Shown piece by piece: positions 1 through 43,851 of a DNA stretch of 43,851 nucleotides. The DNA is taken from positions 1-43,851 of the forward strand of contig JACZSL010000006.1 of NCBI GenBank assembly GCA_022574205.1, read 5' to 3'. The translations under genes were made by a program, and so were the position numbers. The notes under the pieces are model-generated. The model searched no databases. It had not been told where the DNA came from and saw nothing but the letters and a program-made list of their open reading frames with translations. Each line of letters opens with the position of its first letter. The first letter of the stretch is position 1. Source of the stretch: Patescibacteria group bacterium. GTDB lineage: Bacteria > Patescibacteriota > Minisyncoccia > Phycocordibacterales > JACZSL01.

Positions 1-498
1 GTCAACAAGTTTGTAATACACAGACTGGTTCGTAACAAATATAGGATTGTCGTTGTACACCGTCTGTACCCAATTGATTGTTTCAATAACAAACTGATCT
101 ATAATTTTTGCCCACGCGTGCTGCAATGTGTGATCGAGCTCGTACTCTTTTTCACAAAGGAGTCGAAGATAATCCCGTGTTCGTTGTATGTCCTGATCTT
201 GAAGTTCTGAAAATTCAGCAGATTTTTGCATTGCTGTAGCTAATGAAATTAAGTTTCTGATGACCCATTCATCGTATACTGGCACCTTGCCCGTACGACT
301 TCCCAGCTTCCCAACCACAATGTTTACATTTCGAGGCTCTATATTAAGCCTTTCTATTGCACACGGATTGGGTGTTACGTGGTCAGCGTATACGCTGCTC
401 GGAAATAGTGTAATGATTACAGACGCACAAAGCAGAAGTCCGAGAACCAAAGAACCTTTTTGTATTCGTGCATTCATCATTATCTTTAAAGTGCTCAT
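1..498 (-). CDS. Secreted protein of unknown function (partial, 3' end outside window)
   Basis: Reading the minus strand from the ATG at 498 gives 166 codons without a stop before the window edge. The N-terminus has a short basic stretch, then a hydrophobic segment (about residues 15-33) ending near VYA-DHV, a plausible signal peptide with a cleavage site after VYA. The rest is soluble and partly helical. I do not recognise a family. Its ATG overlaps the stop of the upstream gene (TAATGA), so the two are translationally coupled. A start seven codons later (MNARIQ) is also possible. Both proteins are exported or membrane-anchored, so they probably act together at the envelope; that is inference. 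Confidence 0.7.
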   Translation of the reverse strand, partial: MSTLKIMMNARIQKGSLVLGLLLCASVIITLFPSSVYADHVTPNPCAIERLNIEPRNVNIVVGKLGSRTGKVPVYDEWVIRNLISLATAMQKSAEFSELQDQDIQRTRDYLRLLCEKEYELDHTLQHAWAKIIDQFVIETINWVQTVYNDNPIFVTNQSVYYKLVD

Positions 499-1343
499 TA
501 GTTTGAATCGCGATTAATATATTCTGCGATGGCAACAATTGATTGCGCCCGCTTGCTCCGGTAATTTACGTACGAAGATCCGGCAAGAAGGCCTTGTGCC
601 GGATTTTCTACGGTGGTTGTCAGGATTTCCTTGAGGGACAAGGACTCCTTATAGAAATTGTTTATGAGATCCAAATGCAGATCCACAATGTCTGTTGGTA
701 TTGTAAGAAGCGAAAGGTCTGCCGCGGCAAAGCGCAAATTCTTTTCGCGCCGCTTGATTGCCGCGAGCGCATTCGAATCTCCTGTCTCAACCCACTCCGA
801 GACGGCATCCATAACCTCACTTTCGTATACTTCTCCATACTGCACTGCAAGTACTGACGAAAGTGCGAACACATATTTGTTCCTAGCTTCTTGGGTCGAA
901 GGAACAATTTCTAGAGACTCTGCAAAATAAAGGTTCTCTTTTTGTGTAAAACGAGGTTCCGGAAGTCCTGTGATCGGTAAACTACCGCCGTTTGCCAACG
1001 CTGCGCCAGTCGCTCCGAGATAATTTAACGCCGAATCAGACACTTCTTTGTTTGGTAACGTTTTCCTGCTCGCATATTGCACACCGTCGGAGACGCCGTT
1101 GCGATCGGAATCAGGATTGTTTGGGTTAGTCCCGAAAAGACGTTCCTTCCAATCGCTCAAACCATCACCATCGGCATCTGGAAACACAAATCCAACTGAC
1201 ATTCGCGCGTTCTCTAGTAGATTACTAGCCACCGAACTTGTTTTCTCGCCACCCACACCTAGGGCAACAACCACCAGCACAATAACCGCCACGAGTACCG
1301 TAAAAATCACCCTTCTACTTGGAAGACGTTTAGTTTTTGCCAT
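498..1343 (-). CDS. Membrane-anchored protein with thrombospondin-3-like calcium-binding loop
   Basis: 281 residues. A basic N-terminus is followed by one strong membrane segment (about residues 12-30), with the rest probably outside the cell. Residues 56-87 hold two adjacent D-x-D-x-D/N-G loops (DADGDGLSDW, then DSDRNGVSDG), typical of thrombospondin type 3 or dockerin-like calcium sites common in CPR surface proteins. The C-terminal 180 residues are helical and unrecognised. The gene overlaps the next one downstream by TAATGA, so they form a coupled pair. It diverges from the peptidoglycan-binding gene at 1434, with about 90 bp between them. The function is unknown; calcium binding follows from the motif only. 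Confidence 0.8.
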   Translation of the reverse strand: MAKTKRLPSRRVIFTVLVAVIVLVVVALGVGGEKTSSVASNLLENARMSVGFVFPDADGDGLSDWKERLFGTNPNNPDSDRNGVSDGVQYASRKTLPNKEVSDSALNYLGATGAALANGGSLPITGLPEPRFTQKENLYFAESLEIVPSTQEARNKYVFALSSVLAVQYGEVYESEVMDAVSEWVETGDSNALAAIKRREKNLRFAAADLSLLTIPTDIVDLHLDLINNFYKESLSLKEILTTTVENPAQGLLAGSSYVNYRSKRAQSIVAIAEYINRDSN

Positions 1344-1433
1344 ATTATGTAAGTAAATTATATCAAACAGGTGGCTCTATACCCACAGCAAGCGTGTTGA
1401 TACAGGATTGCGTGATATACTAAAAATACTTTC

Positions 1434-2927
1434 ATGTATATAATGCCCAACGGCAACAGACTACACAAACACACAACCATCGCAAAATTACTCCTTGCAG
1501 TGATCGCAGTATTTGTGTTTGTCCTCTACATTCAACCGCCCTTGCTGACAATGGCTGACACAGACACATTTATAACAAATCTACGTCTCGGAGACAGAGG
1601 AGAAAGCGTAATGCGCCTTCAGATAGCCCTAAACGCCGACCCACAAACCAGAGTCGCGAGCTCTGGCTCCGGCTCACCAGGGCTTGAAACTACATATTTT
1701 GGACTACTTACGAAGGCCGCTGTCGTAAAGTTTCAGAATGTTTATTATACGGAAGTACTCGCCCCCGTAGGCCTCACTAACGGCACAGGCTTTTTCGGAC
1801 CTTCCTCAAGGGCTAAAATGAACGCGCTTACAAACACCACCGCACAATCTACAACCGCAGACACTCCAAGCACCGCAACAGAAGATACTCTCACCACAAA
1901 CATTATATTTAATATAAATCTTACCGTCGGAGACAACAGCCAAGAAGTAAAAAAACTTCAAAAGGTACTAAACACTGATTCTAGAACACGAATCGCAAAC
2001 TCTGGCCTCGGCTCACTCGGCCTTGAGACCACATATTTTGGCACCCTAACTGCAAACGCAGTTGCTAGATTCCAAGAACTATACGCGTCAGAAATTCTCA
2101 CGCCTGTCGGACTTTCACGCGGAAGCGGGTATTTTGGCCCGTCAACGAGGGCTAAAATGAATGCGCTGTCAAAGACTGGTGTGCAATCTACAACAGAAGA
2201 CATCACTACTCTAAATTACGGCTCGATTACTGAAAATTTTGATAGTGGAGAAAGTTTAGACCTCAGCGGACTAACTGGAGTAAATTCGGATGAAATTCTA
2301 GACACCCTCACGGTTGGTGGCACAGAACCTGACGTTCTCACATCGATACCTGTTTACGAAACCTCTAATGACTTTTCAGTCGGAAGGGCTAGTTCGTATG
2401 CAGGTAGTCCCGGAGAAGCTATAACAATAGACGGTATCAAGCTCACAAATGGTACAAAAATTAATTTTGGAGACACTCACTCTGTAACAGGTACGGCAAC
2501 TTTGGATGGTGAATCATTAACATTCAAGGTACCCGACATTACCAAAGGTCCTTACTTTCTAACGTTTACTAGCGGTTCCGGAGAAGAGGCACTCAGAATA
2601 ATGGACTTCGTTATCACGGTTGAAAACGCGACAGCTCCTGAAATTTTCTCAATTTCACCGGCAATCGGACCAAATGGAAGTCAAATCACTATTTATGGTT
2701 CTGGATTTACACTCACAAATAATCAGGTGGAATTCGGACAAAATATTGTAACCGGGATTCCGTCTCCGGACGGCAAGTCTATTGTTGTAAACGTTACCCC
2801 TAATATTGGTTTGCCGGACGCAAGTGCGATTCCCGGACTCGATTATGCAGAGTGGCCGGTCTTTATCTATATTGCAAACGCGAATGGCCGAACTGAAAGG
2901 CCAAGTGTTTTTGTGATTAAAAATTAA
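1434..2927 (+). CDS. Secreted protein with two peptidoglycan-binding domains and IPT/TIG-like domains
   Basis: 497 residues. A membrane or signal segment (about 20-40) is followed by two copies of a PG_binding_1-like unit (about 45-130 and 160-245). Each copy has the pattern LxxGDxGxxVxxLQxxLN and a conserved ending FGPSxRAKMNAL. The copies are close enough to be a recent internal duplication. After a linker, the C-terminal half (about 310-497) reads as IPT/TIG-like immunoglobulin folds (SPAIGPNGSQITIYGSGF is typical). The protein probably binds the cell wall and displays a beta-rich arm. A TATACT box at 1416-1421 lies only about 12 bp before the ATG, and there is no clear Shine-Dalgarno, so the mRNA may have almost no leader. 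An alternative ATG lies at 1443. The next gene follows after 11 bp. Confidence 0.85.
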   Translation: MYIMPNGNRLHKHTTIAKLLLAVIAVFVFVLYIQPPLLTMADTDTFITNLRLGDRGESVMRLQIALNADPQTRVASSGSGSPGLETTYFGLLTKAAVVKFQNVYYTEVLAPVGLTNGTGFFGPSSRAKMNALTNTTAQSTTADTPSTATEDTLTTNIIFNINLTVGDNSQEVKKLQKVLNTDSRTRIANSGLGSLGLETTYFGTLTANAVARFQELYASEILTPVGLSRGSGYFGPSTRAKMNALSKTGVQSTTEDITTLNYGSITENFDSGESLDLSGLTGVNSDEILDTLTVGGTEPDVLTSIPVYETSNDFSVGRASSYAGSPGEAITIDGIKLTNGTKINFGDTHSVTGTATLDGESLTFKVPDITKGPYFLTFTSGSGEEALRIMDFVITVENATAPEIFSISPAIGPNGSQITIYGSGFTLTNNQVEFGQNIVTGIPSPDGKSIVVNVTPNIGLPDASAIPGLDYAEWPVFIYIANANGRTERPSVFVIKN

Positions 2928-2938
2928 AAACGAGCATA

Positions 2939-5440
2939 ATGCACACTTTCTTCACACAAAAAAGAATAGTCACAGTGATTCTGCTCTCTCTAATGGTGCT
3001 ATTTTTACTTTTTATTCCGCAAATATCTAAATCCCAATCTGAACCTATCTTTTCTGAGGATTTTGAAATTGAGTTACTTGATAATTTTCAACAAGCTATA
3101 GGTCAGGACGCATACACTGCTTTGATAGCGAAAACTGGCATTCGAAGGGTGTATAATCTTTTGTTACAAACCGGAATTAACCTTGCCGCACAGTTAATTG
3201 AACGATCCGGTCCTATAACTGTCGGAAGTTTTATAAACGACACTGGCGTTAACAACACAGCATCGCTTGTAATAAACAACGGAAGTTTTGCTTTAGGGGA
3301 TTTTCTTAATAACACAGGTGCGAGCAACGTGAGTAATTTAATAAATTCTACAAGCGTCTTGGAAGTTAGCAGTTTATTAAGCCAGATAGGGAGCACAGAA
3401 CTTAGTATTATTATTAATAATTCTGGCGCGAGCGCTTTCGGTAATTTCATAAACGATGTTGGATTCGACAATGTAATGGGGATATTTGATAATATCGGCC
3501 CATCAAATTTTACCGAGTTAATAACTGGTTCTGGCGCGAGCGCTTTAGGGAGCCTTATTAGCGACATTGGACTCAACCAATTCAATAGCCTTTTACTTTC
3601 TGTGGGCCCAACAAACCTTACAACACTACTTGAATCCTCTGGAGGGTCTGCAATAGCTGAGCTCTTAGGCGACATTGGTTTAAATGATTTTAACACATTA
3701 TTCAGACAGGTCGGTGCGGAAAATTTAAGCTCTCTCATAAACGATATTGGTGTGGGCACACTTTCAGGTTTGGTTGCAGATTTAGGTATAGGACAAGTTA
3801 ACACACTTTTAAATGATATTGGCTCAACAAACTTTACAAGACTCGTTAATGATTTGGGTGGGGGTGCTCTTTCAGGGCTTATAACTTCTGCTGGATTGGG
3901 AAACATACAAACTCTCATTGGCGACATGGGGTTTGATAACTTTAGACAACTCACAAACAACATAGGAGTTGGAGCATTAGGAAATTTATTTTCTGATGTT
4001 GGAATAGTAAACATAAATGCTCTTATTGGTGACTTAGGAGTAGGAGATTTGTCTGCTCTTATTAATGACATCGGTGTCGGTTCTTTAGAAAATATTTTAA
4101 ATACCGCAGGACTTGATTCGCTTCTTACAACAATAACTGACTTTGGATTAGGGGAGGTGGGAAATATTTTAGGAACAATAAACATTCCAAGCGTGGACGC
4201 CCTCATAGCAAATATTGGCCAAGGAAGTTTTGACTCTCTTATTGCGAGCATGGGTCTTGGGGGTGTAGAAAATTTACTAGAAACGGTTGGTGCAAACGGG
4301 GTTACAGACTTGGTGAATAGTCTGGGCGTTAATGGACTTAACGATCTTGTGGGTGGGATTGGAGTTGGACAATTAGGAAGTCTGCTCGCTAGTCTTGGGG
4401 GTGGGACAGTAACACTTACTACGTTAATAGATAACTACGGAGTGTTAGATATTGTTGATTTTGTAAACGATGTTAATCTTGGAAGTTTTGCAAATCTTGT
4501 TAATGAACTTGGTCTTACAGGTTTTCAAACTTTAGTAAGTGATTTAGGATTACAAAACTTTCAAAATCTCGTAGACGGTATTGGTGCGGGAGATTTTACA
4601 AATTTAGTTAGCCAATTGGGTCTTCCAGAATTTCAAACACTCATAGATAATTTAGGTTTGCAAAGCATACAAAATATTATTGATAATATAGGGGCTGGAG
4701 ACCTCATAACTCTGGTAGAAGAATTTGGTATCGAAGAATTTTCCAACTTTGTAAATAATATTGGAGTGGCAGATTTTAGCGCACTCGCAGACCAACTCGG
4801 CGTTGGTGACTTACTCAACCTTCTTGATGGCGGTATGACCACACAGGAGCTGGCAACTCTTATAAATAACGTTGGCTTGGGTGAAGTTCTTGGATTTTTG
4901 GGGAGTGACGACATAGGATCAATTCTTGGATTAATTGATGGTATTGGTATAGACAATGTTACAACTTTAATACAAGACTATGGTGGAGAAGTTCTAAACA
5001 CTCTTCTCGACTCTGTAGGCGTAGGAGAAATCACAGAATTTTTTGACTTAAATGGCTTAGGGGCGCTTGGAGATATATTAAGTGGCAATATTAGTGTTGA
5101 CACTATTGCATCTCTCTTTGGTTTTGGATCAAACAGGGGTTCAACACCTTTTGGTGGAACAATTATTGGTCCATTTGTTCCATGTACCTGTAGCTTTAAT
5201 GGATTTATTGTCGGATCTGTTGTGCCTACTCCTGGGGGTATCGCAGCTCCGGTCCTATTCTACAACTTTTTCCAATCGCGTCTTTTTCCAAACTTCAGAC
5301 CGCGCGCAGGTAGGTTAACATTAGGACTTCACGACAGTAGGCCAGGCCTTAGCTGTCGAATTGTTATTGTACCTCCCCCGTTTCTCGTTTGCATCCCTTT
5401 TCCATATGCAGCAACAATCAACATTATTGGAACAAACTAA
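2939..5440 (+). CDS. Large secreted 12-residue-repeat protein
   Basis: 833 residues. An N-terminal signal segment (about 8-30) is followed by about 55 tandem copies of a 12-residue unit (residues 62-724) and a distinct C-terminal domain of about 100 residues with four cysteines (two in CTC, two later) and many prolines. The repeat consensus is L-[IV]-x-[DN]-[IL]-G-[VL]-G-x-[LF]-x-x. The spacing is strict, with only one or two small insertions. The regular hydrophobic positions and invariant glycine suggest an elongated solenoid. I know no named family with this signature. It sits 11 bp after the peptidoglycan-binding protein gene, so the two are probably co-transcribed and may form a surface structure together. 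Its stop abuts the stop of the convergent rsmA with no spacer. Confidence 0.85.
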   Translation: MHTFFTQKRIVTVILLSLMVLFLLFIPQISKSQSEPIFSEDFEIELLDNFQQAIGQDAYTALIAKTGIRRVYNLLLQTGINLAAQLIERSGPITVGSFINDTGVNNTASLVINNGSFALGDFLNNTGASNVSNLINSTSVLEVSSLLSQIGSTELSIIINNSGASAFGNFINDVGFDNVMGIFDNIGPSNFTELITGSGASALGSLISDIGLNQFNSLLLSVGPTNLTTLLESSGGSAIAELLGDIGLNDFNTLFRQVGAENLSSLINDIGVGTLSGLVADLGIGQVNTLLNDIGSTNFTRLVNDLGGGALSGLITSAGLGNIQTLIGDMGFDNFRQLTNNIGVGALGNLFSDVGIVNINALIGDLGVGDLSALINDIGVGSLENILNTAGLDSLLTTITDFGLGEVGNILGTINIPSVDALIANIGQGSFDSLIASMGLGGVENLLETVGANGVTDLVNSLGVNGLNDLVGGIGVGQLGSLLASLGGGTVTLTTLIDNYGVLDIVDFVNDVNLGSFANLVNELGLTGFQTLVSDLGLQNFQNLVDGIGAGDFTNLVSQLGLPEFQTLIDNLGLQSIQNIIDNIGAGDLITLVEEFGIEEFSNFVNNIGVADFSALADQLGVGDLLNLLDGGMTTQELATLINNVGLGEVLGFLGSDDIGSILGLIDGIGIDNVTTLIQDYGGEVLNTLLDSVGVGEITEFFDLNGLGALGDILSGNISVDTIASLFGFGSNRGSTPFGGTIIGPFVPCTCSFNGFIVGSVVPTPGGIAAPVLFYNFFQSRLFPNFRPRAGRLTLGLHDSRPGLSCRIVIVPPPFLVCIPFPYAATINIIGTN
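3122..5110 (+). repeat. About 55 tandem 36-bp coding repeats (12 residues each)
   Basis: In-frame period of 36 bp. Typical units are LINDIGVGTLSG, LVADLGIGQVNT, LIGDLGVGDLSA and LVNELGLTGFQT. The DNA units are diverged while the protein pattern holds, so this is an old array under selection, not a recent expansion. Around residues 500-580 a 36-residue higher-order unit shows (…GLQNFQN / …GAGDFTN / …GLPEFQT, then again). Small irregularities occur at about units 36 and 48. Confidence 0.85.
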
Positions 5441-6235
5441 CTAACGCGAAACGACCTTAACAAGACATAACCAATCGTTAATGGTTAAATTCTCCGCTCG
5501 CGCGCCGAAGTCTATATTAAGGGCTTCAAACACTTCATCCACATTCTTATAATGCGGACGAAGGTTACCCAATAATTTTTTTCGTTTATGTCTAAATCCC
5601 AAACGAACAAGAACAAAAAAATTTTCTTCAGTTACACTTCCTCTAAAAAACTTCTTTGAAATATTTTCTATTTTCAAAACTGCCGAATCAACTTTTGGCA
5701 CCGGTTTAAAATAACGTTTCGAAACTTTCCGCACAACACTCGGTTTGCCGTAGGCCTTAACACTTATTGAGAGAATGCTTTCTTTTTTATCATGCGCAAG
5801 AATCCTCGAAGCAATTTCTTTTTGTACCATGAGTATCATTCGACTCGGCTGATTCACGTCCGTCAACATTTTTCTTAAAAACACCCCGGTAATATAATAC
5901 GGAATATTTGCAACAACGACATATTTTTTTGGCAAAGTTACTTTTAAGTCAAGACCAAGTGCGTCCCCATGTATAAGTTTTAATTTTCCTTTTTGAATCT
6001 CCTCTTTAAATTTTTTCTTAAGAAGTGGAATAAGCAAATCATCTTTTTCTATTGCGTAAACCTTCAAAGACTCTTCCAAAAGAGCTTTGGTTAAAATTCC
6101 TTTGCCTGGACCAACTTCTAGAACAGTATCATTTTTTTTAAGTTCAGCAGCCCCAACCATGTCTTTAATGACAACTTTTGATGTGAGATAATTCTGCCCC
6201 AATGATTTTTTTGTACGACGTATTCTATTCATCAT
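5441..6235 (-). CDS. rsmA: 16S rRNA (adenine(1518)-N6/adenine(1519)-N6)-dimethyltransferase RsmA/KsgA
   Basis: 264 residues, close to the usual length of about 270. It dimethylates two adjacent adenines in the 3' terminal hairpin of 16S rRNA during small-subunit assembly. Visible motifs are the N-terminal KKSLGQNYL, the SAM-binding EVGPGKGILT (about residue 40), the acidic GDAL, and the catalytic NIPYYI (family form N-[IL]-P-Y). A lysine-rich C-terminal domain follows. The ATG at 6235 lies 11 bp inside the end of uvrD, so the two are translationally coupled; MM gives an alternative start 3 bp later. It converges with the repeat protein gene with no spacer. Confidence 0.95.
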   Translation of the reverse strand: MMNRIRRTKKSLGQNYLTSKVVIKDMVGAAELKKNDTVLEVGPGKGILTKALLEESLKVYAIEKDDLLIPLLKKKFKEEIQKGKLKLIHGDALGLDLKVTLPKKYVVVANIPYYITGVFLRKMLTDVNQPSRMILMVQKEIASRILAHDKKESILSISVKAYGKPSVVRKVSKRYFKPVPKVDSAVLKIENISKKFFRGSVTEENFFVLVRLGFRHKRKKLLGNLRPHYKNVDEVFEALNIDFGARAENLTINDWLCLVKVVSR

Positions 6236-8174
6236 CCAAATCTAAATAAATTACCTTTTCACGCTCCACCGCTTCGTTTTCAAGTACGAGCAATTCTTCT
6301 GGTATGTCGCCTATAAACTCCGACTGCACATTAATTCTACGCGCACCGAAAACATTTCGCACGGATGCATACGATAGATATATTTTTTTACGAGCGCGTG
6401 TTAACGCAACATAAAACAATCGCCGCTCCTCCTCCTCGTCACGTCGAGTTGAGCTTCCCGAGAGACCCTCAAACATTTCGTGTGGAAAGAGTCCGTCTTC
6501 AAGACCGGTAATAAATACGTAATCAAACTCAAGCCCCTTGGCGGCGTGAACTGTCATTAGCTTTACACTGTTTGTGTTTTCAATAAGAGTGTCCTGGTCA
6601 GTAGCTAGGGCGGCGTCGGTCAATAACTTTTCAACTCCCTCTAACGGCGTATCTCTACCATATTTGGCAGCAAGAGCAATCAACTCCTGAATGTTCAAAA
6701 GGCGCTCTTGCCCCTCCTCACCGCCATCCCTCAAATGCTTCTTAAGTCCAGATTCCTTGAGAATAAACCGCAGGGTTTCAGAAGGAGCCTGATTTAAAAC
6801 CATATTTTGGATATTCGATAAAAGTGCTCGAAAATCTCCAATGCGCTTTTGCATAGCGGCTGTACACTCGCTTTCACGCCCAGAGACCATTCGTAGAAGT
6901 GTGATTTTTCCGATACCACGCGGAGGAACGTTTATAACGCGCTTCAAATCAGCAACAGATTCTGGGTTGAGGGCGAGGCGCAAAAATGACAAAACATCTT
7001 TAACTTCCTTGCGGTCAAAAAAGCGCACACCGAGAACTTGATAAGGAATACCACAGTCGAGAAAAAACTCTTCAATGACACGAGATTGAAAATTTACACG
7101 ATACAAAACCGCGATTTCTCGTGGTGGAACTTTTCTATTAATGAGCTCTCCAGACTTTTCAGTAACAAAACGTGCCTCATCGGCCTCGTCACACCCTTTA
7201 AAAAGGGAAATTTTTTCACCAATCTCTCCATTCGTAAACAAATGCTTTTTTGGACGGTTAGCATTCTTTTCGATAACTGAATTAGATGCGTCGAGAATAT
7301 TTTTTGTAGAACGATAATTTTCTTCGAGCATAATTATTTTTGTGTTTGGGTACTTATGTTCAAAGTCGAGGAGGTTTGATATGTCTGCCCCCCGCCATGT
7401 ATAAATTGTCTGATCAATATCTCCAACAACGCATATGTTGCCGTGCTTGTTTGCCAATAAATGGGTAAGCTTGTTTTGTACCCCATTAGTATCTTGATAT
7501 TCGTCGACGCTCAAATATTTCCACATGTTTTGATATTTTTTAAGAATGCTTTTATTTTGCTCCAACAATTCCACAGTTTTTATAAGAAGGTCATCAAAAT
7601 CAAGAGCTTTTTCATCGTGAAGAGCCTTTTCATATTTCTCCCACACCAAAGACACAACACGGGGATAAAATTCGCTCGCATGCGCGCTCTGGTATTCTAC
7701 TCTCCCCACAGCATTCCCTTTTTGTCTCGATATTGAGCCAAGAATTTTTTTCGGTTCGAATTGTTCGAGACTATAACCAACCTCCTTCAAAGCCGCCTTA
7801 ACAAGACGCACTGAATCACTTCTGTCAAAAATAGAGAAATGACGAGGAATGCCTACAGTGCGAAAGTTTTCACGTAATATGTATACGCCAAGTGAGTGAA
7901 ATGTAGCTATAAACGGTTCGCTAGACGTGCGAGTCGGACGATTAATCTCTAGATTTTTCTCAAGTAAACAAAGAACACGCCCACGCATTTCCTTCGCCGC
8001 CTTATTTGTGAATGTGACCGCTAAAATTTCCTCCGGTGCCACACCACTTTGTATCAAATGGAGTATTCTCTCGGTAATTACCCGTGTTTTACCGGCCCCA
8101 GCCCCGGCAATGACAAGGAGAGCCCCTTCCGTGTGGCAAACTGCCTCTTTTTGTTGTGTATTTAGTGCGTCCAT
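6225..8174 (-). CDS. uvrD: UvrD/PcrA-type superfamily 1 DNA helicase
   Basis: 649 residues from the ATG at 8174, which has a G-rich CGGGGA just upstream. An open frame extends 47 codons further upstream but lacks helicase similarity there. ATP-driven 3'-5' DNA unwinding in repair and replication restart is expected. Motifs in order are the Q motif (LNTQQKEAV), Walker A AGAGAGKT (about 24-31), motif II DEYQDTN, motif III GDIDQTIYTWRGA, motif IV ENYRST, motif V TVHAAKGLEF and motif VI YVALTRARKK. The length fits a compact PcrA/UvrD. rsmA overlaps its 3' end in one operon. It diverges from the M23 peptidase gene. Confidence 0.95.
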   Translation of the reverse strand: MDALNTQQKEAVCHTEGALLVIAGAGAGKTRVITERILHLIQSGVAPEEILAVTFTNKAAKEMRGRVLCLLEKNLEINRPTRTSSEPFIATFHSLGVYILRENFRTVGIPRHFSIFDRSDSVRLVKAALKEVGYSLEQFEPKKILGSISRQKGNAVGRVEYQSAHASEFYPRVVSLVWEKYEKALHDEKALDFDDLLIKTVELLEQNKSILKKYQNMWKYLSVDEYQDTNGVQNKLTHLLANKHGNICVVGDIDQTIYTWRGADISNLLDFEHKYPNTKIIMLEENYRSTKNILDASNSVIEKNANRPKKHLFTNGEIGEKISLFKGCDEADEARFVTEKSGELINRKVPPREIAVLYRVNFQSRVIEEFFLDCGIPYQVLGVRFFDRKEVKDVLSFLRLALNPESVADLKRVINVPPRGIGKITLLRMVSGRESECTAAMQKRIGDFRALLSNIQNMVLNQAPSETLRFILKESGLKKHLRDGGEEGQERLLNIQELIALAAKYGRDTPLEGVEKLLTDAALATDQDTLIENTNSVKLMTVHAAKGLEFDYVFITGLEDGLFPHEMFEGLSGSSTRRDEEEERRLFYVALTRARKKIYLSYASVRNVFGARRINVQSEFIGDIPEELLVLENEAVEREKVIYLDLDDE

Positions 8175-8502
8175 TCCCCGTTTTTTGTAAACTATTTTAC
8201 TGGCACCAAGTATATCATATAAACGACAGAAACGGCTTAAAATAAGACTTTCTTCCCAACACTGTGCCGAGCCGAGGTCATAAAATGCAAAGCTAAATAC
8301 TGTACACACGAGCAAAGTACTTACATTGACTTTTTATAATCCCTGCGCCATAGTAAATATATACTGACAAGCTAGGACTGTGTTCCAATTAACCCCTTGG
8401 GCTTATTGAAACACTCGGGAGTTTCCGCTTAACATATAACATTCGCTTATTAAACCTGTAGATTATGAGCCTGATCCCACAGGGAAGTGCTTCGGCAATC
8501 AG
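8175..8502 (+). other. Divergent intergenic region and M23 gene leader
   Basis: About 330 bp between uvrD and the M23 peptidase. A TTGACT at about 8328 followed by CATAGT with a 17-bp spacer is a possible plus-strand promoter. The last 40 bp fold into a hairpin whose outer arms are CCTGAT and ATCAGG, the second arm touching the GTG start at 8503. I compared it by eye with c-di-AMP, cobalamin, fluoride and guanidine riboswitch cores and found none. The rest shows nothing I can name. Confidence 0.4.
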
Positions 8503-8506
8503 GTGA
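8465..8506 (+). CDS. Possible 13-residue leader ORF overlapping the M23 start
   Basis: ATG at 8465 reads MSLIPQGSASAIR and stops at TGA (8504-8506). The stop overlaps the GTG start of the M23 gene as GTGA, the classic arrangement for translational coupling. There is no strong Shine-Dalgarno before it, and none well placed before the GTG, which makes re-initiation from this ORF a reasonable way to translate the peptidase. Purely sequence-based; it could be chance. Confidence 0.3.
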   Translation: MSLIPQGSASAIR

Positions 8507-9555
8507 CAAAAAAGGAAACAGTAGGGTCACATAAGGCCCGAAAGTTTTTGTCGTTGAAATCAGCAATCATTGCGCTTTTCATTATTTCCGCGCCATTCAC
8601 AACGCAAGCCGGTTTTTTCTCATTTCTTATGAGTTACTTCTCCTTCAACACGGACAAATACCGCGCTGTAGAAGTTTACACAAATTCGCAAAACATGGCA
8701 CTACTTGAAGCGGCACTTAACTATGACCCAAACCCGTCAAAAGGGGGTGGTAACATTACAATTGTAGGGGGTACAGCACTTTTGCCTGACACAGGTCCGT
8801 CAGGGACATTAGCCAACATAGAAGACAAGCCACCAGGTTCATATCAAATTAGCATTTATGTTGTACGCGATGGGGATTCTTTGTCTCAAATCGCACAAAT
8901 TTTCAATGTTTCGGTAAATACTATAATTTGGTCAAACGATATTAAGCGCGGGTCCTTGATTACTCCGGGACAAACACTCGTCATCCTTCCAATCACCGGC
9001 ATTCAACATACTGTAAAGAAAGACGACACTCTAAGGAGTATCGCAAAAAAATACAAAGGAGATTTAGAGGAGATTTTACAATACAACGGACTTGAAGAAG
9101 GTTCCGTGCTTGCAGTTGGAGATATAGTGACTATTCCCGACGGAGAGATAGCGACACCAGTCTACTCTGGATATAGTCAGCTTATAAGTGGATCTGGTGG
9201 TCCATCATACTCTGGTTATTACCTACGACCACTTACTAGCGGGCGAAAGACACAGGGACTTCATGGATACAACGGCATTGATATTGGCGCTCCATATGGA
9301 ACACCAATCTTGGCTTCTGCGAGCGGCGTAGTTATCATCAGTCGAAACTCCGGCTGGAACGGCGGATACGGTAAATACGTCGTCATAAAGCACAATAACG
9401 GTACACAGACGCTATATGCACACAACAACAGCAACATTGTTTATCAAGGATCAAACGTGGTAAAAGGCCAAGTTATCGGATACGTTGGTTCAAGCGGACG
9501 CTCAACAGGAGCACACCTTCACTTTGAAGTCCGCGGGGCTAGAAATCCTTTTTAA
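8503..9555 (+). CDS. Secreted LysM-LysM-M23 metallopeptidase (cell wall hydrolase)
   Basis: 350 residues from a GTG. A signal segment (about 18-37) ends near TQAG. Two LysM peptidoglycan-binding repeats follow at about 118-163 (YVVRDGDSLSQIAQIF) and 167-212 (HTVKKDDTLRSIAKKY). The M23 endopeptidase domain (about 245-345) has YAHNNS and the HLHFEV zinc motif. The first zinc motif is unusual: it reads H-G-Y-N-G-I-D, so His and Asp are five residues apart instead of the usual three. It probably cleaves peptidoglycan cross-links during growth or division. The end of the gene lies inside a hairpin at 9543-9574. Expression may depend on the short leader ORF it overlaps. Confidence 0.9.
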   Translation: MTKKETVGSHKARKFLSLKSAIIALFIISAPFTTQAGFFSFLMSYFSFNTDKYRAVEVYTNSQNMALLEAALNYDPNPSKGGGNITIVGGTALLPDTGPSGTLANIEDKPPGSYQISIYVVRDGDSLSQIAQIFNVSVNTIIWSNDIKRGSLITPGQTLVILPITGIQHTVKKDDTLRSIAKKYKGDLEEILQYNGLEEGSVLAVGDIVTIPDGEIATPVYSGYSQLISGSGGPSYSGYYLRPLTSGRKTQGLHGYNGIDIGAPYGTPILASASGVVIISRNSGWNGGYGKYVVIKHNNGTQTLYAHNNSNIVYQGSNVVKGQVIGYVGSSGRSTGAHLHFEVRGARNPF

Positions 9556-9574
9556 TTTTAATCAAAAAGGATTT
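9543..9574 (+). other. 11-bp hairpin overlapping the M23 stop codon
   Basis: AAATCCTTTTT pairs with AAAAAGGATTT across a 10-base loop, with the TAA stop at the end of the left arm. No T-run follows, so it is more likely an mRNA-stabilising 3' hairpin than a terminator. Confidence 0.5.
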
Positions 9575-9674
9575 CGCCCAAGCCATGGGCTTTAGGGCTA
9601 GGAACCCATTTTAAACAAGCATAAGGAGTTAGTATAAGCATAAGGGGACGGCGGCAACGCTGTTTTTTTTGTAC

Positions 9675-9694
9675 GTCAGGACGTATGTCCTGAC
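9675..9694. repeat. 8-bp inverted repeat upstream of the convergent terminator
   Basis: GTCAGGAC and GTCCTGAC flank GTAT. A T-run precedes it and an A-run follows it, so the stem can extend outward. It lies between two convergent genes and may help transcript end formation. Confidence 0.4.
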
Positions 9695-9699
9695 GCCGT

Positions 9700-9737
9700 A
9701 AAAAAGAATCCTTGCTTTAAAGCAAGGATTCTTTTTT
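9700..9737. terminator. Bidirectional intrinsic terminator (M23 gene / comM)
   Basis: A perfect 38-bp palindrome: left arm 9700-9718, right arm 9719-9737, with A6 at the left edge and T6 at the right edge. Each strand therefore has a GC-containing stem followed by a U-run. It sits between the convergent M23 and comM genes. Confidence 0.9.
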
Positions 9738-9749
9738 CCCATACTTAAT

Positions 9750-11267
9750 TTATATCTGCTGTTTTGGTCTGTACTGGAGCGCTTCGAGTATATGCGACTC
9801 CTCGATTTCTTTGTTTTCCTCTAAATCAGAAATCGTTCGCGCAAGACGAATAATGCGGTGGTACGAACGCGGAGAGAGATCGAGTCTTTTCGCTGCTTCT
9901 TTGAGTATTGTTTTGGCTTTGTCCAGAAGTACGACATGCTTCTCAAGATCACGCACATCCAACATACTATTAGTTTTTCCTTGTCGTCTTTCTTGAAATA
10001 AACGCGCTCCAGAAACTTTTCGCATCATATCTTCTGTAACTCCAGTATCGTCCCTCACTTCAGAAAGTTTTTCTACTCCCACATTAGGCACTTCAATCCA
10101 CATATCAATACGTTCAATAATCGGTCCAGAAATTTTGCGCTGATACCTAAGAAGATTAGACGGTGCACAGATACACTCTTTTTTAGTACCAAAATTTCCA
10201 CACGGACACGGATTCATTGCGGCTATTAAAATAAATTCTGCAGGAAACGTTGCCGAACCCTGAACACGCGAGATATTGATCACACGATCCTCAAGCGGTT
10301 GGCGGAGCGCGTCAATTGCACGCCGCTCGAACTCAGGAAACTCATCCAGAAAGAGCACTCCCTTATGTGCGAGCGTGATTTCTCCCGGCTTTGGAAACGT
10401 TCCCCCACCAACCAAGGATACATATGATGCTGTGTGGTGTGGGCTTCGTAGCGGCGGATGTGTTACAAGTTCGTCCTGAAGTGTTCCAGCAACTGAATGA
10501 ATAGATGTTGTCGTAAGCACGTCACTAAGCGACAGCGGTGGAAGTATGCTCGTAAACGCACGCGCAAGCATCGTCTTTCCTGTTCCAGGAGGCCCAAAAA
10601 GGGCTATATTATGGCCTCCTGCAGCAGCTATCAATAGACCGCGCTTTGCCGTCTCTTGACCGCGAACATCATCAAACGACACCCTGTAGGGCGGCGCTTT
10701 GTATATAACAGCAGTTTTCTCCTGCTTTTTGAGACGAAACTCTTTTTTATCGTCGTCCAAATGTCCCAAAATATCATTCAAACACTTCGCGCCGTAAACA
10801 GAAACTCCAGTTATTAGCGCAGCTTCTCTGGCATTATCAGTCGGCAAAAATATATCTCTAACCCCAGCTTCTTTTGCTTTTTGAACGATTGGTAATGTGC
10901 CGCGTATGGGGCGTAACTTCCCGTCGAGACTCAGCTCTCCTAGAAATAACTTATTCTCCACACTAAACGACACTTCCTTATTTGCCAAAAGGTATGCAAG
11001 AGCAATCGCCAAATCAAATACCGGCCCCTCTTTTTTGAGATTGGCCGGCGCAAGAGAAATAGTTATTTTTTGATTTTTACTTTTTGGTGAAACGAAGCCA
11101 GAGTTTTTAATAGCAGCACTTACGCGGTCCCGACTTTCTTCCACAGCTTTATCGGGTAGACCAACTATCGTAAACGAGTGAAGGCCGCGCGAGGTATCCA
11201 CCTCTACATCAACAAGCGCAGCTTCAAGTAGATTTGTCTGTGCGCTCTTAACCTTCGCGAAACTCAT
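9750..11267 (-). CDS. comM: ComM/YifB family Mg-chelatase-like AAA+ ATPase
   Basis: 505 residues, the normal family length. ComM is a hexameric helicase that promotes branch migration during integration of DNA taken up by transformation. An N-terminal Lon-like domain (GLPDKAVEESRDRV about 38-51) is followed by Walker A GPPGTGKT, Walker B LFLDEF, the cysteine motif PCPCGNFGTKKECIC and the sensor region RISGP-like/ERIDMW. Together with the type IV pilus genes in this window it fits a DNA-uptake pathway, although no ComEC is seen here. An inverted repeat at about 11270-11320 lies directly upstream and may be part of its leader. Confidence 0.93.
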   Translation of the reverse strand: MSFAKVKSAQTNLLEAALVDVEVDTSRGLHSFTIVGLPDKAVEESRDRVSAAIKNSGFVSPKSKNQKITISLAPANLKKEGPVFDLAIALAYLLANKEVSFSVENKLFLGELSLDGKLRPIRGTLPIVQKAKEAGVRDIFLPTDNAREAALITGVSVYGAKCLNDILGHLDDDKKEFRLKKQEKTAVIYKAPPYRVSFDDVRGQETAKRGLLIAAAGGHNIALFGPPGTGKTMLARAFTSILPPLSLSDVLTTTSIHSVAGTLQDELVTHPPLRSPHHTASYVSLVGGGTFPKPGEITLAHKGVLFLDEFPEFERRAIDALRQPLEDRVINISRVQGSATFPAEFILIAAMNPCPCGNFGTKKECICAPSNLLRYQRKISGPIIERIDMWIEVPNVGVEKLSEVRDDTGVTEDMMRKVSGARLFQERRQGKTNSMLDVRDLEKHVVLLDKAKTILKEAAKRLDLSPRSYHRIIRLARTISDLEENKEIEESHILEALQYRPKQQI

Positions 11268-11324
11268 TTTAGATTTTGTTAGTAAATTGAGCGGAACGAA
11301 AATTTACGCCACAAAATCTTAAAC

Positions 11325-11351
11325 CGAGCACATAAAGCACTATGCGCTCGG
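11325..11351 (-). terminator. Probable terminator of the DksA-like gene
   Basis: On the minus strand, ACCGAGC and GCTCGGT arms close a stem followed by TTTAAGATTTT. The U-run is imperfect. The hairpin is about 45 bp after the gene end. Confidence 0.5.
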
Positions 11352-11393
11352 TAAGAAAAATATAATCGTTCGTAGACTCACTCATTATTTTTC

Positions 11394-11762
11394 TTATCTT
11401 TCTAACTCACCAAGGTGTTTTTTGCATGTTCGTGCGGCTGGGTTTGCGAGAAGTCTGTCTTCTTCTATTTTGTCACCATTTATTTCGCACACACCAAACG
11501 ACCCCTCTTCAATTTTTTTGAGTGCACGAAGCACATTGTTGTAACGTGTCTCAAGCTCTTTCAAAATTGCGCTATTTTCTTCAAACTGCTCCACTTTGTC
11601 AGCAGCTTCGTTTCGGTCCGCTTTAAGTGTTCCGTTGGAGTTACCAGGAATAGGTTCCCAATCGAGAGGATTAGAAGGATTGATACGTCCAACAGTTTTA
11701 AGCCCCTTAATAAGCTTCGCTTTCTCGGTCTCAAGCTCTTTTTTATATTTTTCTGTATCCAT
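11394..11762 (-). CDS. DksA/TraR-like transcription factor with degenerate zinc finger
   Basis: 122 residues. An N-terminal coiled coil (about 1-45 and 55-85) and a C-terminal finger region match the DksA/TraR layout, whose members insert a coiled coil into the RNA polymerase secondary channel. The finger normally reads CxxC…CxxC; here it is CEIN…CKKH, so two of four cysteines are replaced and the last position could be a His ligand. Zinc binding may be weakened or lost, as in known cysteine-poor DksA paralogues. The DxxDxA tip motif is not obvious. Single gene with its own terminator. Confidence 0.8.
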   Translation of the reverse strand: MDTEKYKKELETEKAKLIKGLKTVGRINPSNPLDWEPIPGNSNGTLKADRNEAADKVEQFEENSAILKELETRYNNVLRALKKIEEGSFGVCEINGDKIEEDRLLANPAARTCKKHLGELER

Positions 11763-11943
11763 CCCGTACGAAATAGGAAATCAAAGATTTCCGTATGTTA
11801 GTTGATAATAACAGCGACTATTTATCACATTATTTGGTTTTTGAATCTGCGTAGTGTACATAACGTTTTAATTTCGTTCGGGATCCATATCGGTCTAAGT
11901 GTAACAAAGCCTCTTTTCAAAGTAAAATCTCACACCCCTATCG

Positions 11944-13248
11944 CTACGAAGCCGAGAGGAGCTTAAAAACGTCGAAGAGAGTATCTTCATTAGTTGTTAT
12001 AATAATCGTTTTTGCGTTAGGAAATGCATAGAGAAGCACCAAGTCCCCCGTACCGCTTCGAATCCTTCTTGTGTTTACATTTTTTAAAATTACATCTTCA
12101 AACAAAGAAGGAAGAACCATTGGAATGGTACCCGTTGGGGCTACGAATGAGTCGGAACTCGGGCTTTCTCCGCCAAAAACCGTGGTGCCAAACAGCGGTG
12201 AAAGACTTTCACGCACATCTTTTTCCCAGTCTAGCATTCCCCTAAACGTATTTTCAAACGAGTCTGTTGTAAGTATTAAAAACGGTGCGGCAGGCAAAGC
12301 CCCTTCAGCCCCATGAAAACCAATCATATATTCGTCTAGAAGGGATCGTACAAGAGCGCCTGGGGGTGCGGGTGTAAGTTTGGCAAAAAATTCGTCAATT
12401 CGCATTTCGCGACCTTCACCCGACAGTGTCGGGTAAATGTGAAGAATTGTGCCAGGGTCAGTTTCAAACCTCTTTTTCGTAACGTCATCGTTTGCTTCTA
12501 GTGCATGGATCACATTATCTTGCATCGAGAACGCCACCTCAAGCTGCATATTTGCAAAAATTATGGAAGAAATTGCCGACTCTTTAGGCACGGCCTCCGC
12601 CTGTTTCGATTTTTGATAGAAAAACCAGCCAGAAAATGATCCTCCACCAATGAGCACAATACTCAATGCAACAAGTATCACATTCTTAAGCACCGAGCTT
12701 TCTTCTGGCGCTTCTGTCTTATTTTTCTGACGTTTTTTTGAAGCCGCTGTTGCAATACTTGCAACAGAGAGGTGCTTATCTTTCACAAGTGAAGTTACAT
12801 CCTCACGATATGTGTGAATAATCGGAACGCTTGTCATGATCACTGGTTCCTTATGCTCCTCGGCTGGTAGAATGCCGCTTCGTGCAAGTTCCTTACGTAG
12901 CTCCGTTACACTTATTTTTTCCTGTTTCTTTTCATGCACTTCCGTAGACTTCTTTGGTACTTTTATACCTTTTTCCTTAGTCCGTTTAGTTGGTAAGGCA
13001 CCGCCCTTTTGAGCTTCTTTTAGGTCCAGCGCAAATGTTCGAAGCGGTTTTAAAAGTGTTTTACCGTAATCTTCTACGTTGAAGCCCACAGATTTTGGCG
13101 ACTCATTTTTTTCTGTGTCAGTTTTTTTTATAGCCTCCTCTTCTATTTCGGCGATTGACACCTCTCCGTCATCATTTTCAAAAACAGCACCATCTATTTC
13201 ATTCGGTGTAAAACCTACCTGTTGTTTCTTGTTATCGTCTGGATTCAT
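11944..13248 (-). CDS. Membrane protein of unknown function with long cytoplasmic N-terminus
   Basis: 434 residues. The first 185 are charged, lysine- and glutamate-rich and probably disordered. One membrane segment follows (about 188-212, VILVALSIVLIGGGSFSGWFFY), then an outside domain of about 220 residues with a mixed alpha/beta look (ILHIYPTLSG, FLILTTDSFENTFRGMLDWE, LVLLYAFPNAKTIIITTNEDTL). I recognise no family, but the layout is often met in Parcubacteria next to pilus or wall genes. It lies between the DksA-like gene and pnp on the same strand, with about 100 bp to pnp. Confidence 0.75.
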   Translation of the reverse strand: MNPDDNKKQQVGFTPNEIDGAVFENDDGEVSIAEIEEEAIKKTDTEKNESPKSVGFNVEDYGKTLLKPLRTFALDLKEAQKGGALPTKRTKEKGIKVPKKSTEVHEKKQEKISVTELRKELARSGILPAEEHKEPVIMTSVPIIHTYREDVTSLVKDKHLSVASIATAASKKRQKNKTEAPEESSVLKNVILVALSIVLIGGGSFSGWFFYQKSKQAEAVPKESAISSIIFANMQLEVAFSMQDNVIHALEANDDVTKKRFETDPGTILHIYPTLSGEGREMRIDEFFAKLTPAPPGALVRSLLDEYMIGFHGAEGALPAAPFLILTTDSFENTFRGMLDWEKDVRESLSPLFGTTVFGGESPSSDSFVAPTGTIPMVLPSLFEDVILKNVNTRRIRSGTGDLVLLYAFPNAKTIIITTNEDTLFDVFKLLSAS

Positions 13249-13345
13249 AATTCATACGATACCCTAAAACATTCCCCTAATATGGGAATGCGCGAAGCGC
13301 GTCTCTCTCGTGAGTGATAGTGTCTCTGTCTCCTCGGATTTCTCC

Positions 13346-15469
13346 CTAAACTTTCTTCTTAGGATTTTTTACAAAATTTGGGTCGACATCCTTAATCGAT
13401 AAATTGATTCGATTCTTCTCGTCAATCTTTTTAATGATAACAGGTACACGATCACCTACATTGAGAATACCATTTACGCTTTCGATTCGAAATGGAGCAA
13501 TTTCTGAAATGTGGACTAACCCTTCTGTGTTAGGCGCTATCTCCACAAACACACCAAAATCCATAAGCCTCGTTACTTTTCCGTCAAAACGTTCTCCGGC
13601 CTTGTATTCGTGCGTCATGGTTTGGATAATGTCGTGAGCTTTTTGTGCTGTTCCATTTTTCCCAGTGATATACACCATACCGCTATCTTCAATGGTGATA
13701 TCGTCAACACACGTGTCTTCTCGGATTTTGTTAATGTTTTTACCACCAGGGCCAATCACTAAACCTATCTGATCCGGCTTTATTTGTAGCGAGATAATTT
13801 CAGGTGCGTTCGGCGAAATTTTCTCCCTTGGTTTATCTATCTCAGCTTCAATAACATCAAGAATGGTTAAACGTGCGCGCTTTGCTGCCTCGAAAGCTTC
13901 ACAAAGCACAGATATCGACACTCCGTCAACTTTCACATCCATCTGCACCGCAGTGACTCCTTCCCTCGTTCCAGCGACTTTAAAGTCCATGTCACCATAG
14001 TGGTCTTCCGGTCCTTGGATATCAGTAAGTATTTTATATTTCTTATCATTCTCCATCATGAGACCAATAGCAACACCGGCAACCGGAGCCTTGATGGGGA
14101 CTCCAGAATCCATGAGAGCTAAGGTCGAACCACATACGCTTGCCATTGAGGTTGAACCATTAGACGCCATGCTTTCTGAAACAATCCTAATTGTATACGG
14201 AAAGTCTACTTCGTTAGGTAAAACAGGGATAAGCGCTTTTTCAGCTAACATTCCATGCCCGATCATTCGGCGGTTGAATCCTCCAACACGACCCGTCTCT
14301 CCGACGGAAAACGGAGGGAAGTTATAGTGATGCATATATCGTTTTTTTACACTCTGTTCTTCCATGCTGTCGATAAGTAATGAGTCTCCAGGGCCACCGA
14401 GTGTAAGAGCAGAGAACACATGTGTCCCTCCACGATAAAACGTGCCAGAGCCATGTATGATTGGTGAGAAGCCCCCCGCTTTTGCGTAAAGTTTACGTAC
14501 TTCTCCCATTTCCCGCCCGTCGGCACGTCGATCATTTTGTATTGCCTCGCGATGAAGAAGTTTATCAACTGCATTTTCGTAATGGTCAAGGGCATCTGCA
14601 ACGTTTAGATCTGGAAGGTTTTCCTTTAATAATTCGGTCCACTCATATTTTAAATTTTCAATACCTGCTTTACCACTACCAGCAAAAACGGCATCTTTAA
14701 GCTTATGTGCGATTTTTTTTTCAAACAATTCCAGAACTTCTTTTGAAAGTTTACGTTCTTCTATAACACGCTTTTCTTTTCCGATTTCAGCCACGATTTT
14801 TTTCTGCCAGGTCTGGATTTTCTCGATTTCCTTGGTCGCTTCTTTGAGTCCTGCGGTCAGGACTTTCTCACTCGCCTCAAACGCACCAACTTCAAGCATA
14901 TTAATATTGCCCTTCTTTCCACACACAGTAAGATCGTACTCAAGGTCACCACTTCGTCTAAAATCGTACGAAGGCAAAACTTTAAGCTCGTCATTTCCCT
15001 TATGTTTTCCTATACGGATTGCACTTACTGGTCCGTTCCACGGAATATCACTTACGGCTAAGGCCAGACTTGCCGCGTTTACAGCTAAAATATCAGGATC
15101 GTCTTCTTCGATAGACAAAACAGTAATAATAACCTGTATGTCATTTCGTATATGAGGATCGAACAGTGGACGAATAGTTCTATCTACGATTCGCCCAGAA
15201 AGAACTGCCTCTTCACTCGGTCTCCCCTCCCTCCGCATGAAGCGGCTTCCAAGAATTGCTCCAGCTGCGTAGAACCTCTCTTCATAGTCAACTGTTAGTG
15301 GAAAATAACTCATCCCTTCTCGTTCAAGGCGACTCATTACAGCTGTTGCTAACACAGCTGAGTTGCCGTAGCGAAATATAACCGAACCGTTTGCTTGGTC
15401 TGCTAAATCACTAAATTCTGCGACGAATTCCTTCTCACCTATAGCTAGGGTATATTTTTTTGATACCAT
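13346..15469 (-). CDS. pnp: Polynucleotide phosphorylase
   Basis: 707 residues, the normal length. It degrades RNA 3' to 5' using phosphate and forms the ring of the degradosome. Domains in order are a first RNase PH fold (1-145), a helical linker, a second RNase PH fold (about 310-540, with catalytic-region motifs GGPGDS and DIQGPEDHYGDMDFK), a KH domain (LVIGPGGKNINKIRE, about 560) and an S1 domain (FDGKVTRLMDFGVFVEI, about 625-695). RNase Y is encoded at 30775-32304. rpsO, its usual neighbour in many bacteria, is 2.5 kb upstream on the same strand but separated by other genes. Confidence 0.97.
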   Translation of the reverse strand: MVSKKYTLAIGEKEFVAEFSDLADQANGSVIFRYGNSAVLATAVMSRLEREGMSYFPLTVDYEERFYAAGAILGSRFMRREGRPSEEAVLSGRIVDRTIRPLFDPHIRNDIQVIITVLSIEEDDPDILAVNAASLALAVSDIPWNGPVSAIRIGKHKGNDELKVLPSYDFRRSGDLEYDLTVCGKKGNINMLEVGAFEASEKVLTAGLKEATKEIEKIQTWQKKIVAEIGKEKRVIEERKLSKEVLELFEKKIAHKLKDAVFAGSGKAGIENLKYEWTELLKENLPDLNVADALDHYENAVDKLLHREAIQNDRRADGREMGEVRKLYAKAGGFSPIIHGSGTFYRGGTHVFSALTLGGPGDSLLIDSMEEQSVKKRYMHHYNFPPFSVGETGRVGGFNRRMIGHGMLAEKALIPVLPNEVDFPYTIRIVSESMASNGSTSMASVCGSTLALMDSGVPIKAPVAGVAIGLMMENDKKYKILTDIQGPEDHYGDMDFKVAGTREGVTAVQMDVKVDGVSISVLCEAFEAAKRARLTILDVIEAEIDKPREKISPNAPEIISLQIKPDQIGLVIGPGGKNINKIREDTCVDDITIEDSGMVYITGKNGTAQKAHDIIQTMTHEYKAGERFDGKVTRLMDFGVFVEIAPNTEGLVHISEIAPFRIESVNGILNVGDRVPVIIKKIDEKNRINLSIKDVDPNFVKNPKKKV

Positions 15470-15833
15470 TTTGATTTTGGTAGACTTTATTTCACAATCT
15501 CATTCCGGTCAAAACTTCCAGATATTCGGCTACGTCTTGTCAAAAACCTTTTAACGTATCCAACGGATATGGTGAAAGATTTTTGACGTCGCCTCGCTCG
15601 AATTCTGAAACCCTTGCCTCGAAAGCAGGTTATGAAACAAGCTCTTTTAGTAACCCCCAGATTTTAGACTTGAAATGCCGAAAAACAACCACTTCAAACC
15701 TACCTATCTAGAAGCTACAAATTATTAATAACTGGCATTAGTGTAGCATGTGTTTCTCGGTTTACAAAAACCGAAAAATCTTATAAAGAAAACTATATAA
15801 AAAAAGAAAGGATAAAATTCAAAAACCACACCC
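15470..15833. other. Intergenic region upstream of pnp, no gene seen
   Basis: About 360 bp with no convincing ORF or RNA gene. It presumably holds the pnp promoter and leader. The short open frames here have no protein-like composition. Confidence 0.5.
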
Positions 15834-15897
15834 ACTCCATTTAAATGGAGTACCCACCGCGATTCCCGCCTGCCGCGGGCAGGAACCGCAGTGGGTA
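15834..15897. repeat. REP-like double palindrome
   Basis: A perfect 18-bp palindrome (ACTCCATTT/AAATGGAGT, 15834-15851) is followed directly by a nested inverted repeat at 15851-15897. The outer arms are TACCCAC/GTGGGTA and the inner arms CCTGCC/GGCAGG. GC-rich nested palindromes of the CCTGCC…GGCAGG type are, as far as I recall, dispersed repeats in Parcubacteria genomes. Only one copy is in this window. Confidence 0.6.
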
Positions 15898-15902
15898 GGT
15901 AA

Positions 15903-15938
15903 AAAAAACCGTCCTGCAAAGAAAAGAGGCGGTTTTTT
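15903..15938 (-). terminator. Intrinsic terminator of the GspE-like gene
   Basis: AAAAAACCG and CGGTTTTTT arms enclose an 18-base loop just after the end of the minus-strand ATPase gene. The U-run is present on both strands. Confidence 0.75.
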
Positions 15939-15950
15939 TATTTTGATTCT

Positions 15951-17159
15951 TTATTTATGATTTATGCTTACGACGGGTTTTCCGACGACGCGTATCACTT
16001 CTTCCATTGTTGTTATACCCTGATACACTATATCGATCGCACTTTCTCCCAGTGTTTTTCTACGCGTTCTTTCCAGAACTTCAAGCATTTCTACGTAAGG
16101 CAAGTTGTCAACAATCATTGCTCGGATATCGTTTCCAAACTTTATAACCTCGAATATTCCTATGCGCCCATAGTAACCACTTCCTGCACAATTGTCGCAC
16201 CCTTCACCTCTGTGGAAATCTATTCCCTCAAGATCTACCCCGCTGAGAATACTTTTTTCATCTTCGGTTAATTCATACTTGACTTTACACTCATTACATA
16301 TTTTTCTTACGAGACGGGTTGATATAACACCACTTATAGTGTGAGCCAGAACTGAACGTGGTATTTCCATTTCTAACATTCGCGAAATAATTCCAAAAAC
16401 ATCAAGAGTGTGGAAGGTGGAAAATATCAGTTTGCCGGTAAGGGCGGCCTGAATCGAAATTTGTGCGGTTTCACTATCTCTTATTTCACCAACCATCATT
16501 ATGTCCGGATCTTGCCGTAACACAGCTCTTAGAGCGGTGGAAAAGTTAAACTCCTCATATTGGTTGATCTGCGTTTGTCGAATACCCTCCATTTTGAGCT
16601 CCACAGGATCTTCTATAGTAATTATATTGTTATCAGGCTTGTTAAGCAGGGTAAGGATCGAATTCAAAAAAGTTGTCTTTCCTGATCCACTTGGACCGGT
16701 AATGAGTATTATGCCGTATGGATTGTAAATCAAATCTATTACATCTTTATACTGGTCTTCGTCGAGGCCGAGCTCCTTAAGACCCAAAAGACTATCGTCT
16801 CTGTTTAAGACACGAAGCACTGCCACCTCACCGTAGATTGTTGGATAAGTGGACACCCTAAGGTTATACACCTCACCGTTGTTATTAACTTCGAAATGCC
16901 CGTCTTGAGGCAGCTTATGTTTCGTAATATCTAGTTGGGAAACCACTTTTATTTGCGAGATCATCTGATCGTAATATTGCTTTTCAAATCTTTCGAGTTC
17001 ATAAAGAAACCCATCAACACGCAACCGAATGGCGCCATAATCTCTGGATGGTTCTATATGAATATCGCTCGCACGACTATCAATCGCTTTTGTAACTAAC
17101 TTATCTAGCCAATCTCTTGCACCTTTATCCGAGGTTGATTTAACATTTTGCTCTATCAT
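15951..17159 (-). CDS. GspE/PilB-type secretion or pilus assembly ATPase (short form)
   Basis: 402 residues. It lacks the N-terminal MshEN/GspE_N domain of full PilB (compare the 584-residue protein at 38013). It has Walker A GPSGSGKT (about 155-162), the Asp box ITIEDPVE, Walker B-like GEIRDSETA, the His box FSTFHT and a C-terminal tetracysteine zinc site (CNEC…CDNC), which marks it as GspE/PilB and not PilT. The hexameric motor would power pilus or pseudopilus assembly at the inner membrane. It stands alone, 21 kb from the pilus cluster, so it could serve a second machine or act as an alternative motor. The terminator is at 15903-15938. Confidence 0.88.
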   Translation of the reverse strand: MIEQNVKSTSDKGARDWLDKLVTKAIDSRASDIHIEPSRDYGAIRLRVDGFLYELERFEKQYYDQMISQIKVVSQLDITKHKLPQDGHFEVNNNGEVYNLRVSTYPTIYGEVAVLRVLNRDDSLLGLKELGLDEDQYKDVIDLIYNPYGIILITGPSGSGKTTFLNSILTLLNKPDNNIITIEDPVELKMEGIRQTQINQYEEFNFSTALRAVLRQDPDIMMVGEIRDSETAQISIQAALTGKLIFSTFHTLDVFGIISRMLEMEIPRSVLAHTISGVISTRLVRKICNECKVKYELTEDEKSILSGVDLEGIDFHRGEGCDNCAGSGYYGRIGIFEVIKFGNDIRAMIVDNLPYVEMLEVLERTRRKTLGESAIDIVYQGITTMEEVIRVVGKPVVSINHK

Positions 17160-17267
17160 GGTTCTTTCCTGTTAACTACAATAATAACACGTTTATAAGC
17201 GGACCTTAAAGGCATTGCTCGCGAGCTTAGGAAAACAAGATACGCAAATTGCGTCTAGTAAGCAAAA

Positions 17268-17298
17268 CAAAAACCGCGACATTTCGTTCGCGGGTTTT
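17268..17298 (-). terminator. Intrinsic terminator of the NYN-domain gene
   Basis: On the minus strand CAAAACCCGCG pairs with CGCGGTTTTTG (one bulge), followed by a T-rich tract. It lies about 20 bp past the gene end. Confidence 0.75.
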
Positions 17299-17315
17299 GC
17301 TGCTTTTTACACCTC

Positions 17316-17864
17316 TTATGATTTGAACTTTGGGATTCTGGACGTGAAACCACCACGGTTTCCTATAAGATATCTTTTTGGGTCTTCATCCATGTCTATA
17401 AAATCGTCGACACACTCACGAAGTTTACTAGAGCTTGAACGCCCAAACGAAATGACCTCCACTTGCACACCCCCATGGGTCTGAAGATACTCTGCAAGTG
17501 GAACAAAATCACCATCTCCGCTTGCGATAACAATTGCATCGAGTTTTGGCGCGAGTTTTATGGCGTCAATCGCTAGTCCAACATCCCAATCCGCCTTCTT
17601 GGCGCCTCCGTAAAAGACTTGAAGGTCTTTCGTTTTGGTCTCTATTCCTAGTTTCCCAAGCGCTTCGAAAAAGTTCTGCTCCTCACCACTTTCTGTGGTA
17701 ATAACGTACGCGATTGCACGAATGAGCACTCTTCCGGCAAGTGCGTCTTTTACGACGTTTCCGAAATTAACCCGCGACTTATAGAGATTCTTTGCACTAT
17801 GATAGAGGTTTTGCGCGTCTATAAAAATACCGACACGCTGATCTTTATGCTTAATTACTGACAT
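17316..17864 (-). CDS. NYN domain (LabA/DUF88-like) putative RNase
   Basis: 182 residues. The NYN fold is a PIN-like nuclease core. Acidic residues typical of the active site are visible: D in GIFIDAQNLY (about 16), D in DWDVGLAIDAI (about 93-99) and the pair in ASGDGDFVPL (about 113-117). All are kept, so metal-dependent RNA cleavage is likely but unproven; LabA-like proteins have varied roles. The C-terminus is short and basic. It lies on the same strand as rpsO (upstream) with its own terminator. Confidence 0.85.
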   Translation of the reverse strand: MSVIKHKDQRVGIFIDAQNLYHSAKNLYKSRVNFGNVVKDALAGRVLIRAIAYVITTESGEEQNFFEALGKLGIETKTKDLQVFYGGAKKADWDVGLAIDAIKLAPKLDAIVIASGDGDFVPLAEYLQTHGGVQVEVISFGRSSSSKLRECVDDFIDMDEDPKRYLIGNRGGFTSRIPKFKS

Positions 17865-17956
17865 AAAATGTACTGTCTAAAATATTAAAACGACCAACAA
17901 TACTTACCGTAACATGTCTTGCAATGCTACAAAACAAAAAAGGGAGAAAGAAAAAA

Positions 17957-18223
17957 TTACTTTTTAAGCTTCAGTTTTTTAACAAGCGAATTATACGCTT
18001 TTGGATTTTTTTTCTCAAGATACTTAAGATGATTCCGCCTGTCGGCAACCATCTGAAGAAGACCCTTCCTGGAGTGATTATCCTTGTGATGCTTTTTAAG
18101 ATGAGTCGCAAGCTCGTCAATACGACGGCTCAAAATAGCGACCTGTGATTCCGGGGAACCCGTATCAGTTTCATGTCGCCTAACGCCCTTTATAGTATTT
18201 TCTTTCTTCCGCTTCGTAAGCAT
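17957..18223 (-). CDS. rpsO: 30S ribosomal protein S15
   Basis: 88 residues, the standard length. S15 is a primary binder of the central domain of 16S rRNA. Conserved TGSPESQVAILSRRI (about 21-35) and HxxDxHSRKGLLxMVxxRRxxLxYL are present. A TTGCAT/TATACT promoter (17-bp spacer) ends about 10 bp before the ATG, so the predicted mRNA has only a few leader bases. That leaves no room for the leader pseudoknot by which S15 autoregulates in E. coli. Confidence 0.97.
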   Translation of the reverse strand: MLTKRKKENTIKGVRRHETDTGSPESQVAILSRRIDELATHLKKHHKDNHSRKGLLQMVADRRNHLKYLEKKNPKAYNSLVKKLKLKK

Positions 18224-18232
18224 GATTTTAGG

Positions 18233-18261
18233 AGTATATCATATATTTGTCAATAATGCAA
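18233..18261 (-). promoter_or_regulatory. rpsO promoter giving a near-leaderless mRNA
   Basis: Minus strand -35 TTGCAT (18256-18261), 17-bp spacer, -10 TATACT (18233-18238). The predicted start is near 18226, about 3 bases before the ATG at 18223. No Shine-Dalgarno is needed or seen. Confidence 0.6.
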
Positions 18262-18324
18262 GTTTTAAGGCTAAGAATATCGATATATTAAAAAATCGAG
18301 CTATAATCCAAAAAAATAAAAAAA

Positions 18325-18346
18325 GTCGCCGCATGTGTGCGGCGAC
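18325..18346 (-). terminator. Intrinsic terminator of the GGDEF gene
   Basis: GTCGCCGCA and TGCGGCGAC arms with a 4-base loop, followed on the minus strand by a run of seven T and then more T-rich sequence. Confidence 0.9.
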
Positions 18347-18375
18347 AAAGTGGGAAAACGACACCAAAATATGTT

Positions 18376-19053
18376 TTATGAGCGACCCACGACACTCATC
18401 ACCACGTGGTTCTTTCCAAGACTCTTTGCGTCATATAGGGCGACATCAGCGGCATAAGTAATTTTGAGCGGTTCAAGTGCTGCAAAATATTCGGCTTTAT
18501 TGATATCAAAGCCCACGCTCACAGTCACATCCGTACCCTTTTCCACCGCTTCGCGAGCACGCTGTGCAAGCATCGACACCATCTTCTCGAAATCATCCCG
18601 ACTCTCACCCGCGTTTCCATGAAACTCTTTCGACACAGCCCCTGTGACAACAACGATAAACTCATCCCCACCAAACCTGCACACAAGGTCATCCGGACGG
18701 AAATTATCTGATAATTTCTTAGCGACCGCCACAAGAACTTTATCACCTCCGGGATGGCCGTGCTCGTCGTTGACGCGCTTGAAATCATCGATATCAAAAG
18801 CCAGAATAGCTAACCACGATTTCGGATAACGCTCAGCGAATCTTTTTAAGTATTCTTCAAGTCGGCGCCGATTCCAAAGACCGGTCAAAGGATCGGTTAC
18901 ACTCGTTTTTGTTCTATCCTCTAGAACATCGACAATACGTTGGGCCAGGTACCTAGACCTATCATCAGAAATGGCGTTAGTTAGCTTCCTGATTTGGTCT
19001 ATTTCGAGCTCTGCGAGATCTGGAGTCTCAGTTACTTCAATTGAGTTTGACAT
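18376..19053 (-). CDS. GGDEF-domain diguanylate cyclase
   Basis: 225 residues. A short helical N-terminus (1-55) without a known sensor is followed by a full GGDEF domain. It makes cyclic di-GMP from two GTP. Visible are DPLTGLWNRR, the metal-binding FDIDDFKRVND, the active loop RFGGDEF and, five residues before it, RPDD, which matches the RxxD inhibitory site for product feedback. The start has a strong Shine-Dalgarno (GGGAGGT). No EAL or PilZ partner is seen in the window. In this context it may tune type IV pilus or surface behaviour; that is inference. Confidence 0.92.
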   Translation of the reverse strand: MSNSIEVTETPDLAELEIDQIRKLTNAISDDRSRYLAQRIVDVLEDRTKTSVTDPLTGLWNRRRLEEYLKRFAERYPKSWLAILAFDIDDFKRVNDEHGHPGGDKVLVAVAKKLSDNFRPDDLVCRFGGDEFIVVVTGAVSKEFHGNAGESRDDFEKMVSMLAQRAREAVEKGTDVTVSVGFDINKAEYFAALEPLKITYAADVALYDAKSLGKNHVVMSVVGRS

Positions 19054-19226
19054 GGGACCTCCCTGTCTGTGTGAGTGTGCGTGTTTGCACGTAGTAAATA
19101 TAAATCTAGTAACATAATGCTCTATTTGTGAAAAATGTCAAGAATATCATTTATACCAAGTCAAACTCCCAAATCGTTAAAAGCTCGTTAAGAGCTTATC
19201 TCGCACTCCCTTCATTTTCTCACAAA

Positions 19227-19256
19227 AAAGCGGCTGATTTAAGCAAATCAGCCGCT
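19227..19256 (-). terminator. Intrinsic terminator downstream of the disrupted membrane protein gene
   Basis: AAGCGGCTGATTT and AAATCAGCCGCTT (13 bp, perfect) with loop AAGC. On the minus strand it is followed by TTTTTT. It shows that a real minus-strand transcript ends here. Confidence 0.9.
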
Positions 19257-19291
19257 TCCTCACTACCTTTCTACCTCTAAGTCGCTTTTTT

Positions 19292-19864
19292 TCAGTTTGT
19301 TTGTCCATTTTCGTACCACATAGAACCAATCGCGGCCTGGATGCAAACTAACACCGCAAACACAGAAAAAGCAAGGACTTGAGACAAAACAAGATCTAAC
19401 CAAACAATACCCACAAGATCTACAAGATCTATATAGAGCCCCACACCCATACCACACGGCATCAGTAACTCCCAAAGGGTACTGCTGTGTAGACTGCTGC
19501 GCTTTCTTGCCATGTGGGCAAGCAACATCATTTCTGAAAGCGAGATACAAAGCCAGAGACCAGTAACCAGGAAAGAGGTGCTGGCAAAATCATAAATAAA
19601 TAGAAATCGCTGCCATAGACGCGGCTACGGCTGAAAATGCTTGAAGCACGGCAGTAGTAAACACAACACTTTCTTTACACAGTATGAAAAATACCAAACA
19701 GGCAATTCCAACAGAAAGGACAACCACCACCAAACTTATAGTCGTAGAGCGAGCGTATAACCATTAGATTGTAGGAAAAGATACGACACAAACATTAGCC
19801 CCGCGAATACAAAAGGGAACCAAAGTAGCACAGAAGTCTTCAAATACCAAGCAACACTCTTCAT
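19292..19864 (-). pseudogene. Multi-span membrane protein gene interrupted by two compensating frameshifts
   Basis: ATG at 19864 follows a strong GGAGGGG Shine-Dalgarno and reads a membrane segment (MKSVAWYLKTSVLLWFPFVF…) but stops at 19736. A second frame takes over at about 19766-19590 with two more hydrophobic stretches (LVVVVLSVGIACLVFFIL and AVAASMAAISIYL). The original frame then resumes and runs to 19292 with further segments (LVTGLWLCISL, MGVGLYIDLVDLVGIVWLDLVL, VLAFSVFAVLVCIQAAIG). Joined, this is one protein of about 190 residues with about five membrane spans. Two opposite single-base shifts fit either gene decay or assembly errors. I do not recognise the family. The terminator at 19227-19256 and the strong start signal show it was a real gene. 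Confidence 0.6.
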
Positions 19865-20018
19865 AATCCCCTCCTCAAGTCAAAGAAACTAGCCGTATAG
19901 ACAGCACAGAAGACGTTATTTTTTGGTCAACAACACAATCCCACACTCACGACATTGACACACATTTAAAAGAAATACACAAAATATTTCAAGGCAGGAA
20001 AATAATATGACTGCTTTG

Positions 20019-21842
20019 CTATTCTACCGTTACTGCTTTTGCAAGGTTTCTTGGCCGATCTACGTTAAGCCCGCGCGCCACACTCATGTAGTATCCAAAC
20101 AGTTGCAAGGGTATTACGTTAAGGATCGGTGACAGCATTTCTATTGTTTTTGGTACATAAATCACGTCTGTTGCAAGCGAGGCAAGCAACATGTCCCCCT
20201 CAGTTCCAAGCGCAATAACCTTTCCGCTTCTAGCTCGTATTTCCTCTATATTTGAGATATTCTTTTCGTACACACTGTCTTTTGGGGAAATGGCAAAGGT
20301 CGGAAAATCCTTATCAATCATCGCAAGTGGACCGTGCTTCATCTCGCCCGCTCCATACCCTTCCGCGTGAATGTAGGAGACTTCTTTCAATTTAAGAGCC
20401 CCCTCGTATGCTAGAGCAAAGTTATACTTTCTTCCTACGTACAAAAAATCACGATTTAAGACATATTTATTTGCTACGAGTTCAATAGCATCTCGTCCAT
20501 CAAAAATGCGTTGAATTTTTGAAGGCAGCTTCATAAGCTCGTCTATAATAGCCCTTCCTTCTCCAATTCCCATTCTACGTTGTCGTCCAAGGTACAGCGT
20601 CAAAAGTACAAGAACTATCAGTTGTGAAATAAATGCTTTTGTCGATGCGACACTCACTTCTGGTCCAGCATGATTGTAGACTCCAGCAGCACTCTCGCGA
20701 GCAATAGTCGAACCTACAACATTTACGATCCCAAGAGTCAAAAGTCCTTTTCTCTTTGCCTCTTTTATGCACGCCAAAGTGTCAGCCGTCTCTCCTGATT
20801 GGGATATAGCAAGAACCACAGTGTCTTTCTGGTCTGGCGCGGCACGATATCGATATTCAGAAGCAATTTCCACATCTACAGGAACTCCCGCATGTTCTTC
20901 GATCATGTATTTTCCTACCATACCGGCATAGTACGCAGATCCACATCCGACAATAACAAGTCGTTTCATGTTTTGGAGTTTTTCTTCAACATCTTTAATT
21001 CCACCCAAGTGTGCAACTCCCTCCTTAAGGTCTAGCCTACCTCTGGTAGTTGCGTCAAAGACATCTTTGGCCTCCATTATTTCTTTTAGCATAAAATGTT
21101 CAAAACCTTCCTTCTGTATTTCCCCAATATCCGAATCAACCTTTTCCGGCTTTCTGTTCAACGTTTTGTTACCCGACGAAAAAATCTTATAACCGCCAGG
21201 CGAGAGCACCGCCGTCTCACCGTCCTCTAGGTAAAGCATAGTATCCGTATGCCGTATAATTGCAGATGGGTCAGACGCAACAAATTGCTCGCCTTTTCCT
21301 ATGCCAAGAACAATTGGACTTCCCATTCGCGCCACAACGATCTCTCGAGCGAAGTCTTTGTGCATCAGAGCAATACCATAAGTACCACGTACATCTTTTA
21401 GGGCTCTAACTAAGGCTCTATGCAGATTAGTTTCTTTTTGGAATGCATCTTCAACCAGGTGTGCCAACACTTCAGTATCAGTATCCGATTTGAACGAATG
21501 ACCAGAATTTTCAAGTCTCTCCCGGAGTTCCTTATAATTTTCTACAATACCATTGTGTACAATGTAAAGTGATTCCTCACAATCGGTATGTGGATGTGTG
21601 TTCCTAAGAGAAGGTACTCCATGTGTAGCCCAGCGTGTGTGTGCAATACCTGCTTTTCCAACACATTTTGTAAGACCACCTGCACCTTCCACATTTTTTA
21701 CTTCACCGACTGCGCGCACAGGAGCGCATCCTGAAACGAATATCCCAGCAGAGTCGTATCCTCGATATTCAAGCGTTTTAATACCCTGAAGAAGGATTGG
21801 AACCGCTTTCTTTTTACCAGTGTATCCAAAAATTCCGCACAT
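20019..21842 (-). CDS. glmS: Glutamine-fructose-6-phosphate aminotransferase (isomerizing)
   Basis: 607 residues, matching E. coli GlmS (609). It makes glucosamine-6-phosphate, the first committed step to UDP-GlcNAc and peptidoglycan. The N-terminal class II amidotransferase begins MCGIFGY with the catalytic cysteine second. The linker and two SIS domains follow (about 285-600; CGSAYYAG, SQSGETADT, SVASTKAF). The C-terminus NLAKAVTVE is standard. The short divergent gap (75 bp) to xthA has no room for a glmS ribozyme. Its presence suggests this cell can make wall precursors from fructose-6-phosphate. Confidence 0.97.
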   Translation of the reverse strand: MCGIFGYTGKKKAVPILLQGIKTLEYRGYDSAGIFVSGCAPVRAVGEVKNVEGAGGLTKCVGKAGIAHTRWATHGVPSLRNTHPHTDCEESLYIVHNGIVENYKELRERLENSGHSFKSDTDTEVLAHLVEDAFQKETNLHRALVRALKDVRGTYGIALMHKDFAREIVVARMGSPIVLGIGKGEQFVASDPSAIIRHTDTMLYLEDGETAVLSPGGYKIFSSGNKTLNRKPEKVDSDIGEIQKEGFEHFMLKEIMEAKDVFDATTRGRLDLKEGVAHLGGIKDVEEKLQNMKRLVIVGCGSAYYAGMVGKYMIEEHAGVPVDVEIASEYRYRAAPDQKDTVVLAISQSGETADTLACIKEAKRKGLLTLGIVNVVGSTIARESAAGVYNHAGPEVSVASTKAFISQLIVLVLLTLYLGRQRRMGIGEGRAIIDELMKLPSKIQRIFDGRDAIELVANKYVLNRDFLYVGRKYNFALAYEGALKLKEVSYIHAEGYGAGEMKHGPLAMIDKDFPTFAISPKDSVYEKNISNIEEIRARSGKVIALGTEGDMLLASLATDVIYVPKTIEMLSPILNVIPLQLFGYYMSVARGLNVDRPRNLAKAVTVE

Positions 21843-21905
21843 ATACCAGCTATAACCATAGATATGCTCTTTATGTTTCTAAAAACAGTAATGCTATAGC
21901 GATGG

Positions 21906-21911
21906 TATACT
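21906..21911 (+). promoter_or_regulatory. -10 box for leaderless xthA
   Basis: TATACT ends 6 bp before the ATG at 21918, so transcription should start at or next to the start codon. No good -35 is seen. Confidence 0.45.
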
Positions 21912-21917
21912 TAATTT

Positions 21918-22685
21918 ATGAGACTCCTGTCGTGGAACGTAAATGGTCTTCGAGCCGTCGCAGAAAAAGATGGATGGGAAGATTTTATAAACGCGAGCTC
22001 CGACATCTTCTGTTTGCAGGAAACAAAAGCTCGTAGCGAGCAGTTGTCCGAGAACGTTAGGGAAATTCCGGGCTACGAATCGTATTTTTCTTCGTCTAAA
22101 GTGAAAAAAGGTTATAGTGGTGTCGCTTTATACACGAAAATAAAGCCCGAATACGTGGAGTACGGGATAGGTATAGAAAAATTTGATATTGAAGGTCGTA
22201 TAATTTCTGCATTTTTCAAAGATTTCGTAGTTCTTGGTGTGTACTTCCCCAATGGAGGTATGGGGCCAGATCGCCTCGCGTATAAACTTGATTTCTATGA
22301 TGCTTTTTTAGAATATATTGAAAAACTGCGAAGTAGCGGCACGCCAATTATTTTTTGCGGGGACATCAATACTGCTCACGAAGAGATGGACCTCGCACGA
22401 CCAAAGGAGAACGAGAAGAACACCGGCTTTCTCCCAGAAGAGAGGGCATGGCTTGACGAAGTGATTGCTCACGGATACCTCGACACATTTCGCCATATAA
22501 ACCCTGAAAAGCGCGATGCATATAGCTATTGGGATATGAAGACGAGGGCGCGAGATAGAAATGTTGGCTGGCGAATAGACTACTTTTTCATAAGCTCCGA
22601 ACTCGAGGGGCGCCTTAAAAAAGCTTTTATTCTCCCAAACATTTTCGGTTCCGATCACTGCCCCATAGGCATAGAACTTCTTTAG
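21918..22685 (+). CDS. xthA: Exodeoxyribonuclease III
   Basis: 255 residues, normal length. AP endonuclease and 3'-5' exonuclease for base excision repair. Motifs: SWNVNGLRA (N), CLQETKA (catalytic E, about 36), GDINTAHEEMDLARPK (D and N, about 148-150), WDMKTRARDRNVGWRIDYF and the C-terminal GSDHCPIG (D-H pair). All catalytic residues are present. It diverges from glmS and starts about 7 bp after a TATACT box, with no Shine-Dalgarno. The stop is followed by a 460-bp gap. Confidence 0.96.
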   Translation: MRLLSWNVNGLRAVAEKDGWEDFINASSDIFCLQETKARSEQLSENVREIPGYESYFSSSKVKKGYSGVALYTKIKPEYVEYGIGIEKFDIEGRIISAFFKDFVVLGVYFPNGGMGPDRLAYKLDFYDAFLEYIEKLRSSGTPIIFCGDINTAHEEMDLARPKENEKNTGFLPEERAWLDEVIAHGYLDTFRHINPEKRDAYSYWDMKTRARDRNVGWRIDYFFISSELEGRLKKAFILPNIFGSDHCPIGIELL

Positions 22686-22990
22686 AGGCACGCCATAATC
22701 AAAAGGACAAAATAAGTCGCTTATCCACAGGATTGTCCTTTACGGTGATATAAAGGACGTTATACTTATATTGGACATGTTGAGTCCCTTGTATGGCTCG
22801 CAACTGTTCTTTTTACAATTTTTGTACCATATTTGTAAAGGACTGTTTGGATTAATTAAAACGCAGTACATTAATCCGCAAACATAACGAAGTCGCAAGA
22901 CACTTAAAAAAAGGTATTAATGTATCCTTTAATAGTCTCGACACATCCTTTGCACACAGGTACACGTAGTTTGCCCACCCCGCAACTATA
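22686..22990. other. Intergenic region with one perfect DnaA box
   Basis: About 300 bp before a plus-strand terminator. It contains TTATCCACA at 22721-22729, a perfect but isolated DnaA box 2.5 kb from the cluster at 25245-25533, and a TATACT at about 22760. Together with the terminator at 22991-23044 this could be a small RNA transcript, but no ORF or known RNA is seen. Confidence 0.35.
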
Positions 22991-23044
22991 AAATCGCCCA
23001 TTAGGCAAATTCTCCATCTTGCCTTCTTACATGGGCGATTTTTT
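22991..23044 (+). terminator. Intrinsic terminator with nested stem
   Basis: AAATCGCCCAT (22991-23001) pairs with ATGGGCGATTT (23031-23041) and runs into T6. An inner stem AGGCAA/TTGCCT lies in the loop. It ends whatever is transcribed from 22686-22990, or xthA. Confidence 0.85.
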
Positions 23045-23081
23045 GATTTTTGACCTCAGGCCAAATGCCACACAGATTTAC

Positions 23082-23087
23082 TTGACA
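23082..23087 (+). promoter_or_regulatory. -35 element of the small membrane protein gene
   Basis: TTGACA, with a weak TAAGTT about 17 bp on. Its gene starts at 23153 behind AGGAGA. Confidence 0.4.
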
Positions 23088-23152
23088 TTCTATATAAGAT
23101 GTGGTAAGTTTTTGGCTGGGTAGAACCCTTAAATAAATTTAGGAGAGAAAGC

Positions 23153-23440
23153 ATGATCCACATGATCCATGTAATTTGGGCTTTGATCGGATTTACAATT
23201 TTTGCGTTTCAGGTGTGGTACTGTCATGGTATCCGAAACTACGTCAATTCTGCCGCCGGTGACAAATTTATCAACGGGCAATATGTTACCTGCCGCAAAG
23301 GTTACAATTACACCAATATTCCGGATGGCAATGTCCCACACGCGGTATACCCTGTAACGATGATATTTGGAGTTTTGATGGCAGGGTTCGTTGGTCCAAT
23401 ACAAATGTTCGTTTTTTTGGGATTACCAGACAGGAAATGA
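23153..23440 (+). CDS. Small two-span membrane protein, unknown
   Basis: 95 residues. A strong Shine-Dalgarno AGGAGA sits 6 bp before the ATG. Two hydrophobic segments (about 5-22, HVIWALIGFTIFAFQVWY, and 68-90, VTMIFGVLMAGFVGPIQMFVFLG) flank a soluble loop of about 45 residues with one cysteine. I recognise no family. It is transcribed alone, between the terminator at 22991-23044 and its own at 23455-23490. UGA is its stop, which shows that UGA is not reassigned here. Confidence 0.75.
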   Translation: MIHMIHVIWALIGFTIFAFQVWYCHGIRNYVNSAAGDKFINGQYVTCRKGYNYTNIPDGNVPHAVYPVTMIFGVLMAGFVGPIQMFVFLGLPDRK

Positions 23441-23454
23441 AACGGTGTTCATTG

Positions 23455-23490
23455 AATGCCATGAGGTATGATAACCCATGGCATTTTTTT
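23455..23490 (+). terminator. Intrinsic terminator of the small membrane protein gene
   Basis: AATGCCATG pairs with CATGGCATT, followed by T7. Confidence 0.9.
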
Positions 23491-23506
23491 ATTTCTAGTG
23501 ACCCAG

Positions 23507-24982
23507 CTACTTAACCCAATGCTTTTCACGTATCTTCTCCACATTCTTTTCATCAGCAAGAGTCCCCTTTTCTTTACCCTTTTCACCCAACTTTTTTAGA
23601 TCTTCAATAGGTGATTCCATCAACTTTTTAGCCTTATTTTCCAAATATTTCTTAGTATTCTTCTTTGGATCATCTAGAACTTCTTCGAGAAGTGCGTGGA
23701 GGGTGTAGCCAATCTTCGGTCCTGGTGTTTCACCTGAAACCTCCATAATTTTCGAACCCGTTATCTTAAGCATGGCAACCGAAATTGGATCGCGGAGCAC
23801 TTCTTCTACCATTGATTTATATTTTCGAAAACGAAATGGTTGTTCTTTGGGGCGACCGGTTCCAACACGGTCGCAAATACGAAGGTTCAGCAAATCCCAC
23901 ATATTTGTCTCTCCCCCAACATTTCGAATCATACGGCGCACAGCAGAAAGCGTTATTTGGTCAGGATCGGAGAAAAACATATGCCATCGAACTAATTTCA
24001 CCACTTTTTCAATCGTCTTTTTAGGGAATTTGAGTTCCTCTAGGGCGCGTTTTGTCACACGAGCTCCAACTACTTCATGGCCGTGGAATGTCCAGTCCTT
24101 CTTTTCGTCACTCCACCGCCTCGTTTCAGGTTTCGAAATATCGTGGAATAAAGCCGCCAAACGGATCTCAAACGACCACTCTTTGTCTGCTGCGTGCTGT
24201 GTAGCTCGAAGCAAATGCTCAAAAACGTCGAAACTGTGGGCTTGATTTTGTTCGACACCCACTCCTCGCTCCAAGTTAGGAGAAATATAGTTAAGCACTC
24301 CAAGAATTTGTGCTCTTGCGATGGCCTGCATGGGTTGCGTCGACATGAGGATGCGAATAAGCTCGTCACGGATACGTTCTTTCGAAATCTTTTTAAGCAT
24401 TTCACTAGAATCAGCAATCGCCTTCTCTGTGTCAGTGTCTATCGCAAACTCGAGCTCGGAAGATAAGCGTATGGCGCGAAGAATTCTAAGTCCGTCTTCT
24501 CTTAAGCGCTCTAGAGGATTTCCCACTGCGCGAATAATCTTGCGAGTGATATCTTCTTGTCCTTTATAAGGATCAATAATTTGTCCTTTTGATACACTGT
24601 ACGCGATTGCGTTGATAGTAAAATCTCTTCGGGCTAAATCTTCCTCAAGCTTGTCGCTGAAAACCACCTCGTCTGGGTGCCTGCCATCCGAGTATGTCGT
24701 TTCAAGCCTATATGGGGTTACTTCAACGACGTGATGAGGTTTCCCCTCCTCATCGTCGTTGACGATGCCCACAGTCCCAAAATCGTTGTTGTAATATGTG
24801 TTTTCAAATAACCCCAAAATCTCATCAGGTTTGGCGTTTGTGGTTATATCCCAGTCTTTAGGCGTACATCCGCGCAGAAGATCACGAACACAGCCACCCA
24901 CTAAATACGCCTCAAAATGGGCGTTTTCCAAGGTTTTTGTTATTCGTGAAACTGGTTCTGGAACAGCAAATTTCTTTTTCAT
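23507..24982 (-). CDS. cca: CCA-adding enzyme / poly(A) polymerase family nucleotidyltransferase with HD domain
   Basis: 491 residues. It adds or repairs the 3' CCA of tRNAs, which is needed because none of the four intact tRNAs in the window encodes CCA. N-terminal class II nucleotidyltransferase: LVGGCVRD (about 27-34), DWDITT metal site, RRDFTINAIA, then the RNA-binding motif ERLREDGLRILRAIRL. An HD domain follows (FEHLLRATQHAA … LAALFHDISKPE, about 255-290), which can have phosphohydrolase activity. The charged C-terminus is longer than usual. It lies directly upstream of a tRNA pair on the other strand. Confidence 0.93.
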   Translation of the reverse strand: MKKKFAVPEPVSRITKTLENAHFEAYLVGGCVRDLLRGCTPKDWDITTNAKPDEILGLFENTYYNNDFGTVGIVNDDEEGKPHHVVEVTPYRLETTYSDGRHPDEVVFSDKLEEDLARRDFTINAIAYSVSKGQIIDPYKGQEDITRKIIRAVGNPLERLREDGLRILRAIRLSSELEFAIDTDTEKAIADSSEMLKKISKERIRDELIRILMSTQPMQAIARAQILGVLNYISPNLERGVGVEQNQAHSFDVFEHLLRATQHAADKEWSFEIRLAALFHDISKPETRRWSDEKKDWTFHGHEVVGARVTKRALEELKFPKKTIEKVVKLVRWHMFFSDPDQITLSAVRRMIRNVGGETNMWDLLNLRICDRVGTGRPKEQPFRFRKYKSMVEEVLRDPISVAMLKITGSKIMEVSGETPGPKIGYTLHALLEEVLDDPKKNTKKYLENKAKKLMESPIEDLKKLGEKGKEKGTLADEKNVEKIREKHWVK

Positions 24983-25050
24983 TAATATATTCTAGTACAT
25001 ATTTTACGTTTGGGCTAACTTATCGTATGATAGAAGAACGTTACACACAC

Positions 25051-25123
25051 GCACCTGTAGTGAAATGGATTATCACAACGGTCTTCGGAACCGTTATTCC
25101 GGGTTCGAGTCCTGGCAGGTGCG
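25051..25123 (+). tRNA. tRNA-Arg (anticodon UCG)
   Basis: Full cloverleaf: acceptor GCACCTG/CAGGTGC, D arm GTGA/TCAC, anticodon stem ACGGT/ACCGT with loop CTTCGGA (anticodon TCG), T arm CCGGG/CCTGG with loop TTCGAGT, discriminator G. CCA is not encoded. Confidence 0.95.
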
Positions 25124-25170
25124 CATAGTATGCGAAACTTACATAATAGCCTATTTATATTATAAAAAAT

Positions 25171-25241
25171 GCGGGTATAGTTTAGTGGTAGAACGTATCC
25201 TTGCCAAGGATAAGACGGGAGTCCGATTCTCCCTATCCGCA
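25171..25241 (+). tRNA. tRNA-Gly (anticodon GCC)
   Basis: Acceptor GCGGGTA/TATCCGC (one G-U), anticodon stem TATCC/GGATA with loop TTGCCAA, T stem GGGAG/CTCCC, discriminator A. The T loop reads TCCGATT, so position 55, almost always T (pseudouridine), is C. CCA is not encoded. Confidence 0.93.
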
Positions 25242-25244
25242 CAA

Positions 25245-25533
25245 TAATCCACAAATACAGACACGTTCTGTCCACACCTTAGAAACAGTCTTATACATAA
25301 GATATTGACGTAATTATCCACTCTATAAAGGTCAAAATTGTGGATAAAACTGTGTATAAGTGGATAAAGGACAACATGGTTTTGACTGTTAGAAAAAAGG
25401 TCCCAAGCCGAATATGGCTTAAAACATAGCTTTTTTAAAAGACAACCGAGGAATGCACAAGATTGTCCGATAAAAATAGGCACGTTTCACGTGAAACATG
25501 TGTTAGAGGGATCGTGGAGGGTTTTGCGGATAA
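25245..25533. other. DnaA-box cluster, candidate chromosomal origin (oriC)
   Basis: Boxes matching TTATNCACA perfectly or with one mismatch: TAATCCACA (25245), TTATACATA (25291), TTATCCACT (25314), TGTGGATAA (25339, perfect), TGTGTATAA (25351, perfect to the relaxed consensus), AGTGGATAA (25359) and TGCGGATAA (25525). Five of these fall within 80 bp. AT-rich stretches lie next to them, for example 25420-25440. parS-like sites follow immediately. No gene occupies the region. dnaA and dnaN are not in the window, so assignment as oriC rests on the sites alone. Confidence 0.6.
25483..25498. promoter_or_regulatory. parS-like site 1 (ParB binding)
   Basis: CGTTTCACGTGAAACA matches the Bacillus-type parS consensus TGTTNCACGTGAAACA at 15 of 16 positions, with a perfect 14-bp palindromic core (25484-25497). 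It lies just right of the main DnaA-box group. Confidence 0.8.
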
Positions 25534-25557
25534 ATATGTGTGACGCATTGATGTAGA

Positions 25558-25573
25558 TGTTACACGTGAAATG
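25558..25573. promoter_or_regulatory. parS-like site 2
   Basis: TGTTACACGTGAAATG differs from TGTTNCACGTGAAACA only in the last two bases. Confidence 0.55.
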
Positions 25574-25634
25574 TTACGCCTAGGGCGCATTGCGATTTGT
25601 ATTCAATCACTTCGCTCTTGAACAAATCGGGAAT

Positions 25635-26039
25635 ATGTATAAAGGTAAATTAACCGAAAATTTGAGAATCGGGCAAGTTGGTGAAAATGTTGCCTGTAGG
25701 TTTCTCGTGAAACATGGGTTTTCACTGGTAGAGAGAAATTATCAAAAAAAATGGGGTGAAATTGATATTATAGCCAGAAAAGGCAAAATATTGCACTTTG
25801 TCGAAGTAAAGACTGTTTCACGTGAAAACGTGAAAGAGCTAAAAGAGGAGGTAGACAGTTTCGAGCCAGAAGAGAACGTGCACCCAAAGAAGCTAAAACG
25901 GATGTCGCGGATCATCCAAACATATTTAATAGAAAAAAATATTGAAGAAGAGAAGTGGCAGTTTGATGTGTTGGCCGTCTTTCTGGATATGGAAAACAAG
26001 CAGGCAAGGGTGCGTGTGACAGAAAATGTCATAATTTAG
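25635..26039 (+). CDS. yraN: YraN family (UPF0102) endonuclease-like protein
   Basis: 134 residues from the ATG at 25635. A TTG start at 25590 would add 15 residues of no family likeness. YraN proteins have a Holliday-junction-resolvase-like nuclease fold of unknown role. Family motifs are all present: G-E-x-x-A in VGENVAC, RNYQKKWGEIDII (catalytic E and D, about 40-47) and FVEVKTV (E-x-K, about 60). It lies directly right of the DnaA-box cluster. Two parS-like sites (25699 and 25814) lie inside its coding sequence. Confidence 0.9.
   Translation: MYKGKLTENLRIGQVGENVACRFLVKHGFSLVERNYQKKWGEIDIIARKGKILHFVEVKTVSRENVKELKEEVDSFEPEENVHPKKLKRMSRIIQTYLIEKNIEEEKWQFDVLAVFLDMENKQARVRVTENVII
25699..25714. 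promoter_or_regulatory. parS-like site 3, inside yraN
   Basis: GGTTTCTCGTGAAACA matches the consensus at 13 of 16 fixed-or-free positions, with an intact right half (CGTGAAACA). Confidence 0.5.
25814..25829. promoter_or_regulatory. parS-like site 4, inside yraN
   Basis: TGTTTCACGTGAAAAC matches at 14 of 16; only the last two bases differ. In frame it encodes V-S-R-E-N within yraN. Confidence 0.6.
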
Positions 26040-26089
26040 CTTAGAGATAGTCGTAAAGTGTGTTATAAATTGATACATTGTGTCGGAGG

Positions 26090-26116
26090 CGTTAAATGTC
26101 TCCCAGACATTTAACG
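26090..26116. repeat. Perfect 12-bp hairpin abutting the split tRNA-Pro
   Basis: CGTTAAATGTCT pairs with AGACATTTAACG around CCC. The right arm overlaps the first two bases of the tRNA-Pro 5' fragment. No T-run follows, so it is not an intrinsic terminator of yraN. Confidence 0.6.
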
Positions 26117-26158
26117 GGGCGTAGCATAATGGTAGTGTTCACGGTTTGGGGAGGAGCG
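26115..26158 (+). pseudogene. 5' fragment of a second tRNA-Pro
   Basis: CGGGGCG, a D arm and an anticodon region with TTTGGG align with the intact tRNA-Pro exactly 50 bp upstream of it, differing at few positions through the anticodon. The acceptor strand CGGGGCG is perfectly complementary to the CGCCCCG of the 3' fragment at 26295-26322, not to the intact gene's CACCCCG. The 3' strand of the anticodon stem is degenerate (AGGAG against CACGG). Confidence 0.7.
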
Positions 26159-26164
26159 TTCCGT

Positions 26165-26235
26165 CGGGGTGTAGCATAGTGGTAGTGTACTCGGTTTGGG
26201 ACCGAGCGGCCCGGGTTCGATTCCCGGCACCCCGA
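26165..26235 (+). tRNA. tRNA-Pro (anticodon UGG)
   Basis: Acceptor CGGGGTG/CACCCCG, anticodon stem CTCGG/CCGAG with loop TTTGGGA (anticodon TGG), T arm CCGGG/CCCGG with TTCGATT, discriminator A. CCA is not encoded. It lies between the two halves of a second tRNA-Pro. Confidence 0.95.
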
Positions 26236-26294
26236 CGGAGTGCTTCTCCGACAGTCCGGGGGACTGTCGTGGAAATTTTCATAAAAAATTTGAA

Positions 26295-26322
26295 GGCCCG
26301 GGTTCGATTCCCGGCGCCCCGA
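26295..26322 (+). pseudogene. 3' fragment of the second tRNA-Pro
   Basis: Identical to the intact gene's 3' end (variable loop, T arm, acceptor) except one base, A to G in the acceptor (CGCCCCG). That change restores pairing with the 5' fragment's CGGGGCG. The 59 bp between the intact gene and this fragment hold two hairpins (CGGAG/CTCCG and CGACAGTCC/GGACTGTCG). Confidence 0.7.
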
Positions 26323-26422
26323 AAGAAACAAATTGCTTTGTTTCTTTCCCAGTTTTCCGCGAGGAAAAACCGCCCATGTTTGGCGAAACAAAATAAGGTG
26401 GTAGGTGTAGGGAAGCGTAGCA

Positions 26423-26450
26423 TTGGAAAATATTAAAATTATCGTATAGT
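26423..26450 (+). promoter_or_regulatory. Promoter of the mscS leader
   Basis: TTGGAA (26423-26428), 16-bp spacer, TATAGT (26445-26450). The predicted start falls at about 26457, the A of the upstream ATG, so the first ORF would be leaderless. Confidence 0.6.
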
Positions 26451-26456
26451 AAAGCC

Positions 26457-26516
26457 ATGAATCCCGATAGTTATCACGGACACTATGATAAACAACAAAA
26501 CAAAGTCGAACTTTAA
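26457..26516 (+). CDS. Upstream ORF in element copy 1 (19 residues)
   Basis: MNPDSYHGHYDKQQNKVEL, from the first ATGAAT into the element. The copy before ppa encodes the same peptide with one change (Y10H) and one silent change. The ATG coincides with the predicted transcription start, so it could be translated as a leaderless ORF. It ends 57 bp before the mscS start. Confidence 0.45.
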   Translation: MNPDSYHGHYDKQQNKVEL

Positions 26517-26579
26517 TATAAATTTAACACTTAGAGCAGAGACAGCTTCTGTCCGTGTCCTATAACTATCGGGATGAAT
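26457..26579 (+). mobile_element. MITE-like element, copy 1, with ATGAAT target duplications
   Basis: A 111-bp core (26463-26573) starts CCCGATAGTTAT and ends ATAACTATCGGG, a perfect 12-bp terminal inverted repeat. A second inner pair, CACGGACA/TGTCCGTG, is offset by a four-base bulge. The core is bracketed by direct ATGAAT repeats (26457-26462 and 26574-26579), and the second ATGAAT is the start of mscS. The same element lies at 36230-36352 in the opposite orientation with equal length and 9 differences in 125 bp. No transposase is encoded. Confidence 0.75.
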
Positions 26580-27653
26580 TTTGATTCGATTACAGACTTT
26601 ATTTTAAAATTAAACCTCGAACGAGAGGTGTGGGGTAACGCTGTGGGAGACTATATCGCTACAATCGGAATTTTTATTGTTTTCGCAGTTGCATTGAAAT
26701 TTATTCAATGGCTTATACTCTTAAAGCTCGCCGCACTTGCCAAGAAGACAAAAACAGATATCGACGATATGCTCATAACAATCGTAAAAAGCTTAAAGCC
26801 GGCATTTTACTACATCGTTGCATTCTTCTTTGCTGCGAGAACCATTGAGTTTAGCGTCATTGGTGACAAAATAGTCAATGGTATTTTCGTAACCATTATA
26901 GCCTATCAAATTGTCATTGCTCTACAAATACTCATTGACTACGTTATTAAAAAGAAGTTCACTGACAGCGATGGTGACGGTGTAGTGGACAACAGCATAG
27001 TCTCTCTAATGAGTGGTATGGCCAAGTTTGCTCTCTGGGCGATAGGCCTTCTCATGGTGCTTACAAACCTAGGTGTGAACGTCACAGGGCTTGTAGCTGG
27101 TCTTGGTGTCGGCGGCCTCGCAATTGCGTTTGCCCTTCAGGGTGTTTTCGCAGATCTTTTTGCATCATTTTCTATCTACCTTGATAAACCGTTTTCTGTA
27201 GGGGATTATATTGTTGTCGGCGAACATCGTGGTAACGTGGAAAAAATTGGTATCAAAACTACACGCATTCGGGCACCTCAGGGAGAAGAGATTGTAATTT
27301 CAAATCAAGAACTCACAAGCGTACGTGTACAAAACTTTAAGAAACTTCAAAAGCGACGAATTAGTACACAGTTTGGCGTAACATACGACACACCGACTGA
27401 AAAAGTGAAGAATATTCCCGGGATACTCCAAAAGATTGTAGAAGATGAAAAAATAACGCAGTTCGATCGCGCATACTTCACTAAGTTTGGAGACTCAGCG
27501 CTTCTTTTTGATCTTGTCTATTACGTTGACTCAGACGTATATACCGATTACCTTAGTGCACAGCAAAACATGAATCTCAAAATCAAAGAAGCGTTTGAGA
27601 AAGAAGGGATTGTGATGGCATATCCTACGCAAACCATTTATTTGGCCAAGTAA
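26574..27653 (+). CDS. mscS: MscS family mechanosensitive channel
   Basis: 359 residues. It opens under membrane tension to release solutes on osmotic downshock. Membrane segments lie at about 25-50, 73-90, 100-122 and 145-190. The pore helix is glycine/alanine-rich (GLVAGLGVGGLAIAFALQ, about 176-193) and the beta domain follows (FSVGDYIVVGEHRGNVEKIGIKTTRIR). Residues 131-140 read DSDGDGVVDN, an EF-hand-like calcium loop between membrane segments that I do not expect in MscS. The start ATG is the right-hand ATGAAT of the element at 26457-26579, and there is no Shine-Dalgarno (GGG abuts the ATG). Confidence 0.92.
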   Translation: MNFDSITDFILKLNLEREVWGNAVGDYIATIGIFIVFAVALKFIQWLILLKLAALAKKTKTDIDDMLITIVKSLKPAFYYIVAFFFAARTIEFSVIGDKIVNGIFVTIIAYQIVIALQILIDYVIKKKFTDSDGDGVVDNSIVSLMSGMAKFALWAIGLLMVLTNLGVNVTGLVAGLGVGGLAIAFALQGVFADLFASFSIYLDKPFSVGDYIVVGEHRGNVEKIGIKTTRIRAPQGEEIVISNQELTSVRVQNFKKLQKRRISTQFGVTYDTPTEKVKNIPGILQKIVEDEKITQFDRAYFTKFGDSALLFDLVYYVDSDVYTDYLSAQQNMNLKIKEAFEKEGIVMAYPTQTIYLAK

Positions 27654-27672
27654 AAGTGCTATGAAAAAAGAG

Positions 27673-27697
27673 AAAACCCCCACAGTCGGGGGTTTTT
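27673..27697 (+). terminator. Intrinsic terminator of mscS
   Basis: AAAACCCCC pairs with GGGGGTTTT around ACAGTC, followed by T-rich sequence. Confidence 0.9.
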
Positions 27698-27723
27698 CGT
27701 ATTATCAATCCAAACATAGATTT

Positions 27724-28053
27724 CTACGATAAATCTAGTTCTGTGATAAAAATTCCATAGACAACAGCGCCGTTTAGATGAGTCTCTTTCGCCACCTTCA
27801 ATACCTCTTGGCGTATGTGGATTTCTCTCTTTAAGCGTTCGTTAAAAATCTGTTCCACCGCATCAAAGCTTCCAAGCCTTTTTTCTCCCTGCGCGTCGAG
27901 ACAGCATATAAGAACTTCCAGTGGATCCTTAGCGAATTTGCTTTGAAATTCCTCCGCCCTCTGCTGCGCGAGATACCGCATCTTCAGGCAGCGGTCTGCG
28001 TCGTCCCGCCATTTCATCAAGTCAACGACATGGTTTTCTTTACTTGTCCGCAT
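27724..28053 (-). CDS. Small helical protein, unknown
   Basis: 109 residues from the ATG at 28053, chosen because AGGAG lies 6 bp upstream; an upstream in-frame ATG (28101) lacks any such site. The protein is charged and mostly helical (KWRDDADRCLKMRYLAQQRAEEF), with two adjacent cysteines (VLICCLDAQ), and ends in a short hydrophobic stretch (LNGAVVYGIFITELDLS). I recognise no family. It converges with mscS and has no membrane segment long enough to be certain. Confidence 0.7.
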   Translation of the reverse strand: MRTSKENHVVDLMKWRDDADRCLKMRYLAQQRAEEFQSKFAKDPLEVLICCLDAQGEKRLGSFDAVEQIFNERLKREIHIRQEVLKVAKETHLNGAVVYGIFITELDLS

Positions 28054-28146
28054 CACGTTCTCCTGTAAGGTGTAAGGGCTACATTTACTATATCTCCTCA
28101 CTCAATGTATCACTTAGGTATGTAGACGCAATAGTAATCTAAAGAC

Positions 28147-29364
28147 TCACTCAATCGCTTGAAGTAGGAGTTCGGTAAGCGCAGGTGCCCGAGTGCTCTG
28201 GAATAAAGCTGAGGATACGGTCGCATCTCCAGAAAGAAGTTCGAGGAGTCCACTTCCAGTTTCTTTGAGAAGAGCGCGGTCTATATGCGAGAGTGTAAGT
28301 GCGCGCAGGTCGCGCTCATTGGTTGTTTCAGCATCAGTACTGGTTACAACAACGCCTATTATATGGTTATTCTCGTCAACTATGGCACTTCCCGACGCCC
28401 CTTGTTGAGCAGCAATATTTCCCCCGAACGATATAAGATCAGTTAGGTTTTCGCTAAAAGTAAAAATTTCTTTAATTTGTACAATAGTGGAAACAGCATA
28501 GAGAGTTTTTTGTATTGAAACACCCCCTAAAAAACCGGCAGGATATCCTGCAATCAAGACATTCTGGTTTTTCAAAGCGAACTCATCGCCCACAGAAGGC
28601 TCAACGTACGCAAATGTTTTTGGAGGTTCCTGTTCTTTCAAGGTTCTACCAGTTATACGCAGTAGGGCAAAATCATTTTCCCCGGTCCCCACAGGTTTCT
28701 CCTTTATAATATCTCCGGCATGTTCTTCTATCCACGCCTCTGATATATAGAGAAGTTCAGCGACATACATGTGTCTCGCTGGGCTCCCAGTGCGTATGAC
28801 ACAGGTTACACCGTCTATTATTGGGTAATCTTTAAGCAGATAATACTGGGCAATGTGCGCATTAGTGATAATGATTCCACTAGGATCGATTATCACCCCA
28901 CTTCCACTAATAGAACCAAACGGCACAACGGCGTTTGTTGTGCAAAGTATGTTTACTATAGCCTCGCGGGTCGAGAAATTTATGTCTTGGAATGAGATCT
29001 GTGGCGGAGGTTCGTTTATTTCTACTATCGGAGGGAGAGAATCTTCATCATTTTCTTCGTTCCCCAGACTATCGTCAGGATCTTCTACAGCATTTCTAGC
29101 TACCTCAACATCTTCTAAGTCAGCCTCTTCAACGTCTTGGCCACTCACTGCCGCCGTAGTCTCTTCCAGTTCTTCTAGCTGGACAACAGGAGGTGATGAA
29201 GAAGCAAGCGTTTCCAGCATTTTTGCGTCTTCTTTTTCAAAAACCATGGTTGTTTCGGGGGTAAAAGTATCTATAAAAAGTAACAAACCCACAACTAACC
29301 CAAAAGCAAACACAATTATGAGTATCTTAAACTGTAGACTGTGCATATGTATTGCAGTATACAC
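28147..29364 (-). CDS. Membrane-anchored trypsin-like serine protease
   Basis: 405 residues (399 from the second Met, MHSLQF). An N-terminal anchor (about 14-32) is followed by an acidic, probably disordered linker of about 90 residues and an S1-type protease domain (about 125-350). Catalytic triad by pattern: His in IITNAHIAQ, Asp in ENDFALLRI, Ser in QQGASGSAIV. It is like HtrA/DegP in the protease part but without any PDZ domain. It would act outside the membrane in protein quality control or processing; substrates unknown. The gene is transcribed toward the small helical protein gene. Confidence 0.85.
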   Translation of the reverse strand: MYTAIHMHSLQFKILIIVFAFGLVVGLLLFIDTFTPETTMVFEKEDAKMLETLASSSPPVVQLEELEETTAAVSGQDVEEADLEDVEVARNAVEDPDDSLGNEENDEDSLPPIVEINEPPPQISFQDINFSTREAIVNILCTTNAVVPFGSISGSGVIIDPSGIIITNAHIAQYYLLKDYPIIDGVTCVIRTGSPARHMYVAELLYISEAWIEEHAGDIIKEKPVGTGENDFALLRITGRTLKEQEPPKTFAYVEPSVGDEFALKNQNVLIAGYPAGFLGGVSIQKTLYAVSTIVQIKEIFTFSENLTDLISFGGNIAAQQGASGSAIVDENNHIIGVVVTSTDAETTNERDLRALTLSHIDRALLKETGSGLLELLSGDATVSSALFQSTRAPALTELLLQAIE

Positions 29365-29427
29365 TAGAAAGCCTTTTCCTTAGCCACTTTTTGGCATTTG
29401 ACCAATGAGCTAATCTGTTGTTTGATG

Positions 29428-29455
29428 TTGACAATTCCTTGTGCGCGTGTATAAT
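29428..29455 (+). promoter_or_regulatory. Consensus sigma-70-type promoter
   Basis: Perfect TTGACA (29428-29433), 16-bp spacer and perfect TATAAT (29450-29455). The predicted start is about 29462. Confidence 0.85.
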
Positions 29456-29464
29456 GATGTGCAT

Positions 29465-29489
29465 AAACTTGGATTTGATCCAAGTTTTT
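29465..29489 (+). terminator. Promoter-proximal hairpin with T-run (attenuator-like)
   Basis: AAACTTGGAT and ATCCAAGTTT form a perfect 10-bp stem with loop TTG, followed directly by T2 and then G (five T in all from the stem end). It begins within a few bases of the predicted transcription start. Confidence 0.6.
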
Positions 29490-29537
29490 GTTACTAGAGA
29501 TTCTGGCCACTTTTCGGCTGGAATTAATATAAATCTC

Positions 29538-29657
29538 ATGATGGATGACAATGCAACTCCAGCAGAGGGAAAAGAGGAAGCAACCCCTGCTAAGGAAACT
29601 CCAACTGAGGAAACTCCAGCTACTGAGGAAACTCCAGCTGGAGAATCTTCTGAGTAA
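29538..29657 (+). CDS. Tiny acidic Thr/Pro/Glu-rich peptide
   Basis: 39 residues from the ATG at 29538 (or 38 from 29541). Mostly repeats of ETPA and EETPA, with no hydrophobic core, so probably disordered. It lies between a consensus promoter with an attenuator-like hairpin and an intrinsic terminator, which argues for a genuine transcript. Translation is not proven; there is no clear Shine-Dalgarno. Function unknown. Confidence 0.45.
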   Translation: MMDDNATPAEGKEEATPAKETPTEETPATEETPAGESSE

Positions 29658-29675
29658 GTAAAATTCGGAAATGTC

Positions 29676-29704
29676 AAAAACCCCGCCCTACCGGCGGGAT
29701 TTTT
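29676..29704 (+). terminator. Intrinsic terminator of the acidic peptide gene
   Basis: CCCGCC and GGCGGG arms with a 5-base loop, then ATTTTT. Confidence 0.9.
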
Positions 29705-29745
29705 GCTTTCCGTTTCAATCTGTTAGTATAGGATAGCAACGCACC

Positions 29746-29816
29746 GCGGGTATAGTTTAGTGGTAGAATATCTGCCTTCCAAGCAGAGGACGAGAGTTCG
29801 ATTCTCTCTACCCGCA
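29746..29816 (+). tRNA. tRNA-Gly (anticodon UCC)
   Basis: Acceptor GCGGGTA/TACCCGC, anticodon stem TCTGC/GCAGA with loop CTTCCAA, T arm GAGAG/CTCTC with normal loop TTCGATT, discriminator A. CCA is not encoded. Confidence 0.96.
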
Positions 29817-29855
29817 CAAAAAGCACACAGAGCCTCTGCGAAGCAGGGATTCTGT

Positions 29856-29861
29856 TATAAT
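29856..29861 (+). promoter_or_regulatory. -10 box of the structured RNA
   Basis: Perfect TATAAT, with no strong -35. The predicted start is at about 29868. Confidence 0.6.
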
Positions 29862-29867
29862 TTACTG

Positions 29868-30140
29868 CGGACGTAGAATCGAAAGACGGAAGCCCGCGTC
29901 CGGGGGACGAGAGAGGGCTGATTCGTGGTCAAACGCGCTTAGTATTTTGCGAGGAACTGAAGAAAAATGCTTAGTGGATGGGTGACCAATTCTCCTCGTT
30001 CGAGTCTGTCATTCGACCTCATCGAGTCTGAGACTCTCAGAGTCGAATGACCTGAAGGGTCTCAGACCCTGAACGGGAGGCTCTCAGACGTTCGTCCCTA
30101 GGACTCCAGTCCCGAAGGAACCGAATAGCCTAGCTGCACA
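29868..30140 (+). ncRNA. Structured RNA of unknown family (about 270 nt)
   Basis: No ORF. It folds by eye into many stable helices: a three-part stem (GAATC/GATTC 29876/29920, AGCCC/GGGCT 29891/29915, CGTCC/GGACG 29897/29905); TGGTCA/TGACCA (29926/29983) crossing CGAGGA/TCCTCG (29950/29993), a possible pseudoknot; a 10-bp GTCATTCGAC/GTCGAATGAC stem (30008/30042); AGGGT/ACCCT (30056/30066); GAACG/CGTTC (30071/30089); and GGACT/AGTCC (30101/30108). The motif CTCAGA recurs three times in loops or stems. I compared it with tmRNA, RNase P, SRP and 6S cores and found no fit. Confidence 0.65.
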
Positions 30141-30179
30141 AAAAAATTACTGAATTAACATATACGTTAATTCAGTAAT
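30140..30179 (-). terminator. 14-bp hairpin ending the RNA gene / minus-strand terminator
   Basis: ATTACTGAATTAAC pairs with GTTAATTCAGTAAT. On the minus strand it is followed by T7, so it works as an intrinsic terminator for leftward transcripts. On the plus strand it gives the structured RNA a 3' hairpin without a U-run. Confidence 0.65.
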
Positions 30180-30203
30180 CACCAACGGCACGAAGAGTAA
30201 ATA

Positions 30204-30240
30204 CTACAAAAGCCTCGCTACCGCGGCGAGGCTTTTGTAG
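30204..30240 (-). terminator. Terminator of hup
   Basis: CTACAAAAGCCTCGC and GCGAGGCTTTTGTAG, a perfect 15-bp stem with a 7-base loop, 16 bp after the hup stop. Confidence 0.85.
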
Positions 30241-30255
30241 GTAGTGGTAAATATT

Positions 30256-30528
30256 TTACCTTACTGCGTCTTTGAGAGCTTTTGCTGCTCGGAACTTTGG
30301 TACGCGCATAGCTGGGATCTGAATTGATTCACCAGTTCTAGGGTTTCTCCCTTGTCTGGCCGGACGCATCTTTGTTGAAAAGATACCAAGTCCAGCAATA
30401 GAAACTTCATTTCCACTCTTGAGTTCAGAAATAATAGAATCAATAACAGTTTCCATAACGCGTTCAGACGAAGCTTTTGTGCCGCCAAGCACTTTGTGTA
30501 CTTGATCGACGAGTCCTGCTTTATTCAT
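30256..30528 (-). CDS. hup: HU-family DNA-binding protein
   Basis: 90 residues, the standard HU length. It bends and compacts DNA. The N-terminal helices (MNKAGLVDQVHKVLGGTKASSERVME) and the beta-arm (GIFSTKMRPARQGRNPRTGE) carry the conserved R-x-x-R-x-G-R-N-P-x-T-G-E and the proline that intercalates in DNA. HU also assists DnaA at origins, and the candidate origin lies 5 kb away. Confidence 0.96.
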   Translation of the reverse strand: MNKAGLVDQVHKVLGGTKASSERVMETVIDSIISELKSGNEVSIAGLGIFSTKMRPARQGRNPRTGESIQIPAMRVPKFRAAKALKDAVR

Positions 30529-30692
30529 ATCAATAAATGATTTTATTCTTTTAAGATACGTTCGACCGGATACGAATTCTCGTTCCTTATATCGATTTTG
30601 GAATCTTGAATCATTATATAATAAGCCGTTTTATGCGCAATGCACCATGTGGATAGCAAATATGGCTTACTTTAAGTCTCTTAGCAGGCACG

Positions 30693-30720
30693 AAAATAGC
30701 CCACAACTGCGGGCTATTTT
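30693..30720 (-). terminator. Terminator of rny
   Basis: AAAATAGCCC and GGGCTATTTT with an 8-base loop, T-runs on both strands, about 55 bp after rny. Confidence 0.85.
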
Positions 30721-30774
30721 TCTTATACCTATACCTGCCGGCATGCAAGTAGGGACGAATCCTTTATATTCAAT

Positions 30775-32304
30775 TTAACGCGCAAATTCTATCACCCTAG
30801 ATTCTCGAATTACGTTTACACGTATTTCTCCTGGATACTTAAGCTCGTTTTCAATTCTGAGCGCTATTTCTCTTGCAACTTTCTTTGCTTCTAGGTCGCT
30901 TATTTCTTCTGGTTTTACAAATACACGAACTTCTCGCCCTGCCTGAATCGCATATGACTTATCAATACCCGGAAATGAATTTGCGATTGCTTCAAGATCA
31001 CCCAAGCGCTTAAGATAGTTTTCAACGCTATTACGTCTTGCTCCTGGACGACCTCCTGAAATAGCATCAGCCACTTGGACAATGATTGATTCAGTTGTTT
31101 CATATGGATATTCTTCATGGTGCGACTGCATTGCTTGTATGATCGCCTCATCCGCACCAAACTTTTGTAGGATACGACGTCCGATTTCAACATGTGTTCC
31201 TTGCACCTCGTGGTCAACGGCCTTCCCAATGTCGTGGAGAAGTGCGCCGGCTCGCGCAACCTGGACATTTGCGCCAAGTTCTTCCGCAAGCACTGCCGCA
31301 ATGTGTGCCATTTCAATCGAGTGTTGCAATACATTTTGTCCAAAGCTTGTCCTGAAATACAAACGCCCTAAAATCAATATAATGCGAGGATCAAGGTTAA
31401 AAACACCACACTCATATGCAGCCTGCTCACCTTTTTCCTTGATTGTCTTATTTATTTCTTCGCGCGCTTTTTCAACACTCTCCTCGATCTTAACCGGCTG
31501 TATGCGACCATCAATAATCAAGTTTTCGAGAGCCACACGCGCAATTTGGCGTCGTACAGGATCAAAGCTAGAAATCGTAATCACACCAGGCGTATCATCA
31601 ATAATGACATCCACCCCTGTAGCACGCTCAAATGCCTTGATATTTCTACCTTCCTTTCCAATAATCTTACCTTTAACTTCATCAGAAGGAATGGTCACTG
31701 TCGTAGCCATTGTGTCACTGGACACTGAGTTTCCCAAACGGTGTATAGCACTCGTCAAAATTCCCCTTGCTTTGATTTCGAGTTTTTCAGCCCCAGAACT
31801 TTCCATTTTTTGCATACGAACAAGAAGGTCTTCCTCGCTTTGACGCTCAATTGTCTTAAAGAGTTCTTCTTTAGCATCTTTGCTTGAGAGCTTGGCTACA
31901 TTTTCAAGTTCTACTCGCTTATTTTGCTCAAGCTCTTCGGCTTTTTCTCGTATCTCTTTTATTTCCTCAATTTTTTCCTTCACCTTCTCAACTTGTTTTT
32001 CCATGTCGAGCTGGCGTTTATCCAAAAGCTCCTCCTTTTTAATAAGGCGTGCTTCTGTTTTTTCGATTTTCCCTTCGTGCTCCTTTTGATTTCCAAGACG
32101 CACTTCTTCTTCTTTTTTGGCTTGGCGGTCAGCTTCCTTTGTGATATTTTTTGCCTCTTCTCCTGCCTCAAGTAATTTTTGCCGAACCTCAAGTTCAAGA
32201 GATCCGCGTCTACCAAGTGACGTGATCCATCGCAAAAAATAACCAAACGCAGTACCAAAGATGCCAGCCAACGCCAACAGCATGAATACTAGTTTTAATG
32301 ACAT
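30775..32304 (-). CDS. rny: Ribonuclease Y
   Basis: 509 residues from the ATG at 32304; a GTG 18 bp upstream would add six residues. A membrane-anchored endonuclease that starts mRNA decay. An N-terminal membrane segment (about 3-22) is followed by a long coiled coil (35-190, very rich in E and K), a KH domain (GKIIGKEGRNIKAFERATGVD, about 218) and an HD domain (HSIEMAHIAAVLAEEL, then LLHDIGKAVD, about 330-365). All HD residues are present. It probably works with the PNPase encoded at 13346. About 230 bp separate it from clpP. Confidence 0.95.
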   Translation of the reverse strand: MSLKLVFMLLALAGIFGTAFGYFLRWITSLGRRGSLELEVRQKLLEAGEEAKNITKEADRQAKKEEEVRLGNQKEHEGKIEKTEARLIKKEELLDKRQLDMEKQVEKVKEKIEEIKEIREKAEELEQNKRVELENVAKLSSKDAKEELFKTIERQSEEDLLVRMQKMESSGAEKLEIKARGILTSAIHRLGNSVSSDTMATTVTIPSDEVKGKIIGKEGRNIKAFERATGVDVIIDDTPGVITISSFDPVRRQIARVALENLIIDGRIQPVKIEESVEKAREEINKTIKEKGEQAAYECGVFNLDPRIILILGRLYFRTSFGQNVLQHSIEMAHIAAVLAEELGANVQVARAGALLHDIGKAVDHEVQGTHVEIGRRILQKFGADEAIIQAMQSHHEEYPYETTESIIVQVADAISGGRPGARRNSVENYLKRLGDLEAIANSFPGIDKSYAIQAGREVRVFVKPEEISDLEAKKVAREIALRIENELKYPGEIRVNVIRESRVIEFAR

Positions 32305-32504
32305 ATGCGTGGGAAGCCCCACCCCTCAATATTCTTTTATACTAAAATTATACGGTATGAAATACCATTAGTTTTTGAGTCGAAATAGTGTCTTATACCC
32401 ATAGATCAGTCCTTGAATAATGAAAAGATAGAAATTCCAGATTAAATCTAAATAAAGTTACAATGGCAGTATATAACAGAGTTTGCTATATGTCCATTCT
32501 TACT

Positions 32505-32532
32505 AAAAAACCGCTTAATAAAGCGGTTTTTT
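32505..32532 (-). terminator. Terminator of clpP
   Basis: AAAAAACCGCTT and AAGCGGTTTTTT, a perfect 12-bp stem with loop AATA. Confidence 0.92.
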
Positions 32533-32550
32533 GCCACATGAATTTAAAAT

Positions 32551-33132
32551 TTAACTTTTTGTTTTATATACTTCGTCAATTATTCCGTATTTTTTAGCGT
32601 CATCAGCAGACATAAAAAAGTCTCTATCAACATCTCTCTCGACATCTTTTAGCGGTTTACCTGTATTTTTCGAAAGAATCCTGTTTAGTCTGTCTCGCAC
32701 ACTTAAAATATGTTTCGCTGTTATTTCAATATCAGTTGCTTGTCCCTGTATACCACCCCATGGCTGGTGGATCATTATTTCCGCGTTTGGAAGGGCATAA
32801 CGCTTCCCCTTTTTTCCTGCGGAAAGGAGAATAGCTGCGCCACTGGCTGCTACACCAACACACACTGTCGAAACATCCGGTTTGATGTGATTCATTGTAT
32901 CAAGCATGGCAAGAGTGGCTGTAACAGAACCTCCGGGGGAATTAATATAGAAGGAAATGTCTTTCTTTGGATCTTCAGACTTAAGGAAGAGGAGTTGAGC
33001 AATAACTACATTTGCTGAGTGGTCCTCAATAGGGCCGCTGAGAAAAATAATCCGCTCGCGAAGGAGGCGAGAATAGATATCGTACGCTCTCTCCCCAAAC
33101 TCACTTTTTTCAATAACTGTTGGTATAAGCAT
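32551..33132 (-). CDS. clpP: ATP-dependent Clp protease proteolytic subunit
   Basis: 193 residues, normal length. It forms the tetradecameric barrel fed by ClpX or ClpA/C. Catalytic Ser in GVAASGAA (S97), His in MIHQP (H122) and Asp in ERDVDRD (about 167). The usual GxAASMG has Gly in place of Met here. The N-terminus begins [10 protein letters not shown] with no long propeptide. tig lies upstream on the same strand as in many bacteria, but clpX does not follow. Confidence 0.97.
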
Positions 33133-33240
33133 GTTGTTCTTTTTACCATTTCGGCTTCAGTAACGCGATATATTTAAGGTCGTGCAAGCCATAAGCCTGT
33201 AATTAAGTGCTACTATAGCAAATTTGTACAAACCCACAAC

Positions 33241-34311
33241 CTACGACCCCTTATCTCCCTCAAGAAACGCAAACACTTTTTCATTTGAAAGTAGGGAACG
33301 TACATAGATGCGCAAATTATCCGGATCCGCGTCCTTGTAGTGTTCAAGGAGGGATTTCACATCGTTGTCGATCTCCACATCACTCGGCTTCAGACTTTCT
33401 TTGTCCGAAATAGCGTTCATAATAAGTTGTAGTTTCGCGCGTTTCTTTGCATTTTCTCTCCACTCGCCGCACAATCCCTCTTCGGTTTTACCTGTGTTCT
33501 TCAGGTAGTCTTCATACTTCATTCCCATGCGCGTAATGTCCTCTTTCATCTGCGAAAGCATTTTATGCAGCTCGCTCTCCACAAGAATATTTGGAAGCAT
33601 AATTTTTGTTTTTTCGATCAGTTTTTCACTTATTTCGCCACGCCTCGACTCTTTTGCACGGATGATTTTTTCTTTTTTTAGATTTTCCTTAACGCGGTCT
33701 CTAAAGTCTGTAAGATTCTTAAATTCGCCAAATCCCTTTGCATCTTTATCAGTAAGTGGGGGCAAGTCTTTCTCCACAATACTCTCCAGCTTCAACTCTT
33801 TCCCTTTCTTTTTGGCCTCGGCTTGTGCACGTGTTTTTCTAATGTCCAAAAGCACAGCATCTACTTCACCATCTTTAACAGAAATGTCGGTAGCACCCTT
33901 TTCTTTCAAGATTTCTTTTGAAATTTTTACATAATCCGGCAGATCAAAAGTAGGAAGTATCGCAGTCTTTATTTTAAAACCAAGTGGATTCCCCGCCGCA
34001 ATTTTTGTAATCGTAATCTCGGGACGGCCAAGAACATCTATAGCCTCTTTTAAAACGATGTTTGGATAGACTTCGCTAAGTGCCATTTGAGCGGCCTCCT
34101 CAAGGATGCCGCTCTCACCAAGTTTATCCACTAGCACTTTTTCCGGTATATGTCCCGGCCTAAACCCTGGGATCTTAGCGTCTTTGGTTAGTTTTTTTAA
34201 CGCACGATTCCTATACGGCAAAAAATCCTTCGCAGAAACTTCTGCTTCAATTTCCACCTCACAATTCGGAAGGGCGGTTATTTTAAAATTTTTATATGCA
34301 GTTTCCGCCAT
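33241..34311 (-). CDS. tig: Trigger factor without the peptidyl-prolyl isomerase domain
   Basis: 356 residues from the ATG at 34311 (MAETAYKNF); the open frame extends 17 codons further but without family likeness. It is a ribosome-bound chaperone for nascent chains. The N-terminal ribosome-binding domain has the signature IPGFRPGHIPEKV (about 44-56). The FKBP-type PPIase domain normally found between about 150 and 245 is missing: the chain passes from KTRAQAEAKKKG directly to LPPLTDKDAKGFGEFKNLTDFRDRV, the start of the C-terminal arms. Loss of the PPIase part shortens the protein by about 75 residues against E. coli. Confidence 0.93.
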   Translation of the reverse strand: MAETAYKNFKITALPNCEVEIEAEVSAKDFLPYRNRALKKLTKDAKIPGFRPGHIPEKVLVDKLGESGILEEAAQMALSEVYPNIVLKEAIDVLGRPEITITKIAAGNPLGFKIKTAILPTFDLPDYVKISKEILKEKGATDISVKDGEVDAVLLDIRKTRAQAEAKKKGKELKLESIVEKDLPPLTDKDAKGFGEFKNLTDFRDRVKENLKKEKIIRAKESRRGEISEKLIEKTKIMLPNILVESELHKMLSQMKEDITRMGMKYEDYLKNTGKTEEGLCGEWRENAKKRAKLQLIMNAISDKESLKPSDVEIDNDVKSLLEHYKDADPDNLRIYVRSLLSNEKVFAFLEGDKGS

Positions 34312-34361
34312 AAGTTGATCCCAAGTGTAGCATAAGTTTGAATTACGTGCGTATATGCACA

Positions 34362-34383
34362 AAACCCTCGTATCTACGAGGGT
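34362..34383 (-). terminator. Terminator of the small membrane protein gene
   Basis: ACCCTCGTA and TACGAGGGT arms, followed by TTTTG on the minus strand. Confidence 0.7.
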
Positions 34384-34407
34384 GAGCGTGCGCCGCCTAA
34401 AATGGTT

Positions 34408-34761
34408 TTAAAAGTCCAATTCCAGATCAATATCCCCAAGTTCTTGGTCGAGATCATCAAGTAACGTGGCGTCAAGGTCCGCCTCAATGTCCGAAATTTC
34501 GTCAGATGTACTTTGTGTTTCAAGGTCTAGAAGCGCCGTGTCCGCCTCCGCTGCAATTTCCGCAGGTGACATAGAATCATTAAGTGTTCCCCAGAAGTAA
34601 AAACCCGCCAGTATTAGAAGTACAACAATAATTACGATACCAAAAACTGGACCAGCAGATTTTTTCTCAGGCTCACCAACAGACATTTCCGGAGCAGCCT
34701 GTTCTGCGTTCTCTACACCCGGTTTTTCCTCCTGATTCATTTGTGGTGTTTCGTTCTCCAT
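34408..34761 (-). CDS. Small single-span membrane protein with acidic tail
   Basis: 117 residues. An acidic, proline-rich N-terminus (1-36) is followed by one strong membrane segment (about 38-60, VFGIVIIVVLLILAGFYFWG) and a very acidic C-terminal half (SDEISDIEADLDATLLDDLDQE). I recognise no family; proteins of this layout are common in Parcubacteria. It lies upstream of tig and downstream of the coiled-coil gene on the same strand. Confidence 0.75.
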   Translation of the reverse strand: MENETPQMNQEEKPGVENAEQAAPEMSVGEPEKKSAGPVFGIVIIVVLLILAGFYFWGTLNDSMSPAEIAAEADTALLDLETQSTSDEISDIEADLDATLLDDLDQELGDIDLELDF

Positions 34762-34808
34762 ATGCTACTTTATTATATCTATAATACTAATAATACCACT
34801 ATCATACG

Positions 34809-35615
34809 TTACTCATTATCCCCACTTTCGGTAGTTGTAGAATTCTCCCCCCCTACTTCGTCGGAGACTCTTAAGTCGCTTGAAGCCTTTACGCTTTTTA
34901 TAGCTTCCACAAGTGCACGATGCGCATCCTTAATACTTTCTTTTACACCCTTAAGCAAATCCCTTACTTCTTCAAAAGCCACTTTTGGATCGTCAGAACC
35001 AAGCGCAGTATCAAGCGCTCCCTGGACTCCATCAATCTCTTCACGCGCATTGTCCAATGCTATGCGAGCCACATCAAGCAGTTCCTCCGAATCGTCGAGA
35101 GATAAACCGTCTACTCTCTCTTCCAATTTTTTGATTCTAGAAACCACTCTATCGGCAATCTTAGCAAGACGATCTATCGCGGCATTCATTCGTCGAAGAA
35201 TTCTGTCGACGTAAGCTTCAATTCGGCCTCTTTTTCTTTCGTCTAACTTTTGCTTTCTTTCTGCACGCTTTTCTTCAACTACCTCACGACTATCTTCTAG
35301 CTTTTCTGCCCCACTTTCATTTCTTAAGCCTGCGCTTTCAACTAGGTTTGCTCTTTTTTCATCGAGCATTACCCTCTTTTCATCAGCTTTTGCTCTAAGC
35401 TCTTCCCGCATAACATCAGCTTTCTCTCTTAGAGAATCACGTTCTTCCTGAAGATCAGCACGCCTGTCCTCCACGCTGCCAAGTATTTCCGTAGCCGCGT
35501 CCGTATGGTCGACTCCGTCGTCGGCTCGTACAACCGTAGCAAACGCAAATGTCGCCAATATAAAAGCAGCGAGTAAGCTAAGCGTGAAAAAATTTAAACG
35601 TATTTTTGTTGTCAT
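34809..35615 (-). CDS. Secreted coiled-coil protein
   Basis: 268 residues from the ATG at 35615 (MTTKIRLNFF); the upstream in-frame start at 35672 would put its first codons inside the ppa terminator. A signal peptide ends near VVRA-DDG (about 33). The rest is almost wholly helical and very rich in E, K and R, with heptad-like repeats (REKADVMREELRAKADEKRVMLDEKR), and ends in a Ser/Thr tail. It is probably an extracytoplasmic coiled-coil spacer; function unknown. Its gene is between ppa and the small membrane protein. Confidence 0.75.
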   Translation of the reverse strand: MTTKIRLNFFTLSLLAAFILATFAFATVVRADDGVDHTDAATEILGSVEDRRADLQEERDSLREKADVMREELRAKADEKRVMLDEKRANLVESAGLRNESGAEKLEDSREVVEEKRAERKQKLDERKRGRIEAYVDRILRRMNAAIDRLAKIADRVVSRIKKLEERVDGLSLDDSEELLDVARIALDNAREEIDGVQGALDTALGSDDPKVAFEEVRDLLKGVKESIKDAHRALVEAIKSVKASSDLRVSDEVGGENSTTTESGDNE

Positions 35616-35658
35616 TTTGTTTTTACAGTAATAGTAATATGTGGTGACTACAGTATAC

Positions 35659-35682
35659 AAAAAACCTCGCAATGAAGCGAGA
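35659..35682 (-). terminator. Terminator of ppa
   Basis: CTCGC and GCGAG arms with a 6-base loop, followed by T6 on the minus strand. Confidence 0.75.
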
Positions 35683-35710
35683 CTTCTGTGTTTACAACCA
35701 TATAAATCCT

Positions 35711-36235
35711 CTATTTATTGAATTTCTCTTTATAGAGTTTGAGACTTCTCTCGAATGCGGCTTTAGCTTCACTTGCCCCCTCAAACCCAGTAACTTCCAC
35801 TTTTTTGTCTTGAAGATTTTTGTATGTTGAATAGAAATGCTTGATCTCTTTTAGCGTGTGCTCGTTTATATCCACAAGATCTTTGGTGTTATCCCACCTC
35901 GGGTCCTCTGTTGGCACAGCGATCACTTTGTCGTCTGAATCACCACAATCAATCATCTTCATTAATCCAACCGGGCGCACCCGCACTAATATGCCAGGGT
36001 GTAGCGGAAATGTTGCTAGTATTATGACATCAAGAGCGTCGTCATCATCCCAAAGTGTTTGAGGAACAAAGCCATAGTCAAAAGGAAAATCCTGTGCGGT
36101 ATGACTTGCTCTATCGAGCGCAATGAGCCCAGTTTTTTTATCAATCTCGTATTTATTTTTCGAACCTTTAGGAATTTCGACGATAACATTCATCTCATCT
36201 TTGCTTCCAGGTTCTACGTCGTGCCACAAATTCAT
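35711..36235 (-). CDS. ppa: Inorganic pyrophosphatase, family I
   Basis: 174 residues, the normal length. It splits pyrophosphate and pulls biosynthetic reactions forward. Conserved EIPKGSKNKYEIDK (about 20-33), DFPFDYGFVPQT, the metal-binding DDDDALDVIIL and DDKVIAVP. The N-terminus MNLWHDVEPG is, to my recollection, the usual one in CPR homologues, which supports this start. The ATG is part of the right-hand ATGAAT of element copy 2 (36230-36352), and no Shine-Dalgarno precedes it. nusA lies just upstream on the same strand, so some transcription may read through from there. Confidence 0.96.
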   Translation of the reverse strand: MNLWHDVEPGSKDEMNVIVEIPKGSKNKYEIDKKTGLIALDRASHTAQDFPFDYGFVPQTLWDDDDALDVIILATFPLHPGILVRVRPVGLMKMIDCGDSDDKVIAVPTEDPRWDNTKDLVDINEHTLKEIKHFYSTYKNLQDKKVEVTGFEGASEAKAAFERSLKLYKEKFNK

Positions 36236-36352
36236 CCCGATAGTTATAGGGCACGGACAGAAACTATCCCCGCTCTAAATGTTAAATTTCTATTAAAGTT
36301 CGACTTTGTTTTGTTGTTTGTCATGGTGTCCGTGATAACTATCGGGATTCAT
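36230..36352 (-). mobile_element. MITE-like element, copy 2, with ATGAAT target duplications
   Basis: Same 111-bp core as at 26463-26573, inverted (36236-36346), with the same terminal inverted repeats and inner stem, bracketed by ATGAAT on both sides. The distal ATGAAT is the ppa start. Both stem arms are unchanged between the copies; most of the 9 differences are transitions in the loop. It fills most of the gap between nusA and ppa. Confidence 0.75.
36293..36352 (-). CDS. Upstream ORF in element copy 2 (19 residues)
   Basis: MNPDSYHGHHDKQQNKVEL, the counterpart of the ORF before mscS, with one replaced residue and one silent change. An AT-rich stretch with TATAAA lies 10-13 bp upstream. 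It ends 57 bp before the ppa start. Confidence 0.4.
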   Translation of the reverse strand: MNPDSYHGHHDKQQNKVEL

Positions 36353-36376
36353 ATTGTTTATATTTATATTAGCAAA

Positions 36377-37810
36377 TTATTTCTTTTTGTGCCCTTTCGA
36401 CTCTTTAACTGATGCCGAAGAGTCATCTTCTTTTGGAGAAGATGTTTTTACATCTTCTGAATCCTTTTTATCTTCTTTATTATCTTCCTTAGATGCGTCC
36501 TCTGTTTCGCTATCGGTGTCTTCTGTATCCTCTATAATCACCTCCTTATCTTTTTTTGAACCATCCTTCTCATTTGTCTTTTCCACTTTTTTCTCCATAA
36601 CACTCTCTTTGATAGTGTCCTCAGATTCCTCAGTATTTTCAGAGTCTTTGCTTCCCGTGTCTTCGTCTTTGGCAACGTTTTCGTCTTCAATTGATTTAAT
36701 ATCAATCTTCCACCCAGTAAGTTTTGCGGCAAGCCTTACGTTCTGACCGCCGCGTCCAATGGCGAGCGATTGTTGGTCAGGAGAAACTTCAACGTGTGCC
36801 ACTCGCTCATCTTCATCAATTTCCACTGCGAGGACTTTTGCTGGCGATAGGGCATCTTCAATAAATTTTTCGTAATCGCTAGACCACTCGATAATATCAA
36901 TTTTTTCTCCACCAAGTTCACTCATTACTGTGGAAACGCGAACACCGCGTTGGCCAACAAGACTTCCAACAGGATCAATATGATCGTCATTTGATACTAC
37001 AGCAATTTTTGAACGCGAACCAGCTTCACGCGCAATTGCTTTTATTTCAATACTTCCGTTTGGAAGTTCTGGTGCTTCAAGCTCAAACAATTTTGCGAGG
37101 AACTGTGTGTTAGAACGTGAGAGTTTCAAGAAAATGCCGCGAGGCGTCTCCTCAACTGATACCAGAAGTGCTCGGACGCGCTCACCCTGCCTGTAGCGTT
37201 CGCCTGGAATCTGTTCATCATACGGGAGTACACCAAACGCACGATCAAGATCAACGTAAATGTTTCCACGCTCAAAGCGCTGTACTGTGCCATGAATTAT
37301 CTCACCCTCCCTCTTACCAAACTCCTCAAGAACGGATACTTTTTCAGCCTCACGAATCTTTTGAATTATCACTTGTTTTGCAGTTTGCGCTGCAATGCGT
37401 CCGTAATCGCCCTGTGATTCGAGAGGAAACACAACTTCATCATCGAGTTTTACACCTTTCTTAATTTTCTTCGCATCTTCAATAAATATGTGATGCTCTT
37501 CGTTAAAACGAATACGTTCATCTTCTCCGTCTTCCTTGTCTCCCTTTTTTACTTCAATCGGCCCATCTTCTGCTTCATCGTCTATGATGCGAACACGACT
37601 ATCGTCAACAACAATTTTTACCTGATAAAATTCAGTTTTTCCTGTATTTATATCAAAAGAGGCGCGGATAATTTGTCCTCGTTTTCCATACTCTTTTTTA
37701 TACGCAGTCGCCATCGCTGTCTCAATAGCTTCAAGAACTTTCTCGCGTGGTATTCCACGCTCTTCTTCGAGCTGGTCAAGCACTGAGTTTATCACCTTTA
37801 GATCAAGCAT
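36377..37810 (-). CDS. nusA: Transcription elongation/termination factor NusA
   Basis: 477 residues. It binds RNA polymerase and controls pausing, termination and antitermination. N-terminal domain 1-125, S1 domain (GEIIHGTVQRFERGNIYVDL, about 168), KH1 (SKIAVVSNDDHIDPVGSLVGQRGVRV, about 270) and KH2 (SLAIGRGGQNVRLAAKLTGW, about 350). The last 100 residues are a repetitive, highly charged tail (D, E, K, S), longer than usual and probably disordered. It is driven by a consensus promoter (37865-37892). rimP, rbfA and infB, its usual operon partners, are not next to it. Confidence 0.95.
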   Translation of the reverse strand: MLDLKVINSVLDQLEEERGIPREKVLEAIETAMATAYKKEYGKRGQIIRASFDINTGKTEFYQVKIVVDDSRVRIIDDEAEDGPIEVKKGDKEDGEDERIRFNEEHHIFIEDAKKIKKGVKLDDEVVFPLESQGDYGRIAAQTAKQVIIQKIREAEKVSVLEEFGKREGEIIHGTVQRFERGNIYVDLDRAFGVLPYDEQIPGERYRQGERVRALLVSVEETPRGIFLKLSRSNTQFLAKLFELEAPELPNGSIEIKAIAREAGSRSKIAVVSNDDHIDPVGSLVGQRGVRVSTVMSELGGEKIDIIEWSSDYEKFIEDALSPAKVLAVEIDEDERVAHVEVSPDQQSLAIGRGGQNVRLAAKLTGWKIDIKSIEDENVAKDEDTGSKDSENTEESEDTIKESVMEKKVEKTNEKDGSKKDKEVIIEDTEDTDSETEDASKEDNKEDKKDSEDVKTSSPKEDDSSASVKESKGHKKK

Positions 37811-37864
37811 TTTAGTATTTTCTTAAAAAAATGTGCCCGTTTAAAAACGGACAATAGTAGAGCA

Positions 37865-37892
37865 AGTATACTTATTTTAGCTTTTTTGTCAA
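37865..37892 (-). promoter_or_regulatory. nusA promoter
   Basis: Minus strand TTGACA (37887-37892), 16-bp spacer, TATACT (37865-37870). The predicted start is about 37858. The leader contains a small hairpin CCGTTT/AAACGG (37837-37850). Confidence 0.8.
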
Positions 37893-38012
37893 ATACTTCT
37901 TTCATGTACGACAATATTCGACCGTGTTGAGAAATATTCTGTAAACTAAGTCATGTTATTGCTATACTTTAAAGAACAAAGGCTTGAAAACCACAAGAGC
38001 CGGCGCTTCTTT

Positions 38013-39767
38013 ATGCACGTTAATGGAACACAGCTTGAAAAATTTATTATTGATTCACGACTCGTTTCGAAGGATGATCTTTCTGCTGCAAAAAAAACAC
38101 TCAAAGGTGGTGATGAGGGAATTGGGGATGCTCTCGTAAAAAGAGGAACTCTATCGAAAGACAACCTTCGCCGCATGCAGGCATATGTTCTAGGTATTCC
38201 ATTTGTAAATTTGAGCGGGCAACATATAGATTTTGAAATACTTTCTCTTATACCGGAGCCCATCGCGCGCAGAAATAACATAATCGCTTTCCGCAAGGAT
38301 GAGAAGAAACTTGAAGTCGCCATGCTAGACACCGACGACCTTTCTGCCATTGACTTTATTAAGAAAAAAACAGGCTTGTCCATACTTCCACGTATCACTG
38401 ATGACGCTTCAATAAAGAGCGCTCTTACTCAGTACCAGAAAACTCTTAAAGACGAGTTTGGTGACATCATTCAACGCGAGGCTGGAACATTGAAAACAAT
38501 AGATGATGGGGAAGAAGAAGATGAGGCGAGCGCAAGCGAGTTAAAAAAACTAGCCGAAGACCTTCCCGTTATTCGCATTGTTGATGCGCTTTTAAAACAC
38601 GCCATACTTCAGAATGCGAGTGACATTCATATCGAACCAATGGAAAAACAAGTGCTGGTGCGTTACCGCATCGACGGTATTTTGCACGACGCCATGACTT
38701 TACCCAAAAGCGCCGCACCCAGTATCACCGCGCGCATCAAAGTACTCGCTAACTTAAAACTGGACGAAAAAAGACTACCTCAAGACGGTCGTTTTAAGAT
38801 GAAATTAAGTGACCAAGCAGTATCGTTTCGTGTATCAGTGCTTCCAACATATTTTGGTGAAAAAACAGTAATGCGTCTTTTACCAGAGGGAGCAAGTGGT
38901 TTTACACTCGAAAGTCTCGGCTTCCACGGCGACGCTCTTGAGCGCATACATAAGGCAACAAAACATAAGACCGGGATGATTCTTGTTACTGGGCCAACAG
39001 GAAGCGGAAAATCGACAACGCTATATACTATTCTCGACATTTTGAATATTCCGGACGTTAATATTTCAACCATAGAAGATCCGATTGAATACCAGATGCC
39101 TCGAATAAATCAGACCCAAGTAAGGCCACAAATCGGCTTTAACTTTTCTGATGGACTCCGCGCTCTCGTCCGACAAGATCCAGACATCATTATGGTTGGA
39201 GAAATCCGCGACACAGAAACAGCTTCTCTCGCCATCAATGCCGCACTCACAGGGCACCTCGTACTCTCCACACTTCACACTAATTCTGCCGCCGGCGCAT
39301 TTCCTCGACTGATTGACATGGAAGCAGAACCATTCCTTCTCGTATCAACAATTGATGTTGTTATTGGTCAGAGACTTGTACGTAAACTCTGCAGTACTAA
39401 AGAAAGGCACACATTAAGTCAAGCAGAAATTAAAAGTCTTGGTGAAAAAGTTGACCTTGATCGTGTTATGAAAACACTTAAGGAAGAAGGTGTCGTGGAT
39501 AAGGACGCTACATGGGAGAAGCATGTATTCTATAAACCAAAAGCGTCAACGGAATGCAAAGACGGCTATAGCGGGCGAATTGGTATTCACGAAGTTATTC
39601 CTATGACTGCAACTATAAAAGAACTGGTAATGAAAGGTGCAACAAGTGACGATATAGAAAGACAAGCAACAAGCGAAGGGATGCTTACCATGATTGAGGA
39701 TGGTATCTTTCTCGCCGCACGAGGAGTAACAGCTATAGACGAAATTTTGAGAGTTATTTCAGAATAA
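38013..39767 (+). CDS. pilB: Type IV pilus assembly ATPase PilB
   Basis: 584 residues from the ATG at 38013; the open frame starts at 37953, but a TATACT at 37963-37968 would place the transcript start after that codon. The N-terminal MshEN-like domain (about 1-150, with ALVKRGTLSKDNL and LGIPFVNL) is present. The ATPase core follows: ASDIHIEP, Walker A GPTGSGKS, Asp box ISTIEDPIEY, GEIRDTETASLAI and STLHTNSA. The zinc site is degenerate: KLCSTK and STECKDGYSGRIG keep two cysteines instead of four. It powers pilin polymerisation at the inner membrane and is the first gene of the pilus run. Confidence 0.93.
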   Translation: MHVNGTQLEKFIIDSRLVSKDDLSAAKKTLKGGDEGIGDALVKRGTLSKDNLRRMQAYVLGIPFVNLSGQHIDFEILSLIPEPIARRNNIIAFRKDEKKLEVAMLDTDDLSAIDFIKKKTGLSILPRITDDASIKSALTQYQKTLKDEFGDIIQREAGTLKTIDDGEEEDEASASELKKLAEDLPVIRIVDALLKHAILQNASDIHIEPMEKQVLVRYRIDGILHDAMTLPKSAAPSITARIKVLANLKLDEKRLPQDGRFKMKLSDQAVSFRVSVLPTYFGEKTVMRLLPEGASGFTLESLGFHGDALERIHKATKHKTGMILVTGPTGSGKSTTLYTILDILNIPDVNISTIEDPIEYQMPRINQTQVRPQIGFNFSDGLRALVRQDPDIIMVGEIRDTETASLAINAALTGHLVLSTLHTNSAAGAFPRLIDMEAEPFLLVSTIDVVIGQRLVRKLCSTKERHTLSQAEIKSLGEKVDLDRVMKTLKEEGVVDKDATWEKHVFYKPKASTECKDGYSGRIGIHEVIPMTATIKELVMKGATSDDIERQATSEGMLTMIEDGIFLAARGVTAIDEILRVISE

Positions 39768-39809
39768 CAAAAATTAACATTTATTTTGTTCGTTCACAAA
39801 ATCCAAGAT

Positions 39810-41036
39810 ATGCCACGTTTTCATTACAAAGCCATCGACGTAAAAGGAGAAAAAATTGAAGGAACAGTTGAAGCTGTGGATCGCTTTGATGTGTACAGAA
39901 TTGTGCGCAAAGAAGGACGCAATATCATTTCTGTCAAAGAAGAGAAAGAAAGATTTAGTTTTTCCCTCTCAAGCTTGTCAAAGTTGAATGAGATGATTGG
40001 AACCGTCAAGTTGTCAGACAAGATTATATTCACGCGCAATATGGCTGCAATGATTGATGCCGGTCTTACTATCTCACGTGCCTTGACTGTCATGCAGAGA
40101 CAAATGAAGAATCCTATTTTCAAGCGGACTCTTAAACAAATCGATGATGATATTAGAGGTGGTTCAAGTTTCAATGACGCACTGAGAAAATTTCCAAAAA
40201 TATTTTCTCCATTATTTGTATCAATGGTCCATGCCGGCGAAGAGGGTGGGGTACTCGGGGATTCTCTACGCACCATTGCACAGCAGATGGACCGCGCGTA
40301 CACACTAAAAAAGAATATACGTGGAGCACTTATCTATCCAACGATTGTCATTATTGCGATGGTTATAATTGGTATTTTGATGCTTCTTTATGTTGTGCCA
40401 ACTTTGAGCTCAACATTTAGTGAACTCGGAGCCGATCTTCCAGGTACAACGCAGGCAGTTATTTCAGCTAGTAACTTTATTATAGAACACACGTTCGTAA
40501 CACTGATACTCATGGCCCTTACCTCTGGCTCTTTTGTGTACGCCCTACACACACGTATCGGTAAGAGAATATTCGATGCATTTATTTTACACTTACCAAT
40601 CATAAAAGGTTTAGTTCATGAAACAAACGCTGCGAGAACCACACGCACACTTTCTTCTCTCTTAGTTAGCGGCGTTGAGGTTATAGCGGCACTTAAAATT
40701 ACCCGCGAAGTTGTACAGAACTCCTATTATAAGGATGTTATAAAATTAGCCGAGCAAGAAATTGAAAAAGGCGCCCCAATTTCTAAAGTATTTCTTGAAC
40801 ACGACAAACTTTACCCCGCACTTGTGGGAGAGATAATTGCGGTTGGCGAAGAGACGGGAAAACTTTCCGAAATGCTTATGCAGATTGCTACTTTTTATGA
40901 AGATGAGGTTGCCCAAAAAACCAAAGACATGTCGACGATTATTGAACCTTTTCTCATGCTGATTATTGGTGCAGGTGTCGGATTTTTTGCGATGGCAATG
41001 ATTGCACCTATTTACTCACTTTCTAATATAATTTAA
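39810..41036 (+). CDS. pilC: Type IV pilus inner-membrane platform protein PilC
   Basis: 408 residues from the ATG at 39810; a TTG 24 bp upstream is less likely. Two T2SSF (PilC/GspF) domains: one with KLSDKIIFTRNMAAMIDAGL (about 65-84) and the second with HETNAARTTRTLSSLLVSGVEV (about 275). Three membrane spans (about 170-200, 220-245 and 378-400). It anchors the PilB motor and the growing pilus. It follows pilB by about 40 bp. Confidence 0.95.
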   Translation: MPRFHYKAIDVKGEKIEGTVEAVDRFDVYRIVRKEGRNIISVKEEKERFSFSLSSLSKLNEMIGTVKLSDKIIFTRNMAAMIDAGLTISRALTVMQRQMKNPIFKRTLKQIDDDIRGGSSFNDALRKFPKIFSPLFVSMVHAGEEGGVLGDSLRTIAQQMDRAYTLKKNIRGALIYPTIVIIAMVIIGILMLLYVVPTLSSTFSELGADLPGTTQAVISASNFIIEHTFVTLILMALTSGSFVYALHTRIGKRIFDAFILHLPIIKGLVHETNAARTTRTLSSLLVSGVEVIAALKITREVVQNSYYKDVIKLAEQEIEKGAPISKVFLEHDKLYPALVGEIIAVGEETGKLSEMLMQIATFYEDEVAQKTKDMSTIIEPFLMLIIGAGVGFFAMAMIAPIYSLSNII

Positions 41037-41055
41037 TTATTAAGTAATTATATAA

Positions 41056-41508
41056 ATGCGAAACGGTCTAACACTTATAGAAGTATTGATTGTCATTGCT
41101 ATTTCAGCTTTTCTTACTATTGGATCTCTGGCAGTCTATTCAAATTTTAATAAAGGGAAAGCGTTTGATGCCGGCATTCAAGGTGTTGTAAACTTACTTA
41201 GAGATGCGAAATCAAACACATTAGCATCAAAGGATGCAGCTGTTTATGGAGTACACTTTGAAACCAACAGGGCAGTTTTCTTTAAGGGGAGCACTTTTTC
41301 CGAGCCAGACCCATTCAATAGAGTATATACAATGCCCGCCGACATCGAGCTGTCTAGCATAGTCATAAATGGCGGGGGAAGCGATATAGTATTCGATAGA
41401 CTCACAGGTGAAACGCAACAATTTGGCACCACAACTATTTCTCGCATATCTGATCCAAGTGTTACAAAAGACATCGTTATTGGAGCGACCGGTGTTGTAG
41501 AATATTAA
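41056..41508 (+). CDS. Type IV prepilin-like protein (GspH/FimT-like)
   Basis: 150 residues. A very short leader (MRN) precedes G-LTLIEVLIVIAISAF, the class III signal with Glu5 after the cleavage site, so it is processed by a prepilin peptidase. The C-terminal part (about 30-150) is a beta-rich minor pseudopilin domain resembling GspH/FimT. It is 20 bp after pilC. Confidence 0.88.
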   Translation: MRNGLTLIEVLIVIAISAFLTIGSLAVYSNFNKGKAFDAGIQGVVNLLRDAKSNTLASKDAAVYGVHFETNRAVFFKGSTFSEPDPFNRVYTMPADIELSSIVINGGGSDIVFDRLTGETQQFGTTTISRISDPSVTKDIVIGATGVVEY

Positions 41509-41523
41509 CCATTTTATATAGTC

Positions 41524-42018
41524 ATGATTTTTTTGGAAAAAACAAAATATAAATCCGGCGTAACTCTACTAGAGACAGTGATAGCTATTAGCGTCATATC
41601 ATTAGTGTTGATTAGCACCGTCTCCACACTACAATTTTTCCTTAAACGAGGTTTGGCACATACTGAGCAAATACAGTCTTCCTTTCTTTTAGAGGAGGGT
41701 ATTGAGGTAGTACGATTTTTTCGCGACAACACTTGGTCAGATATAGGAGATCTCTTAGTCGACACAACGTACTATCCCGCATTCGACGTGGGTTCATGGG
41801 AGATAACCACGACTCCAACAACCACAAATTCATTTACAAGAACAGTCACGTTTAGTGACGTGTATAGAAAGGACAGTGACGACAGGATTGTAGCTTCTAC
41901 ATCTCCCGAAGCAAAAACACTTGATCCGGATACAATTCTCGTATCTGTGAAAGTAATTTCACCGAGCTTAATCGAAGCAAAACTTGAAGCATATATGACA
42001 AACCTTCTTAACAACTAG
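41524..42018 (+). CDS. Type IV prepilin-like minor pilin (PilV/GspI-like)
   Basis: 164 residues. Leader MIFLEKTKYKS, then G-VTLLETVIAISVISLVLIS, with Glu5 present. The remainder has little recognisable sequence; order and size fit the second minor pilin (PilV or GspI). It starts 15 bp after the preceding gene and ends 1 bp before the next. Confidence 0.85.
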   Translation: MIFLEKTKYKSGVTLLETVIAISVISLVLISTVSTLQFFLKRGLAHTEQIQSSFLLEEGIEVVRFFRDNTWSDIGDLLVDTTYYPAFDVGSWEITTTPTTTNSFTRTVTFSDVYRKDSDDRIVASTSPEAKTLDPDTILVSVKVISPSLIEAKLEAYMTNLLNN

Positions 42019-42019
42019 C

Positions 42020-42535
42020 ATGTTTAATACACAAAAAAACAAAAAAGGTTTTTCACTTCTTGAGACCGTTATATTCATAGGCATAGCCGTATTTTTGATC
42101 GCTATCATTACAAGCTTACTTATAGTTTATGTTCGGGCTTACGTAACATTCAACGCTGCAAGCCGCATCAATACAGCGGCCTTGAGCAGCGGAGATCGTA
42201 TTACTAGGGAAATTAAACTAACCACAAGCGTTAATGTGGCTGCAAGCACTTTCGGTACACACCCTGGGAATCTGGTCTTGAACACAAACCCCGGAGGAGT
42301 GCCCACAGTTATTGAATTTTATCTCGACGGTACAACACTTAAAATTAAAAGGGACGGAGTAATTGTCGGTGCACTCACAGGGAGCAATGTAAACATCGAT
42401 AAACTTATTTTTTGGCACACCTCTCTTGGTAATGCACAAATTGTGAGTTATGAAATGAACATAGTGACTTCCGCCGGATCTTCAACACGATCCGCCACTT
42501 TCTTAACAAGTTCAGCTATAAGAGGAGCGTACTAA
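42020..42535 (+). CDS. Type IV prepilin-like minor pilin (PilW/GspJ-like)
   Basis: 171 residues. Leader MFNTQKNKK, then G-FSLLETVIFIGIAVFLIAI with Glu5. The C-terminal domain is beta-rich (VIEFYLDGTTLKIKRDGVIV). By order it is PilW/GspJ-like. Its ATG is 1 bp after the stop of the preceding gene, so translation is coupled. Confidence 0.85.
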   Translation: MFNTQKNKKGFSLLETVIFIGIAVFLIAIITSLLIVYVRAYVTFNAASRINTAALSSGDRITREIKLTTSVNVAASTFGTHPGNLVLNTNPGGVPTVIEFYLDGTTLKIKRDGVIVGALTGSNVNIDKLIFWHTSLGNAQIVSYEMNIVTSAGSSTRSATFLTSSAIRGAY

Positions 42536-42536
42536 T

Positions 42537-43851
42537 ATGAAAAGCCAAAAACGAAACATAGAAAGAAATAGAGGACAAGTCGTTATTTTAGCTGTAATAC
42601 TATTTTCCTTTGGCAGCTTTATATTTGTGAGCGGTGTTATGTCGCAAGTTTTGTCTGACACTAAAGCTGCTAACAATTCAATCCGGTCGAAGCAGTCGTA
42701 TTATCTTGCAGAGAGCGGCATTGAAGATGTGATATACCGGATAGTAACAAACAAATCAACAAGTGCATCTGAAACATTGTCTCTAGGCGGATCCACCACG
42801 ACAATAGATACGATTGACGTCGACGGAGGAAGGAAAGAGATTACTGCAGAAGGAGACGTAACAAACCTCATACGACGTATTACCACAGAATTAATCACGT
42901 CAACTACCGGTGTTTCATTTTTTTATGGTGCTCAAGTTGGAGAAGGAGGACTTGAAATGGATAATAACTCAAGAATCGAAGGTGTGGGTGGCACCGTTGG
43001 TAATGTATATTCCAATGGTCCAATTGTTGGAAGCACAGGAGCAACAATAACCGGAGATGCGGTGGTTGCAACAGGTCTTATAGAGGATGAGCAAGCAAGA
43101 TCACTGGTGTGCAACCAAGACCAGATTGTAGGACAAGCAAATCCACAAATAGATTTTGCGCAAAGTTTTTCTCCGAATTCAAGCGGACCACTTGCAAAAA
43201 TCAGTATTTATATTAAGAAAGTTGGTAATCCAGGCAGTAGACAAGTCAAGATAGTTTCCGATAACGCTGGTTCTCCAAACACCATAACAATCGAAGAGGG
43301 AACTTTAAACAACGCTTTAGTCGGAACATCGTACGGTTGGGTTGATGTAGTTTTCCCCACCCCTCCGGTTTTAACGGGAGGCACAACATACTGGATAGTT
43401 CTTGATGCCATTAAAAACAACAGTAAATATTGGATATGGTGCTCTGATAGCAACAATGGCTTTGGTAATGGCGTTGCCAAATACAGCCAGGATTTAGTCA
43501 ACGATCCATGGACACTCATAATTGGTGACTTAGCTTTTAAAACGTATACAGGGGAAGGAATAAGTTCTATAGATGGGGTTACCGTTGACGGTGACGCACG
43601 AGCTAACTCTATAACAAACAGCTCTATTTGTGGGGACGCTTATTATCAAACGATTGACGCGGCCTCTCTCGATTTTGTTAATAGTCCCACTAATCCAACT
43701 TGCTCCGACCCTTTAACGCCGGGAACCGCTTTTCCGGGAAGCACGGACCCAGCTCCTCTAAACATGCCAATATCTTCTTCTATTATCACCGACTGGAAAT
43801 CCGACGCTCTCGCTGGCGGCACCATTGTTGGAAACTGCGGAGACTCCGGTG
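42537..43851 (+). CDS. PilX-like pilus assembly protein with surface domain (partial, 3' end outside window)
   Basis: 438 codons to the window end without a stop. ATG at 42537 is preceded by AGGAG. The N-terminus (RGQVVILAVILFSFGSFIF … SYYLAESGIEDVIYRI) is the PilX-type helix: a membrane segment then the AESGIE signature, lacking the cleavage Gly-Phe-Thr-Leu-x-Glu. From about 200 a beta-rich surface domain follows (FAQSFSPNSSGPLAKISIYIKK … TYWIVLDAI), reminiscent of choice-of-anchor domains in CPR pilus-tip proteins. It probably sits at the pilus tip and presents a ligand-binding part. Confidence 0.85.
   Translation, partial: MKSQKRNIERNRGQVVILAVILFSFGSFIFVSGVMSQVLSDTKAANNSIRSKQSYYLAESGIEDVIYRIVTNKSTSASETLSLGGSTTTIDTIDVDGGRKEITAEGDVTNLIRRITTELITSTTGVSFFYGAQVGEGGLEMDNNSRIEGVGGTVGNVYSNGPIVGSTGATITGDAVVATGLIEDEQARSLVCNQDQIVGQANPQIDFAQSFSPNSSGPLAKISIYIKKVGNPGSRQVKIVSDNAGSPNTITIEEGTLNNALVGTSYGWVDVVFPTPPVLTGGTTYWIVLDAIKNNSKYWIWCSDSNNGFGNGVAKYSQDLVNDPWTLIIGDLAFKTYTGEGISSIDGVTVDGDARANSITNSSICGDAYYQTIDAASLDFVNSPTNPTCSDPLTPGTAFPGSTDPAPLNMPISSSIITDWKSDALAGGTIVGNCGDSG

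Follow-up and report, generated by a model that had tools for sequence, protein, structure and literature searches.

MITEs are elements of ∼100 to 120 bp with inverted-repeat ends and a short target duplication, dispersed in many copies and accompanied by larger coding relatives that carry the same ends. A GIY-YIG endonuclease is used in eukaryotes by the Penelope-like elements, which are retroelements with a reverse transcriptase and without bacterial start-codon targeting. The T4 seg genes are free-standing GIY-YIG homing endonuclease genes (PMC2988022), small selfish genes whose sole protein is a GIY-YIG endonuclease and which lie beside essential genes, for the most part in matching orientation; homing proceeds by recombination into one long allelic site. 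In the phylum considered here, insertion sequences in the rRNA genes of CPR bacteria carry LAGLIDADG and a few GIY-YIG ORFs (PMC11270868). The repeats found in the window (the whole stretch of 43,851 nucleotides of Patescibacteria DNA that was analyzed) belong to a family that shares with MITEs a short form with terminal inverted repeats (TIRs), target duplications with empty sites, and a larger coding relative with the same ends. It differs in that the coding relative encodes a GIY-YIG nuclease and no transposase, and in that nearly every copy is sense-oriented at a start codon, where it restores the ATG. A homing-type nuclease (GIY-YIG) is present in the full-length form only, and instead of a single allelic site among relatives the family occupies the start codons of many unrelated genes, at sites empty in congeners; its ends are inverted repeats, its duplications are short, and some of its copies are non-autonomous. 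It also differs from the CPR rRNA insertions in occupying start codons of protein genes. The window repeats very likely belong, as non-autonomous (MITE-like) members, to a mobile family that inserts at gene start codons.

The two repeat copies in the window (26463-26573 on the + strand and 36236-36346 on the - strand) are each 111 bp long and identical to one another at 102/111 positions, with perfect 12-bp TIRs and ATGAAT on either side, in agreement with an earlier note on this DNA. That note had also placed the starts of mscS and ppa at the distal ATG, and Pfam matches bear this out (copy 1, MS_channel, E 6e-21; copy 2, Pyrophosphatase, E 3e-54). With the terminal T and A included, the element measures 113 bp, and its final A is the A of each host gene's ATG (Table 1). 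The true target duplication at both copies is TGAA (4 bp); the sixth matching flank base is a matter of chance, since mscS and ppa both continue with T and the element starts with T. Folded as RNA, copy 1 reached −30.6 kcal/mol, vs −14.0 ± 2.8 for shuffles (z −6.0). An Rfam search of the window returned tRNAs only, with neither element copy matched, and a group I/II intron or known structured RNA was rejected on this basis. At 26285-26321, ∼60 bp past the tRNA gene at 26165-26235, a tRNA 3′ end (ggcccgggttcgattcccggcgccccg) occurs a second time, possibly left by a further insertion event in a tRNA gene.

Table 1. Coordinates of the two element copies, their parts and their host genes in the window
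Feature	Position	Strand	Basis
Non-autonomous element copy 1, 113 bp including terminal T/A; last A is the A of the mscS ATG	26462..26574	+	
Left copy of the original mscS start, ATGAA; its TGAA is one half of the 4-bp duplication	26457..26461	+	
Right copy of the duplication TGAA at mscS	26575..26578	+	
13-bp outer stem (TIR), left arm	26462..26474	+	
7-bp inner stem, left arm, CACGGAC	26475..26481	+	
Inner stem, right arm, GTCCGTG	26551..26557	+	
Conserved 4-nt bulge TCCT (family: NCCT), on the 3′ arm	26558..26561	+	
13-bp outer stem (TIR), right arm, ending in the A of ATG	26562..26574	+	
Short ORF opening at the original start copy, MNPDSYHGHYDKQQNKVEL*	26457..26516	+	read from sequence
Internal ORF MINNKTKSNFNINLTLRAETASVRVL*, stop 8 nt ahead of mscS ATG; possible relay ORF	26485..26565	+	
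mscS, host gene 1, 359 aa	26574..27653	+	
Non-autonomous element copy 2, 113 bp; last A is the A of the ppa ATG	36235..36347	-	
Left copy of the original ppa start, ATGAA	36348..36352	-	
Right copy of the duplication TGAA at ppa	36231..36234	-	
Internal ORF MTNNKTKSNFNRNLTFRAGIVSVRAL*, stop 8 nt ahead of ppa ATG	36244..36324	-	
ppa, host gene 2, inorganic pyrophosphatase, 174 aa	35711..36235	-	

The genome to which the window belongs (650 kb, hereafter G000) gave 14 BLAST matches to the window element and 41 matches to its TIR at ≤1 mismatch, vs 7 for a reversed-pattern control; inspection of flanks resolved about 20 elements in at least three interior classes. Right ends in this genome form the ATG of ssb, a ROK-type kinase, pgk, murB, nth, rpmJ and others (assignments read from translation starts). 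Across the order, a search pattern made up of the two ends and a 72- to 102-bp spacer, without any ATG, had matches in 91/397 genomes and 55/179 genera (maximum, 19 copies in one genome), and its reversed control had none (0). A scan of the phylum with the end pattern matched 19/380 genomes, and viral contigs searched for the element gave two weak matches only. Relatives identified by pattern include one MAG of Patescibacteria and one of Ca. Campbellbacteria. Elements also occur within one another: at L010 one element occupies the start codon of a small ORF that itself lies within another element, and at L163 (G353) a second element follows within the same start codon. Another same-ended class in G000 has the interior AAAGCTATAGC...GCGATGGCAGG (C14:12945-13078(-), C15:26700(-) and C2:30149), and in its C14 copy a 43-aa ORF opens at the left ATG and closes with a TAA 8 nt ahead of the gene's ATG. 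L016, L030 and L175 of G000 contain nested GC-rich palindromes (CCTGTCTGCGTGCGGACACGTACAGGCAGACGG; CCTGCCGGGCAGGCAGG) beside the stem. L098 (G048:C21:15888-15996) has TCCCGTTAG/CTAACGGGA ends on either side of a tRNA-like sequence, as though the ends had captured a tRNA gene or come to flank one.

Counts of start codons and duplications were based on 97 distinct elements extracted by their ends alone. An ATG adjoined the element in 93/97, followed by at least 30 open codons in 89 of those, and element orientation (from the asymmetric bulge) agreed with gene sense in 61/66 orientable cases. The earlier note was right to propose an element that lands at gene starts and adds a leader to an otherwise intact gene, and same-ended classes with other interiors behave alike. 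The same note had read the repeats as a non-autonomous element that duplicates 6 bp; non-autonomous insertion stands, but the duplication is 2 to 5 bp long, with a mode of 4 (after the element's A, n = 97: 4 bp in 58, 3 bp in 13, 2 bp in 7, 5 bp in 3, 1 bp in 1, none recognizable in 15). Nor is ATGAAT as such the target: left copies include ATGTA, ATGGA, ATGAG, ATGCG, ATGGG, ATGTT and GTGAA, and the duplication is usually TGNN, bases 2 to 5 of the target gene, with variable bases that agree between left and right. Because target bases +2 to about +5 are duplicated, the original start and its upstream signals remain at the left end. Read from the sequence, the final A of the right end and the TG of the target's start codon rebuild the ATG, and this A is the element's own, since GTG left copies turn into ATG on the right. 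In a subclass (L008/L017, L041, L044, L061, L113, L152, L166), GAC(C/T)TG or GACAAG replaces the left start-codon copy and forms a palindrome, GGGACNNGTCCC, with the element's left end.

Empty sites in close relatives, which the earlier note had asked for, were found at two loci. The proS and pbp2 genes of G207 carry elements, and their orthologues in 9/9 congeners are without them; the left flank at proS retains the proS promoter (TATACT-N7-ATGAG), and that at pbp2 retains the short gap behind the upstream gene's stop. The simplest reading of these comparisons is insertion rather than loss. A strong conserved hairpin right at the start codon might also be a fixed regulatory leader (a riboswitch or thermosensor-like hairpin) common to a regulon, a version of which the earlier note had entertained as a regulatory unit. 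However, the two loci are empty in all nine congeners, target duplications are present, Rfam did not match the window elements, and the downstream genes are unrelated (mscS, ppa, ssb, pgk, murB, murG, topA, glyS, proS, pbp2, rpmJ and more, with housekeeping genes among them). The idea gains no support from these data and is largely refuted by the empty sites and duplications; we consider it extremely improbable.

The location at start codons could in principle reflect some other feature of gene starts. A −10 box lies 5 to 10 nt upstream in 44/92 element left flanks (shuffled, 15.5), but insertion at transcription start sites was rejected because background genes of G207 carry such boxes at a similar rate (33/84; the counts were 28/68 in G340 and 6/28 in the window) and pbp2 lies inside an operon; the start codon, and not the transcription start site, is thus the common feature. 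Neither leaderless promoters nor operon position accounts for the location, and the explanation must lie in targeted insertion or in very strong selection that acts at once. The second of these could operate if insertion had no start-codon preference (TNNA/TGRA target, 4-bp duplication) and only start-codon copies were retained, those within genes being lethal and those elsewhere failing to express the nuclease described below or decaying quickly; only sense start-codon copies would express it, as the full-length ORF uses the target's start. The target bases past the start codon are indeed biased to TGRA, non-start copies with TAAA, TAGA, TTGA and TTATA duplications exist, and elements away from gene starts include L093, L096, L133, L136 and L147 and, in other groups, L240, L241 and L245. 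Yet G353 has nine near-identical, hence recent, copies (89-100% identity to the query copy), and every one is at an ATG (9/9), as are 15/15 elements in G207 with duplications that include TGGG, TGCG, TGTT and TGAG. Among non-coding TGRA sites in sampled stretches, 83 lay at called starts vs 579 in intergenic DNA (∼7:1 in favor of the latter), so that 12.5% would be expected at starts, yet 12/12 elements in these stretches adjoin ATG; moreover, non-autonomous copies need no nuclease expression and sit at starts too. Survivorship alone is disfavored given the recent G353 copies, and retention without targeting strikes us as somewhat doubtful. As an observation on the same genomes, Shine-Dalgarno-like motifs are rare at starts (6/84 in G207 and 6/68 in G340, stretches L248-L257), which, with the frequent TANNNT boxes 5 to 10 nt ahead of ATG in these stretches, suggests that leaderless transcripts may be widespread.

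A longer form with the same ends was first noted as an ORF-bearing 277-bp copy in G207; a full-length element of this genome lies at C11:47249-47525. Scanning 337 genomes for elements of 266 to 296 bp with these ends matched 23/337, with members of 271 to 282 bp (one 269-bp match, in G013, is apparently not of the GIY-YIG type). The 21 distinct full-length elements, whose extraction demanded an ORF with a GIY-YIG-like motif, each encode a single ∼86-aa GIY-YIG protein and no other gene (Pfam GIY-YIG, E 3e-18 to 4e-16). The nearest solved chain is 1zg2 (E 2e-8) of UPF0213/YhbQ, whose members are closest by sequence but are chromosomal single genes generally without these ends. Alignment of the ORFs gave 35 invariant columns, including YTG, RKR, H30 and E50, and differences by codon position of 2125/1514/4073, which points to strong purifying selection. 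An ATG adjoins 19/21 full-length elements. The GIY-YIG frame opens at the target's original start copy in 13/21 (ATG NNT CCC GTT AGA GAT...), and its stop falls at +1 relative to the target gene start in 19/21, the TGA overlapping the rebuilt ATG (...CTA ACG GGA TGA, with the overlap GGATGA). Translational coupling between the two frames is thus a probable feature of full-length elements. Short copies were present in 18/23 genomes with the full-length form vs 56/314 others (p=3e-9), a test biased toward association since the same TIR pattern was used for both forms. G000 itself holds one full-length copy (C2:32352-32633, at the start of a 365-codon gene), and its nuclease may not move the window copies because the two TIRs (CCCGATAGTTAT in the window, CCCGTTAGAGAT in the full-length copy) differ at 3/12 positions. 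A related GIY-YIG ORF lies between an inverted repeat, ATGCCACACCTC/GAGGTGTGGCAT, in an apparent 16S rRNA gene at L317 (G011:C2:6000-7458).

The GIY-YIG protein is probably the mobility enzyme, judging by its conservation and its position as the only gene between the ends. DDE transposons typically combine inverted repeats with a short target duplication, and another transposase, for example of the DDE type, could be responsible, with the GIY-YIG ORF as a passenger or captured gene; such a role is possible because GIY-YIG proteins occur in 386/397 genomes of the order and most GIY-YIG genes examined are without such ends, and we know of no GIY-YIG domain that serves alone as a transposase. Against this stand the lack of any further gene between these ends at any sampled locus, the restriction of the 21 full-length elements to a GIY-YIG ORF, and the strong purifying selection on its codons, so that another enzyme seems unlikely. 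Other known classes were rejected as well: a classical IS/DDE transposon, as 21/21 full-length elements encode only GIY-YIG; REP/RAYT or IS200/IS605 elements (Y1 HUH transposase, no target duplication), as duplications are present and the ORF is GIY-YIG; and integron cassettes (attC with RYYYAAC/GTTRRRY, no target duplication), as the ends here are TCCCGTTAG/CTAACGGGA with duplications. The definitions of classical transposons, homing genes, REP/RAYT and integrons each fail on one tested feature.

The conserved ends form a 13-bp inverted repeat (TCCCG[T/A]TAG.../...CTA[A/T]CGGGA) in which stem positions 6 and 10-13 covary, being paired in 95-99% of elements vs 63-78% with swapped arms. A 4-nt NCCT bulge on the 3′ arm, then a 7-bp inner stem, is present in 45/108 elements, and this asymmetric bulged hairpin would suit recognition of folded DNA or RNA. 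How short copies allow expression of the target gene is less clear-cut. An internal ATG-ORF of at least 18 codons that reaches the gene is found in 43/89 short copies (vs 13 reversed and 12.7 shuffled), and 46/63 internal ORFs end in a TAA 4 nt ahead of the ATG, but the excess shrinks once related copies are clustered (12.5 vs 6.8 of 34) and is only suggestive. That such a relay ORF serves the gene is possible but somewhat less likely than not. The hairpin might instead let a ribosome skip the insert by bypassing or shunting, taking off at the left AUG and landing at the right one with no relay ORF: the two codons are identical, the stem starts 2 nt behind the former and ends at the latter, its pairing is kept by covariation, and short-copy interiors lack coding conservation. 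However, inverted repeats and a target duplication alone would give the same anatomy, and the full-length insert is by its sequence clearly a translated ORF that ends at the new ATG, which leaves bypass improbable. Three other candidates were rejected, namely, a conserved peptide (a search for codon periodicity in non-autonomous interiors found none), read-through from the left start (open in 24/88 vs 16/88 with the core reversed, a weak difference) and, as a general mechanism, an outward promoter yielding a leaderless mRNA (by inspection, right ends are without a TANNNT −10 box).

We favor with good confidence, as the best explanation of the whole, that the window repeats are MITE-like derivatives of a start-codon-inserting GIY-YIG element. 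In this scheme the nuclease would recognize the bulged hairpin ends, cut at start codons and move short copies in trans. The full-length element, apparently a parasite that lacks its own initiation signals, would take over the target's start codon and code to its far end, and the anatomy suggests that the target gene would then be reached by termination-reinitiation at the overlapping stop and start. Short copies keep the ends and the location and would have lost the nuclease; their rebuilt ATG may serve the gene via a remnant relay ORF, hairpin bypass or direct initiation, and the hairpin might hold the old initiation region beside the new ATG. The fullest version, a minimal transposon whose sole protein is a single-domain GIY-YIG nuclease that recognizes bulged hairpin ends, inserts specifically at start codons, uses the target's initiation signals, returns ribosomes via a stop-start overlap and spawns non-autonomous copies at start codons across Patescibacteria, we hold to be an evenly balanced proposition.

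No description of such elements was found in the open-access literature on Patescibacteria with MITEs, GIY-YIG or start-codon insertion, and they would thus be a previously undescribed kind of mobile DNA in ultra-small bacteria. If this is true, a mobile element has as its target the most tightly constrained point of a gene and is tolerated because it rebuilds what insertion breaks, and it is possibly a bacterial transposon run by a GIY-YIG nuclease alone. For annotation, short upstream ORFs and shifted starts at element sites are element-derived. The family offers a candidate role for part of the large set of small GIY-YIG proteins in Patescibacteria, makes gene translation testable in a group where Shine-Dalgarno-like sequences are rare, and shows a route by which selfish DNA may spread where genomes are streamlined and offer hardly any neutral sites for insertion.
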